Translations under genes and position numbers: made by a program
Shown: piece after piece, positions 1 through 64,000 of the stretch
Layout of the letters: every line of letters starts with the position of its first letter
Numbering within the stretch: the stretch's first letter is position 1
NCBI GenBank assembly: GCA_029959285.1
Contig: JASCOE010000002.1
Span: 248,001 to 312,000, forward strand
DNA: 64,000 bases
Direction of reading: 5' to 3'
Source: Flavobacteriaceae bacterium PS02337
GTDB taxonomy: Bacteria > Bacteroidota > Bacteroidia > Flavobacteriales > Flavobacteriaceae
Notes under the pieces: model-generated
The model's database searches: none
Told to the model about the DNA's origin: nothing
Seen by the model: only the letters and a program-made list of their open reading frames with translations

Positions 1-25
1 TGTGGTTACTGAGCTGTTTTTTTTT
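1..25 (+). terminator. 3' half of a terminator at the window edge
   Basis: The first 24 bases are the same as positions 961-984, which are the loop, right arm and T-run of the terminator behind the first small secreted protein gene. The matching left arm would lie outside the window. This suggests that another member of the same small gene family ends just before the window. Confidence 0.6.
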
Positions 26-40
26 GCTTTATACTTTTTT

Positions 41-226
41 AAAGATTCTAAGGTTCTGAGATGCTAAGCTTCTAAGTTTTTTAGTTTATTATTTTCCTTT
101 ACTCTTATATATAAATATGTATTCTTGACAAACCGAATGTTACACACAATTGCATTGTGTCTCTACCATTATATTCACAAAAGAAAAATCTCAGAACCTC
201 AGCATCTCAGAACCTTAGAACCTTTT
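41..226. repeat. Inverted pair of octameric TTCTAAG-type repeats
   Basis: Positions 41-76 hold imperfect 8-base units of the type AAGGTTCT/GAGATGCT. Positions 188-226 hold the same units in reverse complement. The two blocks could pair into a long hairpin around an AT-rich spacer. Similar blocks occur at 14811-14853, 28338-28380 with 28502-28542, 29969-30010 with 30149-30186, and 42611-42651. The rest of positions 1-467 before the gene holds the conserved leader described separately and no other gene that I can see. Confidence 0.6.
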
Positions 227-290
227 TACCTATTCTTACATTTTTAAAGAAATTGTTATCTAAACATAAATTAAAAAATAAGAAAAACGT

Positions 291-467
291 TGAAAAATAA
301 TAACCGAATTAACGAAAAAGATAAATATAATTCAAATTTTAACCTATAACGGTTTCGTAAATGAGAATATAGCATCGAAATAGGAAAACACAGGATATAA
401 AATATTCTGACAACTGAAGTAATTTAGCATCAGAGAATTAGAACTATTAATTTAAAAATTAAGTCCC
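291..467 (+). promoter_or_regulatory. Conserved leader of small secreted protein gene, copy 1
   Basis: This upstream stretch matches 1216-1394 before the second paralog. Two blocks are almost identical, 341-375 with 1268-1302, and 421-470 with 1348-1397 (one difference in 50 bases), while the DNA between them differs in sequence and length. Conservation of a noncoding leader across the duplication suggests a shared promoter and 5' untranslated region, or simply recent duplication. No ribosome-binding site is visible. Confidence 0.55.
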
Positions 468-872
468 ATGAAAAAGATTGCAAAAATTAGTTTAGTAGCA
501 GCGTTGCTTTTTACAGGAATTAGCACTTACGCAATTGATGGAACGTCGGAGTTTAATCTTCACGTATTAAAGGCAAATGGTAAATTGATCACGTTCGGTC
601 TTAACCAAACACAAAAAGCCAACTTATCAATTTATGATAAAGAAGGAACTTTAATTTATTCTGAAACTGCTTCTGGTAAAGATGGCATTTTAAGAACATT
701 TAGTTTAGAAGAATTTCCAGAAGGAACTTATTTCTTAGAAGTAGAAAACAATACAAAAAAAGCAAAATACGAAATCACTGTAACCGACGAAGTAACTGTT
801 TTATCTAAAAACGCAGTTTCTACAGTTTACAAATCAAGTTTTGCAAAAAATACTAGTGTGGCAACACGCTAA
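468..872 (+). CDS. Small secreted protein, paralog 1 of 3
   Basis: A 134-residue protein with a signal peptide (residues 1-22, cleavage after TYA). The mature part is a single beta-rich domain with alternating strands and the pattern EEFPEGTYFLEVE near residue 80, which resembles the GTY-L-V strand of small beta-sandwich domains in Bacteroidota such as type IX sorting-tail or DUF3244-like folds. The C-terminus is basic. It is nearly the same as the product of 1395-1793 and more distantly like that of 2179-2565. The function is unknown; an exported or surface role is inferred only from the signal peptide. Each copy has its own terminator, so the copies look separately transcribed. Confidence 0.85.
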   Translation: MKKIAKISLVAALLFTGISTYAIDGTSEFNLHVLKANGKLITFGLNQTQKANLSIYDKEGTLIYSETASGKDGILRTFSLEEFPEGTYFLEVENNTKKAKYEITVTDEVTVLSKNAVSTVYKSSFAKNTSVATR

Positions 873-948
873 AAAATTTTTATACTCTCATACAGTATAA
901 AAAGTGAGGTTAGATAGTTAGTAAAGTTTAAAAACTTTTAAAGTTTTA

Positions 949-985
949 AAAACAGCTCTTTGTGGTTACTGAGCTGTTTTTTTTG
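949..985 (+). terminator. Terminator after paralog 1
   Basis: AACAGCTC and GAGCTGTT form an 8-bp stem around a loop of about 11 bases, followed by a run of T. The downstream half repeats the first 24 bases of the window. Confidence 0.8.
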
Positions 986-1002
986 TTTTAAACTTTTTTA
1001 TT

Positions 1003-1160
1003 TAACCGCAAAGACGCAAGTTTTTTTCAAAGATTATAATATAAACGCAAAGTTCGCAAAGCTTTATCTATATAGCTTTGCGAACTTTTATTCTATAGAA
1101 TTTACTCAAAAAATTTAGTGTGCTTTGCGTAAATCTTAGCGCACTTTGCGTTAAAACCAC
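1003..1160. repeat. Degenerate GCAAAG-type inverted repeat
   Basis: The left part (AACCGCAAAGACGCAAG) and the right part (CTTAGCGCACTTTGCGTTAA) belong to the same family as the long inverted repeats at 17063-17279 and 20217-20410. This copy is imperfect. It has an inner pair, GTTCGCAAAGCT with AGCTTTGCGAAC, at about 1051-1090. The intergenic stretch 873-1394 otherwise holds the terminator at 949-985 and the conserved leader of the next gene. Confidence 0.65.
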
Positions 1161-1215
1161 AAAATAATATGTAAATAAATTCTTAAGCCGATGTAAAGCT
1201 AAAATCAAGCGAAAC

Positions 1216-1394
1216 ATTAAAAAATAACAAACGAATTAACAAAAACGTTAAATATAATTCAGTTTTTAACCTATAACGGTTTTGTAAATGAGAATATAGC
1301 ATATAAATAAGAGAATACAGTTGCGTTTTTTTACGCATATCATAACTAATTTAGCATCAGAGAATTAGAACTAATAATTTAAAAATTAAGTCCC
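1216..1394 (+). promoter_or_regulatory. Conserved leader of small secreted protein gene, copy 2
   Basis: This is the counterpart of 291-467. The last 47 bases before the start codon differ from copy 1 at a single base, while the middle part has diverged and carries a short GCG-T7-ACGC hairpin (about 1324-1336). Confidence 0.55.
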
Positions 1395-1793
1395 ATGAAA
1401 AAGATTGCAAAAATTTTAGTAGTAGCGTTGCTTTTCACAGGAATAAGCACATACGCAATTGACGGAACGTCGGAGTTTAACCTTCACGTATTGAAAGCTA
1501 ATGGAAAACTGATCACTTTCGCTCTTAACAAAGTACAGAAAGCCAACTTAGCAATTTACGACAAAGACGGAACACTTATTTATTCTGAAAGCGCTTCGGG
1601 TAAAGACGGAATATTAAGAACTTTCAGTTTAGAAGAATTTCCAGAAGGAACTTATTTCTTAGAAGTAGAAGACAACGTAAAGAGAGCAAAATATGAAATT
1701 ACAATAAAAGAAAATGCTTCTTTATCTAAAAATGCAGTTTCTTCAGTTTACAAAGCTGGTTTTGCTAGAAACACAAATGTTGCTGCACGTTAA
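1395..1793 (+). CDS. Small secreted protein, paralog 2 of 3
   Basis: A 132-residue protein, almost co-linear with paralog 1. The signal peptide ends at TYA (about residue 21), followed by the same beta-rich domain with GTSEFNLHVLKANGKLI and EEFPEGTYFLEVE. Most differences are conservative and lie in the second half. The strong nucleotide match extends into the leader but not through the whole 3' flank, pointing to a recent tandem duplication. I do not recognise a characterised homologue and give no specific function. Confidence 0.85.
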   Translation: MKKIAKILVVALLFTGISTYAIDGTSEFNLHVLKANGKLITFALNKVQKANLAIYDKDGTLIYSESASGKDGILRTFSLEEFPEGTYFLEVEDNVKRAKYEITIKENASLSKNAVSSVYKAGFARNTNVAAR

Positions 1794-1866
1794 AAATTTA
1801 TGCTTTGAAAAAAGTATAAAACAAGGTTAAAAAAAATTAAAATTATTTTATTGTTTGAAGAAAAAG

Positions 1867-1900
1867 AACAGCTCTCGACGCTTACGGAGCTGTTTTTTTT
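1867..1900 (+). terminator. Terminator after paralog 2
   Basis: AACAGCTC and GAGCTGTT again form the stem, with a different loop from that of copy 1, and a T-run follows. The stem is conserved while the loop is not. The rest of 1794-2178 is AT-rich, with no ORF or clear element recognised. Confidence 0.8.
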
Positions 1901-2178
1901 ATGCCAAATTAAATGTGGTTTTTACACTAAATTACGTTTCTGAAAAAATATTCTTATTAATTCAACTCGTTGATTTTTAGGCATTAAAAAAATATTAAAA
2001 AATTTCAAAAAAAATAAATCCGCAAGCCCAGCATTTACGTACATAGTTCAAACAAAGCACAGAATTAGTTTTAATTCAGCAACTTAAGTGTTCAATAATC
2101 AACTTTTTTTGCTAAAAATTAAATTTGTATTTGTAGTTTTACGCGTTCCACATTTAGTAATTAACAATTAAAAAAAAC

Positions 2179-2565
2179 ATGACAAAATTTACCAAAGCTG
2201 GTCTAGTTGCTGCCTTTTTTTTAGCGACTGTGTTTACCTATGCCATTGAAGGAAAAGGTGACTATATTTTAAACATTAAAACAGGTAACGGAAAAGTAGT
2301 TAGCTTTACTTTAGACACTGTTGAGAGTTCATCTTTCTCGATCTTTGACGAGAATCACAACTTACTTTATGCAGGAGACGCTGCAGCAGACAATTTAGAG
2401 GTTTCTAAAACAATTAGTTTAGAAAGTTTTCCTGCTGGAACTTACGTTCTTGAAGTGAAAGCAAACGACAAAGTTGCGAAACACGAAATTAAAGTTGTTG
2501 CTAAAAAGGTGAAAACTGTGAAATTAGACAATTCTGCTAATCATAGCCCAGGATTTCGTCGTTAA
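2179..2565 (+). CDS. Small secreted protein, paralog 3 of 3
   Basis: A 128-residue divergent member of the same family. The signal peptide ends at TYA (about residue 22). The mature domain keeps the landmarks of the other two (SFTLDTVESSSFSIFDE, ESFPAGTYVLEVK), but identity is much lower and the C-terminus is different (HSPGFRR). Its leader does not resemble the shared leader of copies 1 and 2, so it is an older duplicate. Function unknown. Confidence 0.82.
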   Translation: MTKFTKAGLVAAFFLATVFTYAIEGKGDYILNIKTGNGKVVSFTLDTVESSSFSIFDENHNLLYAGDAAADNLEVSKTISLESFPAGTYVLEVKANDKVAKHEIKVVAKKVKTVKLDNSANHSPGFRR

Positions 2566-2589
2566 TCACTTTTTTTGCTCTAAAAAATG

Positions 2590-2621
2590 AAAGCAGCTCG
2601 TACCAGGAGCTGCTTTTTTTT
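2590..2621 (+). terminator. Terminator after paralog 3
   Basis: AAGCAGCTC and GAGCTGCTT form a strong stem with a short loop, followed by a T-run. Confidence 0.8.
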
Positions 2622-2658
2622 ATTTCTATTTTTTAAAAAGAAAATTTCTTTGATATTG

Positions 2659-2762
2659 TCATTTCGACCGAAGGGAGAAATCACACAAGTAATTCCGCAA
2701 AGATTGGCGACTTGCTTTGTCGAGTTTCGAGTGTGATTTTTCTCCTCGTTTGAAATGACAAA
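2659..2762. repeat. TGTCATTTCG-type inverted repeat (REP/MITE-like)
   Basis: The element starts with TGTCATTTCGACCGAAG and ends with TTTGAAATGACA, with partly complementary arms. Its relatives are at 53803-53915 and 57415-57515. It encodes nothing obvious and lies between a terminator and the 3' end of a broken gene. Confidence 0.65.
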
Positions 2763-2781
2763 CTTTATAGAGTTTTGTTTT

Positions 2782-2849
2782 GCTAGAGCGAGCGTTCCTC
2801 CCGCTCATGCATTACTTTGCATTCACGAGCGAGACGCTCGCGCTAGCGG
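2782..2849. repeat. GCTAGC/GAGCG inverted repeat
   Basis: The left side GCTAGAGCGAGCGT and right side ACGCTCGCGCTAGC are complementary, with an inner GCTC...GAGC pair. Half-copies occur on both sides of the gene at 34016-34588. It lies just downstream of the DUF3800 pseudogene. Apart from this and the TGTCATTTCG element, 2566-2878 holds only the terminator of the previous gene. Confidence 0.65.
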
Positions 2850-2878
2850 GACAAATTAAAGTGTTTAAAATAATTTTC

Positions 2879-4021
2879 TCATTTGTCAATCAATTTTTTT
2901 AATTCAGCAAAAGCATCTTTATCTAAAATATCCAATTCATTTGACGCTGCAAGTTTAATTGCTTCTCTAGCTTCCGTGATCCTATTAAGCATAGGCAAAA
3001 CAATTCTTTTTCCTAAATTTATAAAATTATCTAGATCTTTCGAACTGGATGGAATTTTATAACCATTTCTTCCTGATGCAATTAATATTCCTTGATCCCT
3101 TAAATTTCCTATAACTTTACTTCGAAAATATTCTTGTTTTAAAACTTCGTGTCTACTTGGATTTAAGTGGCTAAAAATTTCTCTTGTAGAAATATATCTA
3201 TTTTTAATATTTGCACGTTGAAAAAGTAAAAGCAATTTTAAAAGATTTATCTGATCCATTTTCTGCTGATCTTTCCCTTTCTCCGTTTCTAAAAATGTTT
3301 TTATCCTTTGATGACAAACTGAAGCAATTTTAGGATCAAAATCTTCATCCACATTTGTATCTAACAATTCCTTAAATGAATAGTCATTTGGAAAAAAATC
3401 TAAACTAGCAATTTTCGGCGCAAGCAATTCTTGAAATTTTATACTACTTGGTGATTTTTTACTTTCATCAAAAATATATCCTAATGTTCCTGCAACAAAA
3501 TCTGCTAATTGGATAAAATAGCTTTGTTTACTATTTTGAATATTAAATTCAGAACCCGAAAACAAATTCATTTCATGATTTTTCTCAATATATTTTTTAA
3601 ACTCCCTCATAAAATCATTTCCTCCATGTTCATCAACATATAAATCGAGTTTAGGGAATGTTCTAAAAAGTTCTTTATAGACTAAATTATTTAAATATTT
3701 ATAAAATGATTTTTTAATAGTAAATCCTTTTCAATTAAGCTTTGTTTTGTCAACTATAACAGCATAAATTGCAATATCCAATTTTGCTATATCCTCTAAA
3801 ATCCTGATTCTTCTTAAATGATTTTGTGCTACACCACTAGATTTCATTTCTCCTGTTTGAAAACCATGCTTCCTTCTTATTGCATCAATATCTTTTTGAA
3901 GTTTTTCCAAATTTTCTTTTTTGCAAATCACTGTAGCCACTATAAAATGAGTTCCCTGAGTTTCAAAATCAAAAGAATTATTACCAAATTCGTCAGCAAA
4001 GGCTATAATATTTTGTTTCAT
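2879..4021 (-). pseudogene. DUF3800 protein gene with one in-frame TGA
   Basis: Read from 4021 downward, the first 96 codons give an N-terminus with IAFADEFGNN, the acidic first motif of DUF3800 proteins. A TGA stop at 3731-3733 then interrupts the frame. The same frame continues open without a shift (KGFTIKKSFYKYL and onward) to 2879, and its C-terminal part contains FIQLADFVAGTLGYIFDE, the conserved second motif of the family. The full length would be about 380 codons, normal for DUF3800. DUF3800 proteins have an RNase H-like fold and are often found in mobile or defence contexts; their function is largely unproven. The most economical reading is a nonsense mutation or a sequencing error. 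An internal ATG at 3610 could start a 243-residue fragment. Confidence 0.8.
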
Positions 4022-4256
4022 ATTAATATCAATTTAAGTCGACTAATAAAGAAATGAAAATTTCCTAACTGTCAATTATTTATCTACTATTTTTATTATT
4101 TTGTTCAGAAAAATTACTATTTTTTCTGTTTATACAAATAAAGTATTCGACAATTGAATATTATACTCGACCAAATACCGTTTTTAACAAAAAAAATGGA
4201 TTGAATTGGTTGTTAAGCAATTAAATCCATTTTCCATATCATTAAAAAATAAAATC

Positions 4257-7200
4257 CTACATATTCCTTCTATACTGCCCACCAACTTCAAACAACGCCG
4301 AAGTAATCTGCCCTAAAGAACAAACCTTTGTAGCTTCCATTAAATGGTCGAATAAGTTTTCGTTTTTAATAGCGGCTTGCTGTAGATTATTTAAATGCTC
4401 GTTTACTTTTGCTTCGTGAAATTGATGCAAATTATCCAACATCGTAATTTGGTATTGTTTTTCTTCTTCGGTTGCACGGATTACCTCAGCCGGAATTACC
4501 GTTGGCGAACCTTTTGAACTCAAGAAAGTATTTACACCCACAATTGGGAAATCACCGTTGTGTTTCAACGTTTCGTAATACAAACTTTCTTCCTGAATTT
4601 TAGATCTTTGGTACATTGTTTCCATTGCGCCAAGAACGCCTCCTCTTTCAGTAATTCTGTCAAATTCTTGAAGAACTGCAGCTTCAACTAAATCGGTTAA
4701 TTCTTCGATGATGAAGGAACCTTGAATTGGGTTTTCGTTTTTCGCTAAACCTAATTCTTTATTAATAATCAGCTGAATTGCCATTGCACGACGTACAGAT
4801 TCTTCTGTTGGCGTTGTAATCGCTTCGTCGTAAGCGTTGGTATGCAATGAATTACAGTTATCATAAATCGCGTACAAAGCTTGTAAAGTCGTTCTAATAT
4901 CATTAAAATCAATTTCCTGTGCGTGTAGTGAACGTCCAGAAGTCTGAATGTGATATTTTAACATTTGCGCTCTTTCGTTGGCTCCGTATTTGTTTTTCAT
5001 GGCTTTCGCCCAAATTTTACGTGCCACACGACCAATTACTGAATATTCTGGATCTACTCCATTCGAGAAGAAAAATGATAAATTTGGTCCAAAATCGTTG
5101 ATGTTCATGCCACGGCTCAAATAATATTCCACGTAAGTGAAACCATTTGAAAGCGTAAATGCCAATTGCGTAATTGGGTTTGCTCCTGCCTCGGCAATAT
5201 GATATCCTGAAATCGAAACCGAATAGAAATTACGAACGTTTTTAGTAATAAAATATTCCTGAACGTCTCCCATTAAACGCAAAGCAAATTCGGTTGAGAA
5301 AATACAAGTGTTCTGCGCCTGATCTTCTTTTAAAATATCGGCCTGAACTGTTCCACGAACTTGAGCTAACGTTTTTACTTTTATTTCGTTATAAATATTC
5401 AAAGGCAAAACCTGATCTCCCGTAACGCCTAAAAGCATTAATCCTAAACCGTTGTTTCCTGCTGGAAGTTCGCCTTGATATTTAGGTCTTTCGATTCCTT
5501 TATCTTTATATAATTTGTTGATTTTTGCTTCAACTTCTTTTTCTAATTCGTTGGCTTTGATATAAATCTCACATTGCTGATCGATTGCCGCATTCATAAA
5601 GAAACCTAACAACATTGGCGCAGGCCCATTAATCGTCATACTTACCGAAGTTAAAGCATGAACCAAATCAAAACCTGAATACAGTTTTTTAGCATCGTCC
5701 AGACAGCAGATTGAAACTCCTGCATTTCCGATTTTTCCGTAAATATCCGGACGTAAATCTGGATCGTTTCCATATAAAGTTACACTGTCAAAAGCCGTAG
5801 AAAGTCGTTTTGCAGGCATTCCCGCACTTACATAATGAAAACGCTTATTGGTTCTTTCTGGTCCGCCCTCACCCGCAAACATTCTCGACGGATCTTCGCC
5901 TTCACGCTTAAACGGATATAATCCTGAAGCAAACGGAAATTCGCCAGGAACATTTTCCTGTAAATTCCAACGCAAGATATCGCCCCAGCCTTCATATTTA
6001 GGTAAAGCAATTTTCGGAATTTGTAAATGCGATAAACTTTCAGAATGCGTTGCAATCTTAATTTCTTTATCACGAACTTTAAACGAATAAACCGGATTTT
6101 TATATTTCGCTACTTTTTCATCCCAATTCAGGATAATTTCCCAATTGTACGGATCTAAATCCATTTTTACTTTATCAAACTGATTTAGTAAAAGATTTAA
6201 AAAGATTCTGTTTTCGTTAAGTCCTTCGACTTCGCTCAGGATGACAGTTGAGTCATCGATTCCTGCTTTTGTAATTTGAGGAACTTTCCCAGAAACCGAT
6301 TCGATCGTTTTGAAAATTCCGTATAATTTCTGAGCTACTTTTTGTTGCGAAACGGCGATGTCATCATAAGATCTGTTATTCTCTGCAATTTCAGATAAAT
6401 AACGTGTTCTGTGTGGCGGAATCACGAAGATTTTCTCGCTCATTTCTTTGGTGATTTCAAAAGTCGATTTCAAATCTGAAGCCGTTTTTTCAACCACTTT
6501 ATCCATAATCGCTTTGTAAAGCGTATTCATTCCAGGATCGTTAAACTGCGAAGCAATCGTTCCGAAAACTGGCATTTCATCTGGATTCTTTTCCCAAAGA
6601 TTATGATTTCTTTGATATTGTTTTTTTACATCGCGTAAAGCGTCTAAAGCACCGCGTTTATCAAATTTGTTTAAAGCCACTAAATCGGCAAAATCAAGCA
6701 TGTCGATTTTTTCCAATTGTGTTGCCGCTCCAAACTCTGGTGTCATTACATATAAAGAAACATCAGAATGATCCATAATTTCGGTATCAGACTGTCCAAT
6801 TCCTGAAGTTTCTAAAATAATCAAATCGTATTTTGCGGCCTTTAGAACCTGAATCGCTTCGGCTACATATTTAGATAAAGCCAAATTCGACTGACGTGTC
6901 GCCAGCGAGCGCATATATACACGAGGATTATTAATCGCATTCATACGGATTCTGTCTCCTAAAAGTGCTCCTCCCGTTTTTCTCTTCGAAGGATCGACAG
7001 AAATTAATCCGATTGTTTTTTCTGGGAAATCAATTAAAAAACGGCGAACTAATTCGTCAACCAAAGAAGATTTTCCTGCACCGCCTGTTCCTGTAATTCC
7101 TAAAACTGGAATTTTAGAATCGGTATTACTTTCGTGAATTTTGTCAAAAACTGGTTTTGCAATTTCTGGGAAATTTTCTGCCGAAGAAATCAAACGTGCA

Positions 7201-7697
7201 ATTGCAGTTGGTGTTTTATTTTCGATATGATCGATTTCTCCATTTAATTTATCTCCAATTGGAAAATCAGATTGCTGTACCAAATCATTAATCATTCCTT
7301 GAAGTCCTAAAGAACGACCGTCGTCTGGAGAATAAATTCTGGTAATACCATATTCATGCAATTCTGAAATCTCGCTTGGAAGGATTACTCCGCCTCCGCC
7401 GCCAAATATCTTAATATGTCCCGCTCCTTTTTCGTGAAGCAAATCATACATATATTTAAAGTATTCGTTGTGTCCGCCTTGATACGATGTCATTGCAATA
7501 GCATTGGCATCTTCTTGAATTGCGGTATTTACTACTTCTTCTACACTTCTATCATGACCAAGGTGAATTACTTCCACACCTGTTGACTGAATGATACGAC
7601 GCATAATATTGATCGCGGCATCGTGTCCGTCAAAAAGTGAAGCTGCAGTTACAATTCTTACTTTATTTTTAGGAATATATGGTATTTGTTGTTCCAT
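4257..7697 (-). CDS. icmF: Fused isobutyryl-CoA mutase, IcmF-type (methylmalonyl-CoA mutase family)
   Basis: A 1146-residue adenosylcobalamin enzyme that fuses three parts usually found separately: a B12-binding domain (about residues 10-140, with FDGHDAA around H25 as the cobalt-ligand motif), a MeaI-type GTPase chaperone (P-loop [12 protein letters not shown] at 200-211, then ETSGIGQSD and NKFDKRG), and the substrate-binding TIM-barrel mutase domain in the C-terminal half ([30 protein letters not shown]). This order is diagnostic of IcmF, which interconverts isobutyryl-CoA and butyryl-CoA and in some members acts on other branched acyl-CoAs; the true substrate cannot be fixed by eye. The linker between GTPase and mutase carries TVILSEVEG (about 484-492), encoded by a dispersed repeat sequence. 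It is a single-gene unit and cytoplasmic. Confidence 0.92.
6223..6246. repeat. Dispersed repeat inside icmF (VILSEVEG-encoding)
   Basis: CCTTCGACTTCGCTCAGGAT and the next four bases also occur, with small changes, at 38797-38821 and, inverted, at 21375-21397, both intergenic. Here it is in frame on the minus strand and adds a short acidic stretch to the domain linker. Confidence 0.7.
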
Positions 7698-7983
7698 TTT
7701 ATGAATATGATAATTTTACGAGGGCAATTTACAAATTATTTTAATATTTGATGATTACTATAGCTTTATGTTAACAAAAAAATATAACGTTTTCGCGATT
7801 GAGGGGTAACAAATAATCTAACTAACTGATTTATATTATATAAACCTACGATGTGGCAATTTTGAAAAATCTAAATTAAATAAAACAACTCATTCTCAAC
7901 AACCTAAAGTAATTTTACAATTGTAGAAACGGCCCCAAATTTTTACCCAAAAACTTTAAATCTAAGTATAACGTAAAAATTAA

Positions 7984-9558
7984 ATGAAAATGAAAAATTT
8001 ATATCCACTAAGCTTAATTGTAGTTCTTAGCTTTAGCATTCTTTCCTTCAATAAATATGAAGACAAAAAAACTAAAGAGAACAAAAATGTAAATTACACC
8101 TATAATACTGTTAACGATTCTGAAACGAAAGATAACAGCGAAATTTTACATGATTTCTTCAGAAGATATTCTGATTTAAAGAAATATAAATCTGAAGTAA
8201 TGTCATTATATAAAACCAGATCTTTTGGAACTATCTGGTATGATGAAGATGAAATTAACGAATTTGCTGGTATATTATACGAAAAAGCAAAAAAAACAAA
8301 TGATTTGGTTGTTCCTTATCAAAAAGAAATAGATCAGATTTTTGACAATTCAGCAGATAAAAATCTTTCTAAAACAGATTCTGATATGCTTTTAAGCTCT
8401 CTGTATGTACTTTACACCAAAAAAAGTAACGCAGATAAGAAAAAACTAGCTTATGATGCCATGTTGAAAGATTTTCTGAATTACAGCACTATCGAAGAAA
8501 GTTCTGCATCTGCAACTGTTGCGACAGATGAAAAAGTTCAATTTGAACAATATTACAAATTACAAGATGTTCTAAAAAAATATAAAAAATTAGATCGTTC
8601 TCATAAATGGAAACCTATTGAAATAGAGGTTCCTTACAAAGATTTACGTCCAGATGCCGTATCAAATACTATTGCTCAAGTTAGAACCCGTTTGTATTTA
8701 TTGGGGGATTTAAAACAGGATTCTAAGAGTGATGTTTACGATCGTGAATTAATGGATGCCGTAATGAAATACAAAGTTCGTAACGGATTTAAACCAAATT
8801 ACATTTTGGCTGAAGAACATATTAAAGAAATGAATATTCCTCTTTCTGAGAAAATGGAAACTTTACAACTAAACATGGAAAGATGTCGTGCCATTGCTGC
8901 TCAAATTGCAACAAATGACGAGTATGTTTTGGTAAACGTTCCTTCTTATGAAATGGTTTATGTTAAAAACGGAAAAGTTCAGTTGACTTCGCCAGTATTT
9001 GTTGGCGCGCCATTGACTAAAACAACGATTTTTAACGGAGAAATTGATAGAATTGTTTTCAGTCCGTATTGGACAGTGCCACAAAGTATTGTGCAAAACG
9101 AACTAAAATCTAAAATTGCATCAGATCCAAATTATCTTGCAGAGAAAAATATGGAAATGGTAAACGGACAAGTTAGACAAAAACCAGGTCCAGATAATTC
9201 TTTAGGATTGGTAAAATTTATGTTTCCAAATCCAGATGATATTTACATGCACGATACGCCTTCTAAAACGTTATTCGATTTTGAAAAAAGAACTTTTAGC
9301 CACGGTTGTATTAATGTGAAATTGGCAAAAGAATTGGCAGTTGCCATGTTGAAAGATTATCCAGAATGGAATCAGGAAAAAATCGATAAAGCCATGGAAG
9401 GAAAAACAGAAAACAGCTTTAAATTAACTAAAAAAGTACCTATTTATATTACTTATTTTACTTCATTGGTAAATGAAAATGGCGAAATTGGTTTCTTCCA
9501 AGATGTTTATGAAAAAGATAAAGAAGTTACTACTGAAAATGCTGTTGTAGCTCAATAA
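7984..9558 (+). CDS. L,D-transpeptidase, YcbB-like
   Basis: A 524-residue exported or membrane-anchored enzyme. The N-terminal hydrophobic stretch (residues 5-22) lacks a lipobox. After a lysine-rich region comes a scaffold region, then a peptidoglycan-binding-like segment (about 225-275, VRTRLYLLGDL), then the YkuD catalytic domain (about 300-480) with the signature SHGCIN, in which H440 and C442 are the expected catalytic residues. Such enzymes form 3-3 crosslinks in peptidoglycan or attach proteins to it in the periplasm. Length and order match the large YcbB/LdtD type rather than the small YkuD type. A second ATG two codons downstream would also serve as start. It is monocistronic with a strong terminator. 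Confidence 0.9.
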   Translation: MKMKNLYPLSLIVVLSFSILSFNKYEDKKTKENKNVNYTYNTVNDSETKDNSEILHDFFRRYSDLKKYKSEVMSLYKTRSFGTIWYDEDEINEFAGILYEKAKKTNDLVVPYQKEIDQIFDNSADKNLSKTDSDMLLSSLYVLYTKKSNADKKKLAYDAMLKDFLNYSTIEESSASATVATDEKVQFEQYYKLQDVLKKYKKLDRSHKWKPIEIEVPYKDLRPDAVSNTIAQVRTRLYLLGDLKQDSKSDVYDRELMDAVMKYKVRNGFKPNYILAEEHIKEMNIPLSEKMETLQLNMERCRAIAAQIATNDEYVLVNVPSYEMVYVKNGKVQLTSPVFVGAPLTKTTIFNGEIDRIVFSPYWTVPQSIVQNELKSKIASDPNYLAEKNMEMVNGQVRQKPGPDNSLGLVKFMFPNPDDIYMHDTPSKTLFDFEKRTFSHGCINVKLAKELAVAMLKDYPEWNQEKIDKAMEGKTENSFKLTKKVPIYITYFTSLVNENGEIGFFQDVYEKDKEVTTENAVVAQ

Positions 9559-9577
9559 TATAATTATAATAAATTTT

Positions 9578-9617
9578 AGAGAGAAATTATCAATCTTAGA
9601 TAATTTCTCTCTTTTTT
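9578..9617 (+). terminator. Terminator after L,D-transpeptidase gene
   Basis: AGAGAGAAATTAT pairs with ATAATTTCTCTCT (13 bp) and is followed by a T-run. Confidence 0.85.
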
Positions 9618-9739
9618 AATCTATTTAAGGCTCAAAATACAATCCTAACTTATTACTTTTAAAGCTTTTAAGGGTAAAAACATTTGGTAAACTTCGCCAA
9701 TTTTGCACTACAATTTTATAATATTTAAAACTAACTATT

Positions 9740-10093
9740 ATGAAAACAAATAACACAGAAGGTCTAACAATGTTTGAAATAAATGTATTAGTACAACAAG
9801 GCGGAAAATTTGTTGTTTTTCCTAATGCTATTTCAAAACTCTTTAAGAAATTTAAGCTTTCAAATATTTATTTTGTTCGTCCAAACGAGCATACTTTTAA
9901 ATACGCTTTAAAACATTTCTTTTTAAATTTATCTCTAAGCTGGCGTATTATTCCGTACGGACCAATTTATGTTCTGAAATCTATTTATTATTTAATTAAA
10001 GGTGGAAAAGATTATACTCAGGATATTTTGAATGAATTGAAAAACAACAATCCTTTATATCGTCCTGATCTGCAATACTTAAATCAATCCTAA
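9740..10093 (+). CDS. Hypothetical protein
   Basis: A 117-residue protein that I do not recognise. There is no signal peptide. It has an N-terminal segment with VLVQQGGKFVVFPNAIS, aromatic and lysine-rich middle parts, and a moderately hydrophobic stretch around IIPYGPIYVLKSIYYLIKGG (about 75-95) that could associate with the membrane. The gene stands alone between a terminator and the SGNH lipoprotein genes. Codon use and position look like a genuine gene, and the ATG follows an AT-rich leader typical of this window. Confidence 0.65.
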   Translation: MKTNNTEGLTMFEINVLVQQGGKFVVFPNAISKLFKKFKLSNIYFVRPNEHTFKYALKHFFLNLSLSWRIIPYGPIYVLKSIYYLIKGGKDYTQDILNELKNNNPLYRPDLQYLNQS

Positions 10094-10224
10094 TTCGTAA
10101 AAACGATTGAACCTTATGTCTTAAACTATTAGTTTTAAGACTTTTCGAGGCTCAAATTGTGACTCTTAAAAAAGAGATTTGCCGAAATTTTTTATAAAAA
10201 GCAAATTTTTTAATTAAACTCACA

Positions 10225-11100
10225 ATGAAAAAACACATTTTACTTTTTGGTATTGCCATTATTCTTTTTACTTCTTGCAAAGACAAATCGGGAACTACTG
10301 AAAATCAAACTACTACAGAAGCAACTTCTGCAAAACCGAAGGCTCCAAAAGCCGATGGAACTCCAAGAATCTTATTTATAGGAAACAGTCACACCGAATT
10401 TTTCGTTAGTTCACCAATTCTATTTGAAGAAATCTGCAAAGCAAATAATCAGCCAATGAATATTGATCAATTGGTAACAATGGGAGTATCTATTGAAAAA
10501 ATTTATGATGATCATGTTTCTGAAGCAGAAGCAAATTTTGCAAAAACAGATAAAGATGGTAATTATTACGATTATGTAATTCTTCAAGAATCAACACCAG
10601 TTGCTTTAGCAGAATTAGATAAATATAAAGCCAACGTAAAAATGATTGTAGATAAAATTCATAAAAATAGTCCAGATGTTGCAATTTATATTTATGAAGC
10701 AATGTCTCCAATACCTTTTACTGATTCTGATTATAAAGAATATTATGATGAAATTCGTAAAAATGCAGTTGAAGTTGTAAAAACAACTAAAAATGTTGGT
10801 TTATTAAGAGTTGGCGACGCTGTTAATGACGCATACAACGGTAAAAACGATTATAAATATTTAGTAGCAAATAAAGACAATCTTCGCTATGGTGAAAATA
10901 CATTACATCTTTTAAATGACGGAGGTTATATGCAAGGTGCACTTTTATTTGCAACAATTTTTGATAAGAAACCAATAATGCCAAAAGAACTTACTTTAAG
11001 CACAGGAACTGGAGATAACGATGAAATGAAAAAGCAAGAAGTAAGCAAAGCAATTAGTAATGCAAAAGCTTTAGAAGAAATTGCTTTTAGTAATCGTTAA
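10225..11100 (+). CDS. SGNH/GDSL-type hydrolase-like lipoprotein, paralog 1
   Basis: A 291-residue lipoprotein with a signal peptide and lipobox FTSC (C18). The mature protein begins with a Thr/Ala/Lys-rich linker and then FIGNSHTEFF, where S55 in GNSH fits the nucleophile block of the SGNH hydrolase superfamily. YVILQESTP would be a later block, and LHLLNDGG near residue 230 may carry the catalytic His. Members hydrolyse esters on lipids or carbohydrates; the substrate is unknown. Anchoring at the cell surface or periplasmic face is inferred from the lipobox. The downstream gene at 11295 is a clear tandem duplicate, but each has its own terminator. Confidence 0.8.
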   Translation: MKKHILLFGIAIILFTSCKDKSGTTENQTTTEATSAKPKAPKADGTPRILFIGNSHTEFFVSSPILFEEICKANNQPMNIDQLVTMGVSIEKIYDDHVSEAEANFAKTDKDGNYYDYVILQESTPVALAELDKYKANVKMIVDKIHKNSPDVAIYIYEAMSPIPFTDSDYKEYYDEIRKNAVEVVKTTKNVGLLRVGDAVNDAYNGKNDYKYLVANKDNLRYGENTLHLLNDGGYMQGALLFATIFDKKPIMPKELTLSTGTGDNDEMKKQEVSKAISNAKALEEIAFSNR

Positions 11101-11118
11101 AAGTCAATACTACTTAAA

Positions 11119-11153
11119 AAAATCATCTTATAGATTATAAGATGATTTTTTTT
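11119..11153 (+). terminator. Terminator after SGNH paralog 1
   Basis: AAAATCATCTTATA pairs with TATAAGATGATTTT, followed by a T-run. The stem sequence AATCATCTTA...TAAGATGATT is reused after paralog 2. Confidence 0.85.
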
Positions 11154-11294
11154 ATACAATCAATACATTGAGGTTTATTTAAAGTAAAATTGATATTTTT
11201 TTTTGACTTAAAATAGCACTTAAAAAGCCTGTAGGGGTCAACATACTCATTCTTTGAATAGAAATTTGCACGCATAAATTTAATCCATACAAAA

Positions 11295-12164
11295 ATGAAG
11301 AAGTGTATTTTAATTTCTAGTCTTGTTGTATCTGTTTTACTTGTTTCATGCAATAAATCAACAACAGAAAATGAGTTTACAACTGATGGAATTAGAAAAC
11401 CGAAACCTCCAAAAACCGCTGGGCCACCACGCGTATTATTTATTGGAAATAGCCATATTGAATACTTTGTAAGTACGCCTACTCTCTTTAAGGAGCTATG
11501 TGATGCGAATAATAAAAATATAAATATCCAACAATTGGTAACAATGGGTGTATCGCTTGATAAGGTTTATTATACTAATAAAACAGAAGCCAATCAAAAT
11601 TTTTCTAATATTGATAAAGATGGAAATTATTATGATTATGTTGTGCTTCAGGAATCGACACCAATTGCATTAAATAAAGTAGATAAATTTAGAGCTAATT
11701 TAAATTTAATTGTAGAAAAGGTACATAAAAATAGCCCAGATGCAGCTATATATGTCTATCAAAACATGTCTCCATTATCATATACAAACTCAGAATATAA
11801 TAACTATTATAAGCAATTACGCAAAAATACCATTTTAACAGCTGCATTTATAAAAAATGCAGGCGTATTGAGGGTTGGCGATGCCGTTAAAGATGCTTAT
11901 GATGGTAAAAATGGTTATCAATATTTAAAAGATGATAAAGACAATCTTCGTTATGGCAAACATGTACTTCATTTTATAAATGATGGAGCTTTTTTACAGT
12001 CTGTTTTACTCTATTCTACTATATTTAATCAAACACCAATTATTCCTAAAAAACTTATTTTAAGCACTGGAACTGGAGATAATGACAATATGAGAAAACA
12101 AGAGGTAAACAATGTTATCACTAATCCGAAAGCTTTAGAGAAAATTGCTTTTAGTAATCGTTAA
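11295..12164 (+). CDS. SGNH/GDSL-type hydrolase-like lipoprotein, paralog 2
   Basis: A 289-residue tandem duplicate of the preceding lipoprotein. The lipobox is LVSC (C19). FIGNSHIEYF places the nucleophile serine at residue 53, YVVLQESTP matches the other copy, and the C-terminal block STGTGDNDNMRKQEV...AFSNR is almost shared. The DNA is AT-richer than copy 1 and many surface residues have changed to Asn or Lys, so the copies have been diverging for some time while keeping the active-site blocks. It probably has the same chemistry, with substrate unknown. Confidence 0.8.
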   Translation: MKKCILISSLVVSVLLVSCNKSTTENEFTTDGIRKPKPPKTAGPPRVLFIGNSHIEYFVSTPTLFKELCDANNKNINIQQLVTMGVSLDKVYYTNKTEANQNFSNIDKDGNYYDYVVLQESTPIALNKVDKFRANLNLIVEKVHKNSPDAAIYVYQNMSPLSYTNSEYNNYYKQLRKNTILTAAFIKNAGVLRVGDAVKDAYDGKNGYQYLKDDKDNLRYGKHVLHFINDGAFLQSVLLYSTIFNQTPIIPKKLILSTGTGDNDNMRKQEVNNVITNPKALEKIAFSNR

Positions 12165-12180
12165 AAATTAAAACTTAAAA

Positions 12181-12217
12181 ATCATCTTAATATTTATAAG
12201 ATGATTTTTTTTTTATA
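12181..12217 (+). terminator. Terminator after SGNH paralog 2
   Basis: AATCATCTTA pairs with TAAGATGATT, followed by ten T. It has the same stem as the terminator at 11119. Confidence 0.85.
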
Positions 12218-12308
12218 AATTGTCAAATAAACTTATTTTTAGCTTTTGCAACCTAAAAAACTGATTTTATAGAAATGTCTATAAATGGTTTGTTTTATAA
12301 ATAATTGT

Positions 12309-12746
12309 ATGCAAAAATACATTCTTTCGATTCTTTTAATTTCGTTATTCTCATGTAATAAAATAGAGACTAATAAAACTTTAAATCAGAATGATATAGA
12401 GTATATAAAAAGTTTAAAGCTGTTGGATGAGAATGAAACTATTCTTAAATTTTACAGCCAAAACACTAAAAAGACAGCTGGTAATTTTTTTACTAATAAA
12501 AGAGTAGCTTCTTATTGGATAGATGCTAGAAATTTTCAAAAGAATGAAGCAAATTTTGCTTTCTATAATGACATAATAAAAATTGACACTGTAAATATTC
12601 CAGGAGCAACCTACTGTTCTTATGCACTAATTACGAAAAAGGATAAAAATACCTTTAAAGTTTATGTTAATGGTAAGAAACCAGAAATAAAATCCTTTTT
12701 TCAAGATTTGCTTATTCAATGGAAAAAAAGTAAAAAAACTAACTAA
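12309..12746 (+). CDS. Hypothetical lipoprotein
   Basis: A 145-residue lipoprotein if translation begins at the ATG at 12309. An in-frame ATG at 12285 exists, but only the second start puts a normal signal peptide (MQKYILSILLISLFSC, lipobox cysteine 16) at the N-terminus. The mature part is about 130 residues, rich in Lys and Asn, with the readable stretch GATYCSYALITKK. I recognise no family. It sits after the SGNH pair but is separated from it by a terminator. Confidence 0.65.
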   Translation: MQKYILSILLISLFSCNKIETNKTLNQNDIEYIKSLKLLDENETILKFYSQNTKKTAGNFFTNKRVASYWIDARNFQKNEANFAFYNDIIKIDTVNIPGATYCSYALITKKDKNTFKVYVNGKKPEIKSFFQDLLIQWKKSKKTN

Positions 12747-12864
12747 AACGTATTTCGAGAGGTAATTTCACTTCTGTTTTTAAACAATTAAAACTTGTGT
12801 TATTTATCAAACAAAATCTTTCTTCTCTAGTAATAAAATTGTGGCTTTGTTTTTGAATAAGTAG

Positions 12865-12872
12865 TATTTTTG
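12865..12872 (+). promoter_or_regulatory. Possible promoter -7 box of DUF4197 gene
   Basis: TATTTTTG fits the Flavobacterium -7 consensus TAnnTTTG. A TTTG lies at 12846-12849, which is a shorter spacing than usual. Confidence 0.4.
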
Positions 12873-12893
12873 AAACTTAAATAAAACTCCATA

Positions 12894-13610
12894 ATGAAAA
12901 AGATTTTACTATTAGCCGTTACGTTTTCACTTACTTCTTGCGCACAAGTACAACAAACGCTAAATCAGTTCCCGCAAATATCATCACAGATTCCAGTTGG
13001 CGGTGCTGATATTGCTTCAGGTTTGAAAGAAGCTCTAAATAAAGGAATTACGCAACAAGTGAGCAAATTAACCGCTGTTGATGGATTTTATAAAAATGAA
13101 GCTGTAAAAATTTTAATGCCAGAAGAACTGCAAAAAGTAGATGCAACATTAAGAAAAGTTGGTTTAAGTTCACTTGCAGACGAAGGAATAAAAATGCTGA
13201 ATCGCGCAGCAGAAGATGCTGTAAAAGAAGCAACTCCAATTTTTGTTACTGCTGTAAAAAATATGTCGTTTACAGATGCTAAAAATATCCTTTTAGGAAA
13301 TGACAGCGCTGCGACAAGCTATTTGCAAGGAAGTACTACAACTGCTTTATACGGAAAATTTAATCCCGTAATTAAAAGTTCTTTTGAAAAAGTTGGTGCC
13401 GATGTCGTTTGGAAAAACATTATCACGAAATACAATACAATTCCATTAGTAAAGAAAGTAAATCCAGATTTAACAGATTATACAACAACTCAAGCTTTAT
13501 CTGGTGTTTTTAAAATGATTGCTGTAGAAGAAAAAGAAATTCGTAACAACATTTCTGCAAGAACAACACCTTTATTAAAAAGTGTTTTTGCCCTTCAAGA
13601 TAAAAAATAG
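12894..13610 (+). CDS. DUF4197 lipoprotein
   Basis: A 238-residue protein with a lipoprotein signal (LTSC, C16). The rest matches the DUF4197 pattern: a helical protein with ALNKGITQQVSKLTAVDGFY near residue 50, ILLGNDSAATSYL about 140, and a C-terminal TALSGVF-like segment (TTQALSGVFKMIAVEEKEIR). The family is widespread in Proteobacteria and Bacteroidota and has no established function. A TATTTTTG box at 12865-12872, with TTTG 15 bases upstream, may be its promoter. Confidence 0.85.
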   Translation: MKKILLLAVTFSLTSCAQVQQTLNQFPQISSQIPVGGADIASGLKEALNKGITQQVSKLTAVDGFYKNEAVKILMPEELQKVDATLRKVGLSSLADEGIKMLNRAAEDAVKEATPIFVTAVKNMSFTDAKNILLGNDSAATSYLQGSTTTALYGKFNPVIKSSFEKVGADVVWKNIITKYNTIPLVKKVNPDLTDYTTTQALSGVFKMIAVEEKEIRNNISARTTPLLKSVFALQDKK

Positions 13611-13698
13611 TTTTTTTTTAAAGAAGCAAAGCTATTCAACTAGAGAGATTTGCAATTAAACAAATCAACGATTAACCGATTAAACTAAAATAACCAAA

Positions 13699-14553
13699 AT
13701 GCAAAAAATAACCATTTTAATTCACTGTAAAGATCAGAAGAATATTATCGCCTCGGCAACTACTTTTATTGCTAAAGTAGGTGGAAATATTACTTATATC
13801 GACCAACATGTTGACGTAGAACAAAATGTATTTTTTATGCGTTTGGAGTGCGAGTTTACCAATACTCAAATTACAATTGAAAGTTTTAAAGAAGATTTTA
13901 ATCAAACTCTTGCATCTAAATTTGATATGTCTTGGGATTTGTACAGTCAGGAACAGAAACCTAAAATGGCATTATTTGTTTCTAAATACGATCATTGTCT
14001 TTTTGATATTTTAGGACGTTACAGCGCTGGCGAACTAAATATTGAGATTCCGTTAATTATTAGCAATCACAATGATTTAAGATCTATTGCAGAACGTTTT
14101 GATATTCCGTTTCATCTAGTTCCTTTTACTAAAGACAATAAAGAAGAAGGAGAAGCAAAACAAATTGAATTATTAAAAAGATACGAAATCAATTTTATTG
14201 TGTTGGCGCGTTATATGCAAATTATAACCCCAAAACTGATTTCTCTTTACGAAAATAAAATCATCAATATTCACCATTCGTTTTTACCCGCTTTTCCGGG
14301 AGCAAAACCGTATCATTCGGCTTTTAAACGCGGTGTAAAAATTATTGGAGCTACAAGTCATTACGTTACCGAAGAACTAGACGAAGGTCCGATTATCGAG
14401 CAAGATATTGCGAGAGTTTCGCACATTCATTCCGTAGAAGATTTTATCATGAAAGGACGCGATTTGGAACGCATCGTTTTAGCAAGGGCTATAAAATTGC
14501 ACGCCGAACGTAAAACGATGGTTTATAGCAATAAAACTGTTGTGTTTTCGTGA
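13699..14553 (+). CDS. purU: Formyltetrahydrofolate deformylase
   Basis: A 284-residue enzyme that hydrolyses 10-formyltetrahydrofolate to formate and tetrahydrofolate, balancing one-carbon pools and feeding formate to purine synthesis. It has an N-terminal ACT domain (about 3-75, ITILIHCKDQKNIIASAT) and a C-terminal formyltransferase domain with NIHHSFLPAFPGAKPYHSA (about 190-210) and DEGPIIEQD (about 235), which hold the conserved Asn, His and Asp. The length is normal for PurU. It is cytoplasmic and appears monocistronic. Confidence 0.93.
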   Translation: MQKITILIHCKDQKNIIASATTFIAKVGGNITYIDQHVDVEQNVFFMRLECEFTNTQITIESFKEDFNQTLASKFDMSWDLYSQEQKPKMALFVSKYDHCLFDILGRYSAGELNIEIPLIISNHNDLRSIAERFDIPFHLVPFTKDNKEEGEAKQIELLKRYEINFIVLARYMQIITPKLISLYENKIINIHHSFLPAFPGAKPYHSAFKRGVKIIGATSHYVTEELDEGPIIEQDIARVSHIHSVEDFIMKGRDLERIVLARAIKLHAERKTMVYSNKTVVFS

Positions 14554-14645
14554 TAGGTCTTAACGCAAAGGTCACAAAGGTTTTTCGCAAAGTGCACTAA
14601 GTTTTGTTTTGTGTGTAAAAATTCATGAAGATTTCTAAACATATT

Positions 14646-14748
14646 AAACTGGACTGAAGTCCAGCCCTACAATATAGATCGAGCCGAAGGCTCTTATTTC
14701 GTTCCGAAGGAACAATTTATGTTGTAGAGCTGGACTTCAGTCCAGTTT
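14646..14748. repeat. 20-bp inverted repeat with internal small hairpins
   Basis: AAACTGGACTGAAGTCCAGC at 14646-14665 is exactly complementary to 14729-14748. Each arm is itself nearly palindromic (TGGACTgaAGTCCA). The spacer contains two further small hairpins with the same loop, GAGCCgaaGGCTC and GTTCCgaaGGAAC. A fragment of the GCAAAG repeat family precedes it at 14561-14603. The region 14554-14852 holds no gene. Confidence 0.75.
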
Positions 14749-14770
14749 AAATTTGTATTTATATAAAAAA

Positions 14771-14808
14771 ACAAACCCTACAGATTTTAAAAATCTGTAG
14801 GGTTTATT
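14771..14808. terminator. Bidirectional terminator between purU and catalase
   Basis: AAACCCTACAGATTTT and AAAATCTGTAGGGTTT form a long stem usable from both sides. It separates the convergent purU and catalase genes. Confidence 0.7.
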
Positions 14809-14810
14809 AT

Positions 14811-14853
14811 TTAGAATAACTTAGAAACTAAGTTACTTAGCATCTTAGAATCT
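14811..14853. repeat. Octameric TTCTAAG-type repeat
   Basis: Reverse-oriented units of the CTTAGAAT/CTTAGCAT type end at the catalase stop codon. This is the same family as the pair at 41-226. Confidence 0.55.
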
Positions 14854-16346
14854 TATCTAACCACAATCGATAATCTCGGATCATCAAAAGCGTCTACTTC
14901 TGCCATTGTCATTCCTAAAGCGTTTGCAACACCTTCTCCGTACGCTGGATCGGCTTTGAAACAGTTTCTAATATGACGAACTTGAATAAACTTTTGCGCT
15001 CCTCCAACTTGTCCCGCAGTATTTTTAAATAATAATTGTTTTTTATCATCTGTCAATAAACGGAATAATAATCCTGGCTGAGTGAAATAATCATTATCAT
15101 CATCTCTAAAATTATGCGCCCAAGCGTCACCATGAAGTTTCAATGGCGGTTCTTTAAATTCTGGCTGTTCTTGCATTTCGCCAAAACTATTTGGTTCGTA
15201 ATGTTTTTTAGATCCGTTATTTCCATCTACGCGCATTGCACCGTCTCTATGGAAAGTATTGTACGGACATCTAGCAGAGTTTACAGGAATCTGGAAATTA
15301 TTAACTCCTAAACGATATCTGTGTGCATCTCCGTATGAAAACAGACGAGCTTGCAACATTTTATCTGGTGAGAAACTAATTCCAGGAACAACATGCGCTG
15401 GATTAAAAGCTGCTTGTTCTACTTCTGCAAAATAATTTTCTGGATTTTTGTTTAGTTCGAATTCTCCAACAGGAATTAATGGAAAATCGCTTTTTAACCA
15501 AACTTTAGTCAAATCGAAAGGATGAAAACGGTATGTTTCAGCTTGCTCTTCGCTCATAATTTGAACGAATAATTTCCATTTTGGGAAATTTCCTTCTTCA
15601 ATTGCATCAAATAAATCTCTTTGATGGCTTTCGCGGTCGCCTCCAACTAATTTAGCTGCTTCTTCATCAGAAAGATTATCGATTCCTTGTTGCGTTACAA
15701 AATGAAATTTCACATAATGTCTTTCATTTTGATGATTTATAAAACTAAAAGTATGACTTCCAAAACCATGCATTTGTCTGTATGATCTCGGAATTCCTCT
15801 ATCACTCATTACAATCGTAACTTGATGTAAAGCTTCAGGTAATAATGTCCAAAAATCCCAATTGTTATCAGCACTTCTTAAATTGGTTTTCGGATCACGT
15901 TTTACTGCGTGGTTCAAATCTGGAAATTTCATTGGATCACGGAAAAAGAATACTGGCGTATTATTTCCCACTAAATCCCAATTTCCTTCATTAGTATAAA
16001 ATTTTAAAGCAAAACCACGAATATCTCTTTCGGCATCAGCAGCACCTCTTTCTCCAGCAACAGTAGAAAAACGTGCAAACATTTCTGTTTTTTTACCAAT
16101 TTCCGAAAAAATGTCGGCTCTAGTATATTTAGTAATATCATGAGTTACTGTAAAAGTTCCGTATGCACCAGAACCTTTAGCGTGCATTCTTCTTTCCGGA
16201 ATAACTTCTCGGTCAAAATGCGCCATCTTTTCTAAAAACCAAAAATCTTGTAATAAAACAGGTCCGCGTGGGCCAGCTGTTTGAATGTTTTGGTTGTCTG
16301 GAACTGGAGTTCCTGTAGCAGTTGTTAATTTTTTGTTTTCTTCCAT
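14853..16346 (-). CDS. katA: Catalase (monofunctional haem type)
   Basis: A 497-residue clade-3-size catalase that converts hydrogen peroxide to water and oxygen. The catalytic His is H55 in [12 protein letters not shown], and the distal Asn is N128 in [15 protein letters not shown]. The proximal haem-ligand tyrosine is in [14 protein letters not shown], and [20 protein letters not shown] is the conserved middle segment. There is no signal peptide, so it is cytoplasmic. A TATATTTG box on the minus strand lies 24-31 bases upstream of the ATG. Its orientation is opposite to the small-RNA pair and the aldo/keto reductase. Confidence 0.95.
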
Positions 16347-16369
16347 TTTGCTGATTTTTAATGTTTTAT

Positions 16370-16377
16370 CAAATATA
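16370..16377 (-). promoter_or_regulatory. Probable -7 box of the catalase gene
   Basis: Read on the minus strand this is TATATTTG, a match to the Bacteroidota TAnnTTTG element, close upstream of the catalase start. No clear TTTG at the expected -33 spacing is seen. Confidence 0.55.
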
Positions 16378-16484
16378 CAAACTTATCTTTAGCATATTCA
16401 TAAACAAAATTGATTGTTATTATATTTTAATAATCAAAAATTATTCATAGCTGCAGAAAGCTTAAAACAGTAAATTACAAAATC

Positions 16485-16637
16485 TTAACTTAAGGTCAAC
16501 AAAGTAATAACAAAACCTTAACAGCATAACGTCGATATATATCTGACCTTTGTAATGTAATAAACTGGTTATTTATTATTTTGGTTTTGGTTAGTTAAAT
16601 GATGCCGGCGTCTTCGAGATGCCGGCATTCTTTTTTT
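16485..16637 (+). ncRNA. Probable small RNA, tandem copy 1
   Basis: A 153-base unit repeated at 16871-17023. The upstream part contains CTTTGTAATGTAATA (16548-16562), which looks like a -7 region. The downstream part ends in a terminator-type hairpin, ATGCCGGC (16602-16609) with GCCGGCAT (16621-16628), followed by T7. A transcript would be about 75-80 bases, roughly 16560-16637. It contains no plausible ORF. Between the copies the stem differs by changes that keep pairing (G-U becomes A-U, G-C becomes G-U), which supports a structured RNA. Targets are unknown. Confidence 0.6.
16602..16637 (+). terminator. Terminator of small RNA copy 1
   Basis: An 8-bp GC-rich stem (ATGCCGGC/GCCGGCAT) with an 11-base loop that itself holds TCT...AGA, followed by seven T. 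Confidence 0.8.
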
Positions 16638-16691
16638 ATAATATTTTGGTTTCAAGTTTTTCTTGTTTCAGGTTTCAGGTTGTTTTACTTT

Positions 16692-16826
16692 GTCTATAAT
16701 TTTAACGCAAAGTGCGCTAAGTTTTTTTATTTAAAGAGTTTTAAAGTTCGCAAAGCTTTCTGTAAAAACGTTGCGTTCCGATAGCTATCGGGATTGCGAA
16801 ATAACTTTGTTCTCTTTGCGGTTAAT
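16692..16826. repeat. GCAAAG-type repeat between the small RNA copies
   Basis: The left part TTTAACGCAAAGTGCGCTAAG and right part CTTTGTTCTCTTTGCGGTTAA are imperfect complements, with CCGATAGCTATCGG palindrome at 16778-16791. This is the same family as 17063-17279. Confidence 0.55.
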
Positions 16827-16870
16827 CACGACCGCCAAAAACTTGAAACCTGAAATAAAAATTTTAAACA

Positions 16871-17023
16871 TTAACTTATATCCAACAAAGTAATAACAAG
16901 ATCTTAACAGCATAACGTCGATATATATCTGATCTTTGTAATGTAATAAACTGGTTATTTATTATTTTGGTTTTGGTTAGTTAAATAATGCCGGCGTCTT
17001 AGAGATGTCGGCATTCTTTTTTT
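16871..17023 (+). ncRNA. Probable small RNA, tandem copy 2
   Basis: The second copy of the unit at 16485-16637 has the same length. Identity is very high from TTAACTTA through the T-run. The conserved start region is CTTTGTAATGTAATA at 16934-16948, and the hairpin is AATGCCGGC with GTCGGCATT. Substitutions in the stem keep base pairing. The predicted transcript is about 16946-17023. It is followed by a 32-bp perfect inverted repeat and then the aldo/keto reductase gene. Confidence 0.6.
16988..17023 (+). terminator. Terminator of small RNA copy 2
   Basis: AATGCCGGC pairs with GTCGGCATT (one G-U), followed by seven T. Confidence 0.8.
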
Positions 17024-17062
17024 ATATTATTTTGGTTTTTGACTACTTTACTTTACGGTTAG

Positions 17063-17279
17063 TTTTAACGCAAAGGGCGCTAAGGTTTTTCGCAGAGTTC
17101 GCAAAGGTTTTTGCTTTTTTAATTGAAGTTTTTTTGAAGTTCTCAAAGCTTAGATAAAAGCAAAACTTAGACTCTTCTTTGAGAACTTTAAAAAAAACTT
17201 TTACAAGCCTACAAATAATTTCTTAGTGTCTCGATAGCTATCGGGATTGCGAAAAACCTTAGCGCCCTTTGCGTTAAAA
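17063..17279. repeat. 32-bp perfect inverted repeat, GCAAAG family
   Basis: Positions 17063-17094 are exactly complementary to 17248-17279 (arms begin TTTTAACGCAAAGGGCGCTA). An inner imperfect pair, AAGTTCTCAAAG and CTTTGAGAACTT, lies at about 17136-17188. A near copy with 34-bp arms is at 20217-20410. It encodes no protein, so it is a non-autonomous hairpin element or very long hairpin. Confidence 0.75.
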
Positions 17280-17392
17280 AAATCCAGAAAACTTAAAACT
17301 CATTTTGGATACAACTACACGAGATTTAGATACTTTATAGAAGAAATACTGACGGATCTTTGCTAAATCAATTTTAATTAAAAACAAAAATT

Positions 17393-18403
17393 ATGAGCGC
17401 AATAAAAAAAATAAATTTAGGAAATCAAGGACTTGTTGTTCCTAATATTGGTTTAGGCTGTATGGGAATGAGCCAAATTGCTGGAAACGATATTTACGGT
17501 AAAGCAGACGAAACTGAATCTATAAAAACAATTCATCGCTCTCTTGAATTAGGAGGCAATTTTTTAGATACTGCAGACTTATACGGACCATTGCATAATG
17601 AAAGATTAATTGCAAAAGCTATAAAAGGAAACCGTAATGCTTACCAAATTGCTACAAAATTTGGTTTTGAAATTAACGACAACGAAGAGCTTACGTGGCA
17701 ATTTAATGGTAAAAAAGAATATGTGAAAAAAGCCGTAGAACGTTCTCTTAAAAATCTAGGAACTGATTATATCGATTTGTATTATTTACACCGCGTTGAT
17801 CCTAATACTCCAATAGAAGAAACAGTTCAAGCAATGTCTGATTTGGTAAAAGAAGGAAAGGTTGGTTATATCGGACTTTCTGAAGTTTCTTCTGAAACTA
17901 TTAGAAAAGCATACAAAATTCATCCTCTAACTGCGGTTCAAAGTGAATATTCTCTTTTTGAAAGAAGCATTGAAGAAGACGGAATTATAAAAACATTAGA
18001 AGAACTTCAAATTGGCGTAGTGGCTTATTCGCCTTTAGGAAGAGGCTTTATTTCGGGAGAAATAAAACATCCTGAAGACTTACCCGAAAATGATTTTAGA
18101 AGATCCATTCCTCGTTTTCAAGGAGAACAATTTTATAAGAATATTGAACTCTTAAATGAAATAAAAGTTATTGCCGACGAAAGAAAAATCACAGCATCGC
18201 AATTGGCTTTGGCATGGATTTCTTCTAAAGGATTTTTAGCTATTCCAGGTACAAAACGAGTAAAATATGTGGAGCAAAATATTGAGGCAACTCAACTTAC
18301 TCTAACTACTGAAGAATTGAATAGATTGGAAAGCATTATTCCTGTTGGAACAATAACCGGAAATCGTTATGATGAATCTGGAATGAAATCTGTTAATCTG
18401 TAA
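17393..18403 (+). CDS. Aldo/keto reductase
   Basis: A 336-residue NADPH-dependent oxidoreductase of the AKR superfamily (YakC/AKR13-like by layout). The expected catalytic tetrad is visible: D59 and Y64 in FLDTADLYGP, K89 in QIATKFGFE, and H133 in YLHRVDPNTP. SPLGRGFISG and the C-terminal LAIPGTKRVKYVEQN segment are the cofactor-binding parts. It reduces aldehydes or ketones; the natural substrate is not readable. It is followed directly by an AraC regulator on the same strand, which often controls such genes, with a hairpin containing a TATCTTTA box between them. Confidence 0.9.
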   Translation: MSAIKKINLGNQGLVVPNIGLGCMGMSQIAGNDIYGKADETESIKTIHRSLELGGNFLDTADLYGPLHNERLIAKAIKGNRNAYQIATKFGFEINDNEELTWQFNGKKEYVKKAVERSLKNLGTDYIDLYYLHRVDPNTPIEETVQAMSDLVKEGKVGYIGLSEVSSETIRKAYKIHPLTAVQSEYSLFERSIEEDGIIKTLEELQIGVVAYSPLGRGFISGEIKHPEDLPENDFRRSIPRFQGEQFYKNIELLNEIKVIADERKITASQLALAWISSKGFLAIPGTKRVKYVEQNIEATQLTLTTEELNRLESIIPVGTITGNRYDESGMKSVNL

Positions 18404-18421
18404 TAAATCAGAAAAAAATCT

Positions 18422-18456
18422 ACAGGAAAAGTTATCTTTACGAGAGCTTTTCCTGT
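18422..18456 (+). terminator. Hairpin between aldo/keto reductase and AraC genes
   Basis: ACAGGAAAAG pairs with CTTTTCCTGT, followed by a short T-run. Its loop contains TATCTTTA, a possible -7 box for the regulator gene. Confidence 0.5.
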
Positions 18457-18471
18457 TTTAAAACTAAAGTC

Positions 18472-19392
18472 ATGAAGAAAGAAGATCATACTCCGCATAC
18501 TATAAGTTCTATTTCAGAATTGCATAAATTATTGCAAATTCCAAAACCAGATCATCCTTTGGTAAGTTTTGTAAATCTGAGAGATATCAGTTGTCATTTT
18601 GATAATAATCTAAAAAGTGTAGTTTATAATTTCTACACGATTTCTATTAAAAAAGGATTTAAGGGAAAAATGAGATACGGTCAAAACTATTATGATTTTG
18701 ATGAAGGAGTTATGACATTTATGGGGCCAGGCCAGATTATTTCGACAGAAGTTCCAATGGATGCTTCTGTATATGGCTCAATGCTAGCCATTCATCCAGA
18801 TTTTATTCAGAGTTATCCTTTAGCAAAAAAAATAAAAGAGTACGGTTATTTCTCTTACGCTGTTAATGAAGCATTGCATCTTTCTGAAAAAGAGCAAACT
18901 ATGATTACCGGAATTATGCAGAATATCGAACAAGAATATCTGTCTTCTATAGATGCTTTCAGTCAAGATGTAATGGTTTCGCTTATTGAGCTGCTTCTTA
19001 ATTATTGCAATCGATTTTATAACAGACAATTTATTACTCGAAAAAATGCAAATAATACACTTTTAGATAAATTGGAAACTCTTCTTTCTGAATATTTTGA
19101 AAGTGAAAAAGTTCAAAAATTAGGATTGCCAACCGTTGCTTACATTTCTGAACAATTAAATGTTACGCCAAATTATCTTAGTGATATGTTGCGTTCACTT
19201 ACAGGACAAAGTACGCAGCATCACATTCACAATAAAATTATTGAAAAAGCGAAAGAACTTCTAACGACAACTTCACTAAGTGTTAGTGAAACTGCTTATA
19301 AATTAGGTTTCGAATATCCGCAGTCTTTTAATAAGCTTTTTAAAAGTAAAACCGACGTTTCACCTTTAGAATTCAGAAACTCATTCAACTAA
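18472..19392 (+). CDS. AraC-family transcriptional regulator
   Basis: A 306-residue regulator. The N-terminal half (about 1-180) is a cupin-like sensing domain with the readable stretch DEGVMTFMGPGQIIS. The C-terminal 100 residues form the two helix-turn-helix motifs of AraC/XylS proteins (VAYISEQLNVTPNYLSDMLR and VSETAYKLGFEYPQSFNKLF). The inducer is unknown. Position right after the reductase suggests that it controls that gene. Its 3' end overlaps the convergent metal-receptor gene by four bases. Confidence 0.9.
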   Translation: MKKEDHTPHTISSISELHKLLQIPKPDHPLVSFVNLRDISCHFDNNLKSVVYNFYTISIKKGFKGKMRYGQNYYDFDEGVMTFMGPGQIISTEVPMDASVYGSMLAIHPDFIQSYPLAKKIKEYGYFSYAVNEALHLSEKEQTMITGIMQNIEQEYLSSIDAFSQDVMVSLIELLLNYCNRFYNRQFITRKNANNTLLDKLETLLSEYFESEKVQKLGLPTVAYISEQLNVTPNYLSDMLRSLTGQSTQHHIHNKIIEKAKELLTTTSLSVSETAYKLGFEYPQSFNKLFKSKTDVSPLEFRNSFN

Positions 19393-20189
19393 TTCTTCAA
19401 TCTTTCGTGCAATAATTTAAAATAAGAAAAAGCCTTTAACAATCGGCTTCCGTGCCAAGAGAACATTTCGCCGTCTACGAAAATGGTTTTCGCGTGATGC
19501 GTAAATCTTCCAATTTCGAAAGCATCTTCTTCTTTAAAAGGATACGGTTCTGAAGAAAGAAAAACAAGATCTGGATCGCCTTCTAAACGCACTTTTTTAA
19601 GTTCAATTTCTGGATAACGGCCTTTGTCTTCGTAGATATTTTTAAAATGATTGAGTTTTAGCAATTCATTTATATAAGTATCATTTCCTGCAACCATATA
19701 AGGATTTTTCCAAATAAAATATGCTGCTTTTTTAACTTCAATATTCTGAATATATTTTTTGAAATCGCTCAAGGCGAAAGCCAATTTGTCGTTCCACTTT
19801 TGAGATTCGGTTCTGCAATTGAAAATTTGTCCGAAATCAGAAATCATCTGAAAATTATCTTCTATAGAAACAATATTGGTTACCCAAACCGGACAAACTG
19901 TACTTAATTGTTCTACAATTTCAGCCGTGTTTTCTTCTTTATTGCAAATAATAATATCGGGTTCAAGAAGTTTTATTTTTTCGAAGTGAATTTTCTTTGT
20001 ACCGCCAACAATCTTTTTAGTCGATTTAAAATGAAACGGATGCACGCAAAACTTGGTGATTCCGATGATTTTTTCTTCTAAACCTAAATCGTATAATAAT
20101 TCAGTTTGCGAAGGAACTAACGAAATTATGCGTTTTGGTGCTGATTCAAATTTATGCAAATTACCAAGCTGGTCTTTTAGTTGCTTCAT
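19389..20189 (-). CDS. Helical-backbone metal receptor, BtuF/FepB-like without signal peptide
   Basis: A 266-residue protein of the periplasmic-binding superfamily (two-lobed, single helix hinge). RIISLVPSQTELLYDLGL at residues 20-37 and LLEPDIIICNKEENTAE about 95-110 are typical of the cobalamin/haem/siderophore-binding family. No signal peptide or lipobox is present, as in the cytoplasmic-looking members common in Flavobacteria. No ABC transporter genes are adjacent. The ligand is unknown: cobalamin is possible but cannot be decided. Confidence 0.82.
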   Translation of the reverse strand: MKQLKDQLGNLHKFESAPKRIISLVPSQTELLYDLGLEEKIIGITKFCVHPFHFKSTKKIVGGTKKIHFEKIKLLEPDIIICNKEENTAEIVEQLSTVCPVWVTNIVSIEDNFQMISDFGQIFNCRTESQKWNDKLAFALSDFKKYIQNIEVKKAAYFIWKNPYMVAGNDTYINELLKLNHFKNIYEDKGRYPEIELKKVRLEGDPDLVFLSSEPYPFKEEDAFEIGRFTHHAKTIFVDGEMFSWHGSRLLKAFSYFKLLHERLKN

Positions 20190-20216
20190 GTTTTGTTGGA
20201 GTGTGTGTGTGTGTAT

Positions 20217-20410
20217 TTAACGCAAAGTGCGCTAAGGTTTTTCGCAAAGTTCGCAGAGTTTTATCTTTTTGAATTAAAGTTTTTTTAAGTTCTCAAAGCT
20301 TAGATAGGACAAAACTTAACTCTTCTTTGAGAACTTAAAAAGACTTTTTACAAGATTGCAAATAATTTCTTTGTGCACTTTGCGAAAAACCTTAGCGCAC
20401 TTTGCGTTAA
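20217..20410. repeat. 34-bp perfect inverted repeat, GCAAAG family
   Basis: Positions 20217-20250 are exactly complementary to 20377-20410. Outer sequences match the element at 17063-17279 except for T/G variants in GTGCGC. The inner part has AGTTCTCAAAGCTTAGATA opposite a CTTTGAGAACTT segment. A short GT dinucleotide run (20200-20213) lies beside it. Confidence 0.75.
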
Positions 20411-20429
20411 AACTATGTTCAAAGCTAAC

Positions 20430-21251
20430 TTAAAACTTAGAATCAATAATTTCAGCCATTTCCTGCTGTACTTTCAAAGCTTCTTCTCTAGCCTTTTCAG
20501 CAAAATCTGTTCCTTTTGAAGCGTATATAATTGCTCTTGCAGAATTTACCAAAAGACCAATTTTATCGTTCATTCCGAATTTGCAAACTTCAGACAAACT
20601 TCCGCCTTGAGCACCAATTCCTGGAACTAATAAAAAACTGTCTGGAACAATCTTTCTGATTTCTGCAAAATATTCTGCTTTTGTAGCGCCAACAACGTAC
20701 ATTAAATTTTCGCTGTTTTTCCACGTTTTAGACGTTTCTAAAACTTGTTTATATAATTCCTTTCCGTTTGTGTTTAAAGTCTGAAAATCGAAAGCGCCTT
20801 CATTAGAAGTTAAAGCTAACATTATGGTATGTTTATTTTCGAAAGCTAAAAAAGGTTCTACAGAATCTTTTCCCATATATGGAGCAACGGTTACACTATC
20901 AAAATTCAAATCTTCAAAAAAAGCTTTTGCATACATACTTGACGTGTTTCCGATATCGCCGCGTTTTGCATCTGCAATTGTAAAAATAGCTGGGTAATTT
21001 TCGTTGATGTAATTGATTGTTTTTTGAAGTGACATCCATCCTTTTATTCCGTAAGCTTCAAAAAAGGCCGTATTGGGTTTATATCCAACAGTTAAATCAT
21101 GAGTTGCATCGATTATGGCTTTATTAAATTCGAAAATAGGATCTTCGGTTTCTAATAAATGTTGTGGCATTTTCTCCAAATCTGGATCTAAACCCACGCA
21201 TAAAAATGATTTTTTTTGAAGAATTTGTTCGTGTAGTTGTTGTGTAGTCAT
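20430..21251 (-). CDS. pyrF: Orotidine 5'-phosphate decarboxylase, type 2
   Basis: A 273-residue enzyme that makes UMP from OMP, the last step of pyrimidine synthesis. The N-terminal [14 protein letters not shown] and the catalytic signature [13 protein letters not shown] (Lys and two Asp) are clear. [10 protein letters not shown] near residue 215 is the phosphate-binding loop. The length fits the longer type-2 subfamily. It is cytoplasmic. A minus-strand TAATTTTG box is 21-28 bases before the ATG. Confidence 0.95.
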
Positions 21252-21271
21252 ATTGTGTTTTGCTTGTGCGG

Positions 21272-21279
21272 CAAAATTA
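21272..21279 (-). promoter_or_regulatory. Probable -7 box of pyrF
   Basis: On the minus strand this reads TAATTTTG, a full TAnnTTTG match upstream of pyrF. The remaining 21252-21543 contains GGTTGAT-type low-complexity repeats and a repeat of the VILSEVEG type at 21375-21397, with no gene. Confidence 0.5.
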
Positions 21280-21374
21280 CAAATTATAATTGTGAATTGT
21301 AAATGGTTTAATAGTTTCTGGTTGATGGTTGATAGTTGGTGGATCGTTTGATTTTGGATTGTAGATTGTGAATT

Positions 21375-21397
21375 GTCAGGCTGAGCGAAGTCGAAGC
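21375..21397. repeat. Dispersed TTCGACTTCGCTCAG repeat, inverted copy
   Basis: The reverse complement matches the sequence inside icmF (6223-6246) and the one at 38797-38821. Confidence 0.6.
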
Positions 21398-21543
21398 TAT
21401 TTGCGCCCTCAACTTTGCTCAGTGTTACACTTATATTAATAAGTTTCGTTTTCCATTATCTAAATTCTCTAATTTTCTAATTAACATTGAATTCCTGTAA
21501 CTTCAGTCTAAAATTGTGTAAGAAAAAATAAAAACGGCTCTGT

Positions 21544-21551
21544 TATCTTTG
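21544..21551 (+). promoter_or_regulatory. Probable -7 box of the dps-like gene
   Basis: TATCTTTG fits TAnnTTTG and is 24 bases from the ATG at 21576. It overlaps an in-frame TTG at 21549, which argues against that TTG as the start codon. Confidence 0.55.
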
Positions 21552-21575
21552 AAAAAACACACAAAAAAGACAAGT

Positions 21576-22049
21576 ATGAGCCCAAATATCGGAATTACAC
21601 CCGCAAATCTTAAAAAAAGTGCTTCCATTTTAGGCACAATATTATCTAACGAAATGACATTATATGTAAAAACCAGAAAATTTCACTGGAATATTTCAGG
21701 AAATAGTTTTATGGAATTACATAAATTATTTGAAGAACAATATAGAGTTTTGGAGGCTCAGATTGATGAAGTTGCGGAGCGAATCAATCAATTGGGAGAA
21801 AAAACAATCGGAACCATGAAAGAGTTTATCGATAATTCTACTTTAAAAGAATCTCCAAAAGAATATGCATCTCAAAAACATATGCTTTCTGAACTTTTAG
21901 AAAATCATGAACAATTGGTTACTGAATTTAGAAATTACATTCCGATTTTTGAAGACGAAACAAAAGATGCTGGTTCTGCAGATTTTGTAACAGGATTATT
22001 GCAAGAACATGAAAAAATGGCTTGGGTTTTAAGACGTTACCAAGTTTAA
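21576..22049 (+). CDS. dps: Dps/ferritin-like DNA-protection protein
   Basis: A 157-residue four-helix ferritin-like protein. KFHWNISGNSFMELHKLFEEQY holds the conserved His/Trp of the Dps ferroxidase site, and DEVAERINQLGEKTIGTM follows with the acidic ligands. Dps oxidises ferrous iron with peroxide and stores it in a 12-mer shell, limiting oxidative damage. The start at 21576 (MSPNIG) is preferred to the TTG at 21549 because a promoter box covers the latter. It heads a block of stress-associated genes. Confidence 0.9.
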   Translation: MSPNIGITPANLKKSASILGTILSNEMTLYVKTRKFHWNISGNSFMELHKLFEEQYRVLEAQIDEVAERINQLGEKTIGTMKEFIDNSTLKESPKEYASQKHMLSELLENHEQLVTEFRNYIPIFEDETKDAGSADFVTGLLQEHEKMAWVLRRYQV

Positions 22050-22222
22050 TTTTTAATGGTGAATTGTTGATGGTTGATGGTTTATTGGAATTAAACTATT
22101 TATTAATCGCTAATTACTATTAATGGATGAAAATTATACAACAGTCTTAAAAAGTAATGTAACATAAAGCTGTTTGAGAATTTGCAACTTTACATTATTA
22201 ATAACAACAAACAAAAAATACC

Positions 22223-22408
22223 ATGAATACTACAGAGATAAAAGGAAACTGGAATGAGTTAAAAGGAAAATTGAAACAGCAATATGCGGATTTAACTGAT
22301 GATGATTTACTTTATGATGAAGGAAAAGAAGACGAAATGTACGGAAAACTTCAACAAAAATTAGGTAAAACAAAAGATGAAGTTCGTAAAATCATTGCTG
22401 ATTTGTAG
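22223..22408 (+). CDS. CsbD family stress protein
   Basis: A 61-residue acidic and lysine-rich protein with the CsbD pattern [24 protein letters not shown] and a C-terminal [14 protein letters not shown]. CsbD proteins are induced in the general stress response; their molecular role is not established. It is cytoplasmic and monocistronic with a strong terminator. Confidence 0.9.
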
Positions 22409-22430
22409 ATCCTTACAACTCAATCAAGAA

Positions 22431-22470
22431 ATACCGTCTAGTACATAAAAATATTAGACGGTATTTTTTT
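22431..22470 (+). terminator. Terminator after csbD-like gene
   Basis: ATACCGTCTA pairs with TAGACGGTAT, followed by a T-run. Confidence 0.85.
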
Positions 22471-22572
22471 GAGGGTTTTATTCAAAAAAAAATATATTTT
22501 TCTAATAATTCTACGCTATATAAAAGCGATAACCAAAAATAAAATAAGTATCTTTAACCAAATTTCTATAAA

Positions 22573-23124
22573 ATGAAACTATTTATAAAGTTCGACATTA
22601 ACACAATCTGCTCGCAATATTTAAAACAAAATCTGGAGCAAAACAATGTGAATTTTACAACGCTTGGATTTGGCGAAATCGAGATTGAAGACAATCTTGA
22701 CGCCGAAGCGCTTGAAAGATTAAAAACAAATTTAACTCCGTGCGGATTTGAAGTTGTTGAAAATCAGAAAAGTGTATTAGTTCAAAAAATAAAAGATGCG
22801 ATTATCGAACTTGTATTTATGGACGACAGCAATAACTATAAAAGTTCTGTGTTTCTAGCCGAAAAGCTAAATCACAGTTATGGATATTTATCGAATGTTT
22901 TCTCAGAAGTAACATATTCTTCTATAGAAAACTTTATTATTTTGCAGAAAATTGAAAGAGCAAAACAATTGATTATTATCAATGAAATGAGTTTGACCGA
23001 GATTGCTTTTTTACTAAATTACTCAAGTGTTGCCCATTTAAGTACGCAGTTTAAAAATACAACCGGAATTACGCCGTCTGCTTTTCAGAGAATTATTAAG
23101 AAACGAAGAGAAAATTTAAAATAA
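22573..23124 (+). CDS. AraC-type helix-turn-helix protein
   Basis: A 183-residue protein. The first ~75 residues form a small alpha/beta domain (MKLFIKFDINTICSQYLKQ) found in a group of Bacteroidota regulators. The rest is a C-terminal AraC DNA-binding domain with KSSVFLAEKLNHSYGYLSNV and LTEIAFLLNYSSVAHLSTQF. The response regulator begins 21 bases after it, so it is probably co-transcribed with the two-component pair. It may act on the stress block nearby, which is inference. Confidence 0.85.
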   Translation: MKLFIKFDINTICSQYLKQNLEQNNVNFTTLGFGEIEIEDNLDAEALERLKTNLTPCGFEVVENQKSVLVQKIKDAIIELVFMDDSNNYKSSVFLAEKLNHSYGYLSNVFSEVTYSSIENFIILQKIERAKQLIIINEMSLTEIAFLLNYSSVAHLSTQFKNTTGITPSAFQRIIKKRRENLK

Positions 23125-23145
23125 AACCCAAATACCGCGATCAAA

Positions 23146-23595
23146 ATGCAAAAAAACGCATTACACATTTTACTTGCCGATGATGATGAAGATGACCGTC
23201 TTTTCTTTAAAGATGCTTTTGAAGAAATAAAAATACAAACAAATGTAAATTTTGTTCATGACGGGATGCAATTGATGGATCATCTACATAATGCAGATAA
23301 TAAACTTCCAGATATTTTGTTTCTAGATTTAAATATGCCTAAAAAAACAGGTAAAGAATGTTTGATTGAAATCAAAAAAACGGATCGTTTAAAAGATATA
23401 ATCATTGCCATTTATTCTACTTCTTCTTCTGAAGAAGATATTGAAGATACCTTTATCCAGGGTGCAAATATTTACATCAAAAAGCCGAGCGATTTTAATA
23501 CGCTTAAAAAAATTATTAATGAAGTCGTGACCGTAAACTGGCACTATCATACATCAGGTTTAAACCGTGATAATTTCTTGCTGCGACTAAAATAA
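23146..23595 (+). CDS. Single-domain response regulator
   Basis: A 149-residue CheY-like receiver without an output domain. It has an acidic pocket in LLADDDEDDRLFF, the phosphoacceptor Asp in LFLDLNMPKKTG, the switch Ser/Thr in YSTSSSEEDI, and the conserved Lys in IYIKKPSDF. Receivers of this type (Rcp1-like) are common next to histidine kinases in Bacteroidota. The kinase gene starts ten bases downstream, so this is its likely partner. Confidence 0.9.
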   Translation: MQKNALHILLADDDEDDRLFFKDAFEEIKIQTNVNFVHDGMQLMDHLHNADNKLPDILFLDLNMPKKTGKECLIEIKKTDRLKDIIIAIYSTSSSEEDIEDTFIQGANIYIKKPSDFNTLKKIINEVVTVNWHYHTSGLNRDNFLLRLK

Positions 23596-23605
23596 GAGCA
23601 TACCA

Positions 23606-25390
23606 ATGAAATGGATCCCAAATTTTAATTCTTCAAACTCTTTGAGAGTTATTTTTGTAATCGCAGTTTTCATTCTGTTATTTCTATCTTCAATTGCTTA
23701 CAAACATAATCAGGATTTGAATGAATCGAGCAAACTGGTTATGCACACTTACGAAATAAACATTCAGCTCGAACGCTTAATGTCAGCTATAAAAGATGCA
23801 GAAACGGGCCAGCGAGGTTATATCATTACTCGCAATGCCCGTTTTTTAACTCCTTATATTTATTCTCGAGACAAGGTAAACACATCTTTTATTACTTTAA
23901 AAAAATTAACTGTTGACAATCCGCAGCAGCAGGAAAATCTTCAAAAACTTTTCAAACTCATTACACTGCGTTTTGTTTCTTTTGAAAACTGTCTAAAATA
24001 CAGCGATCCGAAAACGTACGACAAAAGAAAACTAGACAATCATATGTTTGGCGGTCGAATCTTAATGGAAAATATCCGTTTTAAGGTTGACGAAATGAAT
24101 GATATTGAAAAAACTTATCTTAAAAAAAGACTTAAAATATATGACGCGGAAATCTCTTTGAGTCCGCTTTTTTCGATTTCGCTATTCTTAGTTGCTTTAA
24201 GTTTTATTTTACTGGCTTACCGACAAATTAGCCGTGATTTTCAACGTTTAAAAATCTTTAATAAAAGACTTTTAATTTCAAGCGGTTTAATTGCCGAATC
24301 TGAAAGCATTGGAAATTTTAGCACTTGGCAATGGGATTTGGATGCCGATAAAATTGATTATTCTGATAATCAATTCAGACTTTTAGGTTTTGAACCTAAT
24401 TCTTTTGTTCCAAGTAAAGAAACATTATTGAAATATGTTCATCAAGATGACAAAGAAGCTGTTGCAAAATCTATAGATGAAATTATAGAAAACAAAAAAG
24501 TTCCTTTTATATATTATAAAATCGTACGACCAGATTTTGAAGTTCGTTATTTTAAAACCGCAGGAAAATTAGTTATTGATGCGCAAGGAAGTAAAATTTT
24601 ATTGGGAATCAATTTTGATATTACCGACGAGCATTTATTGAATATTGAACTTCAGGAAAGAAATAAGGAATTAGAAAAAAGCAATAAAGAATTGGCTTCT
24701 TTTAACCACGTTGCAAGTCACGATTTACAAGAACCTTTACGAAAAATTCAGACTTTTATTTCTAGAGTTTCAGATGCAGATAAAGATGTTATGTCTGAAA
24801 GCGGTAAAAATTATATCACTAAAATTGAAAGCTCTGCCAAAAGAATGCGCGTTTTAATTGATGATCTTCTGTTATTTTCGAGAACGAATACAACTAAGAA
24901 GGAATTCCTTAAAATGAATCTTAATGAACTTTTAGATAATGCCGAATCTGAATTGGCAGAAGTTATTGAAGAAAAGAAAGCAGTTATTAAATCAAATAAG
25001 CTTCCTAAATTATCTGTAATTCCATATCAGATCGAACAGCTGTTTATCAATTTAATTGGAAATTCATTAAAATACAGCCGCCCTGGTGTTGAACCCGAAA
25101 TTTCGATTACGAGCGAAAAAGTAAGTGCTTGCGATTATCCTGAAATTTTAGAACAATCGGTAAAGAAATTTCATAAAATAACTTTTACAGATAACGGAAT
25201 GGGTTTTGATCCTCAATTTAAAGAAACCATTTTTGTTCTTTTTCAACGTCTTCATTCTAAAACAGAATATCCTGGAACAGGAATTGGTTTAGCGATTTGT
25301 AAAAAAATTGTAGAGAACCATAAAGGTCATATTACAGCCAATAGCACAATGGGGGAAGGCTCAGTATTTACGGTGTTTCTACCCGATTAA
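23606..25390 (+). CDS. CHASE3/PAS sensor histidine kinase
   Basis: A 594-residue membrane kinase. TM1 is at about 14-34, followed by an extracytoplasmic CHASE3 domain (about 38-180, with AETGQRGYIITRN), TM2 at about 187-207, and a PAS domain (about 230-345, WQWDLDADKIDYSDNQF). A HisKA domain (about 360-425) holds the phosphoacceptor His in ASHDLQEPLRKIQ. The HATPase domain has the N box LIGNSLKYSRP, G1 DNGMGFDP and G2 GTGIGLAICKKIV. The signal is unknown. It is in an operon with the receiver and AraC-like protein. Confidence 0.93.
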   Translation: MKWIPNFNSSNSLRVIFVIAVFILLFLSSIAYKHNQDLNESSKLVMHTYEINIQLERLMSAIKDAETGQRGYIITRNARFLTPYIYSRDKVNTSFITLKKLTVDNPQQQENLQKLFKLITLRFVSFENCLKYSDPKTYDKRKLDNHMFGGRILMENIRFKVDEMNDIEKTYLKKRLKIYDAEISLSPLFSISLFLVALSFILLAYRQISRDFQRLKIFNKRLLISSGLIAESESIGNFSTWQWDLDADKIDYSDNQFRLLGFEPNSFVPSKETLLKYVHQDDKEAVAKSIDEIIENKKVPFIYYKIVRPDFEVRYFKTAGKLVIDAQGSKILLGINFDITDEHLLNIELQERNKELEKSNKELASFNHVASHDLQEPLRKIQTFISRVSDADKDVMSESGKNYITKIESSAKRMRVLIDDLLLFSRTNTTKKEFLKMNLNELLDNAESELAEVIEEKKAVIKSNKLPKLSVIPYQIEQLFINLIGNSLKYSRPGVEPEISITSEKVSACDYPEILEQSVKKFHKITFTDNGMGFDPQFKETIFVLFQRLHSKTEYPGTGIGLAICKKIVENHKGHITANSTMGEGSVFTVFLPD

Positions 25391-25414
25391 TCTTCATTAA
25401 AAAAACACATAAAT

Positions 25415-25460
25415 AACGTTATATAAATCCATTATGGGAATTATATAACGTTTCTTTTTT
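25415..25460 (+). terminator. Terminator of the two-component operon
   Basis: AACGTTATATAA and TTATATAACGTT form a perfect 12-bp stem, followed by TCTTTTTT. Confidence 0.85.
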
Positions 25461-25494
25461 ATGCTGTAAAGTAATTTCTTGCATTCGTTAGCAT

Positions 25495-25509
25495 CTTTGT
25501 AATGTAATA
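25495..25509 (+). promoter_or_regulatory. Promoter-like segment shared with the small RNAs
   Basis: CTTTGTAATGTAATA occurs here, 16-30 bases before the DUF4142 start, and at the same relative place in both small RNA copies (16548-16562 and 16934-16948). It may be a shared -7 region or regulator site. Confidence 0.45.
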
Positions 25510-25524
25510 CTTTATGAAGTAATA

Positions 25525-26094
25525 ATGAAAACATTTTCACCTATAAAGGCTTCTTTTTTTAAAGTCTTTTTCATATTGGCAATCGTATTATGCATCACGT
25601 CTTGCAAGCGAAGAAATCCAATTGAAAATAACTTTAAAAATCAATCTTTCGCAAAAAATGAAAGAGAAGAAACAGAAGTTTATTTTTTTATTACGGCGGC
25701 AAATGTTAGTAAAGGAATTGTTTCAAAAAGTCAAATTGCACAACAAAAAAGTTCAGATGTTATCGTAAAGCAATTAGGTCAAAGAATTGAATTCAAACAA
25801 AATCAATTGCTAGAACAAATAACAAGAATGGCCACTTTAAAGCTCATTGTAATTACCGAAATCAACGCCACGCACAAAAGAGACCTGTACAACCTCGTAG
25901 ATGCAAAAGGAAATCAATTTGATGACCTTTATTTAAACGCCATGAAAGAAGCCTTAAATAGCCAGATTGAGTTGTTTGAAACTATTTCTAGAGAAACAAC
26001 TGATAAACAAATTCTTGAATTAGTATTACGATATCTGCCTGAACAATATAAGTTATTACGGGAAACCGAAAGAATTAGAAAACAAAATGTATAA
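25525..26094 (+). CDS. DUF4142 lipoprotein
   Basis: A 189-residue lipoprotein (ITSC, C27) with a ferritin-like helical DUF4142 domain: FFITAANVSKGIVSKSQIAQQ at the start and the later NSQIELFETISRETTDKQI. The family is secreted or periplasmic and of unknown function, often near stress genes as here. The usual N-terminal DxxF part is replaced by EVYFFITAAN. It is the first of a run of small envelope genes on the same strand. Confidence 0.82.
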   Translation: MKTFSPIKASFFKVFFILAIVLCITSCKRRNPIENNFKNQSFAKNEREETEVYFFITAANVSKGIVSKSQIAQQKSSDVIVKQLGQRIEFKQNQLLEQITRMATLKLIVITEINATHKRDLYNLVDAKGNQFDDLYLNAMKEALNSQIELFETISRETTDKQILELVLRYLPEQYKLLRETERIRKQNV

Positions 26095-26132
26095 ACGCCA
26101 ATTATCTATCTATTAACTAAATTTTTTTAACA

Positions 26133-26783
26133 ATGAAATTACAAGCCAATTTTTTATGCGCCTTCACACTTTTTTTATCAGCTTCATTTGGAATGCTGCA
26201 CGCACAAGACACTAATGTAACTACCGAATTCGGTGTAAAAGGAGGATTCAACATGTCTAACTTATACGGAAGCGGAGATGATGTAGATGACAACAATATT
26301 TTATACGGTTTTAATGCCGGGGTTTACGCTACACTTCCAATTTCAGATTTTGTAGCGATTCAGCCAGAGGTTTTATTCACTACAAAAGGAGCAGAATTTG
26401 AATATAATAATGCTTTGGGCAGTGGAAACACAAAATTTAAACTGAATTATATTGAAGTTCCATTGTTAGTTAGAGTAAATGTAACTAAGAACTTTAATAT
26501 TCACGCAGGTGGTTATGCATCGTACTTAGTAAGTTCTAAAATAACTGGAAGAGGATCTGTAGATTTTGATCAAGAAATAGACAGAGATGATCTTGCCAAA
26601 TTTGATGCCGGTATAGCTGCAGGTGTAGGAGTTGATTTTGATCCAATTAGCATCGGTGTACGTTACAATTACGGTTTAACAACTGTAGGTAAAGAAAGAA
26701 ATGATGGCTTTGGAGGTACATACACAATTCCAGAAGCTAAAAATAGCAACTTGACATTATACCTTTCGTATAAGTTAAACTAA
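26133..26783 (+). CDS. Outer membrane beta-barrel protein
   Basis: A 216-residue protein with a signal peptide (about 1-24, cleavage near LHAQ). EFGVKGGFNMSNLYG starts the barrel and the protein ends in LTLYLSYKLN, a typical outer-membrane beta-signal. The pattern of alternating strands, with FNAGVYATLPISDFVAIQPE and KLNYIEVPLLVRVN, is that of the OMP_b-brl_2 (PorT-like) family. The role is likely structural or a small channel; no substrate can be named. Confidence 0.88.
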   Translation: MKLQANFLCAFTLFLSASFGMLHAQDTNVTTEFGVKGGFNMSNLYGSGDDVDDNNILYGFNAGVYATLPISDFVAIQPEVLFTTKGAEFEYNNALGSGNTKFKLNYIEVPLLVRVNVTKNFNIHAGGYASYLVSSKITGRGSVDFDQEIDRDDLAKFDAGIAAGVGVDFDPISIGVRYNYGLTTVGKERNDGFGGTYTIPEAKNSNLTLYLSYKLN

Positions 26784-26822
26784 GAAAAAAGAATTAATTA
26801 TTAACCAGCAAAATAAGAAACC

Positions 26823-26975
26823 ATGTCAAACTTATTATATACAATCGCGGTTATTCTGGTAATACTTTGGGCTTTAGGGTTCTTTGTTTACAGTTTCGGA
26901 AGTATAATTCACATACTGTTAGTTATTGCCATTATTGCCATTTTACTTCGACTTATTAAAGGTCGAGAAATTTAA
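26823..26975 (+). CDS. Lmo0937-family small membrane protein
   Basis: A 50-residue protein, MSNLLYTIAVILVILWALGF at the start, with two hydrophobic helices and a basic end LLRLIKGREI. This is the Lmo0937-type small membrane protein found in stress-related clusters of many bacteria. It lies 39 bases after the beta-barrel gene and before ytxH, in a run of same-strand genes. Function unknown; sequence recognition is clear for such a short protein. Confidence 0.85.
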   Translation: MSNLLYTIAVILVILWALGFFVYSFGSIIHILLVIAIIAILLRLIKGREI

Positions 26976-27031
26976 AAATCACAATTTATAAATCAACAAA
27001 TTATTAAATATTAATCACTAAATCAATTATT

Positions 27032-27316
27032 ATGAAAGCAAGTAGCACAATTTTAGGAATATTAGGAGCCGCAGCGGCGGGAGCATTTATAGGAGTTTTG
27101 TTTGCACCAGACAAAGGATCAAACACTAGAAAAAAAATCAAAGATAAATCGAAAGATTACGGAGATAACATCAAAACTAAATTTGATAATGTTGTAAGTA
27201 CAATTACTTCAAACGGTAAAGAAATTCTTGAAGAAGGAAAATCTAAATTAAACCAAGTAAAAGAAGATTATAACGCTATCAAAGACGAAGCAAAAACAGT
27301 AAAATCAAACTATTAA
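27032..27316 (+). CDS. YtxH domain protein
   Basis: A 94-residue protein. The N-terminal glycine/alanine-rich hydrophobic segment LGILGAAAAGAFIGVLFAPDKG is the YtxH signature, followed by a lysine-rich, probably coiled-coil tail. It is likely anchored in the inner membrane. YtxH proteins are general-stress proteins without a defined mechanism. Confidence 0.88.
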   Translation: MKASSTILGILGAAAAGAFIGVLFAPDKGSNTRKKIKDKSKDYGDNIKTKFDNVVSTITSNGKEILEEGKSKLNQVKEDYNAIKDEAKTVKSNY

Positions 27317-27363
27317 TCACCCGTATTAATTAGTGAAATTTTCAAACCATAAAACCCTATATC

Positions 27364-27723
27364 ATGGAACCAAATGCAACAACAAACGAAGATCTAAATC
27401 TTTACGAAAAAGCTGAAAACTACGCAAAAACAAGTTTAGAATTATTAAAACTGAAAACTGTATGTTCAGTGGCTGATGGTGTATCATCATTGGCATCAAA
27501 GATTGCAATCGGTATTGTTGTTGCATTTTTTACCTTGTTTCTAAATATCGGGATTAGTTTATGGGTTGGTCAGCTACTTGGAGAATATTATTATGGATTT
27601 TTTGTAATGGCACTTTTCTACTTAATTGTAACTGTGATTGTTGTAAAATCTCATCATAAAATAATTAAAACTCCTATTGGTAATACTATCATATCAAGTA
27701 TACTAAAAGAAACTAAAAACTAA
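27364..27723 (+). CDS. Phage-holin-like (superfamily III) membrane protein
   Basis: A 119-residue protein with an N-terminal amphipathic part (LNLYEKAENYAKTSLELLKL) and two transmembrane helices (about 48-70 and 78-100). The layout matches the Phage_holin_3_6/YqjE-like family, which in this setting is a chromosomal envelope protein and not part of a prophage. No other phage gene is near. It neighbours ytxH and the next gene, as in many stress clusters. Confidence 0.8.
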   Translation: MEPNATTNEDLNLYEKAENYAKTSLELLKLKTVCSVADGVSSLASKIAIGIVVAFFTLFLNIGISLWVGQLLGEYYYGFFVMALFYLIVTVIVVKSHHKIIKTPIGNTIISSILKETKN

Positions 27724-27757
27724 AGATTTAATTCATTAATACTTTAAAAGACTAATT

Positions 27758-28138
27758 ATGGAAGCCATTTACACTATTGATCAATTAAATCAAAAAATAA
27801 AAGAATTAGAAGTTCGTCAAGACACAGAATGGTGCGCTGTAAAAGACCATATCGATGATATTAAGGAAAATTTAAAACCAATTAATCTGATTCGAAATAC
27901 AGTGGAAGAAATTAACGAAACTGTAGGTTTTAAAAGTCATCTCGCACAATCTGCTATCAGTATCGGAATCGGATATATTGCAAAAAGATTTATTGTTGGA
28001 AAAGGAGACTCTATGTTTAAAGGCATTTTAGGATCTATTGTTCAGCTAATTGTAACCAATCTGGTTTCTAAACCACAAAACGAAACTTCAAATGATTTTT
28101 CTGAAGAAGAAAACCACGAAAGATCATCAAAATATTAA
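27758..28138 (+). CDS. Hypothetical protein of the YtxH/holin cluster
   Basis: A 126-residue protein. The N-terminal half is a charged helix, probably coiled coil (IDQLNQKIKELEVRQDTEW); the second half has glycine-rich weakly hydrophobic segments (AISIGIGYIAKRF and MFKGILGSIVQLIVTNLVS) that could sit in the membrane. I do not recognise a named family. Spacing of 34 bases from the holin-like gene indicates one operon. Confidence 0.75.
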   Translation: MEAIYTIDQLNQKIKELEVRQDTEWCAVKDHIDDIKENLKPINLIRNTVEEINETVGFKSHLAQSAISIGIGYIAKRFIVGKGDSMFKGILGSIVQLIVTNLVSKPQNETSNDFSEEENHERSSKY

Positions 28139-28178
28139 ACGTCTAAAGAGTAATTTGTCAAACTTAATATAAAGTATT

Positions 28179-28277
28179 ATGGAAAAGTTAAGCGAAATAG
28201 TATTAAAAAATGGTGTATACGTTTACTCTAATCTATATAAATGTTTTGAATATACGAGAGTATTTCTAGGTATCTAA
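28179..28277 (+). CDS. Possible 32-residue small protein
   Basis: The ORF encodes MEKLSEIVLKNGVYVYSNLY and 12 more residues. It starts 40 bases after the previous gene with the same kind of AT-rich leader as the other cluster genes (TATTATGGAA), and is followed by a hairpin. It has no recognisable homology. The support is position and spacing only. Confidence 0.4.
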   Translation: MEKLSEIVLKNGVYVYSNLYKCFEYTRVFLGI

Positions 28278-28282
28278 CTTTC

Positions 28283-28337
28283 ATCATACGTTATTGGGGA
28301 AACGGTTGATGAAGATAAGACCTTCACTATATTTTTT
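28283..28337 (+). terminator. Hairpin at the end of the stress cluster
   Basis: TTCATCA pairs with TGATGAA, and inside it CGTT pairs with AACG around ATTGGGGA. A T-rich tail (ATTTTTTTAA) follows after about 17 bases, so it could be a terminator or a processing site. Confidence 0.45.
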
Positions 28338-28542
28338 TAAGCTTCTGAGATTCTAAGATGCTAAGGTTCTAAGATTTTTTATTCCGATAAATCGGAAATA
28401 GATAGTAAAACTTAAATCATTATCTCAATCTTAATCAAAAAAGAGACTTTTTTACATTAGTAAAAAAGTCTCTTTTGCTATATAAAAGTTCGAAGAACTT
28501 TAAAAAATCTCAGAATCTCAGAACCTTAGTCCCTCAGAACCT
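28338..28542. repeat. Octameric repeat inverted pair around a bidirectional terminator
   Basis: 28338-28380 (TTCTAAG-type units) and 28502-28542 (reverse complement units) flank a small hairpin CCGATaaATCGG and a strong hairpin at 28437-28476 (AAAAGAGACTTTTTTAC with its complement). The latter can terminate transcription from both sides. There is no gene in this stretch. Confidence 0.6.
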
Positions 28543-29874
28543 TTAATTATAATTTTGATAAAGCGGCAACTTCAAACCAGCGTAAATATTACAGCCTTTA
28601 GAAGTGTTTGAAAGCAAATTAGTAAAAAGAGTTCCAGAACCAATAAATATCGGACCCGCTCTGAAACCTGCTCCAATTTGCGTTCCGCTGTATTCCATGT
28701 ACGTAACAGGAAGGTAGAAACTAAATTGTCTGGTTTCGTATCTTGGTGTAAAAGTAACCGAATTGGCGATTGAAGTTCCGTTTACTTTTTTTGAATCTAC
28801 TAAACTCAAATCAGCGCTTAAATTCAAATAAAATCTTTGATTGATATTCCAGTCGAAATTAGTGTGCAATGCCGTTGGAAGATTTGCCTTTACTCCTTTT
28901 CTTGAAGATATTTTAGTATAGTTTGAATTAAAAAATTCGAAAATATTATCAGCACTTTTAATATCGTCTTGCGTTACTCTTCCGTTTAGATCGTATGTAT
29001 TTTCGATAACATTTTTATAATTCAAACTTCCGATATCAGTTATCGAAGCCGCAGCTTTAAACTTATAACGGTTTCCCATACAAGAGTGGCAATTGGTACG
29101 ATATTCATACGTAAAACCTAAGTCAACGCCTACTCCAGCCGAACCTGCATCAAATTTCGGATCTTCGCCGTTATCGTAATCGTAACTTGCTGCTGTGCTT
29201 AAAGTTCCTGTAGAATAATATTCGCTAAACTCTGGATTCACATTATTTCTGTTGAATGCTACAGAAATATTATTTCCGTGAACATAACCGTTTACTCCTG
29301 CCATTAAGTATTTTACGGTAATTCCACCTTTCACAAAATGATCGTCACGATCTAACAAAACCGTTGCATAACTCGCTCCAATTTCTGCCCAAGAATTCGT
29401 AACTCCATTTGGGTTTCCGCCTTGAATTAAAAAACTGTTTGTAAAATCGGTGTCTTTGTTTACTTCATCGACAAGCTGACCATTTACGTCAACAAGATTC
29501 GTAACGCTCCTTACGCGCGAAAAAAGCGCAACACTATGTACAGGCGTAATATTCAACATAAACGAAGGCCCTAAAATATCGACATTTAGATTTCCTCTGT
29601 TATTCGATTTAAAGTTTTTCTTTGCCTCGGTATCCAAATCGTAACCGCCGTCTAAAATGCTGCCAAAATTAACGCCGTACAAATCATTTTGTCCCGTTCC
29701 GCTTGCAGAAAAAAGCGTAATATCGGCTCTGTACTTAGAATCTACAATTACCGACGGATTAAACAAAGCCGATTGGATTCCGGCATAATTGTCATCTCTA
29801 AATCCAAAATACGATTGCGATCGCGCATAAAAAAAGCTTCCAAAGAAGCATAATAAAAGTAAAGTTTTCTTCAT
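28543..29874 (-). CDS. DUF5723 family outer-membrane protein
   Basis: A 443-residue protein with a signal peptide (cleavage near ARSQ). FRDDNYAGIQSALFNPSVIVDSKYRADI is the characteristic start of the Bacteroidota DUF5723 family, predicted to fold as a barrel in the outer membrane. A short cysteine pair CHSCMGNRY is near residue 265. The function of the family is not established. It is monocistronic. Confidence 0.85.
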   Translation of the reverse strand: MKKTLLLLCFFGSFFYARSQSYFGFRDDNYAGIQSALFNPSVIVDSKYRADITLFSASGTGQNDLYGVNFGSILDGGYDLDTEAKKNFKSNNRGNLNVDILGPSFMLNITPVHSVALFSRVRSVTNLVDVNGQLVDEVNKDTDFTNSFLIQGGNPNGVTNSWAEIGASYATVLLDRDDHFVKGGITVKYLMAGVNGYVHGNNISVAFNRNNVNPEFSEYYSTGTLSTAASYDYDNGEDPKFDAGSAGVGVDLGFTYEYRTNCHSCMGNRYKFKAAASITDIGSLNYKNVIENTYDLNGRVTQDDIKSADNIFEFFNSNYTKISSRKGVKANLPTALHTNFDWNINQRFYLNLSADLSLVDSKKVNGTSIANSVTFTPRYETRQFSFYLPVTYMEYSGTQIGAGFRAGPIFIGSGTLFTNLLSNTSKGCNIYAGLKLPLYQNYN

Positions 29875-29930
29875 AGATTAAATTAATTGGTTGTTTTTGG
29901 TCTGGCAAATATGAGGCAAAAAAAATCAAA

Positions 29931-29969
29931 AAAAAACTTAACGAATTATGAATTCGTTAAGTTTTTTTT
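29931..29969. terminator. Palindromic terminator-like hairpin
   Basis: AAAACTTAACGAATT and AATTCGTTAAGTTTT form a perfect 15-bp stem with an ATG loop and A/T tails on both sides. It lies between the divergent start of the DUF5723 gene and the end of prfA. The octameric repeats at 29969-30010 and 30149-30186 surround it. Confidence 0.7.
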
Positions 29970-30186
29970 CTAAGGTTCTGAGTTGCTAAGATTCTAAGAC
30001 ACTAAGTTTTAGAGCAGTCTTATAAATCTTACTTCACAAGATTACGGTGTATTATTTATCTTAAAATAAATTAATAAGGTTCTGATATTAAAACAAAAAA
30101 AGCCGAACTAAAAGTTCGGCTTAAATATAATTATGTTCAAAGCAAAAAACTTAGAACCTTAGCATCTTAGAATCTCAGAAACTTTT
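29969..30186. repeat. Octameric repeat inverted pair downstream of prfA
   Basis: 29969-30010 and 30149-30186 contain TTCTAAG-type units in opposite orientation. The prfA terminator lies between them. Confidence 0.55.
30095..30122 (-). terminator. Terminator of prfA
   Basis: AAGCCGAACTTTTAGTTCGGCTT in minus-strand reading is followed by a T-run. Confidence 0.85.
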
Positions 30187-30191
30187 AAAAG

Positions 30192-31268
30192 TTAGTAAAC
30201 TTCAGAAGCTTCTTTCAATTTCTCCATATTATTCACTAATTGAAGCTCAGCCACAATTTTCTGAATATCACCATTCATGATGTTTCCTAAATCGTAAAGT
30301 GTCAAACCAACTCTGTGATCGGTTACACGACCTTGAGCGTAGTTGTACGTACGAATTTTAGCCGAACGGTCACCAGAACTTACTTGCGAACTACGTTTAG
30401 AAGCATCTTCTTCTTGTTTTTTCGCCAATTCCATTTCGTACAAACGAGAACGTAATACGATTAAGGCTTTGTCTTTATTTTTATGTTGCGATTTCTGATC
30501 CTGACATTGCGCCACCAATCCAGTTGGAATGTGCGTTAAACGTACAGCCGATTTCGTCGTATTTACCGATTGTCCTCCAGGTCCAGACGAACAGAAGAAA
30601 TCTACACGAACCTCATTCATATCAATTTGAACATCAAACTCTTCCGCTTCTGGTAAAACCATAACCGTTGCAGCCGATGTATGCACACGACCTTGCGTTT
30701 CAGTTTGCGGAACACGTTGTACACGGTGTACACCAGCTTCAAACTTCAACGTTCCGTATACATCTTCTCCCGAAACCTCAAAAATTACCTCTTTAAAACC
30801 TCCAGAAGTACCTTCGTTCATATCTACCACAGAAGTTCTCCAACCTTGCGATTCGCAATACTTCGTATACATTCTAAATAAATCTCCTGCAAAAATACTC
30901 GCTTCATCTCCACCCGTTCCCGCGCGAATCTCCACCATAACGTTTTTAGCATCTTCAGGATCTTTAGGAATCAACATAAATTTGATTTCCTCCTCAAGTT
31001 GAGGCAAGCGTTCTTTTGCTTCATCCAATTGCATTTTAGCCATTTCGGTCATATCTGCATCGCTTCCGTCTGCAATAATTTCGTTGGCCTCATCAATATT
31101 GGCTAAAACAAGAATGTATTCTTCTCTCTTATCAACCAAAGCTTTTATGCTTTTATATTCTTGGTTGAGCTGCACATAACGTTTTTGATCTGCAATAACA
31201 TCCGGCTGAATAATCAAATCCGAAATCTCATCAAAACGCTGCTTTACATATTGAAGTCTATCTAACAT
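30192..31268 (-). CDS. prfA: Peptide chain release factor 1
   Basis: A 358-residue RF1 that releases peptides at UAA and UAG. The GGQ motif is in [20 protein letters not shown], and the stop-codon-reading tripeptide region is [17 protein letters not shown] (PxT type). The length and domains are normal. It is cytoplasmic and binds the ribosomal A site. Its presence fits efficient termination at the TAA in the interrupted TonB receptor gene of this window. Confidence 0.96.
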
Positions 31269-31292
31269 TTTCTTTTTCCTTTATTTGGACTG

Positions 31293-31300
31293 CAAAATTA
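31293..31300 (-). promoter_or_regulatory. Probable -7 box of prfA
   Basis: The minus strand reads TAATTTTG, 25-32 bases upstream of the prfA ATG. Confidence 0.5.
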
Positions 31301-31468
31301 CAAAATATTTGTGGAAAATTCTACTATTGATTTTTTGTGTTTTTTGAGGAGAGTTTTGATAGCTTTTGTTTTTGAAAAACAGGGGTTTTTACTTGGTATT
31401 GGATTTGATTTTTATGCGATGTTTGTTTAGTTTAAATTATCAATTGTAATTTAATCTTTTTATAACAG

Positions 31469-31484
31469 TTACGGTTTCCCGTAA
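31469..31484. promoter_or_regulatory. Palindrome upstream of the pentapeptide/NACHT operon
   Basis: TTACGG-TTTC-CCGTAA is a perfect 6-bp inverted repeat 21 bases before the TATATTTG box (31506-31513), in the place where a -33 element or operator would be. It may bind a repressor or activator of the operon. The rest of 31301-31606 is AT-rich without a gene. Confidence 0.4.
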
Positions 31485-31505
31485 TTTAATTATTTTAAAT
31501 CAAAC

Positions 31506-31513
31506 TATATTTG
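31506..31513 (+). promoter_or_regulatory. Probable -7 box of the pentapeptide/NACHT operon
   Basis: TATATTTG matches TAnnTTTG. It would leave an untranslated leader of about 85 bases. Confidence 0.5.
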
Positions 31514-31606
31514 TAGTTTATACATTACTTAACAACATTGAAATCTAAGCAAATTGAGATAAATTTTTAAATACTAACGATAAAAATAACTTTAAAATAA
31601 AATTGC

Positions 31607-32467
31607 GTGATAAAAAAAATAGATAAAATTAAAATTATAGGAATTCTTTTTTTATTGACAGGAATTGGATTAGTTTTTTTTCATAAATATCCTTCAAATG
31701 CGCCATACCATGTATTAATCGGAAACTTATATTCCAATTTTTGTGCTGAATTTATTAGTATTGCTATAACTATACTTTTAATTGATCATTTATATGAAAT
31801 TAAAGAAAAGAAAAGTCTAAAATCACGGCTAATACGCGAATTAGGTAGTGAAGAAAGAAGTTTAACATCAAAAGCCTTAAAAGAATTACGCGAAAATAAT
31901 TGGTTGCAAGATGGTTCTCTAAAAAATGCAGACCTGCAAAATGCAAATCTTAGTAATTTAGATTTGTCAAATGCAAATTTAGAAAATGTAAATTTAACAA
32001 ATGCGAATTTAGTAAATAGTAATCTTTCAAAAGCAAATTTAAATAAATCTATTTTAACTAGTTGTAAAATGTTAGGTGCAAAACTTGAAAATACAAATCT
32101 TAGTAATTCTACAATTCATAGCGCAAATTTCCAAGAAGCAATACTGAATAAAATTATAGCTTCAAATGTAGATTTTATGAATTGTAATATGGATGTAATG
32201 GAAATGGTTGATTCAAATTTTACTCAATGTAAATTTGAAGATGTTAATTTTACACAAAGTAACTTATCAAGATCAAAATTTATTTCTTGTAATTTTTTAA
32301 GAGCAAAAGTTCATAGCACTAACATTAAAGATTCATCATTTGAAAGATGCGATATTAACCATCTAACAGATTGGCGATACTTAGAAAACAGATTACCAAA
32401 TAGCTTTTTAGCTCCTACAAATGTACCTGCTGAATTCTTAGAATTTCAAAACCTTGTAAATTTATGA
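31607..32467 (+). CDS. Membrane-anchored pentapeptide-repeat protein
   Basis: A 286-residue protein beginning with GTG. Two hydrophobic segments (about 9-25 and 43-62) should place the N-terminus in the inner membrane. A charged linker leads to about 25 pentapeptide repeats (residues 100-260) of the A(N/D)LxN type, for example LQNANLSNLDLSNANLENVN, which fold as a right-handed quadrilateral helix. The C-terminal 25 residues leave the repeat. The stop codon overlaps the start of the NACHT gene (ATGA), so the two are translationally coupled. Pentapeptide helices often mimic nucleic acid or mediate protein contacts; here a membrane-bound partner or effector of the NACHT NTPase is an inference. 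Confidence 0.85.
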   Translation: MIKKIDKIKIIGILFLLTGIGLVFFHKYPSNAPYHVLIGNLYSNFCAEFISIAITILLIDHLYEIKEKKSLKSRLIRELGSEERSLTSKALKELRENNWLQDGSLKNADLQNANLSNLDLSNANLENVNLTNANLVNSNLSKANLNKSILTSCKMLGAKLENTNLSNSTIHSANFQEAILNKIIASNVDFMNCNMDVMEMVDSNFTQCKFEDVNFTQSNLSRSKFISCNFLRAKVHSTNIKDSSFERCDINHLTDWRYLENRLPNSFLAPTNVPAEFLEFQNLVNL

Positions 32468-33948
32468 TACAGTATACCATTGATCAAATTTTCAATTCAA
32501 TTTCTTCAACAATTTTACAAGAATCTACAAAATGGAAACTGAAAGAAGAGATACAGTCTTATGTAAGTAATACTTATGAAAAATTTAGACTTACCAAAAA
32601 TCTTCTATTTAGAAATGAACCGATTGATTTTCTTCGCAATTATATTCCTATTACATTAACAATTAATCAAAAAAGAATTCGTCAAAAAAATCCAATGGAT
32701 CTTTTCGATGAATATAATAAAATTGCAATACTGGGAAATGCTGGGAGTGGAAAAACTACTTTCTTAAAATTTCTAACAATTAGTTGTATAAATCGAGAAG
32801 AATATATTCCAGTATATGTAGAACTTAGATTATTTAATATTGAAAATATAGATTTTGAAAGTTTTATCACTCGAATTATCAGCAACGAATCGCGAGATAA
32901 AGTTATTGAACTCTTTAAAAAAGGAAATTTTTTATTTCTATTTGATGGTTTTGATGAAATTAATTATAGTGAAGGGTCAAATGTTATAAATCAAATTCAA
33001 AATTTTATATCTAATTTTAACAATAATCTTTTTGTAATATCATCCAGACCAGGAACAAATGTAGAAAGTTTAAATGAATTTCATGTCTGTGAAATAGCTC
33101 CACTTTCTGAAATAGATGTAATGTTCTATATTGAACAACTCAATTTGTCTAATAGTAAGAAGGAAATTTTTTTCCAATCTATTGAAGATGATGATTATTT
33201 CCATCAATACTTGACTACACCTCTATTTCTATCAATCTATATTAATTACATTATAAATCATAGTGAAACAAATTTCCCTAAAAATAAATCAATTTTTTTT
33301 AGAAATATTATTGATACACTTTTTTCAAAACACGATGCAGTTTCAAAATTAGGATTTGTACGACCAAAACTTTCTGGACTTAATAAAGATGAATTGGAAA
33401 GAGTTGCAACAATTTTAGCTTTTAGAGGATTAATAACTGGACAAAATACCTTTTCAAAAGATATTTTAATAAAAGAATTAGAATTAATTAAACGCAATCA
33501 AATTTTAGAATTTGAAAATGACAAACTAATTTATGATTTAACAATAACGGTTAATGTATTAGTTGTCAATGGCGATTTTTACTCATTTGTGCATATACTT
33601 ATATTAGAATATTTAGCTGCATTATTTATATCCAGATTACCGCAAACAGAAAAAAGCCTTTTTTATAATAGAATTTTAGGAGAGGAAAAATTATCCTTAA
33701 GCTCTAGTTTGTTAAATTTTCTTTCTGAGTTAGATTTCCAAATGTTGATAAAAGACTTCATTATTCCAAAATTGGAAAATTATTCGTTTCCTAATACACA
33801 TCGACCATCGGACTTGTTAATTATAGAATTATTGGAAAATAAGTTTGAATTTACTTCAAAATATGGCTATAGAGATTTTGTTGCTAGATTAAAAAAAGAA
33901 TTCAGAATTCAATCAGATAATGATTTAGGCGAATTATTTTCTACTTAA
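32464..33948 (+). CDS. NACHT-domain NTPase (STAND family)
   Basis: A 494-residue protein. After about 85 N-terminal residues comes a NACHT NTPase: Walker A LGNAGSGKTTF (90-100), Walker B LFLFDGFDEI (about 157-166), then VISSRPG. A helical region follows, including FYSFVHILILEYLAALF, a segment like the winged-helix end of NACHT modules. The last ~90 residues form a short C-terminal region with no repeats, so any sensor is small, as in the short bacterial NACHT proteins. Bacterial NACHT proteins include antiphage systems; whether this one is such a system is not shown. It is coupled to the membrane pentapeptide protein. The DNA is noticeably AT-rich. Confidence 0.85.
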   Translation: MIQYTIDQIFNSISSTILQESTKWKLKEEIQSYVSNTYEKFRLTKNLLFRNEPIDFLRNYIPITLTINQKRIRQKNPMDLFDEYNKIAILGNAGSGKTTFLKFLTISCINREEYIPVYVELRLFNIENIDFESFITRIISNESRDKVIELFKKGNFLFLFDGFDEINYSEGSNVINQIQNFISNFNNNLFVISSRPGTNVESLNEFHVCEIAPLSEIDVMFYIEQLNLSNSKKEIFFQSIEDDDYFHQYLTTPLFLSIYINYIINHSETNFPKNKSIFFRNIIDTLFSKHDAVSKLGFVRPKLSGLNKDELERVATILAFRGLITGQNTFSKDILIKELELIKRNQILEFENDKLIYDLTITVNVLVVNGDFYSFVHILILEYLAALFISRLPQTEKSLFYNRILGEEKLSLSSSLLNFLSELDFQMLIKDFIIPKLENYSFPNTHRPSDLLIIELLENKFEFTSKYGYRDFVARLKKEFRIQSDNDLGELFST

Positions 33949-33952
33949 TCCT

Positions 33953-33966
33953 CGCGCTAGCAGGGA
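33953..33966. repeat. Half repeat CGCGCTAGCAGGGA
   Basis: This sequence matches the arm of the GCTAGC repeat (2782-2849) and is complementary in its AGCAGGGA part to TCCCTGCT at 34591-34598, on the other side of the next gene. Confidence 0.55.
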
Positions 33967-34015
33967 GAGAACATTACAAAATATTAAAATTAGCTACAAA
34001 ACTAATAAATGAAAC

Positions 34016-34588
34016 ATGGATATTTTAAAATTATATCAAGCTAAATGGCAACAAGAAGTTTATAATGAATTAGAAAATAAAAAATATACAAAATGGATTA
34101 ATTATAATGTTTTGTATAGGAGACAAAATCATATTGTTCATAAAAAAATAAATAAAATTGGTGAATTTGTTCTTGGGATAAAACACATAGACGCAATTGA
34201 TGATGAAATTTTTAAAAAATTAAATGATATACTATTATTAAATAGTAAAATTAAAAATTTCACTTCTACTTGTGACGAATTTTCTCTTTTCAACGAATAT
34301 GAAGAAATTGAAAAAGCTAGAGCTTCTAAGATGGGCTTTGGATATAAATTTAATGATTTACAAATAAATACAGATTTAGAAAACATTGTTAAACTAGAAA
34401 CTAGAGTTTTCTTTACAGATGCAAAAAATGTTAAAAACAGTGTTATTTACGATCTTCCAACTATATTAAACTTAAATTTACTAGGAGGCATTCCAACACT
34501 AAACAGAGAACCTTTCATGAGAATTAGTGAAGCTGAAAAAGTTATAGCGGAATATTGGAAAGATAGAGAAGATAATTTTTCGCTATAA
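34016..34588 (+). CDS. Hypothetical protein downstream of the NACHT gene
   Basis: A 190-residue soluble-looking protein without signal peptide or membrane segment; Lys-, Asn- and Ile-rich, with WINYNVLYRRQNHIVHKKIN near the N-terminus and IPTLNREPFMRISEAEKVIA near the C-terminus. I recognise no family. It lies 67 bases after the NACHT gene and is bracketed by half repeats with complementary cores. It could be a third component of the module or an unrelated passenger gene. Confidence 0.65.
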   Translation: MDILKLYQAKWQQEVYNELENKKYTKWINYNVLYRRQNHIVHKKINKIGEFVLGIKHIDAIDDEIFKKLNDILLLNSKIKNFTSTCDEFSLFNEYEEIEKARASKMGFGYKFNDLQINTDLENIVKLETRVFFTDAKNVKNSVIYDLPTILNLNLLGGIPTLNREPFMRISEAEKVIAEYWKDREDNFSL

Positions 34589-34675
34589 GTTTCCCTGCTA
34601 GAGCTAGCATACCTCTTGTGAATGTAACCCTGTAGCGCGGATTTGCAATCCGTGCCCGCAACAATAAGACACAAC
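34589..34675. repeat. Half repeats downstream of the hypothetical gene
   Basis: TCCCTGCTAGAGC (34591-34603) is the complement of the half repeat at 33953-33966. From 34632 on, TAGCGCGGATTTGCAATCCG and the following CCCGCAACAATAAGACA match the arm of the 31-bp inverted repeat at 35359-35505 with one base changed. Confidence 0.6.
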
Positions 34676-34689
34676 ACAAATTATAAAAA

Positions 34690-34721
34690 ACAAAAGCCAC
34701 AAATCATGTGGCTTTTTTGAT
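34690..34721 (+). terminator. Terminator-like hairpin
   Basis: AAAAGCCACA and TGTGGCTTTT form a stem, followed by TT. It could serve the gene at 34016. Confidence 0.65.
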
Positions 34722-34775
34722 ATATTTATAAACGGAAAAAATAGCACTCTTTGCTCGCACTAGCAATTAATCAAA

Positions 34776-35363
34776 ATGAACCTAGAAAACCATCCCTTCT
34801 TCAAAAAATACAAAATTGTCAAAATTATAGTATTATTTCATTTGTTTGTTTCTCTCTTTATTTTTATTTCAGGATTAGTTGGTGGTTATAACAATGGGGA
34901 TCCTTTGCTAGGTTTGAAAAAACCTTTTGAAAATTATACCGCATTGTCTAATCCCGAAAAATATTTAAAAAGTGATTTTTTTGTAGTCGATACTGCATTT
35001 ATTGAAGAAACTTCAGGCAGAAAACCCTCTGACACAAAATCAAAATACACCGTAATTAGAGGTAATTTATTGCATTCGAACATCAAAAAAGAAATAATTT
35101 GGCAGGGCAACAATATTTATACATTTTATAAAGGAAGACTTGCCCTTAACAACGATAATTTCAATTACGTCTATACCCGAAAAGCAAAATCTATCAAAGT
35201 ATGGAGAAACAAACTTAATGACGCACTTTTTGTAGACAACAAAAAGCATATGGAAGATCAAAAGTTTAACGCTGTTAGTCATTTATACATTCAATTTTCA
35301 CTTCTCATATTGCCTATAGTTTTGCTCATTTTAAAAAAAAAATCAGAAGCAGAACTCCGATAG
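34776..35363 (+). CDS. Hypothetical membrane protein
   Basis: A 195-residue protein with two transmembrane segments, near the N-terminus (about 16-36, IIVLFHLFVSLFIFISGLVG) and at the C-terminus (about 168-187, FSLLILPIVLLIL). Between them is an extracytoplasmic domain of about 130 residues. No family is recognised. The last codons and stop (ELR, TAG) lie inside the left arm of a 31-bp inverted repeat, so the C-terminus may have been set by insertion of that repeat. Confidence 0.65.
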   Translation: MNLENHPFFKKYKIVKIIVLFHLFVSLFIFISGLVGGYNNGDPLLGLKKPFENYTALSNPEKYLKSDFFVVDTAFIEETSGRKPSDTKSKYTVIRGNLLHSNIKKEIIWQGNNIYTFYKGRLALNNDNFNYVYTRKAKSIKVWRNKLNDALFVDNKKHMEDQKFNAVSHLYIQFSLLILPIVLLILKKKSEAELR

Positions 35364-35505
35364 CGCGGATTTGTAATCCGTGCCCGCAACAATAAGACAT
35401 AATAAAAATCTTTAAAAGTAAAAGCTACAAAATCATGTAACTTTTGTTTTTATTACAAATGTATAGACCAATCTTTGCGGGCACGGATTACAAATCCGCG
35501 CTATC
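35359..35505. repeat. 31-bp perfect inverted repeat with hairpin arms
   Basis: 35359-35389 and 35475-35505 are exact complements, starting GATAGCGCGGATTTGTAATC. Each arm carries a small GGATT...AATCC hairpin, and the 85-base spacer has a terminator-like hairpin with a T tail (about 35418-35454). A near copy of one arm is at 34632-34675. Confidence 0.8.
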
Positions 35506-35511
35506 GTAATA

Positions 35512-35838
35512 TTATTTCAAACTTAACTTATGCAAATCATCCAGCAATTCCATTTCTTCTTCTGGTAATAATTGTAGGGCGATTTCAAGTAAAGTCATAA
35601 CATTTACGCTATTATCTTTTGTAAAACTCGACAAACCATTTGCATCAGGATTGAGCAGAATAATACTTGCTTTTAGCAAATCTGAAACCATCATATTCAT
35701 TTCATTATAAGAAGAAACTTGTAACGGAATCGTAAACGAATTGCCTATTTTATTTTGTGGTTTCAGTTTAGCGAAATAATTTGTTTTAGACATTAATTCT
35801 AACGATTCTTCTACTCTTCCTTCATTTTGAATCTCCAT
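35512..35838 (-). CDS. Hypothetical protein, divergent from the XRE gene
   Basis: A 108-residue soluble protein, acidic toward the end (LLPEEEMELLDDLHKLSLK), no signal peptide, helices predicted through most of its length. I do not recognise the family. It is transcribed away from the helix-turn-helix gene at 35950 across a 111-base gap, an arrangement in which the regulator often controls both sides. Confidence 0.6.
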   Translation of the reverse strand: MEIQNEGRVEESLELMSKTNYFAKLKPQNKIGNSFTIPLQVSSYNEMNMMVSDLLKASIILLNPDANGLSSFTKDNSVNVMTLLEIALQLLPEEEMELLDDLHKLSLK

Positions 35839-35949
35839 TTTATATAAGATTTAATTTACAATTTTAAACAAATATAAAAAAAATCAGCGACATACAACCG
35901 ACTGTTTACATTCACTTAAAAACAATCGATTACTTGTAATTTCATTTCT

Positions 35950-36186
35950 ATGAAAAGAGAAAGAAAAAGCGAAATTCCAGAAGTCGTAAAAGAACTGGGA
36001 ATCAAGATAAAAGCAACAATTGAAGAAAAAAAATTCAAACAAAGAGAAGTTGCACATGATGCCGAAATGGATGTAGAAAGTTTAAGAAAATACATCAAAG
36101 GTTCGCAAGAAATGAAAATAAGCACTATGTTTAAAATCGCTCAAGCTTTAAAAATTCATCCAAGCGAATTAATTAAGGATTTGTAA
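35950..36186 (+). CDS. XRE-family helix-turn-helix regulator
   Basis: A 78-residue DNA-binding protein: basic N-terminus MKRERKSEIP, then a five-helix XRE/Cro domain with KFKQREVAHDAEMDVESLRK (HTH) and STMFKIAQALKIHPSELIKD. It is the size of a plasmid/phage-type repressor. Its stop overlaps the start of the next gene (TAATG), so they are coupled. Its probable target is the divergent promoter region 35839-35949, but no operator is evident. Confidence 0.88.
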   Translation: MKRERKSEIPEVVKELGIKIKATIEEKKFKQREVAHDAEMDVESLRKYIKGSQEMKISTMFKIAQALKIHPSELIKDL

Positions 36187-36515
36187 TGAAAAAGAAATTC
36201 ATATTCACAACATTCATTATTCTTTTAGGAATATGTTTTTCATTCAATTCTTGTAAAGAAAAAGATAAAAACAAAATTAAAATTACTGAAAGTCAAGCTT
36301 TAAAAATTGCTAAACGTTACGGCATTTCAGGAGATAATGTAGAGATATTTTTTAAAACCTATTACTACTCAAAAAGCAGTTTAGGCTATCAACAAGGAAA
36401 AAGAAAACTGTATTATTGGGATGTTTCTAAAAAATGTAATCATTGTCCTTTTATACAAATTGATGCCGTTACAGGAAATGTTTTTACTGAGGGCAAATAC
36501 AACTATGTACATTAG
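36186..36515 (+). CDS. Small lipoprotein with PepSY-like C-terminus
   Basis: A 109-residue protein with lipobox FNSC (C23). The mature part begins KEKDKNKIKITESQALKIAK; the end, YYWDVSKKCNHCPFIQIDAV followed by TGNVFTEG, resembles the PepSY-type beta-hairpin that finishes in D-A-x-T-G. A CNHC pair could be redox active or metal binding. It is translationally coupled to the XRE gene, so it may be controlled together with it. Confidence 0.7.
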   Translation: MKKKFIFTTFIILLGICFSFNSCKEKDKNKIKITESQALKIAKRYGISGDNVEIFFKTYYYSKSSLGYQQGKRKLYYWDVSKKCNHCPFIQIDAVTGNVFTEGKYNYVH

Positions 36516-36548
36516 CTCGACAAACACTAAGCAAAATAATATCTCCAA

Positions 36549-36787
36549 ATGGATTTTATAGAAATAATATCTGGTCAATTTATTCTCGAGTTTTTGGGAG
36601 CTTCAGTTCGATTTCTCTATTTCAACTTATCCACTTTACTAAACAACGACGATTTTAGAACATTTTCAAGTTTTTGGTCTCCAAACGCAAGTAAAAAGAA
36701 AAAAGAAGAAAACGATCAACTAAACAATTTGTTGGTGTCATTTTTTTTTGTGCTTTGATATTTGCATTCATTATCTTTAATGTCTAA
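36549..36787 (+). pseudogene. Small membrane protein, probably frameshifted at T9
   Basis: The open frame of 69 codons ends just after a run of nine T (36741-36749). If the run had ten T, the frame would go on as SFFFCALIFAFIIFNV and stop at 36785-36787, giving an ~80-residue protein with a normal C-terminal membrane helix. The N-terminal part is MDFIEIISGQFILEFLGASV and the middle is lysine-rich (ASKKKKEENDQLN). A single-base slip, phase variation or a sequencing error would explain it. The family is unknown. Confidence 0.5.
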
Positions 36788-36821
36788 TGCTAATTATTAC
36801 TTTTAACACACTTCTATAAAA

Positions 36822-37619
36822 ATGAAGACTTATTTTGTTGACTCATTTACGAATGAAAAATTTAAAGGAAATCCAGCTGCGGTTTGTCTTCCAGAAAAAG
36901 ATTTAGACTCAGAAACGATGCAAAGAATTGCCGCCGAAATTGGTTTTTCGGAAACAGCTTTTATAAAACAAATAAAAGAGAATACGTATAGCATTCGGTT
37001 TTTTAGTCCAAAAACTGAAATTCCGTTATGCGGGCACGCGACTTTGGCTTCTTCAAAAATCGTTTTCAATACCACTACATTTGAAAGCATAACATTTATA
37101 AACTGCAATAATGTGGAGTTATTTATTGAAAAAGAAGCGCATAAAATCAAAATGCAGTTTCCTGTTTATGAAACCGAACCGATAGAAGTCCCTCAAAAAC
37201 TAATCGACGCATTGGGAATTGCTGAAACGAAAGCAAAAAGATACAGCGTAAACAATAAAATAATTTTACTCGAAATTGAAAGCGCAAGTGAATTAGCAAA
37301 TTTAAAACCTGATTTTACCGCCTTAATCAATTCGCATACCGGAATAAGTGGCGTTTTGGTAACCGCTCTTTCCGATACCGAAAATTTTGATTTTCATTAC
37401 CGTTATTTCTGGCCGTGGGCAGGAACGAATGAAGATCCTGTAACGGGCGGAGTTCAAACTTTTTTGACAAAATATTGGGCAACAAAACTCAACAAAACAA
37501 AGTTTAATGCTTTTCAATCTTCATTGAGAACGGGAACTATGAGCACCGAACTTGTAGACGACAAAGTGTATATTCTTGGCGAAGCGGTAATTGTTTTAGA
37601 AGGTAATTTTATTTTATAA
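36822..37619 (+). CDS. PhzF family protein
   Basis: A 265-residue protein of the PhzF/diaminopimelate epimerase-like fold. The start is VDSFTNEKFKGNPAAVC, and the catalytic Glu is E44 in GFSETAF. SIRFFSPKTEIPLCGHATLA and NEDPVTGGVQ are the other conserved blocks. Members isomerise small carbon compounds in phenazine and other pathways, but most, as here, stand alone and have unknown substrates. It is cytoplasmic. Confidence 0.9.
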   Translation: MKTYFVDSFTNEKFKGNPAAVCLPEKDLDSETMQRIAAEIGFSETAFIKQIKENTYSIRFFSPKTEIPLCGHATLASSKIVFNTTTFESITFINCNNVELFIEKEAHKIKMQFPVYETEPIEVPQKLIDALGIAETKAKRYSVNNKIILLEIESASELANLKPDFTALINSHTGISGVLVTALSDTENFDFHYRYFWPWAGTNEDPVTGGVQTFLTKYWATKLNKTKFNAFQSSLRTGTMSTELVDDKVYILGEAVIVLEGNFIL

Positions 37620-37809
37620 AAACATTTTATAGATAATCGGCAATTTATGAATCAGTTAAGGATTATTCCTAGTCAATAAATTGATCTTTTTTATAAAATA
37701 ATAATCGAAAGTTTAAAAATACCTTTTCCCGTAAAGAAATTGATTTTTAACCACTTACTTTTGAAACAGACTTTTTTCTTTTTTTTCAAAAAATTAATTT
37801 TTAAAACAA

Positions 37810-38238
37810 ATGAAACACTTAATTATCTTCTTTCTTTTAATTTCAAACTTCACTTTATCAGCACAATCCAATCAGATTTCGGGAGATTATTCTCGTACAC
37901 TTTCTGACGGAGAAAAATATATAATTGAATATAAATTGACGCTAAACCAAGATGGAACATTTGTATTTCATTCGTATTCAAAATTGCAAGGCGGAGTTCC
38001 GCCCGAAACCAACCAATATGGAAAAGGAAAATGGAGCGTAAAAGACAATCTCATTACTTTTTCGGCAAATAAAAATGAAGATTTTGATGCAAAAAATACT
38101 TTAGATTTTAATAATTCGAAAGCTAGATTTGTAACTAAAAATCCGAGAGATAAAAGCGATAAAGTTGTAAAAACGAAACTTCAATTTTTAGAATCTGAAA
38201 TTTTTTGGATGAAGAGAATTGATATATTTAAGATTTAA
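37810..38238 (+). CDS. Secreted hypothetical protein, lipocalin-like
   Basis: A 142-residue protein with a signal peptide (cleavage near LSAQS). The mature part has the beta-barrel rhythm seen in lipocalin-like proteins of Bacteroidota (KLTLNQDGTFVFHSYSK, then YGKGKWSVKDNLITFSANK). No named family was identified. The next gene starts 11 bases after its stop, so the two probably form an operon. Confidence 0.65.
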   Translation: MKHLIIFFLLISNFTLSAQSNQISGDYSRTLSDGEKYIIEYKLTLNQDGTFVFHSYSKLQGGVPPETNQYGKGKWSVKDNLITFSANKNEDFDAKNTLDFNNSKARFVTKNPRDKSDKVVKTKLQFLESEIFWMKRIDIFKI

Positions 38239-38248
38239 TAAAAAATCT

Positions 38249-38779
38249 ATGATTGGATTTTTTATGCGTAAGTTTTTTTATAAAAAACTTTCTTCTGAAT
38301 TAACCGAAATAAAAATCACTTCACATGGTTTTTCTTTGCATCAATCTTTTGGTGCAAAACCTAAAACATATGATTGGAAAGAGATATCGGATATTCATTT
38401 TTCTAAAGATAACGAAGAAGTAATTATTCAAAATCTAGAAAAGTCTATTATTCTAAAAAACAATTTTATTGGTTGGTATGAGTTTATTCAAAATATACCG
38501 CCGAATTTTACAAATTTTGACTTTCAATACGTTAGAACTTTTATGAATGCTTTATTGCCCTGTGAAATTTGCGGTATTATCGCTGTAAAAGAAAATAAAT
38601 GTCTTGTTTGTGAAAATAATGCATGGAATAATGAAACTGCCGATTATAAAGCAGAATATTTAAAAGCAAAGCAACTAGATTTATTTTCTTCATTGCTGCA
38701 AGATGGTAAAGAAATAAAACAACATGCTGAACCCGAACATGGTTTTCAAGCAGATAAAAACTGGAAATTATATATTTAA
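38249..38779 (+). CDS. Hypothetical protein with zinc-ribbon motif
   Basis: A 176-residue protein if started at the ATG at 38249; an upstream in-frame TTG overlaps the previous gene and the next ATG at 38264 (MRKFFYKKLSSEL) is equally possible. The N-terminal half (about 20-90) resembles a PH-like domain (WKEISDIHFSKDNEEVIIQN). CEICG and CLVCEN, 11 residues apart, form a probable zinc ribbon. Role unknown. Confidence 0.6.
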   Translation: MIGFFMRKFFYKKLSSELTEIKITSHGFSLHQSFGAKPKTYDWKEISDIHFSKDNEEVIIQNLEKSIILKNNFIGWYEFIQNIPPNFTNFDFQYVRTFMNALLPCEICGIIAVKENKCLVCENNAWNNETADYKAEYLKAKQLDLFSSLLQDGKEIKQHAEPEHGFQADKNWKLYI

Positions 38780-38796
38780 TTTTCTCTCATTACGCA

Positions 38797-38821
38797 TCCT
38801 TCGACTTCGCTCAGGAAGACA
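38797..38821. repeat. Dispersed TTCGACTTCGCTCAG repeat
   Basis: This is nearly the same as the sequence within icmF (6223-6246) and inverted at 21375-21397. It lies between the zinc-ribbon gene and topB. Confidence 0.6.
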
Positions 38822-38963
38822 TAAAATGAGGATAAATCTAGAATTATTAGAAAAACAAAAGCTTAGTAACTACTGTGAAAAACTTTGTGCCTTTGTTCCT
38901 CTCAACCTTTGCTCCTTTCTTATAAAAATTCCCTAATTTCGCTCTTTAATAAGAAATGAAAGA

Positions 38964-41261
38964 ATGAAGGTCTGTATTGCTGAGAAACCAAGTGTAGCAC
39001 GTGAAATCGCATCCGTTTTGGGCGCCAATACCAAACACGACGGATATTACGAAGGCAATGGTTATGCAGTAACCTATACTTTTGGGCATTTATGCACCTT
39101 AAAAGAACCCAACGATTACAGACCACATTGGAAAAGCTGGGATTTGAACAATCTTCCGATGCTTCCTGAGAAATTTGAAACAAAAGTGGTTCAGAATTCG
39201 GGAATTCAAAAACAATTTAAAATCATAAAAAGTCTTTTCGACAAAGCCGAAGTGGTGATAAACTGCGGGGATGCTGGACAGGAAGGAGAATTGATTCAGC
39301 GCTGGGTCATGAACGAAGCGCATTATAAAGGAGAAATTCAGCGTTTATGGATTTCATCTTTGACAACTGAAGCGATTAAAGAGGGTTTTGAAAACTTAAA
39401 ACCATCTGCAAACTACGATAATTTATATTACGCAGGATTTTCTAGAGCAATTGGAGATTGGCTTTTAGGAATGAATGCGACGCGTTTATATACCGTAAAA
39501 CATGGTGGCTACAAACAAGTTTTGTCTATCGGACGCGTGCAAACGCCAACGTTGGCAATGGTTGTAGATCGTTTTAGAGAAATCGAAAACTTTAAACCTC
39601 AACCCTATTGGGAATTGCAGACTTTATATAGAGAAACGCTTTTTAGTTATGAAGAAGGTCGTTTCTTGAAAAAAGAAGATGGAGAAATCTTAGCTGAAAA
39701 AGTAAAAGAAAGCGATTTCGAAATTGTTTCTGTTGACAAAAAGAACGGAAATGAATACGCACCAAAGCTTTTCGACTTAACTGGTTTACAGGTGTATTGC
39801 AATCAAAAGTTTGGGTTTTCGGCAGAAGAAACGCTGAAAATTGCACAGACTTTATACGAACAAAAAGTAATTACATATCCCAGAGTAGATACGACTTTTT
39901 TACCGAATGATATTTACCCGAAAGTACAGGGAATTCTGCAAAAATTAAGCAATTACGCCGAATTAACGCAGCCTGTTTTAGAGAAAAAAATCAAGAAATC
40001 GCCAAAGGTTTTCAATGATAAAAAAGTTACCGATCACCACGCGATTATTCCGACTGGAGTTCAAAATAATTTAGCGCACAATCAGCAGCAAGTTTACGAT
40101 ATTATTACAAGACGCTTTATTGCCGTTTTTTATGATGATTGTTTGGTTGCGAATACTACAGTAATTGGAAAAGCCGCAGATGTGACTTTTAAAGCAACGG
40201 GAAAAGAAATCTTAAAAAAAGGTTTTAGAGTAGTTTTTGAAGATCCGAATGCGAAAGAAAAAGAACCGGATTTACTGCCGAGTTTTGTGGTGGGCGAAAA
40301 AGGTCCGCACGAACCTTCTTTCCTTCAAAAAGAAACCAAACCACCCAATCAGTTTACAGAAGCAACTTTATTGCGTGCGATGGAAACCGCTGGAAAACAA
40401 GTTGATGATGAAGATTTACGCGAATTGATGAAAGAAAATGGAATCGGACGTCCGTCAACGCGTGCAAATATTATCGAAACACTTTTCAAACGTCAATATA
40501 TTGTTCGAAATAAAAAACAAGTTTTACCGACTTTAACTGGAATTCAATTGATTGATACGATTCAGAATGAATTGGTTAAATCGGCTGAACTTACCGGAAC
40601 TTGGGAAAAACAATTGAAAGATATTGAAAAAGGGACTTTTACCGCTGCAGCTTTCATCCGAAACATGAAAAGCATGGTTGAAGCTTTGGTTTATGAAGTA
40701 CGAAGCGAAACCAAACACGCAAATATTTCGCACGCCGCATCTATTCAAAAGCCTGTTGTAAAAGCAGAAAAAAAGAAAGCCAGTGGAATTTCGGCAGAAA
40801 CCTGTCCGAAATGTCAAAAAGGAAATCTAATAAAAGGGAAATCGGCTTTTGGATGCAGTGAATATAAATCGGGTTGCGATTTCGTTTTGCCGTTTGTTTT
40901 TCATGATAAAAAAATTACAGAAAGTCAATATTTACGATTGGTTCAAAAAGGCTCAACGGTAAACATAAAAGGCTTTAAAATTGATTCTGGAACTACAGAA
41001 GGTTTAATTCGTTTTGAGGAAAACTATAAACTGAAATTAGAACCAAAGAAAACCGAAAAGAAATCGATAGTCAAAGAAAGTTCGGATGAATTGGTTTGTC
41101 CAAAATGTAAAAAAGGAACGATTCTGAAAGGCAAAACAGCATACGGTTGCGCTGAATATAAATCGGGTTGTGATTTTAAAGTAACTTTTGATGAAGTTCG
41201 AGCAAAATTGCAAGATCAAAAACCAACAAAGGAATTGGTTTATTCTATACTTTGCGGATAA
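38964..41261 (+). CDS. topB: DNA topoisomerase III with duplicated C-terminal zinc modules
   Basis: A 765-residue type IA topoisomerase that relaxes and decatenates DNA through a single-strand break. The TOPRIM domain starts at MKVCIAEKPSVAREI, and NCGDAGQEGELIQRW carries the acidic metal site. The catalytic tyrosine is Y305 in VITYPRVDTTFLP. RPSTRANIIETL is a further family motif. After residue 610 there are two near-identical modules, CPKCQKGNLIKGKSAFGCSE and CPKCKKGTILKGKTAYGCAE, each with a C-x2-C...C...C zinc ribbon and a C-terminal beta part. The length is larger than E. coli TopB because of these modules. Confidence 0.93.
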   Translation: MKVCIAEKPSVAREIASVLGANTKHDGYYEGNGYAVTYTFGHLCTLKEPNDYRPHWKSWDLNNLPMLPEKFETKVVQNSGIQKQFKIIKSLFDKAEVVINCGDAGQEGELIQRWVMNEAHYKGEIQRLWISSLTTEAIKEGFENLKPSANYDNLYYAGFSRAIGDWLLGMNATRLYTVKHGGYKQVLSIGRVQTPTLAMVVDRFREIENFKPQPYWELQTLYRETLFSYEEGRFLKKEDGEILAEKVKESDFEIVSVDKKNGNEYAPKLFDLTGLQVYCNQKFGFSAEETLKIAQTLYEQKVITYPRVDTTFLPNDIYPKVQGILQKLSNYAELTQPVLEKKIKKSPKVFNDKKVTDHHAIIPTGVQNNLAHNQQQVYDIITRRFIAVFYDDCLVANTTVIGKAADVTFKATGKEILKKGFRVVFEDPNAKEKEPDLLPSFVVGEKGPHEPSFLQKETKPPNQFTEATLLRAMETAGKQVDDEDLRELMKENGIGRPSTRANIIETLFKRQYIVRNKKQVLPTLTGIQLIDTIQNELVKSAELTGTWEKQLKDIEKGTFTAAAFIRNMKSMVEALVYEVRSETKHANISHAASIQKPVVKAEKKKASGISAETCPKCQKGNLIKGKSAFGCSEYKSGCDFVLPFVFHDKKITESQYLRLVQKGSTVNIKGFKIDSGTTEGLIRFEENYKLKLEPKKTEKKSIVKESSDELVCPKCKKGTILKGKTAYGCAEYKSGCDFKVTFDEVRAKLQDQKPTKELVYSILCG

Positions 41262-41324
41262 AGTTATAAATTATAAATTATGAAGTATGAGTTATGAGTT
41301 TATAGATTGGAACTTAAGTTTTAA

Positions 41325-41372
41325 AATTCATAATTCATAATTCATAATTCATAATTCATAATTCATAATTCT
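41325..41372. repeat. Tandem 7-bp repeat (AATTCAT)
   Basis: About seven units of AATTCAT run from 41325 to 41372, in the gap between topB and the DUF6265 gene. Partly complementary AT-rich sequence (TTATAAATTATAAATTATGA) lies 55 bases upstream. It is a simple repeat and likely variable in copy number. Confidence 0.8.
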
Positions 41373-41407
41373 TTTCATACTTTAGTACAATCAAAAACCT
41401 ATAAAAT

Positions 41408-41884
41408 ATGTTTCAGAAAATTACCCTTATCGCACTTATAATCGCTTTCGTTTCTTGCCAGAAAAAAGAAACCGTTGAAAAAGACAAAATCAAAACAGCC
41501 GACTGGTTAATTGGAAACTGGGAAAATACAACTCCCGATGGTGTTTTATCTGAAAACTGGCAAAAGTTAAACGACAGTACTTTTAGCGCTTCTTCTTATT
41601 TTATTAAAGGAAAAGACACTTTACATTTTGAAACTATTGTTTTGGCTCAATTAGGCGAAACTTTGACTTATAAAGCAACTGTAAAAGGTCAAAACGATGA
41701 CAAACCTGTTTTCTTCCCATCTACTTCTGAATCGGATCAAAAGTTAGTTTTTGAAAATGCTAAACACGATTATCCTCAAAAAATCACGTATACAAAAGGT
41801 GCTAATAATACTTTGACAGCCGAAATTTCTGGAAATTTGAATGGAAAACCAAGTTCGGAAAAGTTTGTGATGACGAAGAAGTAA
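41408..41884 (+). CDS. DUF6265-like lipoprotein
   Basis: A 158-residue lipoprotein with lipobox FVSC (C17). DWLIGNWENTTPDGVLSENW and LNDSTFSASSYFIKGKDTL match the beta-barrel DUF6265 pattern, and the later FENAKHDYPQKITY also fits. Function unknown; an exported lipocalin-like protein. Two small genes follow on the same strand, the first only 12 bases away. Confidence 0.8.
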   Translation: MFQKITLIALIIAFVSCQKKETVEKDKIKTADWLIGNWENTTPDGVLSENWQKLNDSTFSASSYFIKGKDTLHFETIVLAQLGETLTYKATVKGQNDDKPVFFPSTSESDQKLVFENAKHDYPQKITYTKGANNTLTAEISGNLNGKPSSEKFVMTKK

Positions 41885-41896
41885 ATTGTTTTTTGA

Positions 41897-42247
41897 ATGT
41901 TTACAATTGTCCTTTCTTTTTTCGGTATTATTATCGTATTGAATATTATTTTGTATATAAAGTATTCGATTGTTCCAAAATCATTTGTACCACTTGAAAG
42001 CAATATAATTCGCTTTGAAGAAAGGATAAAATGGCGTGATGTTACAGGAAGTCCAAGCAATCCAGAAGTATCACCAACTTACTATGTTCCAATTATAGAA
42101 TATACTTTTAATGATAAAAAATATATTTATGAGGGTAAGCTTCCGATAACCTTTGCAACTTATAATTTCAATCGCAAAATAGTATTATACATTAATCCCA
42201 AAAAACCATCTGATGTCAGACATAAACTTAAAGGATATTGGGAGTGA
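41897..42247 (+). CDS. DUF3592-like membrane protein
   Basis: A 116-residue protein with one N-terminal membrane helix (IVLSFFGIIIVLNIILYIKY) and a small beta domain. SPTYYVPIIEYTFNDKKYIY and KIVLYINPKKPSDVR follow the DUF3592 layout. Its end overlaps the next ORF by 35 bases. Role unknown. Confidence 0.7.
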   Translation: MFTIVLSFFGIIIVLNIILYIKYSIVPKSFVPLESNIIRFEERIKWRDVTGSPSNPEVSPTYYVPIIEYTFNDKKYIYEGKLPITFATYNFNRKIVLYINPKKPSDVRHKLKGYWE

Positions 42248-42581
42248 ATTAAATAGAGGCTATAGTAAGAATAATGAAATTCGCGCCTTTTTAATCAATC
42301 TAATTCAAAGCGGAACTACTTCTTTTATTTTTAGATATAATCGAATAGAACAATCAATGAACACCACTTTCGATTTTAGGTTTTATTGTATAGAAAATCA
42401 GGTTGAAAAAGAACTTTTCTACATTAATTGCAGCTCTACCAGAAAGACTTTGCTTTCTTTCTTGCAAATTCTTAATCATATTAATGAAAACTATAAAATT
42501 GATTTAGTAAATGAATTCGCAAATGATGGCTATTTTTATGATGACAAGAAGCAAGAAATTGTGCGATATATATATCCTTAA
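42213..42581 (+). CDS. Hypothetical protein
   Basis: A 122-residue soluble protein starting within the previous gene (MSDINLKDIGSELNRGYSK). It holds a central basic segment SFIFRYNRIEQSMNTTFDFR and an acidic end. No family recognised. The 35-base overlap suggests coupled translation. Confidence 0.55.
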   Translation: MSDINLKDIGSELNRGYSKNNEIRAFLINLIQSGTTSFIFRYNRIEQSMNTTFDFRFYCIENQVEKELFYINCSSTRKTLLSFLQILNHINENYKIDLVNEFANDGYFYDDKKQEIVRYIYP

Positions 42582-42610
42582 TTTTCAAAGGAAAGAGAAC
42601 TAAATATAAA

Positions 42611-42651
42611 AACCTTAGAACCTCAGCATCTCAGAACCTTAGCATCTTAAA
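42611..42651. repeat. Octameric TTCTAAG-type repeat
   Basis: Units in the CTTAGAAC/CTCAGCAT orientation lie between the hypothetical gene and the MFS gene, ending four bases before the latter's stop. Confidence 0.55.
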
Positions 42652-42654
42652 AGA

Positions 42655-43815
42655 CTACTCATTCTCCCCGATTTTATTCACCATAAAAATCATCATAATT
42701 CCTAAAAGCGCCATCACTAAAAATGCCCATTTCATACTAAGATATTCAGAAATAAAACCAACCATTGGCGGAACCAATAAGAATCCTAAATAACCAATTG
42801 TAGATATAGAAGTTAAGGCAGAACCGCTGCTTAATTTTGACGATCTTCCCGCAATACTAAATACGAGCGGAACAACGCAAGAAACCCCAAATCCGATTAA
42901 GACATAGCCAAAAATAGTCGGATACGCATACGGAAGAATAAAGCAAATTCCGAAACCTAAAGTGATTAAAATTCCGCTATACATCAGGATTTTTTTAGTT
43001 CCAAATTTCATTACGCCATAATCACCAAAAATGCGTCCTAACGTTACAGCAGAAGCAAAAAATACAAATGCGGCGCTGGTTAATTTTGGAGAAGCTTTTA
43101 ATATATTTTCGAAGTAAATTCCGCTCCAGTCGTACATCGTGTTTTCGCAAGCCATAGAAACAAAACAAATCAAAGCAAACTTTACAAGATTTTTTTCTGG
43201 CATTGAGAAAAACTTCTTCTTAACCGGAACTGGTTCATTATGAATACTCATTGGATAAAAACAAGCCGTAAGTGCCAGCATAAAAACACTAACTCCTAAT
43301 AAATGATGCGATGGCGCAATTTTCTGTGTCACCATTACATAACCCAAACCTGCTCCTGAAAAAACGGCAATACTCCAAACCGCGTGAAAACGCGTTATAA
43401 TTGATTTTGGATATAATTTCTGCACTTCTAACGATTGTGCATTAATCGATAAATTAAAAATATTTCGTGACGCTCCAAAAATTAAAAGTACAATAACCAA
43501 CTGCCAAACAAAAGCTACCAACCCTGGTAAAGACAGTACAATATTAAACATTATAGCTCCCAAAAGCATAATGTAACGACTGCTGTATTTGTTTAATAAT
43601 TTTCCTGTAAAAGGCATTGTAAGCATTAAACCAATCGGAAATGCGAATAAAACGGCTCCAAATTCTGCCTCAGATAAATGTAATTGTGCTTGTATATGCG
43701 GAATTCTAGAAACCCACGAAGAATATCCAAAACCAGAAAGAAAGAAAAAAACGGTGTTGGCAATTCGATATCCTCTTGGCGTATTTTGAATTTTTTTGAA
43801 GAAAGGTAAAATCAT
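42655..43815 (-). CDS. MFS transporter
   Basis: A 386-residue major facilitator protein with about 12 transmembrane helices and no periplasmic domains. The layout, with FFLSGFGYSSWVSRIPHIQAQ at the start and a conserved GKLLNKYSSRYIML loop, is close to the YbjJ-like group. Substrate unknown. A minus-strand TAATTTTG box lies 20-27 bases upstream of the start. Confidence 0.85.
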   Translation of the reverse strand: MILPFFKKIQNTPRGYRIANTVFFFLSGFGYSSWVSRIPHIQAQLHLSEAEFGAVLFAFPIGLMLTMPFTGKLLNKYSSRYIMLLGAIMFNIVLSLPGLVAFVWQLVIVLLIFGASRNIFNLSINAQSLEVQKLYPKSIITRFHAVWSIAVFSGAGLGYVMVTQKIAPSHHLLGVSVFMLALTACFYPMSIHNEPVPVKKKFFSMPEKNLVKFALICFVSMACENTMYDWSGIYFENILKASPKLTSAAFVFFASAVTLGRIFGDYGVMKFGTKKILMYSGILITLGFGICFILPYAYPTIFGYVLIGFGVSCVVPLVFSIAGRSSKLSSGSALTSISTIGYLGFLLVPPMVGFISEYLSMKWAFLVMALLGIMMIFMVNKIGENE

Positions 43816-43834
43816 GAAGTGTTTTTTCAGATTG

Positions 43835-43842
43835 CAAAATTA
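43835..43842 (-). promoter_or_regulatory. Probable -7 box of the MFS gene
   Basis: The minus strand reads TAATTTTG, a TAnnTTTG match. Confidence 0.5.
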
Positions 43843-43946
43843 AGGCTTTTTAAACTTTATCTTACTACAACTTCCTATAAGATTTTCTCTAAATCGCTCT
43901 GAAATCAACATTTAACAATTTCATTTATAAATGATAAAAATAATAA

Positions 43947-43976
43947 TTGTTAACGTTATTTTAATTTTTACATTTG
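43947..43976 (+). promoter_or_regulatory. Promoter of TonB receptor 1
   Basis: TTG at 43947-43949 and TACATTTG at 43969-43976 are separated by 19 bases, fitting the Bacteroidota -33/-7 promoter. Confidence 0.65.
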
Positions 43977-43990
43977 CACTGTTTTTATTT

Positions 43991-44001
43991 ATTCTAAATA
44001 A
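43991..44001 (+). promoter_or_regulatory. Shared operator-like motif ATTCTAAATAA, site 1
   Basis: It is 21 bases before the start of TonB receptor 1 and is repeated before the next receptor, the DUF4198 gene and, with GAATCT in place of ATTCT, the third receptor. It is possibly a Fur-like or other metal-regulator site. Confidence 0.5.
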
Positions 44002-44022
44002 AATTAATTATAAACCAATTAA

Positions 44023-46338
44023 ATGAAATCAATGAATTACCTCAACCAGAAAACTTCGCGTTTTCTATTTTCAATCAGTTTTCTATTTTCGTTCTTATCC
44101 GTTTTTGCTCAACAGAACAACGGAAAAATTAAAGGAACCATTACCACTTCTGACGGCGACGCTGCCGCGGGCGTTAATATTATTCTTAAAAATACTAAAT
44201 ATGGTACGGTATCAAATGATGACGGTACTTTCGATTTTAACAGAGTTAGAGCCAATTCTTATACGATTCAAATCTCATTAACAGGTTACGAAACTTTAGA
44301 AAGTCAAGTTATTGTGACAGAAAATGAAACAACGACAGTTAATTTACAACTTAAAGTTTCAAACAAAGAATTACAGGAAGTTGTGGTTAGCGGCAAGAAA
44401 AGTATCGCCTCTAAAAAGACAGATTATGTAGCTAGAATGCCATTAAAAAATCTGGAAAATCCGCAGGTTTATAATGTAATTCATAAAGAACTATTATTAG
44501 AACAAGTTTCTGTAGATGTTAAAAATGCCGTTCAGAACTCACCTGGAGCTGTTCCTGTAACTTATCCTTCTGGTGGAGTTGGAGTAACTTTTAGAGGTTT
44601 TACAACAGGAATTAATGCCAGAAACGGAATGGAAACTTCAACAAACCGTTCTTCTACAGATCTTGCCAATGTGGAAAGAATTGAAGTTTTAAAAGGTCCT
44701 TCGGGAACTTTATTCGGATCTACAATTTCATCTTTTGGCGGTGTCGTAAACTTGGTAACGAAAAAACCATTTGAAACTGCAGCGACTGAAGTATCTTATA
44801 CAATGGGAAGTTATAATTTAAATCGCTTTACGGCCGATGTGAATACACCAATAAACAAAGATAAAACGGCTTTATTTAGAATAAACGCGGCGGTTACTAG
44901 AGAAAAGAGCTTTTTAGATTTTGGTTTCAACAATACTGTGGCGATTACGCCTAGCTTAACTTACAAAGCAAGTGATAAACTTACTTTTAATATTGATGCT
45001 GAATACATTAGTTCAAATAATACAAGAAGAACGTATCACAGATATGACGCCGCTTCTGGGATTACAAATCCAAGAGATTTAGAAGTAGGTTATAGAAAAT
45101 CATTATTTTATGATGATAATGATGCTAAAACTTCTGCCAATAAAGTTTTCGCTCAAGCGGAATATCAAATATCTGAAAACTGGAAATCGACTACTTTATT
45201 CTCTTTCATGGGAGAAAATGTAGAGCGCAGTTACCAAACTTATACACTTTGGCTTACTCCTTACCAAGCAGCCAGAAGAGTTGGAAACTGGGGACCTATT
45301 TATGATAATTATACTAATATTCAACAAAATATTAATGGTCAGTTTGCTACAGGAAGCATTAAACACAAATTATTGATTGGAGCAAATTATAGCTTTAATA
45401 AAAGTGGTTTCTCTTCTGGAGTTACAAAATATCTTGATACAGTTGACGTAAGAGCACCTTTTAACCCGATGAGAAGAAAAACGGTTGATGCCACTTTAAC
45501 TCAAACTACATATCCTGTTACAACCAACAAGACTTTTAGTGTTTACGCTTCGGATGTTATTAATTTTACAGACAGATTATCTGCCATGTTGAGTTTACGT
45601 GTAGACAATTTTAAAATGGACGAAGCTGAAGGTACAGAAGGCTATAATCAAACTGCTTTATCTCCAAAATTAGGTTTAGTGTATCAAGTAGTTAAAGATC
45701 AGGTATCGATCTTTGGAAATTACATGAACGGATTCCAGAACTCACCTCCTGCCACACAGCCCGATGCTACAAGATTAATTTTAGATCCTGTTTATGCTGC
45801 GCAATATGAATTTGGTGTAAAAGTAGAAGCATTCAATAAAAAATTGAGCACAACTTTAAGTTATTACAACATCAAAATTGATAACGCTGTACAATATGCC
45901 AATGATGGTTTTGCGTTTCAGAATGGCGAGCAAGTAAGTAAAGGTTTTGATTTTGAATTAATTGCAAATCCGATAAATGGTTTTAACATTATTGCTGGAT
46001 ATGCTTTTAACGATAATACGATTCCAGCAACTGGAAAAAAAGCTACTGGAGCTCCAGAAAACGTTGCTAATTTTTGGGCAACTTATACTTTGCAAAATAC
46101 TGTAAAAGGTCTTGGTGCCGGATTTGGATTAAATCACGTTGGTAAAAGTTATATGTTTGAAGACAACGTTTTCTACATTCCGTCTTACACAACTGCAAAT
46201 GCAACGGTATTTTATGATCAGCCGACTTGGAGAGTTGGTCTTAAATTTAACAATCTTACAAGTGAAAGATATTGGGATTTTTATGGAAATTCACAAGCAT
46301 TGTCAAACTTCTTAGTTAATTTGACATTGAAATTCTAA
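44023..46338 (+). CDS. TonB-dependent siderophore-type receptor 1
   Basis: A 771-residue outer-membrane receptor. The signal peptide (about 1-29) is followed by a carboxypeptidase-regulatory-like domain (about 33-115, GKIKGTITTSDGDAAAGVNI). The plug domain (about 130-245) contains VERIEVLKGPSGTLFGSTIS. A 22-strand-type barrel ends in FLVNLTLKF. Such proteins import iron-siderophore or similar complexes using TonB energy; the ligand is unknown. A second ATG three codons downstream is possible. It is paralogous to the interrupted receptor 2. Confidence 0.9.
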   Translation: MKSMNYLNQKTSRFLFSISFLFSFLSVFAQQNNGKIKGTITTSDGDAAAGVNIILKNTKYGTVSNDDGTFDFNRVRANSYTIQISLTGYETLESQVIVTENETTTVNLQLKVSNKELQEVVVSGKKSIASKKTDYVARMPLKNLENPQVYNVIHKELLLEQVSVDVKNAVQNSPGAVPVTYPSGGVGVTFRGFTTGINARNGMETSTNRSSTDLANVERIEVLKGPSGTLFGSTISSFGGVVNLVTKKPFETAATEVSYTMGSYNLNRFTADVNTPINKDKTALFRINAAVTREKSFLDFGFNNTVAITPSLTYKASDKLTFNIDAEYISSNNTRRTYHRYDAASGITNPRDLEVGYRKSLFYDDNDAKTSANKVFAQAEYQISENWKSTTLFSFMGENVERSYQTYTLWLTPYQAARRVGNWGPIYDNYTNIQQNINGQFATGSIKHKLLIGANYSFNKSGFSSGVTKYLDTVDVRAPFNPMRRKTVDATLTQTTYPVTTNKTFSVYASDVINFTDRLSAMLSLRVDNFKMDEAEGTEGYNQTALSPKLGLVYQVVKDQVSIFGNYMNGFQNSPPATQPDATRLILDPVYAAQYEFGVKVEAFNKKLSTTLSYYNIKIDNAVQYANDGFAFQNGEQVSKGFDFELIANPINGFNIIAGYAFNDNTIPATGKKATGAPENVANFWATYTLQNTVKGLGAGFGLNHVGKSYMFEDNVFYIPSYTTANATVFYDQPTWRVGLKFNNLTSERYWDFYGNSQALSNFLVNLTLKF

Positions 46339-46352
46339 AGTCATTTATTTTG

Positions 46353-46390
46353 AAAAAACACCTCTGAATAGTTCAGAGGTGTTTTCTTTT
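46353..46390 (+). terminator. Terminator of TonB receptor 1
   Basis: AAAACACCTCTGAA pairs with TTCAGAGGTGTTTT, followed by a short T-run. Confidence 0.85.
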
Positions 46391-46463
46391 ATTACCTCAA
46401 AAACAGTTTAATTTGAAGATGAGTTGTTTAATAATTTAATAATGGCTCAAATGATAGATTTTC

Positions 46464-46494
46464 TTTGTTAAAGATATTATAATTTCTATTTTTG
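46464..46494 (+). promoter_or_regulatory. Promoter of TonB receptor 2
   Basis: TTTG at 46464-46467 and TATTTTTG at 46487-46494 are separated by 19 bases, as in the promoter of receptor 1. Confidence 0.65.
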
Positions 46495-46508
46495 CCTTGT
46501 TTTTAATT

Positions 46509-46519
46509 ATTCTAAATAA
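46509..46519 (+). promoter_or_regulatory. Shared operator-like motif ATTCTAAATAA, site 2
   Basis: This is the same 11 bases as site 1, 14 bases after the -7 box, the same distance as in receptor 1. Confidence 0.5.
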
Positions 46520-46551
46520 TAAAGACAAAATTAATCCAAAAAAGAAATACC

Positions 46552-48981
46552 ATGAATTATTCAAATTGTAGCATCAAGCAGATAAGTACCATATTCTGCA
46601 TGCTATTCCTATTTTGCAATACTATTTTTGCCCAGCAAAACTTTGGAAAAATTAAAGGAACTATAACAACTTCTGACGGAGAATTGGCTGTTGGAGTAAA
46701 TATCATCCTTAAAAATTCGAAATACGGCACAATTAGTAACGAAGACGGAGCTTTCGAATTTAATCGTGTAAAACCAAATACATACACTTTAGAAGTTTCA
46801 TTAGCTGGTTACGAAACTTTAGAACAACAAGTTGCGGTTGCTACAAACCAAACGACTCCTCTTAATTTGCAATTAACGGTTTCTAATAAACAATTGAAAG
46901 AAGTTATTATTACGAATAATAAAGGAAAAGCATTCCCGAAACAAAGTACTTATGTTTCTAAAATGCCGCTGAAAAACATTGAAAATCCACAGGTTTATAA
47001 TATCGTTTCTTCTGAATTAATGAAAGAACAAGCTATTACAAATTATGAAGATGCTTTGAAAAATGTTCCTGGAATTCAGAAATTATGGGAATCTACAGGT
47101 CGTGGCGGCGACGGAGGATCTTATTATTCTTTACGTGGTTTTGAAGTTCAAGCCAATGTTATCAACGGATTGCCAGGAGTTACAAGCGGAACTTTAGATC
47201 CTGCAAATATTGAACGTGTGGAAGTTATTAAAGGTCCATCTGGAACTTTATTCGGAAGCAGTTTAGTAAGTTACGGCGGATTAATTAATACCGTTACTAA
47301 AAAACCTTACAGCGGTTTTGGAGGTGAAGTTTCTTACCTTGCCGGAAGTTTTGGTTTAAACCGAGTTACAGCAGATATAAATACTCCGCTAGATGATGCA
47401 GATAATGTGGCTTTTAGAATTAATGCCGCGTATCAAACTGAAAACAGTTTTCAAGATGCTGGATTTCGTACTTCAATTTTTGTAGCTCCTTCCCTTTCTT
47501 ATAAAGTAAACGAAAAATTATCTTTCTTAATTAATACCGAATTTATGGCAGAAGAAAAAACTACGCCATCGATGTTGTTTTTAGGAAGAGATTCTCAACT
47601 GCAATTTGCTAATCTAACCGATTTAAATTAAAAAACCGATTTGTCTTTTTACAGCAACGATCTTCCGATCAAAAATCCGAAGTTTAATTTGCAGGGACAA
47701 ATGATGTATAAATTTTCAGAGCAATGGACTTCTCAAACGGTTTTATCTAGAACTTCTTCAAAGTCAAGAGGATATTATTCTTATATCTATGATAATGAAG
47801 ACGGAAACCGCGATTTTGCTTTATGGATCACAAAAGAAAATTCTCAAACCAGTACAACAGATATTCAGCAAAACTTTATTGGAGATTTTAAAATCGGAAA
47901 CATGAGAAATCGTCTTGTTTTTGGTTTAGATTATTTTGAAAGAAACGTAATGTTTGGAGGTTCAGGTTACGGACATCTTTACAATGTTACTGCACAAGGA
48001 GATGTAAGACAATTGGATCCTGCAAATCCTTACAATCTTACTCAAACTTCTGTTGATAAATTATTAGCTGGAGAAGCCGGTCCAAATTACAATTCAAAAG
48101 ATGCCACTTATAGCGCTTATGCGTCTGATGTACTTAACATTACACGAAAATTATTAGTAATGGCAAGTTTAAGGGTAGATTATTTTGATACAGAAGGAAA
48201 CATCAAAACAGATACAGATAATTATACTCAAACTGCATTATCTCCAAAATTTGGAGTTGTATATCAGCCAATTGAAGATCAATTATCGGTCTTTGCTAAT
48301 TATATGAATGGATTTAGAAATATTGCTCCAACTGCTTTATATGATGCAGATGGTAATTTTATCGGATCTAAAACTTTTGAAGCAGAACATGCAAATCAAT
48401 TAGAAGCGGGAATAAAAGCAAATTTATTTTCAGATAAATTAACTGCAACGGCAAGTTACTATGATATTAATGTTGCCAATTTAGTTACAAGCAACCCAAT
48501 GTACAGCGCTCAAGGCGGTGAAGCAAGAAGTAAAGGTTTCGAATTTGATTTGAACGCTGCGCCACTAAAAGGTTTAAGTATTATTGCTGGATATAGCTAC
48601 AATGACAGTAAAATTACAAAAGGTGACGAAGGAAATATTTGGTTAGATCAAGGCAAAAGACCTTTTTGGGCTGGTCCTAAAAACTTAGTAAATCTTTGGG
48701 CAACTTATAAATTTTACGAAGGTACATTGGAAAATTTCGGTATTGGTTTTGGAGGAAATTATGCTAGCGACAATGCCATTTTAGATAGCGATGTAACTGG
48801 AAAATTTATCCTTCCCGCTTACTCTGTAATCAATGGTGCGTTATTTTATAACACAACTAAATATCGTGTAAGCTTAAACGTTAACAATATCGCCAACAAA
48901 GATTATTTTAACGGAGGATGGTCAACAGTAAATCCGCAAAAACCTAGAAATGTTGTAGCAAGTTTCGCTTACAAATTCTAA
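46552..48981 (+). pseudogene. TonB-dependent siderophore-type receptor 2 with in-frame TAA
   Basis: The frame from 46552 encodes a normal receptor start: signal peptide, GKIKGTITTSDGELAVGVNI domain and plug with VERVEVIKGPSGTLFGSSLV, up to NLTDLN. A TAA at 47629-47631 then stops it. The same frame reopens at once (KTDLSFYSNDLPIKNPK) and continues as a full barrel ending in VASFAYKF at 48981. The whole would be 809 codons, the expected size. A change of one base (e.g. TAT to TAA) would account for it. The first part alone would be a plug without a barrel, so it is probably nonfunctional unless the stop is a sequencing error. Confidence 0.88.
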
Positions 48982-49000
48982 GAATTATTTAAAACATAAT

Positions 49001-49048
49001 AAAAAGCCTCGAAGTCCATTAAAATCTGGAATCTTCGAGGCTTTTTTT
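49001..49048 (+). terminator. Terminator after receptor 2
   Basis: AAAAAGCCTCGAAG and CTTCGAGGCTTTTTTT form a stem with an 18-base loop, followed by T. Confidence 0.8.
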
Positions 49049-49069
49049 ATTGCTTTTTTATTTTTAATT

Positions 49070-49080
49070 ATTCTAAATAA
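49070..49080 (+). promoter_or_regulatory. Shared operator-like motif ATTCTAAATAA, site 3
   Basis: Identical to sites 1 and 2, but here upstream of the -7 box TATGTTTG (49085-49092) of the DUF4198 gene, where a bound repressor would cover the promoter. Confidence 0.5.
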
Positions 49081-49084
49081 GCCT

Positions 49085-49092
49085 TATGTTTG
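49085..49092 (+). promoter_or_regulatory. Probable -7 box of the DUF4198 gene
   Basis: TATGTTTG fits TAnnTTTG, 36 bases before the ATG. No -33 TTG at the normal spacing is seen. Confidence 0.5.
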
Positions 49093-49128
49093 TAAAAAAT
49101 ATCTTCTAACAATTTTAAACTTGATCTT

Positions 49129-49854
49129 ATGAAATCAAATACTTTAAAAACATTAACTTTTTTATTTTTAATGCTTTTTGCTGCTCCACAAATCTTTGCT
49201 CACGCACTTTGGATTGATACAAAAGCAACTGGCACAAAAGGAAAACCTCAAGAAGTTTCAATTTACTTTGGAGAATTCTCTGAAAATGATATCACTAAAG
49301 CAGACAAATGGTTTTCTGATTTAAAAGATTTTTCGTTAATATTAATCTCTCCTTCAAAAAAAGAAACAAAACTTACTTCTAAAGCTTTAGACAATAAATA
49401 CCAAGCTTTTTTTACTCCAGATGAAGAAGGTGTTTATACTGTAGTAATGCACCATAAAGTAAAAGATGTTTATGGAACTATGGTTTTAGATTACAACTCA
49501 AGCGCAACTGTAGTGGTTGGAAATAAAACTGCTGGAAATTATGCTACAGCAAATAAAAATCAGATTGGTTTATTTTCTGAAAATGCTGATGTAGCTAAAA
49601 AAGACACAAAAATTACTGGATTTGCTCTTTATGATGGCGCTTCTGCAAAAGAGACAAAAATTAAAGTAATTGCACCAAATGGCTGGGAAAAAGAATTATG
49701 GACAAACGATAAAGGCGAATTTTCTTTTACTCCAATCTGGTCTGGAAATTACATGGTTGAATACGCACATACAGAAAAAGCTTCTGGCGACCACAACGGT
49801 AAAAAATACGATGAAATCTGGAAAATGGCTACTTACCAAATTACAGTAAAATAA
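49129..49854 (+). CDS. DUF4198 family exported protein
   Basis: A 241-residue protein with a signal peptide (cleavage near FAHALW). HALWIDTKATGTKGKPQEVS and YQAFFTPDEEGVYTVVMHHK fit DUF4198, a periplasmic family often next to metal-uptake receptors (related to NikM/CbiK-type accessory domains). The histidine at the mature N-terminus is typical. Placed between TonB receptors and sharing their operator-like motif, it is probably part of metal import, perhaps a periplasmic or surface binding protein. Confidence 0.85.
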   Translation: MKSNTLKTLTFLFLMLFAAPQIFAHALWIDTKATGTKGKPQEVSIYFGEFSENDITKADKWFSDLKDFSLILISPSKKETKLTSKALDNKYQAFFTPDEEGVYTVVMHHKVKDVYGTMVLDYNSSATVVVGNKTAGNYATANKNQIGLFSENADVAKKDTKITGFALYDGASAKETKIKVIAPNGWEKELWTNDKGEFSFTPIWSGNYMVEYAHTEKASGDHNGKKYDEIWKMATYQITVK

Positions 49855-49890
49855 ATTTAGAAAATTTCACTCTTAGATTTAATTTCAATT

Positions 49891-49923
49891 GAAAAAACCT
49901 CTCTTAACGGCGAGGTTTTTTTT
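49891..49923 (+). terminator. Terminator of DUF4198 gene
   Basis: AAAAAACCTC and GAGGTTTTTT form the stem, followed by T. Confidence 0.8.
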
Positions 49924-50054
49924 ATGTAATGGAATAACATTAATACAAAATTAAAATATCATTAGAAAACTCTTAAGCAAATATTAAGAAAAGAATAAGC
50001 AAGGTTTAAGTAAGAAAACCTCTTTTAAATTTCATTAACACAATATTGGCATTG

Positions 50055-50062
50055 TATATTTG
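50055..50062 (+). promoter_or_regulatory. Probable -7 box of TonB receptor 3
   Basis: TATATTTG matches TAnnTTTG, 36 bases before the ATG. Confidence 0.55.
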
Positions 50063-50080
50063 CGGTCAATTATTTTTATT

Positions 50081-50092
50081 GAATCTAAATAA
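50081..50092 (+). promoter_or_regulatory. Shared operator-like motif, site 4 (GAATCTAAATAA)
   Basis: It shares TCTAAATAA with the other three sites. It is located 18 bases after the -7 box and 5 before the ATG, where it would cover the ribosome-binding region. Confidence 0.45.
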
Positions 50093-50097
50093 ATACC

Positions 50098-52320
50098 ATG
50101 AAATACAATTTACTATTTGCGCTAGGATTATTGAGTTTTGCCTCTTACGGACAAGATTATTCAAGCAACGAAACTACTTCTACAGTTTCTGATACTGTAA
50201 AAAATAAAAAAGGAGAAATTTTAAATGAAGTAGTTGTAACCAAAAATAAAGAACCAAAACCAGTAACTGCAGTACGTTCAGGTTTGAAACCAATGGATAA
50301 TCCGCAAACGATACAAGTTATCGGTGCTGAAATTATCGAACAGCAACAAGCAATACGTTTAAGTGAAGTTTTAAAAAATGCAAACGGAGTTTATGTTGGT
50401 TCTGCACGTGGTGGCGCTCAAGAATCTTTTTTCTCAAGAGGTTACGATATGTCTGCCAATAATATGTTTAAAAACGGATTTCGTTATAACGCGGGATCAA
50501 TTCCAGACGTTTCTGGATTAGAAAAAGTAGAGTTTTTAAAAGGTAGTTCTGCATTATTATTCGGAAATGTAGCTCCTGGAGGAATCTTGAACTTAGTAAC
50601 TAAAACGCCTCAATTTAAAAGCGGAGGAGAAATTTCAATGCAAATTGGAAGTTATGCGTATTACAAACCAGCTTTCGATTTTTATGGTGCTCTTTCTAAA
50701 TCTATTGCTTTTAGAATTAATGGTTCTTATGAAAATTCAGAAAGTTTTAGAGATGTGGTAAAAAACGAACGTGTTTATGTGAATCCATCTTTGCTTTTCG
50801 TTATTAGTCCAAAAACACAAATTACGGTTCAAGGAGATTATCTAACGGCAGATTGGACGCCAGATTTCGGAACTGGAATTATTGGAAAAGAACTTGTTAA
50901 TGTTTCTCGTTCTAACTTCTACGGATCGCTTTGGTCAAACGGACAAACTAAATCTGCAAGTGGTTCTGTATTAGTAAATCATGATTTTAATAAAAATTGG
51001 AAATTAAATTTCAACAGTTCTTTTCAATCTTATGACAGAGCTTCAAAATCGACAGCACAATTATCAACAGTAACAACAGCTGGAGATTGGACAAGACCTT
51101 TAGTTCAAAATAAAAACTTAGAAACTATTGTTGGAGACCAATTAAGTTTACAAGGTAACTTCAATACAGGATCTATTAAACACCAATTATTTACAGGTGC
51201 AGATTGGGAAAATTCTTTTGCTACAGCAAATACATACACTTTCAATCCTGCAAATTACGATACAATCAATTTGTACAATTTTGATCCTTCAACACAAAGA
51301 AATGACATTCCAAACGCTAATTTGACAAGAATTGTAAAAACAGATACAGATCGTTTTGGAATTTACGCCCAAGATTTAATTTCATTTACAGACAAAATTA
51401 AAGTTTTACTTGGTTTACGTTGGTCATGGCAAGAAGCAACTGTTTACACTTACGATTTAACAAAAAATCCAACAGTTCTAACAGAAACCCCAGCTCGTAA
51501 AGATGAAGCTTTTTCACCAAAAGTAGGATTGGTTTATCAGCCTTGGAGCGATATGTCAGTATTTGCTAGTTACTCAAACTCATTTACACCAAATACTGGA
51601 ACAACAGTTGATTTAAAACCAATTGAAGCTTCTATTATTGATCAATATGAAGCAGGAATCAAAAAAGATTTTTATAATGGAGCTTTGACAACAGGCGTTA
51701 CAGTTTACCAAATCACAAACAGTAATTTAGCTCAAACTGCTGAATTTAGAGCAGATGGAACTCAAAATACAGATACAAGCATTAAAACTTTAGGTGGAGG
51801 AACAAGAAGCAAAGGTGTAGAATTAGATATTACAGCAAAACCGGTTGAAGGTTTAAATATTATTGCAGGTTACAGCTACAATGACATGCGCTACATTAAT
51901 ACTTCTGGAACAAACGGAAGTTTTATTGAAGGAGATCGCGTTGTGAGAACTCCGCAAAATACAGCTAATTTAAGTTTCTTCTATACTTTGCCTTCTGGTG
52001 TATTAAAAGGACTTTCTTTTGGAGCAATTGCAAATTATATCGGAAATCGTTTAGCGGGTTGGAATGACGATTATGTTTGGACAGAAAACAAACCTGCAAC
52101 TACTCCAAAAACATATACAATTACGATTAGAGATCGTGATATTCCATTAGAAGCTTACACTACAATCGATGCTTCAGTTGGTTACACTTGGAATAAATTT
52201 TCGATTCTTTGCAAATTATCAAACATAACAAACGAATTAAATTATACAGTTCACGAAAATTATAGTGTGAATCCGATAGCGCCTCGCCAAATTATGACAA
52301 GTCTTCGCTACAAATTCTAA
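50098..52320 (+). CDS. TonB-dependent siderophore receptor 3
   Basis: A 740-residue receptor of the siderophore class. The signal peptide ends near SYGQ, followed by a short linker; unlike receptors 1 and 2 it lacks the carboxypeptidase-like domain. The plug has DNPQTIQVIGAEIIEQQQA and VEFLKGSSALLFGNVAPGG. The barrel has long loops and ends in RQIMTSLRYKF. By architecture it resembles FhuE/FpvA-like ferric-siderophore receptors; the ligand is undetermined. Confidence 0.9.
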   Translation: MKYNLLFALGLLSFASYGQDYSSNETTSTVSDTVKNKKGEILNEVVVTKNKEPKPVTAVRSGLKPMDNPQTIQVIGAEIIEQQQAIRLSEVLKNANGVYVGSARGGAQESFFSRGYDMSANNMFKNGFRYNAGSIPDVSGLEKVEFLKGSSALLFGNVAPGGILNLVTKTPQFKSGGEISMQIGSYAYYKPAFDFYGALSKSIAFRINGSYENSESFRDVVKNERVYVNPSLLFVISPKTQITVQGDYLTADWTPDFGTGIIGKELVNVSRSNFYGSLWSNGQTKSASGSVLVNHDFNKNWKLNFNSSFQSYDRASKSTAQLSTVTTAGDWTRPLVQNKNLETIVGDQLSLQGNFNTGSIKHQLFTGADWENSFATANTYTFNPANYDTINLYNFDPSTQRNDIPNANLTRIVKTDTDRFGIYAQDLISFTDKIKVLLGLRWSWQEATVYTYDLTKNPTVLTETPARKDEAFSPKVGLVYQPWSDMSVFASYSNSFTPNTGTTVDLKPIEASIIDQYEAGIKKDFYNGALTTGVTVYQITNSNLAQTAEFRADGTQNTDTSIKTLGGGTRSKGVELDITAKPVEGLNIIAGYSYNDMRYINTSGTNGSFIEGDRVVRTPQNTANLSFFYTLPSGVLKGLSFGAIANYIGNRLAGWNDDYVWTENKPATTPKTYTITIRDRDIPLEAYTTIDASVGYTWNKFSILCKLSNITNELNYTVHENYSVNPIAPRQIMTSLRYKF

Positions 52321-52342
52321 AACATTGAGTTAGGTTGATTTC

Positions 52343-52399
52343 TCCCAAGATTTTCTGATTTCATTTTCGAAAACAGAATGTCTTGGGATTTTTGTTTTT
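52343..52399 (+). terminator. Terminator of TonB receptor 3
   Basis: TCCCAAGA and TCTTGGGA form an outer stem, followed by TTTTTGTTTTT. An in-frame ATG of the permease gene (52378) lies within this hairpin, which argues against it as a start. Confidence 0.7.
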
Positions 52400-52461
52400 A
52401 CACAAATAATAGTTCAATTAATAGTACTTTTGTTGAAATTACATTTAACAAAAATCCACAT

Positions 52462-53775
52462 ATGTCTGACTTCAAGAAAAACCAATTAAAGAAAACTTTA
52501 GGCCTTAGTTTTAATATTGCCGTATTAATTGGAGGAACAATCGGAGTTGGAATTTTAAGAACGCCAGGAACAATTGCAGAAATGCTAAACAATTACTGGC
52601 TTATTCTTGCGTGTTGGTTATTTGGAGGTTTATACGTTTTATTGGGCGCGAATTCTTATGCTGAATTAGCAACAATGCTACCAAAAGCTGGAGGATCTTA
52701 TAACTACATTAAAAGAGCTTTTGGAGAATATGCAGGTTTTTTATCTGGATGGTATGATTATATTGTTAATGCTATTCCGCCCGCATTTTATTGCATTGTA
52801 ATTAGCGAATATTCTATCATTTTATTTCCAGGACTTGCTCCCTACTCTACAGTAATTTCTATTGCAATATTGGTTGCTTTTGTCTTACTTCATTATAGCG
52901 GTGTAAAAAACGGAAGCGTTATTCAGCAGATTACTAGTTTCTTAAAAGTAATTTGTTTTGTGGCTTTGGTTGTGGCTTGTTTTATGTATTCTGGAGTTGA
53001 AGTTCCAAAAATTCAAACGGATAATTCAATCTTTCAAATCGGACTTGTTTTTGGATTTTTCAAATCATTACAGCTTATTATCGGAACTTATAATGGTTGG
53101 AACAGCGTTTGTTTTTTTGCCGAAGAAAATGATGATCCGAGTAAAAATATTCCGAAATCTTTATACAGCGGAGTTTTGCTTGTTGTTGCCATTTATATTT
53201 TGGTTAATGCTGCTTTTTTTCATGTTTTACCAATTGAAACTTTAGCCAAATCTAATCTTGCTGCAGCAGATGTTGCTAAAATACTTTTCGGAGAAAGAGG
53301 CGCGATAATAGTTACTGTGATTTCGATTTTCTCTTTGATCAGTATTTTGAATGCCTTTATGATGATTCCGCCAAGAATTCTTTACGGATTAAGCCGCGAT
53401 GGTTTTTTTATTAAAGAAGGAACAACGGTCAACAAAGGCGGAACACCAATTGTAGCACTTTTGGTTTCGTCACTTTTCAGTCTATTTTTAATCTGTATTG
53501 GGTCTTTTGAATTTCTATTTTCTTTCGCCGCTTTTATTTCGATTATTGTTTGGGGATTGGCTTATTTTTCACTTTTAAAATTGAGAACTACAGAACCAAA
53601 TTTACCAAGACCTTATCGTTCATTTTGGTATCCGTGGACAACTATAATAGCTATTGTCGCTTCAATTGCTTTGTTGCTCGGATTTATTTATAGCGATCCA
53701 AATGCTTTTCTTATAATTATTGGAATTACAATTATTTCTTATCCTTTGTTTTTGGTTTTGAAGAAGAGAAGTTAG
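52462..53775 (+). CDS. APC-family amino acid permease
   Basis: A 437-residue membrane transporter with about 12 helices. LSFNIAVLIGGTIGVGILRT is the conserved first helix with the GxG substrate loop of APC permeases, and VLLGANSYAELATMLPKAGG is helix 2 onward. Members import amino acids with protons or by exchange. The upstream ATG at 52378 would add 28 residues without sense and lies in the previous terminator, so the ATG at 52462 (MSDFKKNQLKK) is preferred. Confidence 0.88.
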   Translation: MSDFKKNQLKKTLGLSFNIAVLIGGTIGVGILRTPGTIAEMLNNYWLILACWLFGGLYVLLGANSYAELATMLPKAGGSYNYIKRAFGEYAGFLSGWYDYIVNAIPPAFYCIVISEYSIILFPGLAPYSTVISIAILVAFVLLHYSGVKNGSVIQQITSFLKVICFVALVVACFMYSGVEVPKIQTDNSIFQIGLVFGFFKSLQLIIGTYNGWNSVCFFAEENDDPSKNIPKSLYSGVLLVVAIYILVNAAFFHVLPIETLAKSNLAAADVAKILFGERGAIIVTVISIFSLISILNAFMMIPPRILYGLSRDGFFIKEGTTVNKGGTPIVALLVSSLFSLFLICIGSFEFLFSFAAFISIIVWGLAYFSLLKLRTTEPNLPRPYRSFWYPWTTIIAIVASIALLLGFIYSDPNAFLIIIGITIISYPLFLVLKKRS

Positions 53776-53802
53776 TGCGTTTTTTTTACCCAAAAAATAC
53801 CT

Positions 53803-53915
53803 CAATTTTGTCATTCCGAGGAACGAGGAATCTCCACGAGTAACTCTACAAAGATTGGTGACATTCCACAGGAGTCACTTGCGAAGATTCCTCGTTCCTC
53901 GGAATGACAAAATTG
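53803..53915. repeat. TGTCATTCCG-type element with 30-bp perfect arms
   Basis: 53803-53832 is exactly complementary to 53886-53915. The core TGTCATTCCGAGGAACGAGG also starts the element at 57415-57515, and a looser relative is at 2659-2762. It follows the permease gene and holds no ORF. Confidence 0.8.
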
Positions 53916-53965
53916 CGGTTAGAAAATAACAAACCCGACAGGTTTTTAAAATCTCTTGGGTTTAA

Positions 53966-56239
53966 TTATCTTCTCGCTTTGAAGTATTCTTCTAAACTTT
54001 CACATCCTGATAAATCTGAAGTGAATTCAGGAAATTCTTTATTAACTCTTTTTGAATTTGAATATTCATTTTTTTCTACATAATCCATCATTCGCAAACA
54101 GAGTGCTTTAAATTTATTTGTCTTAGCATTTTTATAGGCTAACTTATAATTCGTAACGGCTTTAATTTTATTTCTATATTCAATTTCGTCTATATAAGAT
54201 TCATTCTGATTATTGCTTTGATAACCATAACTATTATAGCGTCGCATCATCCAAGAATTACCGTAATCTGACATATTGTAATAACAATTTGCAAGAAGAA
54301 AATAGTAATAATCTCGATCTTTTATTTTTACATCATTCGCCAAATCGGTATACTTGATAATTCTCTCCGTTACGGCAAGTTTGGTAACAATATATTTTTC
54401 TTTATGTTCTATAAAGTTTTCTGTATGCTTAAAATCATAAAACGGATTTTGATCGAAAACATACACATCGCCATATTCGCCTCTTTCCCAAGCATTATAA
54501 TTATCGTCCCAATATTTTTTATCTAAAGATTTAAAAGTTATCAAAGCGTTCTTCAATTGATTTTCTCTGAGATATTTTGTTCCCAATAAATCTTTAAGGT
54601 AATCTTTATCTTTTAAAAGTTTAAAATAAATTTCTTTTTGAAATTGAGTATTAAAACCTTTGTCTAACCTATTTACAATTGTCTGTAAATCTTTAGCAGA
54701 ATAAACAAAGTCTAAATAATCAAAATAACGATAAAATTCTTGTAAGTTCCCAGATGTTTTAATTCTATTGTCACGCCATTCTACATCATCTGTATTATAA
54801 CCTCCATCAGTTGTTCCTTCTATTAAAGATAGCAAAGCCATACCATCTATAATGTTTCCTTTAAATTCTAATTCTCTTCCTAAAGCAAAAACGAAACGTT
54901 CATCACTTTTATATTTTAAAATAATAGATTCAATTTCTGGTTTTATAATTGCTTTTCCATTTTCTTGATTTGCTGTAATACAAAGAGCTTTTATTTTCTC
55001 TATTTCTCCCCATACTTTTTCAGATTGATACTTTTTTTCAAACAGAGAAATATTTTTTAAACAGTCAGTATAATTTCTTGTAATAAATTGCAAATTGATT
55101 TTTGAAGCTTTCCAAACAATTGGATTTTGCATTTTATCAGCATCAACTGTATTTACAAAATCTAAAACTTCTTTTGCATACAATCTATCACTTTCAGAAC
55201 GATTGCGTAATGTTTCAGTAGTAACTTTTATTTTATCATTCCAAAAATCAGCATAATCGCTTGTTGGGTTATAGTTGGTATAATAAGGCGTATAAACCCA
55301 ATCTTCAATTTTATTAACTTCACGCAAAAGCAAAAATCCTAGTATTTGAGATTTAGGATTATTTTCATAAATTTCTTTCAAAAAATCAAGATTTTTATCT
55401 ACTTTTTGAACAGATGCATAAGCATAAATATTTGCTTTTTCTTCTTTACTCTTAGCATATTTTAAAGCTTCTTGAATTTTAAAATCATGATGAAAATAGT
55501 AATAACTTGCGTAACTTTTCTCTGGAGAATTTGCCATTAAATTGGCAACATCTACCATATATCCAGGATTTGATTTTGTAAAAGTATAGAAAAACAAACT
55601 CCAATAGTACAAATAATCTCTTTTACTCTTATTAAAATTAGTTTCAAAAACTGTTTTTATGATATCATTTCTTCCAGAATAGTAAGCAAGTCGAATCGTT
55701 AAAAAAGCATATTTTCTTTTAAAATATTGATTTTGCTCTTTATTAGTAGTTTCTATAATTTTATTTAATAATTCAACTTTACCTTTACCATTTGAATCTT
55801 GATTTCTTTCCCAAACATCTTCTGTATCACTGCTAACCATTTCACAATTTTTTGCCATTTTAAGATAAGCAATTGCACTAGTTTTATTGTTTTGATACAA
55901 ATACTTTATAAACGGATTGTCACTTTTAGAATGAATATCAGTATAAGATAAATTGAAATTAAATTCTTCAATAGCATCCAATGAAACTTTTTTATCGGCG
56001 TAATTATACCAATCTGCAATGTTTGAATCTACATTTAACTTATAATCCTGTGGATTTCTACCATAATCGAATCCCCATAAATCGGCATTATAAAAGAATG
56101 ATTTGTATTGAGCATAATTAAAAAAATCAGGTTTAAACAAACAATATCTAACATCCTCACCATATGGAGAATAACCACATGCAAAACTTTTGTAAAAACT
56201 ACTTACTAAAAGAACTGTAAAAACTAGAAACTTCTTCAT
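53966..56239 (-). CDS. Large secreted hypothetical protein
   Basis: A 757-residue exported protein with signal peptide (about 1-20, ending SFA). The mature part starts CGYSPYGEDVRYCLFKPDFF and is mainly helical, with tetratricopeptide-like pairs (SQILGFLLLREVNKIEDW, RDYYYFLLANCYYNMSDYGN). It may be a repeat scaffold at the surface. No family name is certain. It begins 41 bases inside the end of the upstream lipoprotein gene, so both are one unit and may form a complex. Confidence 0.75.
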   Translation of the reverse strand: MKKFLVFTVLLVSSFYKSFACGYSPYGEDVRYCLFKPDFFNYAQYKSFFYNADLWGFDYGRNPQDYKLNVDSNIADWYNYADKKVSLDAIEEFNFNLSYTDIHSKSDNPFIKYLYQNNKTSAIAYLKMAKNCEMVSSDTEDVWERNQDSNGKGKVELLNKIIETTNKEQNQYFKRKYAFLTIRLAYYSGRNDIIKTVFETNFNKSKRDYLYYWSLFFYTFTKSNPGYMVDVANLMANSPEKSYASYYYFHHDFKIQEALKYAKSKEEKANIYAYASVQKVDKNLDFLKEIYENNPKSQILGFLLLREVNKIEDWVYTPYYTNYNPTSDYADFWNDKIKVTTETLRNRSESDRLYAKEVLDFVNTVDADKMQNPIVWKASKINLQFITRNYTDCLKNISLFEKKYQSEKVWGEIEKIKALCITANQENGKAIIKPEIESIILKYKSDERFVFALGRELEFKGNIIDGMALLSLIEGTTDGGYNTDDVEWRDNRIKTSGNLQEFYRYFDYLDFVYSAKDLQTIVNRLDKGFNTQFQKEIYFKLLKDKDYLKDLLGTKYLRENQLKNALITFKSLDKKYWDDNYNAWERGEYGDVYVFDQNPFYDFKHTENFIEHKEKYIVTKLAVTERIIKYTDLANDVKIKDRDYYYFLLANCYYNMSDYGNSWMMRRYNSYGYQSNNQNESYIDEIEYRNKIKAVTNYKLAYKNAKTNKFKALCLRMMDYVEKNEYSNSKRVNKEFPEFTSDLSGCESLEEYFKARR

Positions 56240-57260
56240 TGCTGTATTTTTTAAAAGTACTATCGTCTAAATGAAATAATGAAATTGTTGCAGTATTGTC
56301 TAATTCAACATTTTGTTTAATAATTGAAATTGCTTCCTGAATTGTTTTGGAGTCAACTTCTTCTATCTTTAGCTGATCACCTTTTTTTAAGTAATATTCA
56401 TATTCAAAAGTAAAATCTTCTGTCATTTCATACCACATTGGTTTAGTTTGTTTGGCAATTCCGCTAATATCAGCAGAATTAAAATTTACCAAACCAGCAA
56501 AACGATTGTTATGATACCATAATGTCCAATAAAAAACAGGAAGCGCCACATCCAAATGCACCGGATAACTTCTTTTTTTATCTAAATAAGATTTTAATTC
56601 ATTTATATCTAAAATCGAATTTTTATCTTGCTGAGATAAAGGTTTTATTAAATTATAACACATTAACGTTACCTTATCTACTGGCGGAATTCCCATAATA
56701 TCAGGATATTTGTATGGATAAAGTCGGAGCGTGCAACTAATTTCCTTTTTAGAAAATTCTTTTATCTTTTTCAATAAATAGAAATACTTGTCTTTTGTAG
56801 ATTTTGTCCAATCACAATCAATTTGAATTTCAGAATAATCAAAATTATTTTTATCATTATTGCCATATCTGTAGCGTTCTTTACGGTATTTGTTTATCAA
56901 AAAAACAATATTATCCGCTAACTTATCCAGTGATTTTTCGTTATTATATTGAAAGATTTCATTTTTGATAAAAATAGTCGGAACAATATTTACCGAATCT
57001 AAATTTCGAAAAGTATATTGATCAGGATTATTTTTTTGATAAGGGAAATTTCCAATCGTTTCACTATAATCAACCTCAAAAAATTTATAATAGATTTTTT
57101 TCACCTTCAATTTGTTAAGTTGATCAATTGTTTCGTTGCCAAAAGAAGATCCGTTCTTCCAGTAATAGAAAGCTCTTTCGACATTTTTAACTTTATTTTC
57201 TTTATTGGAACATCCCAATAAAATGCAGGAAACGAAAACAAACAATAGATATTTTTTCAT
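56199..57260 (-). CDS. Lipoprotein with TIM-barrel-like domain
   Basis: A 353-residue lipoprotein; the ATG at 57260 gives MKKYLLFVFVSCILLGC with lipobox C17, while an upstream ATG at 57329 would add 23 residues before the signal and is disfavoured. The body resembles a glycoside-hydrolase TIM barrel (GH18/DUF3142-like): IQIDCDWTKSTKDKYFYLLK and VDKVTLMCYN are the typical strand ends, the latter in the position of a GH18 substrate strand. A polysaccharide or glycan substrate is therefore likely. Translation overlaps the large secreted gene. Confidence 0.65.
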   Translation of the reverse strand: MKKYLLFVFVSCILLGCSNKENKVKNVERAFYYWKNGSSFGNETIDQLNKLKVKKIYYKFFEVDYSETIGNFPYQKNNPDQYTFRNLDSVNIVPTIFIKNEIFQYNNEKSLDKLADNIVFLINKYRKERYRYGNNDKNNFDYSEIQIDCDWTKSTKDKYFYLLKKIKEFSKKEISCTLRLYPYKYPDIMGIPPVDKVTLMCYNLIKPLSQQDKNSILDINELKSYLDKKRSYPVHLDVALPVFYWTLWYHNNRFAGLVNFNSADISGIAKQTKPMWYEMTEDFTFEYEYYLKKGDQLKIEEVDSKTIQEAISIIKQNVELDNTATISLFHLDDSTFKKYSNEEVSSFYSSFSK

Positions 57261-57414
57261 CACAAAGACACTTTTTTTTTCAATGTAAAATCGTATTAAA
57301 TTTATATCTTTTTGAAATACAAAAATCAAAAAATGACAACTATTTTTTAGCTAAAAATGGCTCTTATAAATACAATAATTTCTATTGAATTCTAGAGAAG
57401 AAAGACCACAATAT

Positions 57415-57515
57415 TGTCATTCCGAGGAACGAGGAATCACACGCGAAATTCCACAAAGAAAGTCGCCAATCTTTGTCGAGTTTCGAGTGTGATCCTTCCT
57501 TCGTCAGGATGACAA
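57415..57515. repeat. TGTCATTCCG-type inverted repeat
   Basis: It begins TGTCATTCCGAGGAACGAGG like 53803-53915, but its right side (ATCCTTCCTTCGTCAGGATGACA) is imperfect. The middle (AGTTTCGAGTGTGATC) is shared with the element at 2659-2762. It lies between the valS terminator and the lipoprotein gene. Apart from these, 57261-57595 holds no gene. Confidence 0.65.
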
Positions 57516-57532
57516 ACATCCTTTAAAACAAC

Positions 57533-57568
57533 AAACCCGACAGGTTTTTGAAACCTGTCGGGTTTAAT
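57533..57568 (-). terminator. Terminator of valS
   Basis: AAACCCGACAGGTTT and AAACCTGTCGGGTTT form a perfect 15-bp stem. A related but decayed copy is at 53933-53962. Confidence 0.85.
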
Positions 57569-57595
57569 TTTATAAATTAAAAAAAAGTAATTTAC

Positions 57596-60229
57596 TTACT
57601 TCAAACCAGCCAAACTCTGCTCGATTGTAGCAATTTTTGCCAAAGCATCAGCTTGTTTTTGTCTTTCTATATTTAAAACTTTTTCTGGAGCTCCGTTTAC
57701 GAATTTCTCGTTAGAAAGTTTTGCTTCAACAGATTTCAAGAATCCTTTTGTGTAATTTAATTCTTCTGTCAGTTTAGCAATTTCTGCTTCAACGTCGATA
57801 TTTCCAGTAATCGGAATAAAATATTCATTTGATTTTACACGGAAAGATAATGCGCCGTCTACTTTTTCAGAAACATATTCAAAAGCAGAAACGTTTCCTA
57901 ATTTCGTGATAATTGAATCAAAATAAGTAGAAACATTTTCGCTGTTAATTCCTTTTAATTCGATTGCATCTTTAAACGGAATGTTTTTGTCTTTTCTAAT
58001 TGTTCTAATTCCAGAAATTACTTCAATTGAGTTTTCAAAATCAGCAATTAATTTAGCATCAAATGGTTTTAATTCTGGCCAAGTCGAAACGATTAATGCT
58101 TCTTCTGGAGTTCTATCTGCAATTAACTGCCAAATTTCTTCCGTTAAGAAAGGCATGAAAGGATGTAATAATTTCAAATTACTTTCTAACATTTCGATCG
58201 CTTTCGCGAAAGTTACGCTGTCAATTGGCTGTTGATATGCTGGTTTGATCATCTCTAAGAACCAAGAACAGAAATCATCCCAAACCAATTTATAAATTGC
58301 CATTAATGAATCTGAAATTCTGTATTTCTCAAAATTATCTTCAATGTCAACTAAAGTTTGTTGCAATTTCGCTTCGTACCATTCGATTGCCACTTTTGAT
58401 GATTCCGGTTGCGGAATAGTTTCTGAAACTTCCCATCCTTTAATCAATTTAAAGGCATTCCAAATCTTGTTTGAAAACGCTTTTCCTTGATTACATAATT
58501 CCTCATCAAACATAATATCGTTTCCTGCAGAAGCACTTAAAAGCAACCCTACACGAACTCCATCAGCTCCAAAAGCATCAATTAAATCTAAAGGATCAGG
58601 AGAATTTCCTAATGATTTAGACATTTTACGACGTTGTTTGTCACGAACTAAACCTGTTAAATATACATTTGTAAATGGTTTTTCACCTGCATATTCGTAA
58701 CCCGCAATAATCATTCTCGCAACCCAGAAAAATAAAATATCTGGACCTGTTACTAAATCATTTGTTGGATAATAATATTTGAAGTCTGCACTTTCCGGAT
58801 CCATAATTCCACCAAAAACTGACATTGGCCATAACCAAGAAGAAAACCAAGTATCTAATGCATCAACATCTTGTTTAAGGTTGTCGGTTGTTAGTTGTTG
58901 GTTGTTGGTTTTTTCTTTCGCTAAAGCTAAAGCATCTTCGATGTTTTCTGCAACTACGAAATCTTCTTTTCCGTCTCCGTAATAGTATGCCGGAATTTGT
59001 TGTCCCCACCATAATTGACGAGAAATATTCCAATCGCGAATGTTGTTTAACCAATGCGCATAAGTGTTTTCGAAACGTTTTGGATGTAATTTAATTTCTC
59101 CTGTTTCTAAAACCGATTTAATCGCTGGTTTTACTAAATCTTCCATTTTCAAAAACCATTGATCTGATAATCTTGGTTCGATTACAGCTTTGGTTCTTTC
59201 AGAAGTTCCAACTTTATTCAAATGGATTTCGGTCTTCGCCAAAGCTCCAATTTCTTCTAATTCTTTTGCAATTTCAGTACGAACTACAAAACGGTCTTTT
59301 CCTTGATAGTGTAATCCGAAGCTGTTTAATGTAGCGTCTTCATTAAAAATATCAACGATTTCAAGATTGTGTTTTTCTCCTAATGTTTTATCGTTCATAT
59401 CGTGTGCAGGCGTTACTTTCAAACATCCTGTTCCGAATTCAACATCCACATATTCGTCTTCTATAATTGGAATTACTCTTCCGCAAATAGGAACGATAGC
59501 TTTTTTTCCTTTTAAATGTGTAAAACGCTCATCGTTCGGATTGATACAGATTGCAGTATCTCCAAAAATAGTTTCTGGACGCGTTGTAGCAATTGTCAAG
59601 AAATCTTCAGAACCTTCAATTTTATATTTTAAGAAAAATAATTTCCCTTGTTGTTCTTCGTAAATTACCTCTTCGTCAGAAAGAGTAGTTTTCGCTTCAG
59701 GATCCCAGTTTACCATACGGTATCCTCTATAAATTAATCCTTTGTTGTATAAATCTACAAACGATTTAATTACAGATGCAGACATGTCAGGATCCATTGT
59801 AAATTTAGTACGTTCCCAATCGCAAGAAGCTCCTAATTTCTTAAGTTGTTCTAAAATTGTTCCGCCATATTTATCTGTCCATTCCCAAGCGTGTTTTAGG
59901 AATTCTTCACGGGTTAGGTCGTTTTTATTGATTCCTTCTGCTTTTAATTTCGCTACAACTTTTGCTTCAGTTGCAATAGAAGCGTGATCTGTTCCTGGAA
60001 CCCAACAAGCGTTGAATCCTTTAAGACGCGCTCTACGAATTAAAACATCCTGAATCGTATTATTCAACATATGTCCCATATGAAGGACTCCAGTGACGTT
60101 TGGCGGCGGAATTACAATAGTATAAGGTGTTCTATGATCAGGTTCTGAATGAAAATAATTGTTTTTCATCCAGTAATCATACCATTTATTCTCAATCGTC
60201 TTAGCGTCAAATTGTGCTGGAATTGTCAT
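57596..60229 (-). CDS. valS: Valyl-tRNA synthetase
   Basis: An 877-residue class Ia aminoacyl-tRNA synthetase. The HIGH motif is HMGH in PPPNVTGVLHMGHMLNN (50-53), the editing region TIATTRPETIFGDTAI is near 215, and KMSKSLGNSPDP (about 534) is the second ATP site. The end has a predicted coiled coil (EIAKLTEELNYTKGFLKSVE). A short low-complexity insert, NNQQLTTDNL (about 440-450), is encoded by DNA of a GTTGTTGGTT type (58879-58912) reminiscent of intergenic repeats in this window. Otherwise of normal length and complete. Confidence 0.95.
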   Translation of the reverse strand: MTIPAQFDAKTIENKWYDYWMKNNYFHSEPDHRTPYTIVIPPPNVTGVLHMGHMLNNTIQDVLIRRARLKGFNACWVPGTDHASIATEAKVVAKLKAEGINKNDLTREEFLKHAWEWTDKYGGTILEQLKKLGASCDWERTKFTMDPDMSASVIKSFVDLYNKGLIYRGYRMVNWDPEAKTTLSDEEVIYEEQQGKLFFLKYKIEGSEDFLTIATTRPETIFGDTAICINPNDERFTHLKGKKAIVPICGRVIPIIEDEYVDVEFGTGCLKVTPAHDMNDKTLGEKHNLEIVDIFNEDATLNSFGLHYQGKDRFVVRTEIAKELEEIGALAKTEIHLNKVGTSERTKAVIEPRLSDQWFLKMEDLVKPAIKSVLETGEIKLHPKRFENTYAHWLNNIRDWNISRQLWWGQQIPAYYYGDGKEDFVVAENIEDALALAKEKTNNQQLTTDNLKQDVDALDTWFSSWLWPMSVFGGIMDPESADFKYYYPTNDLVTGPDILFFWVARMIIAGYEYAGEKPFTNVYLTGLVRDKQRRKMSKSLGNSPDPLDLIDAFGADGVRVGLLLSASAGNDIMFDEELCNQGKAFSNKIWNAFKLIKGWEVSETIPQPESSKVAIEWYEAKLQQTLVDIEDNFEKYRISDSLMAIYKLVWDDFCSWFLEMIKPAYQQPIDSVTFAKAIEMLESNLKLLHPFMPFLTEEIWQLIADRTPEEALIVSTWPELKPFDAKLIADFENSIEVISGIRTIRKDKNIPFKDAIELKGINSENVSTYFDSIITKLGNVSAFEYVSEKVDGALSFRVKSNEYFIPITGNIDVEAEIAKLTEELNYTKGFLKSVEAKLSNEKFVNGAPEKVLNIERQKQADALAKIATIEQSLAGLK
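58879..58912. repeat. GTTGGTTGTTGG-type repeat inside valS
   Basis: A low-complexity run (GGTTGTCGGTTGTTAGTTGT and so on) that encodes NNQQLTTDN on the minus strand. Similar GGTTGATGGTTGATAG-type runs occur in intergenic DNA at about 21317-21342 and 22060-22082. Confidence 0.55.
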
Positions 60230-60235
60230 TTATTA

Positions 60236-60350
60236 GGTTGTTTAATCGTTTAACTGTTTAATCGTTTTTTTGTTTAACTGTTTAATTGATTTTTGCTTTT
60301 TCAAATCCTTAATCGATTAAACGAATTAACGGTTAAACAATTAAACAGAA
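60236..60350. repeat. TTTAATCG/CGATTAAA inverted repeat upstream of valS
   Basis: TGTTTAATCGTTTAACTGTT units at 60239-60283 are opposed by AATCGATTAAACGAATTAAC and related units at 60310-60346. The result is a long imperfect hairpin in the valS leader region. It may affect valS expression or be neutral. Confidence 0.6.
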
Positions 60351-60482
60351 AAATTGGTTCAATTTTTGTAATTATAACTGAGAGCAAAAGTAAATAATTA
60401 AGTAGACTATAAAAAGCGAATTATTAATTTGTGTGTTAATTAAAAGAATGTATATTTACTTACAATTAAAAACTAATTTCAT

Positions 60483-60863
60483 ATGAAAAATGCAGCCTCT
60501 TTTATTGCAATCTTATTGTTTAGCGCGATAGGTTATGCACAAAATGGCCCAAAAATTGAATTTGCAGCCCCGGACAATACAATTGATTATGGAAAAATTT
60601 CTAAAGGTGACAATGGACTTCGTTCCTTTGAATTTACAAACACTGGAGACGCTCCTTTATTAATTACTGGCGCAGAATCTACAGTAAGTTCTATCGTTGT
60701 AACAAAACCTGCGGCAGCAATTCAGCCGGGCAAAAAAGGTAAAATCGATGTAAAATATAATATGGTTTCTGGACCAATTCGTAAAACAATTACTGTTGAA
60801 ACAAATGCAGTAAATTATCCTGACGGAAGAGTAGCCTTAAAAATTAAAGGTGAAGTTTTATAA
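60483..60863 (+). CDS. DUF1573 family protein
   Basis: A 126-residue protein with a signal peptide (ends near GYAQ). PKIEFAAPDNTIDYGKISKG and RSFEFTNTGDAPLLITGAES are the DUF1573 immunoglobulin-like fold, similar to ASH/MSP domains. It is exported; function unknown. It is followed by a clear terminator. Confidence 0.88.
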   Translation: MKNAASFIAILLFSAIGYAQNGPKIEFAAPDNTIDYGKISKGDNGLRSFEFTNTGDAPLLITGAESTVSSIVVTKPAAAIQPGKKGKIDVKYNMVSGPIRKTITVETNAVNYPDGRVALKIKGEVL

Positions 60864-60884
60864 AAAAATTAAAATCTTAAAATA

Positions 60885-60922
60885 GTAAAAGCCGTTTCTT
60901 AAATCTAGAAACGGCTTTTTAT
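60885..60922 (+). terminator. Terminator of DUF1573 gene
   Basis: AAAAGCCGTTTCT and AGAAACGGCTTTT form the stem, followed by T. Confidence 0.85.
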
Positions 60923-60969
60923 TTTATAGAAAAGCCAAATATCTTTCTTCTCAAATCTTTCTTCTTTAT

Positions 60970-61449
60970 TTACTTCTCAGCACATTCTGCTGGATCAAAT
61001 TTGTATTTTACATTTTCAAAATCAATTGGTTTGTCTTTAACTAAATAAGCAACTCCCATTGTTATCTGCATTTCACCGTTTCCTAAAATAAGTTTTTCAC
61101 CTTTTTTCAAAAGTGCTAGCGGATTTTTAAATTTTGTGGTATTTCCTGGATTTACAAAAGTGTAATTTGCAAATAAAGTATCTCCGCGAAATTCGCCTGT
61201 AATTTCACCTATTTTTTGAGGTGAAGCAGCGGTTTTCATATTTAGATTACCTGTTAATTTCCCATTTTTAAGCGTATTCAATTTCAAATCTACCGTATCC
61301 TTTTCATAGATCGCTTTGTAGCATGTAGTGCTTACTACTTTTTCACCTTCTGCTTTTGCGGCATCAAACTCTTTACGTTTTTCATCATTTTTACAGCTTT
61401 GAAGTCCGATTACAGACAAAATCACACAAGATAAAACTAGCTTTCTCAT
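60970..61449 (-). CDS. Hypothetical lipoprotein
   Basis: A 159-residue lipoprotein (LQSC, C19). TTCYKAIYEKDTVDLKLNTL and GEITGEFRGDTLFANYTF are beta-rich stretches that look like a small barrel or sandwich. Two cysteines (in TTCYKA and PAEC) could form a disulfide. The family is not named with confidence. It is encoded convergently with DUF1573. Confidence 0.7.
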   Translation of the reverse strand: MRKLVLSCVILSVIGLQSCKNDEKRKEFDAAKAEGEKVVSTTCYKAIYEKDTVDLKLNTLKNGKLTGNLNMKTAASPQKIGEITGEFRGDTLFANYTFVNPGNTTKFKNPLALLKKGEKLILGNGEMQITMGVAYLVKDKPIDFENVKYKFDPAECAEK

Positions 61450-61541
61450 AATTGAATATTTTTATTTCAGGGTTATACTATAAAATTAATAAAAAAGAAG
61501 CCAATAAAAAGGCTTCTTAGTTAAATTTATTAGTTAAAAAT

Positions 61542-63680
61542 CTACAAATTCTTAATTACAAATTCAGATCTTCTGTTCAATTCATGTTCTTCTTCCGAAC
61601 AAGATTCATCGGTTTTGCATTTTATAATCGGAACCGATTCTCCATATCCTTTTGCCGTAACTCTTTTTGCATCAATTCCAGATTGAAGGATAAATTCTCT
61701 AGTAGAATTGGCTCTTTTTTGAGATAAATCTTCGTTGAATTTAGCATTTCCTCTAGAATCGGTATGCGAACCAATTTCTATTACCATTCCTGGATATTTC
61801 TTCATTAATTCGACAACTCTTCCTAAAACAACTTTCGATTCTTTACGAATGTACCACATATTATAGTCAAAATAAATTGGATCTGTTTTAATAATTAATC
61901 TGTCTTTATCTTTTACAACATCTTTTTCTTGCGCTAAAATCTCTTTTACTTTTTCAGTCTTTTTAACTTCTGCGGCAACAATTGCAGCTTCTTTGGCTTT
62001 CTTTTCCTTTTCTTTCAATTCGATTGCCGCCAAAGCTTCTTTCTTTTTATTATTTTCTTCTATAATAATTTCTTGTTTTCTCTTATTTTCAGCAATTAAT
62101 TTTTCTTCTTGTTTAATGGCCTCTAAAGATTTTAATTCTAAAGAGCCGTCGTTTACAGCATCTCTCGTTTTTCCTAAAGTCAATGTTTTAGAAGCGTTGG
62201 TATAATTTTCTTTAAAAGCAGAAACTTTATACGAAGCTTCGCAAGGAACTGTAAAGCTGAATTTTCCGTCAGCTGAAGTTGTAATTGTATTCAAGGTTTT
62301 ATTCTCTGAATCTTGCAATAAAACTGTTGCGTTTTCTAAAACCAATTTGGTGTCAATATCTGTAATTGTTCCTGCAATGTATTGTTTGCAATCTTCAACA
62401 ATTAAGTCTTTTATTTCTTTAAATTGATAAATATCATCGCTTCCCTTTCCTCCTTCTCTATTCGATGCAAAAAAACCTTCTTTGGTATTTGAATCAATAT
62501 TAAAAGCAAAATCATCTGAATTTGAATTTAAAGGCAAACCGATATTTACTGCTTCTCCATATTCAGAACCTTTAATTTCAGAAACAAAAACGTCTAAAGA
62601 TCCGTAGCCTAAATGTCCGTCTGAAGAAAAATAGAGTTTATTATCCGCTGAAGCGAAAGGAAATTGTTCTCTTTTATCGGTGTTGACATTCGGCCCTAAA
62701 TTCTTCGGATTATCAAATGCACCTTTATTTATATTAACAGAATAAATATCAAAAGATCCTAAAGAACCTGGCATATCTGAAGCAAAATACAATACTTTTT
62801 CATCTGCGCTAAGAGCAGGATGTTCTACAGAATAGTTTGGACTATTGAACGGAAGTGACGTTATATTGGTCCACTTTCCGTTTACCAATTCTGCTTTAAA
62901 GATTTGAAGATTTGAAATTTTCTTTTCGTCTTTCTTTTTCTTTCTGTTTTTAGAATTGTTTCGGGTAAAATAAATTGTTTTGCCGTCTTTTGTAAAAATT
63001 GCATTCGATTCGTGCATTCCAGTTTTTAATTCTTTAGCAAAATAATGTACTATAGAATCTGCTGAATTTATATTTTTTAATGGAATCGAAACTAAATTCA
63101 AATACGTTTCATTATCCCATTTGAACTTTTTATCCAACAATCCTGGTTTCAATTTTACTCCTGCAAAAACTAACTTATCGTTGTATTTTACAGCTCCAAA
63201 TTCAGAATTTGGTGTATTGATTGCAAGGTTTTTAATTTCGAAACGTTTTCCAATTGCAGAAACATTTTCTAAGGTCTTAAGGTCTTTTTCAAAATTAACA
63301 GCATCTTCTGTGTTTGCAGATTGCGCGTAATATTCTTTTAAAAATTTGTTCGCATCTTCGGCACTATTGGTTGCTTTTAACGTCTGCGCATATCTAAAAT
63401 AATATTCTCTATTTAAATCTTTGCTGTAATTCTGAACCAAAAGTCTGTAATAGCGTTGTGCTTTTACTAAATCATTAGTAAAATAGTAGGAATCGGCTAA
63501 GTTTTTAATTACTTCTTGCGAAGGTCTTTCATCTGCTAATTTTTGATATAAAACAATAGCTTCACTATAATATGTTCTATCAAAAAATTTCTTTGCTCTA
63601 ATCAATTCCTGATCTTGAGCGTTTATAAACTGTATTGAAAATACGAATATAATAACGAGTAGTTTTTTCATATTTTTCAT
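61542..63680 (-). CDS. OmpA family protein with TPR, PD40 and carboxypeptidase-like domains
   Basis: A 712-residue outer-membrane/periplasmic protein. The start at 63680 (MKNMKKLLVIIFVFSIQF) follows the PorP/SprF stop by one base; an ATG nine bases on is equally possible, while the in-frame ATG at 63707 lies inside the SprF gene. The order is signal peptide, TPR-like repeats (about 25-150), PD40-type beta-propeller segments (about 200-420, YFASDMPGSLGSFDIYSVN, YFSSDGHLGYGSLDVFVSE), carboxypeptidase-like domain (about 435-520), charged helix, and OmpA domain (about 600-712, EIGSHTDSRGNAKFNEDLSQ) that binds peptidoglycan. It resembles PorE-type type IX secretion partners. Confidence 0.88.
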   Translation of the reverse strand: MKNMKKLLVIIFVFSIQFINAQDQELIRAKKFFDRTYYSEAIVLYQKLADERPSQEVIKNLADSYYFTNDLVKAQRYYRLLVQNYSKDLNREYYFRYAQTLKATNSAEDANKFLKEYYAQSANTEDAVNFEKDLKTLENVSAIGKRFEIKNLAINTPNSEFGAVKYNDKLVFAGVKLKPGLLDKKFKWDNETYLNLVSIPLKNINSADSIVHYFAKELKTGMHESNAIFTKDGKTIYFTRNNSKNRKKKKDEKKISNLQIFKAELVNGKWTNITSLPFNSPNYSVEHPALSADEKVLYFASDMPGSLGSFDIYSVNINKGAFDNPKNLGPNVNTDKREQFPFASADNKLYFSSDGHLGYGSLDVFVSEIKGSEYGEAVNIGLPLNSNSDDFAFNIDSNTKEGFFASNREGGKGSDDIYQFKEIKDLIVEDCKQYIAGTITDIDTKLVLENATVLLQDSENKTLNTITTSADGKFSFTVPCEASYKVSAFKENYTNASKTLTLGKTRDAVNDGSLELKSLEAIKQEEKLIAENKRKQEIIIEENNKKKEALAAIELKEKEKKAKEAAIVAAEVKKTEKVKEILAQEKDVVKDKDRLIIKTDPIYFDYNMWYIRKESKVVLGRVVELMKKYPGMVIEIGSHTDSRGNAKFNEDLSQKRANSTREFILQSGIDAKRVTAKGYGESVPIIKCKTDESCSEEEHELNRRSEFVIKNL

Positions 63681-63681
63681 C

Positions 63682-64000
63682 TTAGAAGAATCTTGGTGAT
63701 TTATCAAATCCTTTTCCTAACAGGTCTAAATCAAACAATAGCATAATTTCGTGTGTTCCTGAATTGAATTGTCCTAAATTAGTTAGCGTATAATCATAAG
63801 CATATCCTACTCGAAGTGTTGGTGTGATATTGATATTTGCTAAAATACTTACCGCGTCATCTAATCTGTATGCCGCTCCCAATTCAAACTTTTCATTATA
63901 CAAAACATTTGCTGTTAAGTCTAAAGTAAGCGGACCACCGGGAACTATTTTAGACATAAATGCAGGTTTCAATTTCACTTTATCGCTAACTTGGAAAACA
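63682..64000 (-). CDS. PorP/SprF-family type IX secretion membrane protein (partial)
   Basis: The C-terminal part only; the 5' end is beyond the window, as the frame is open to position 64000 (VFQVSDKVKLKPAF before the first internal start). LGAAYRLDDAVSILANINIT and VGYAYDYTLTNLGQFNSGTH, then EIMLLFDLDLLGKG, match the end of PorP/SprF proteins, outer-membrane barrels associated with type IX secretion and gliding-motility adhesins. It is followed by the OmpA/TPR gene in one operon, the usual pairing. It is probably one of several sprF paralogs. Confidence 0.85.
   Translation of the reverse strand, partial: VFQVSDKVKLKPAFMSKIVPGGPLTLDLTANVLYNEKFELGAAYRLDDAVSILANINITPTLRVGYAYDYTLTNLGQFNSGTHEIMLLFDLDLLGKGFDKSPRFF

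Follow-up and report, generated by a model that had tools for sequence, protein, structure and literature searches.

A rare pairing of a membrane pentapeptide-repeat gene with a NACHT NTPase gene in Flavobacteriaceae, probably a two-part version of a bacterial immune switch

A coupled gene pair in two genera

In the window (the whole stretch of DNA analysed, 64,000 nucleotides from Flavobacteriaceae bacterium PS02337), a gene for a two-helix membrane protein with pentapeptide repeats overlaps, by the four bases ATGA, a gene for a NACHT NTPase. The same pair with the same overlap is present in a second genus, in Tenacibaculum aiptasiae, where it has ptuA and ptuB as neighbours, and the NACHT protein has a shortened C-terminus. 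Most likely the pair is a rare form, built from two parts, of a type of immune switch already known from bacteria. More specifically, and with about an even chance of this being right, the two genes would act against phage as a split NLR-like (STAND) system, the NACHT protein being the switch and driving a 2TM beta-helix partner at the membrane.

The membrane pentapeptide-repeat protein

The upstream gene (31607..32467; plus strand, as are all genes and gene parts given below) starts with GTG and encodes 286 amino acids. The reading of its product in the earlier note as a two-helix membrane protein with pentapeptide repeats was borne out by Pfam (PF13599, E 9.2e-26, and PF00805, E 1.1e-25, both exceeding the cut-off), by hydropathy and by an AlphaFold model, and the open reading frame has a homologue in T. 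aiptasiae. Of two hydrophobic stretches, one starts near residue 5 and the other near residue 41; in the model, helices span residues 2-25 and 35-80. The AlphaFold run used a two-row alignment, and its best model had a pLDDT of 77.6, the remaining four having 46.8-64.9. From hydropathy and the model, membrane helix 1 was placed at about residues 10-28 (31634..31690) and membrane helix 2 at about residues 44-63 (31736..31795), the latter extended by a charged helical stretch that reaches about residue 80. The loop between them is short (about 15-20 residues), with no evident outside sensing domain. The N-terminal KK..K.K ahead of helix 1 suggests, by positive-inside reasoning, an N-in topology, and the predicted beta-helix (residues 104-253; 31916..32365) is likely to lie on the cytoplasmic side. 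This array contains about 30 five-residue units back to back, with a poorer fit nearer the C-terminus; the repeats are therefore there as first described, and the number initially given, about 25, was too low.

When the window protein was compared with its T. aiptasiae counterpart in 30-residue windows, most of the repeats were 47-50% conserved (one window reached 73%) and the linker 73-77%. The pentapeptide beta-helix is best known from gyrase-binding proteins. By name, the best pentapeptide matches of the partner include HetL and Qnr/MfpA; these matches do not extend past the repeats and fall short of the NCBIfam cut-offs. For the 2TM segment, no search pointed to a known pore. In the available portion of one paper, pentapeptide repeats are among the superstructure-forming domains of conflict systems (PMC7159879).

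The NACHT protein

The downstream gene (32464..33948) encodes 494 amino acids, with a short helical N-terminus, an NBD-HD1-WHD-HD2-like core and a short tail, and begins within the ATGA start-stop overlap (32464..32467). PF05729 matched its NACHT domain with 36 bits (cut-off 26.7; E 7.7e-9). Walker A (GNAGSGKTT, residues 91-99; 32734..32760) and Walker B (FDGFDE, residues 160-165; 32941..32958) are intact, and G94, G96, K97, D161, G162, D164 and E165 are invariant in an alignment of 47 sequences, so that the ORF calls, the Pfam match and the invariant columns agree with what had first been noted for this gene. The predicted model aligns with NLRC4 residues 95-580, which, from the domain limits, we take to leave out the CARD and the LRR, and an NLRC4-like core fold is predicted. 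The 96 residues ahead of K97 gave no domain match in Pfam or NCBIfam, and this region forms two helices in the predicted model. No enzymatic effector domain was found, and Pfam showed no repeat family in cis; the solenoid sits on the separate gene.

The winged-helix motif reads HILILEY (residues 377-383; 33592..33612), where the relatives (45 in one comparison and 78 in another) have H[RK][ST]xQEY or a near form. The conserved histidine, H377, is kept, as in all 45 aligned relatives (from the best 80 of at least 181). HIL stands in place of H[RK][ST] in the two pair members, and none of the 78 measurable relatives, again from the best 80 of at least 181, shows this change. Beyond E382, the pair members have 112-113 residues, against 151-268 in the 45 aligned relatives, which were hand-picked from the 79 other loci (best 80 of at least 181) with fragments, long fusions and others excluded. 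A recount over all of these best 80 loci (of at least 181) found the motif position in one open frame in 79, and 77 of the 78 measurable relatives have a longer C-terminus, of 121-268 residues. The sole shorter relative in the recount (L081) has 28 residues in an ORF that is cut short.

The tail (residues 441-494; 33784..33945) consists of a variable part followed by a conserved DNxLGELFS. Against a profile of the relatives' C-terminal region, the tail from residue 440 scored 1.4 bits in the window protein and 4.7 bits in the other pair member, and left-out relatives scored 8.8-22.8 bits in six of seven cases, the seventh scoring -3.4. In this comparison, which bears on the short NACHT-associated C-terminal (SNaCT) domain of clade 14, the longer segment of residues 392-494 scored 28.4 bits against the relatives' C-terminal profile. 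As judged from these alignments, the NACHT C-terminus is shortened and altered relative to the single-gene relatives.

Recurrence and rarity of the pair

The related NACHT loci were collected with an alignment-based scan of species genomes, which returned at least 587 stretches and at least 181 relatives, of which the best 80 were kept. In T. aiptasiae (L015) the NACHT match extends end to end at 56% identity, with the partner directly upstream at 58%. Order, orientation and the ATGA overlap are kept, and the two proteins have 287 and 495 amino acids. The flanks there have no DNA match to the window at 29.5-42 kb outside the pair. Ahead of the T. aiptasiae pair, at a distance of 116 bases, is a Septu-type operon (PADLOC: PtuA 3.4e-133, PtuB 4.5e-72); with the NCBIfam PtuA/PtuB models, made for retron Ec78, the same genes gave matches below the cut-off only. 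This independent co-occurrence with the same overlap supports the coupling that had been proposed from the window alone.

A single-gene NACHT without a pentapeptide gene nearby is, by a repeat count, the state of 79 of the best 80 related loci (of at least 181), T. aiptasiae being the exception. A laxer repeat count over 157 loci found pentapeptide frames only in copies of the window locus (four), copies of the Tenacibaculum locus (three) and L144. The partner N-terminus was found in at least 1 of 300 genus genomes, at least 1 of 397 family genomes and at least 1 of 97 genomes of the Tenacibaculum genus group, and the whole partner protein in at least 1 of 199 family genomes; each single match was a genome already known to carry the pair. 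NACHT relatives, the window's own counted, occur in at least 5 of 300 genus genomes and at least 5 of 395 phylum genomes. These genome counts are lower bounds, as several searches scored the first few candidates per genome only. Two pair members were found in all (the window and T. aiptasiae), and the pair, rare across the genus and family genomes, is not a core feature of all Flavobacterium, the case that the earlier note had named as speaking against its proposal.

Single-sequence NACHT scans of genome and viral contigs gave no match, whereas the alignment-based genome scan did. Viral contigs yielded three distant NACHT relatives and no relative of the membrane protein, and phage records two NACHT matches. 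Among plasmids, 184 records had distant NACHT matches; the membrane protein was unmatched at 1e-5, and its N-terminus gave five chance-level matches (E 4-8) at E <= 10. Among 13 ORFs upstream of other bNACHT genes, no shared partner emerged apart from likeness within L043/L044, L050/L060 and, weakly, L051/L057.

Comparable parts occur in single chains in another Bacteroidota genome. A protein of 1059 amino acids (L158:9180-12359) carries a NACHT and, at its C-terminus, 24 pentapeptide units in phase. A NACHT ORF that has two hydrophobic segments at its N-terminus lies about 4.9 kb away, with three more further on. Such unions in cis, of NACHT with pentapeptide repeats and of NACHT with hydrophobic segments, support a functional coupling of these parts.

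Genomic setting

The DNA is richer in AT than its surroundings, as had been noticed at first sight: GC is 24.8-25.7% in 1-kb windows at 31501-34500, against 34-38% in 28501-31500 just upstream. The locus had also been described as bracketed by repeats, which we could not confirm. Copies of the repeat GCGCGGATTTGYAATCCGTGCCCGC were located at 34635, 35363 and 35477(-). Every one of them is downstream of the pair, and the window has none upstream; the 23-base core of the repeat (at most one mismatch) has three copies in the available genome, only at this locus. A second, inverted repeat at 33951(+)/34592(-) encloses the third gene alone. Repeats were accordingly rejected as boundaries of the pair.

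The third gene (34016..34588, 190 aa, identified as an ORF) had been included in the layout, and was not found linked to the pair at other loci. Pfam, NCBIfam and PADLOC gave no meaningful family score for it, it is absent beside the Tenacibaculum pair, and neither viral contigs nor plasmids yielded a relative. A tblastn search of the collected loci, its own copies excluded, found nothing at E <= 1. The gene was found in one of 89 genus genomes, its own, and it was discarded as a component of the system.

The neighbours of the pair in the window are prfA and ordinary genes. With PADLOC, 12 other window ORFs (of 54 with at least 100 aa) gave no match at the thresholds used. In PADLOC-DB 2.0.0, which covers AVAST and other catalogued systems, the membrane protein was unmatched at E <= 0.1 and the NACHT protein had weak matches only (0.0068 and 0.021).

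The site beside prfA was taken from 6 of 12 same-genus genomes that matched prfA. The prfA flank matched in all six and the right flank (about 35.5 kb) in L118 and L120; in these two the swapped segment lies between flanks that both match the window. L118 has an AAA_15 ATPase related to the NsnB/PDC-M55A/HEC-03B models with an unassigned partner, L119 a DUF4365-like protein (below the Pfam cut-off) with a PIN_12 protein, and L120 a caspase C14 protein with a SocA/Panacea ORF and other ORFs; the L119 and L120 cassettes had no PADLOC match. L122 has a RusA-domain ORF and an unassigned ORF, and the short contig-end pieces L121 and L123 show no cassette of such kind. In our reading, the gene content suggests that the cassettes of L118, L119 and L120, three of the six relatives, are of defence type. 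The prfA-adjacent site is therefore variable, sometimes with defence-like cassettes, which hints at a defence role for the pair without proving it. Together with PtuA/PtuB in T. aiptasiae and the resemblance to a protein annotated as bNACHT01-like, this supports the antiphage role first supposed.

Possible modes of action

The split NLR-like reading is favoured because the NACHT protein has neither a recognised enzymatic effector nor a repeat sensor, the partner brings both a membrane segment and a solenoid, and there are precedents in cis. The bare NBD-HD1-WHD-HD2 core would be a nucleotide switch, ADP-bound at rest, which on infection would exchange ADP for ATP and oligomerise. In the partner, two inner-membrane helices would serve as the effector part, and the pentapeptide beta-helix, on the cytoplasmic side, would take the solenoid position and dock the NACHT protein. 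Clustering of 2TM partners by NACHT oligomers might then permeabilise or depolarise the membrane and lead to abortive infection. We infer the physical interaction, the oligomerisation, the action on the membrane and the defence itself.

We also put forward, tentatively and with more doubt than belief, that effector and solenoid have moved jointly onto one trans-encoded membrane protein, and that a pore in the membrane is built by NACHT oligomers, which gather the 2TM-beta-helix subunits by way of the solenoids, as in a bacterial two-gene counterpart of a resistosome. If so, the split would have left its mark in the lost C-terminus and in the rewired winged-helix motif. The pair would give the pentapeptide beta-helix a possible solenoid role in an NLR-like switch, and in a variant without the usual C-terminus and with a deletable coupled partner, sensing and killing could be assigned to gene products.

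A reading that we hold to be rather unlikely, and the main rival to the split-NLR effector reading, is that the membrane protein is a sensor or anchor at the inner membrane, responding to phage injection or membrane stress, and frees or recruits a NACHT protein that acts by the route of the clade-14 bNACHT proteins. The absence of the relatives' C-terminal region would be expected had sensing moved to the partner, and pentapeptide repeats are fused at the sensor end of the other Bacteroidota NACHT. The lower conservation of most of the repeats than of the linker, as of a sensing surface, suits a sensor at least as well as an effector. The short inter-helix loop, by contrast, leaves little for sensing outside, and many other defence systems have effectors of the 2TM kind. 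Cap15 and 2TMbeta are examples (PMC12657230, available portion). The available portion of another source describes defence by clade 14 with no discernible effector domain (PMC12169576); this, together with the 79 of the best 80 relatives (of at least 181) that have no partner, means that the NACHT protein could act alone.

The membrane protein might instead restrain a toxic NACHT NTPase at the membrane, as a guard or antitoxin-like protein, until phage disturbance. We regard this as unlikely, there being no sign of NACHT toxicity here and no partner in 79 of the best 80 related loci (of at least 181). Its upstream gene and the start-stop overlap would have the partner made first, and many antitoxins are encoded first in their operons. 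Hailong and Panoptes, in the available portion of the source, defend by release from inhibition, via small signals rather than a protein (PMC12657230).

Less probable again is a non-defence signalling pair with NACHT as a regulator of development, a protease or gyrase. The roles of HetL and Qnr/MfpA could hint at this, through matches that cover the repeats alone with scores under the NCBIfam cut-offs, but PtuA/PtuB adjoins the Tenacibaculum pair, the distribution is patchy and the site beside prfA is variable. A chance neighbourhood, with an ordinary bNACHT gene behind an unrelated membrane pentapeptide gene, would agree with the partnerless 79 of the best 80 loci (of at least 181) and is very improbable in view of L015, where order, orientation, near-equal lengths and the four-base overlap recur in a second genus at 56-58% identity within flanks that, outside the pair, have no DNA match to the window at 29.5-42 kb.

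Comparison with known systems

The pairing of a NACHT gene with a membrane pentapeptide gene was not described in the available portions of the literature searched, most subscription papers lying outside its scope (PMC12169576, PMC7159879, PMC8195603, PMC9122126, PMC10853773, PMC12265719, PMC12657230). Septu (PtuA/PtuB) is a genomic neighbour of the T. aiptasiae pair and otherwise an unrelated system. HalA of Hailong is a membrane protein, and HalB, its partner, is a nucleotidyltransferase. HalA resembles the membrane partner as a pentapeptide-repeat defence effector (NF051894, PDB 9nyi), but the match is confined to the repeats (38.7 bits against a cut-off of 250). The fold matches listed for the partner did not include HalA (9nyi), an absence that carries no weight either way, and Pfam found no HalB-type nucleotidyltransferase domain in the eight neighbouring ORFs.

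The single-chain L158 protein shares the combination of NACHT and pentapeptide units, and differs in its long N-terminal region, its C-terminal position of the repeats and its lack of a hydrophobic helix by the same count. Compared with the animal NLRC4/NLRP3/NAIP core, the window NACHT protein has no CARD or LRR in cis and 15% identity, the comparison being with a predicted model only; on that model it would be a stripped-down relative of the inflammasome proteins.

The closest likeness is to bNACHT01-like and clade-14 proteins, with which the window protein shares a NACHT core and the lack of a discernible effector domain. Defence against phage is described for bNACHT proteins including those of clade 14, in which no effector domain can be discerned (PMC12169576, available portion). 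The NACHT relatives are 20-37% identical and matched mostly up to about residue 440, and one relative is annotated as bNACHT01-like in a Vibrio phage record. In contrast to these proteins, the window NACHT protein has a short region past residue 440 that the relatives' C-terminal profile does not recognise, an altered winged-helix motif and a coupled membrane partner gene.

The site next to prfA and its surroundings

The prfA-adjacent site, which is occupied in the window by the pentapeptide-repeat and NACHT gene pair, resembles a hotspot within the genus, the cassettes differing between genomes. In three genomes of the same genus, the cassette regions span L118:2646-5951, L119:2683-9653 and L120:2729-9069, and they include an AAA_15 ATPase with an unassigned 286-aa partner (L118) and a caspase-domain protein (L120).

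Downstream of the pair, the orphan 190-aa gene (34016-34588) is flanked on both sides by an inverted repeat of 16-19 nt (33951-33966 and 34592-34607), and the gene and its repeat perhaps constitute a separate small cassette. Apart from its own copies, no relative of the gene was found among plasmids, viral contigs, 89 genomes of the genus and the collected loci. Further downstream, a palindromic REP-like element of 25 bp is present in three exact copies, at 34635-34659, 35363-35387 and, on the minus strand, 35477-35501; the three occurrences of the 23-base core in the genome all lie at this locus. A small cluster of matches to the element was also observed in the close relative L118 (8091-8200), and a 199-aa ORF at the prfA-adjacent site of L119 resembles a REP-associated transposase.

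NACHT genes at other loci

The genome of the window (G000) encodes a second NACHT protein (G000:C11:707484-707876, locus L154; open frame of 732 aa), and a distant second NACHT is likewise present in Tenacibaculum aiptasiae (L126). Another Bacteroidota genome (L158) carries two NACHT ORFs about 4.9 kb apart, one with two N-terminal hydrophobic segments (L158:2494-4308) and the other, of 1059 aa, with 24 in-phase pentapeptide units at its C-terminus (L158:9180-12359). In a 14.8-kb Vibrio phage record (L007; Vinavirales), a gene annotated as bNACHT01-like (L007:3761-5551) is located downstream of the virion-type genes of the phage.
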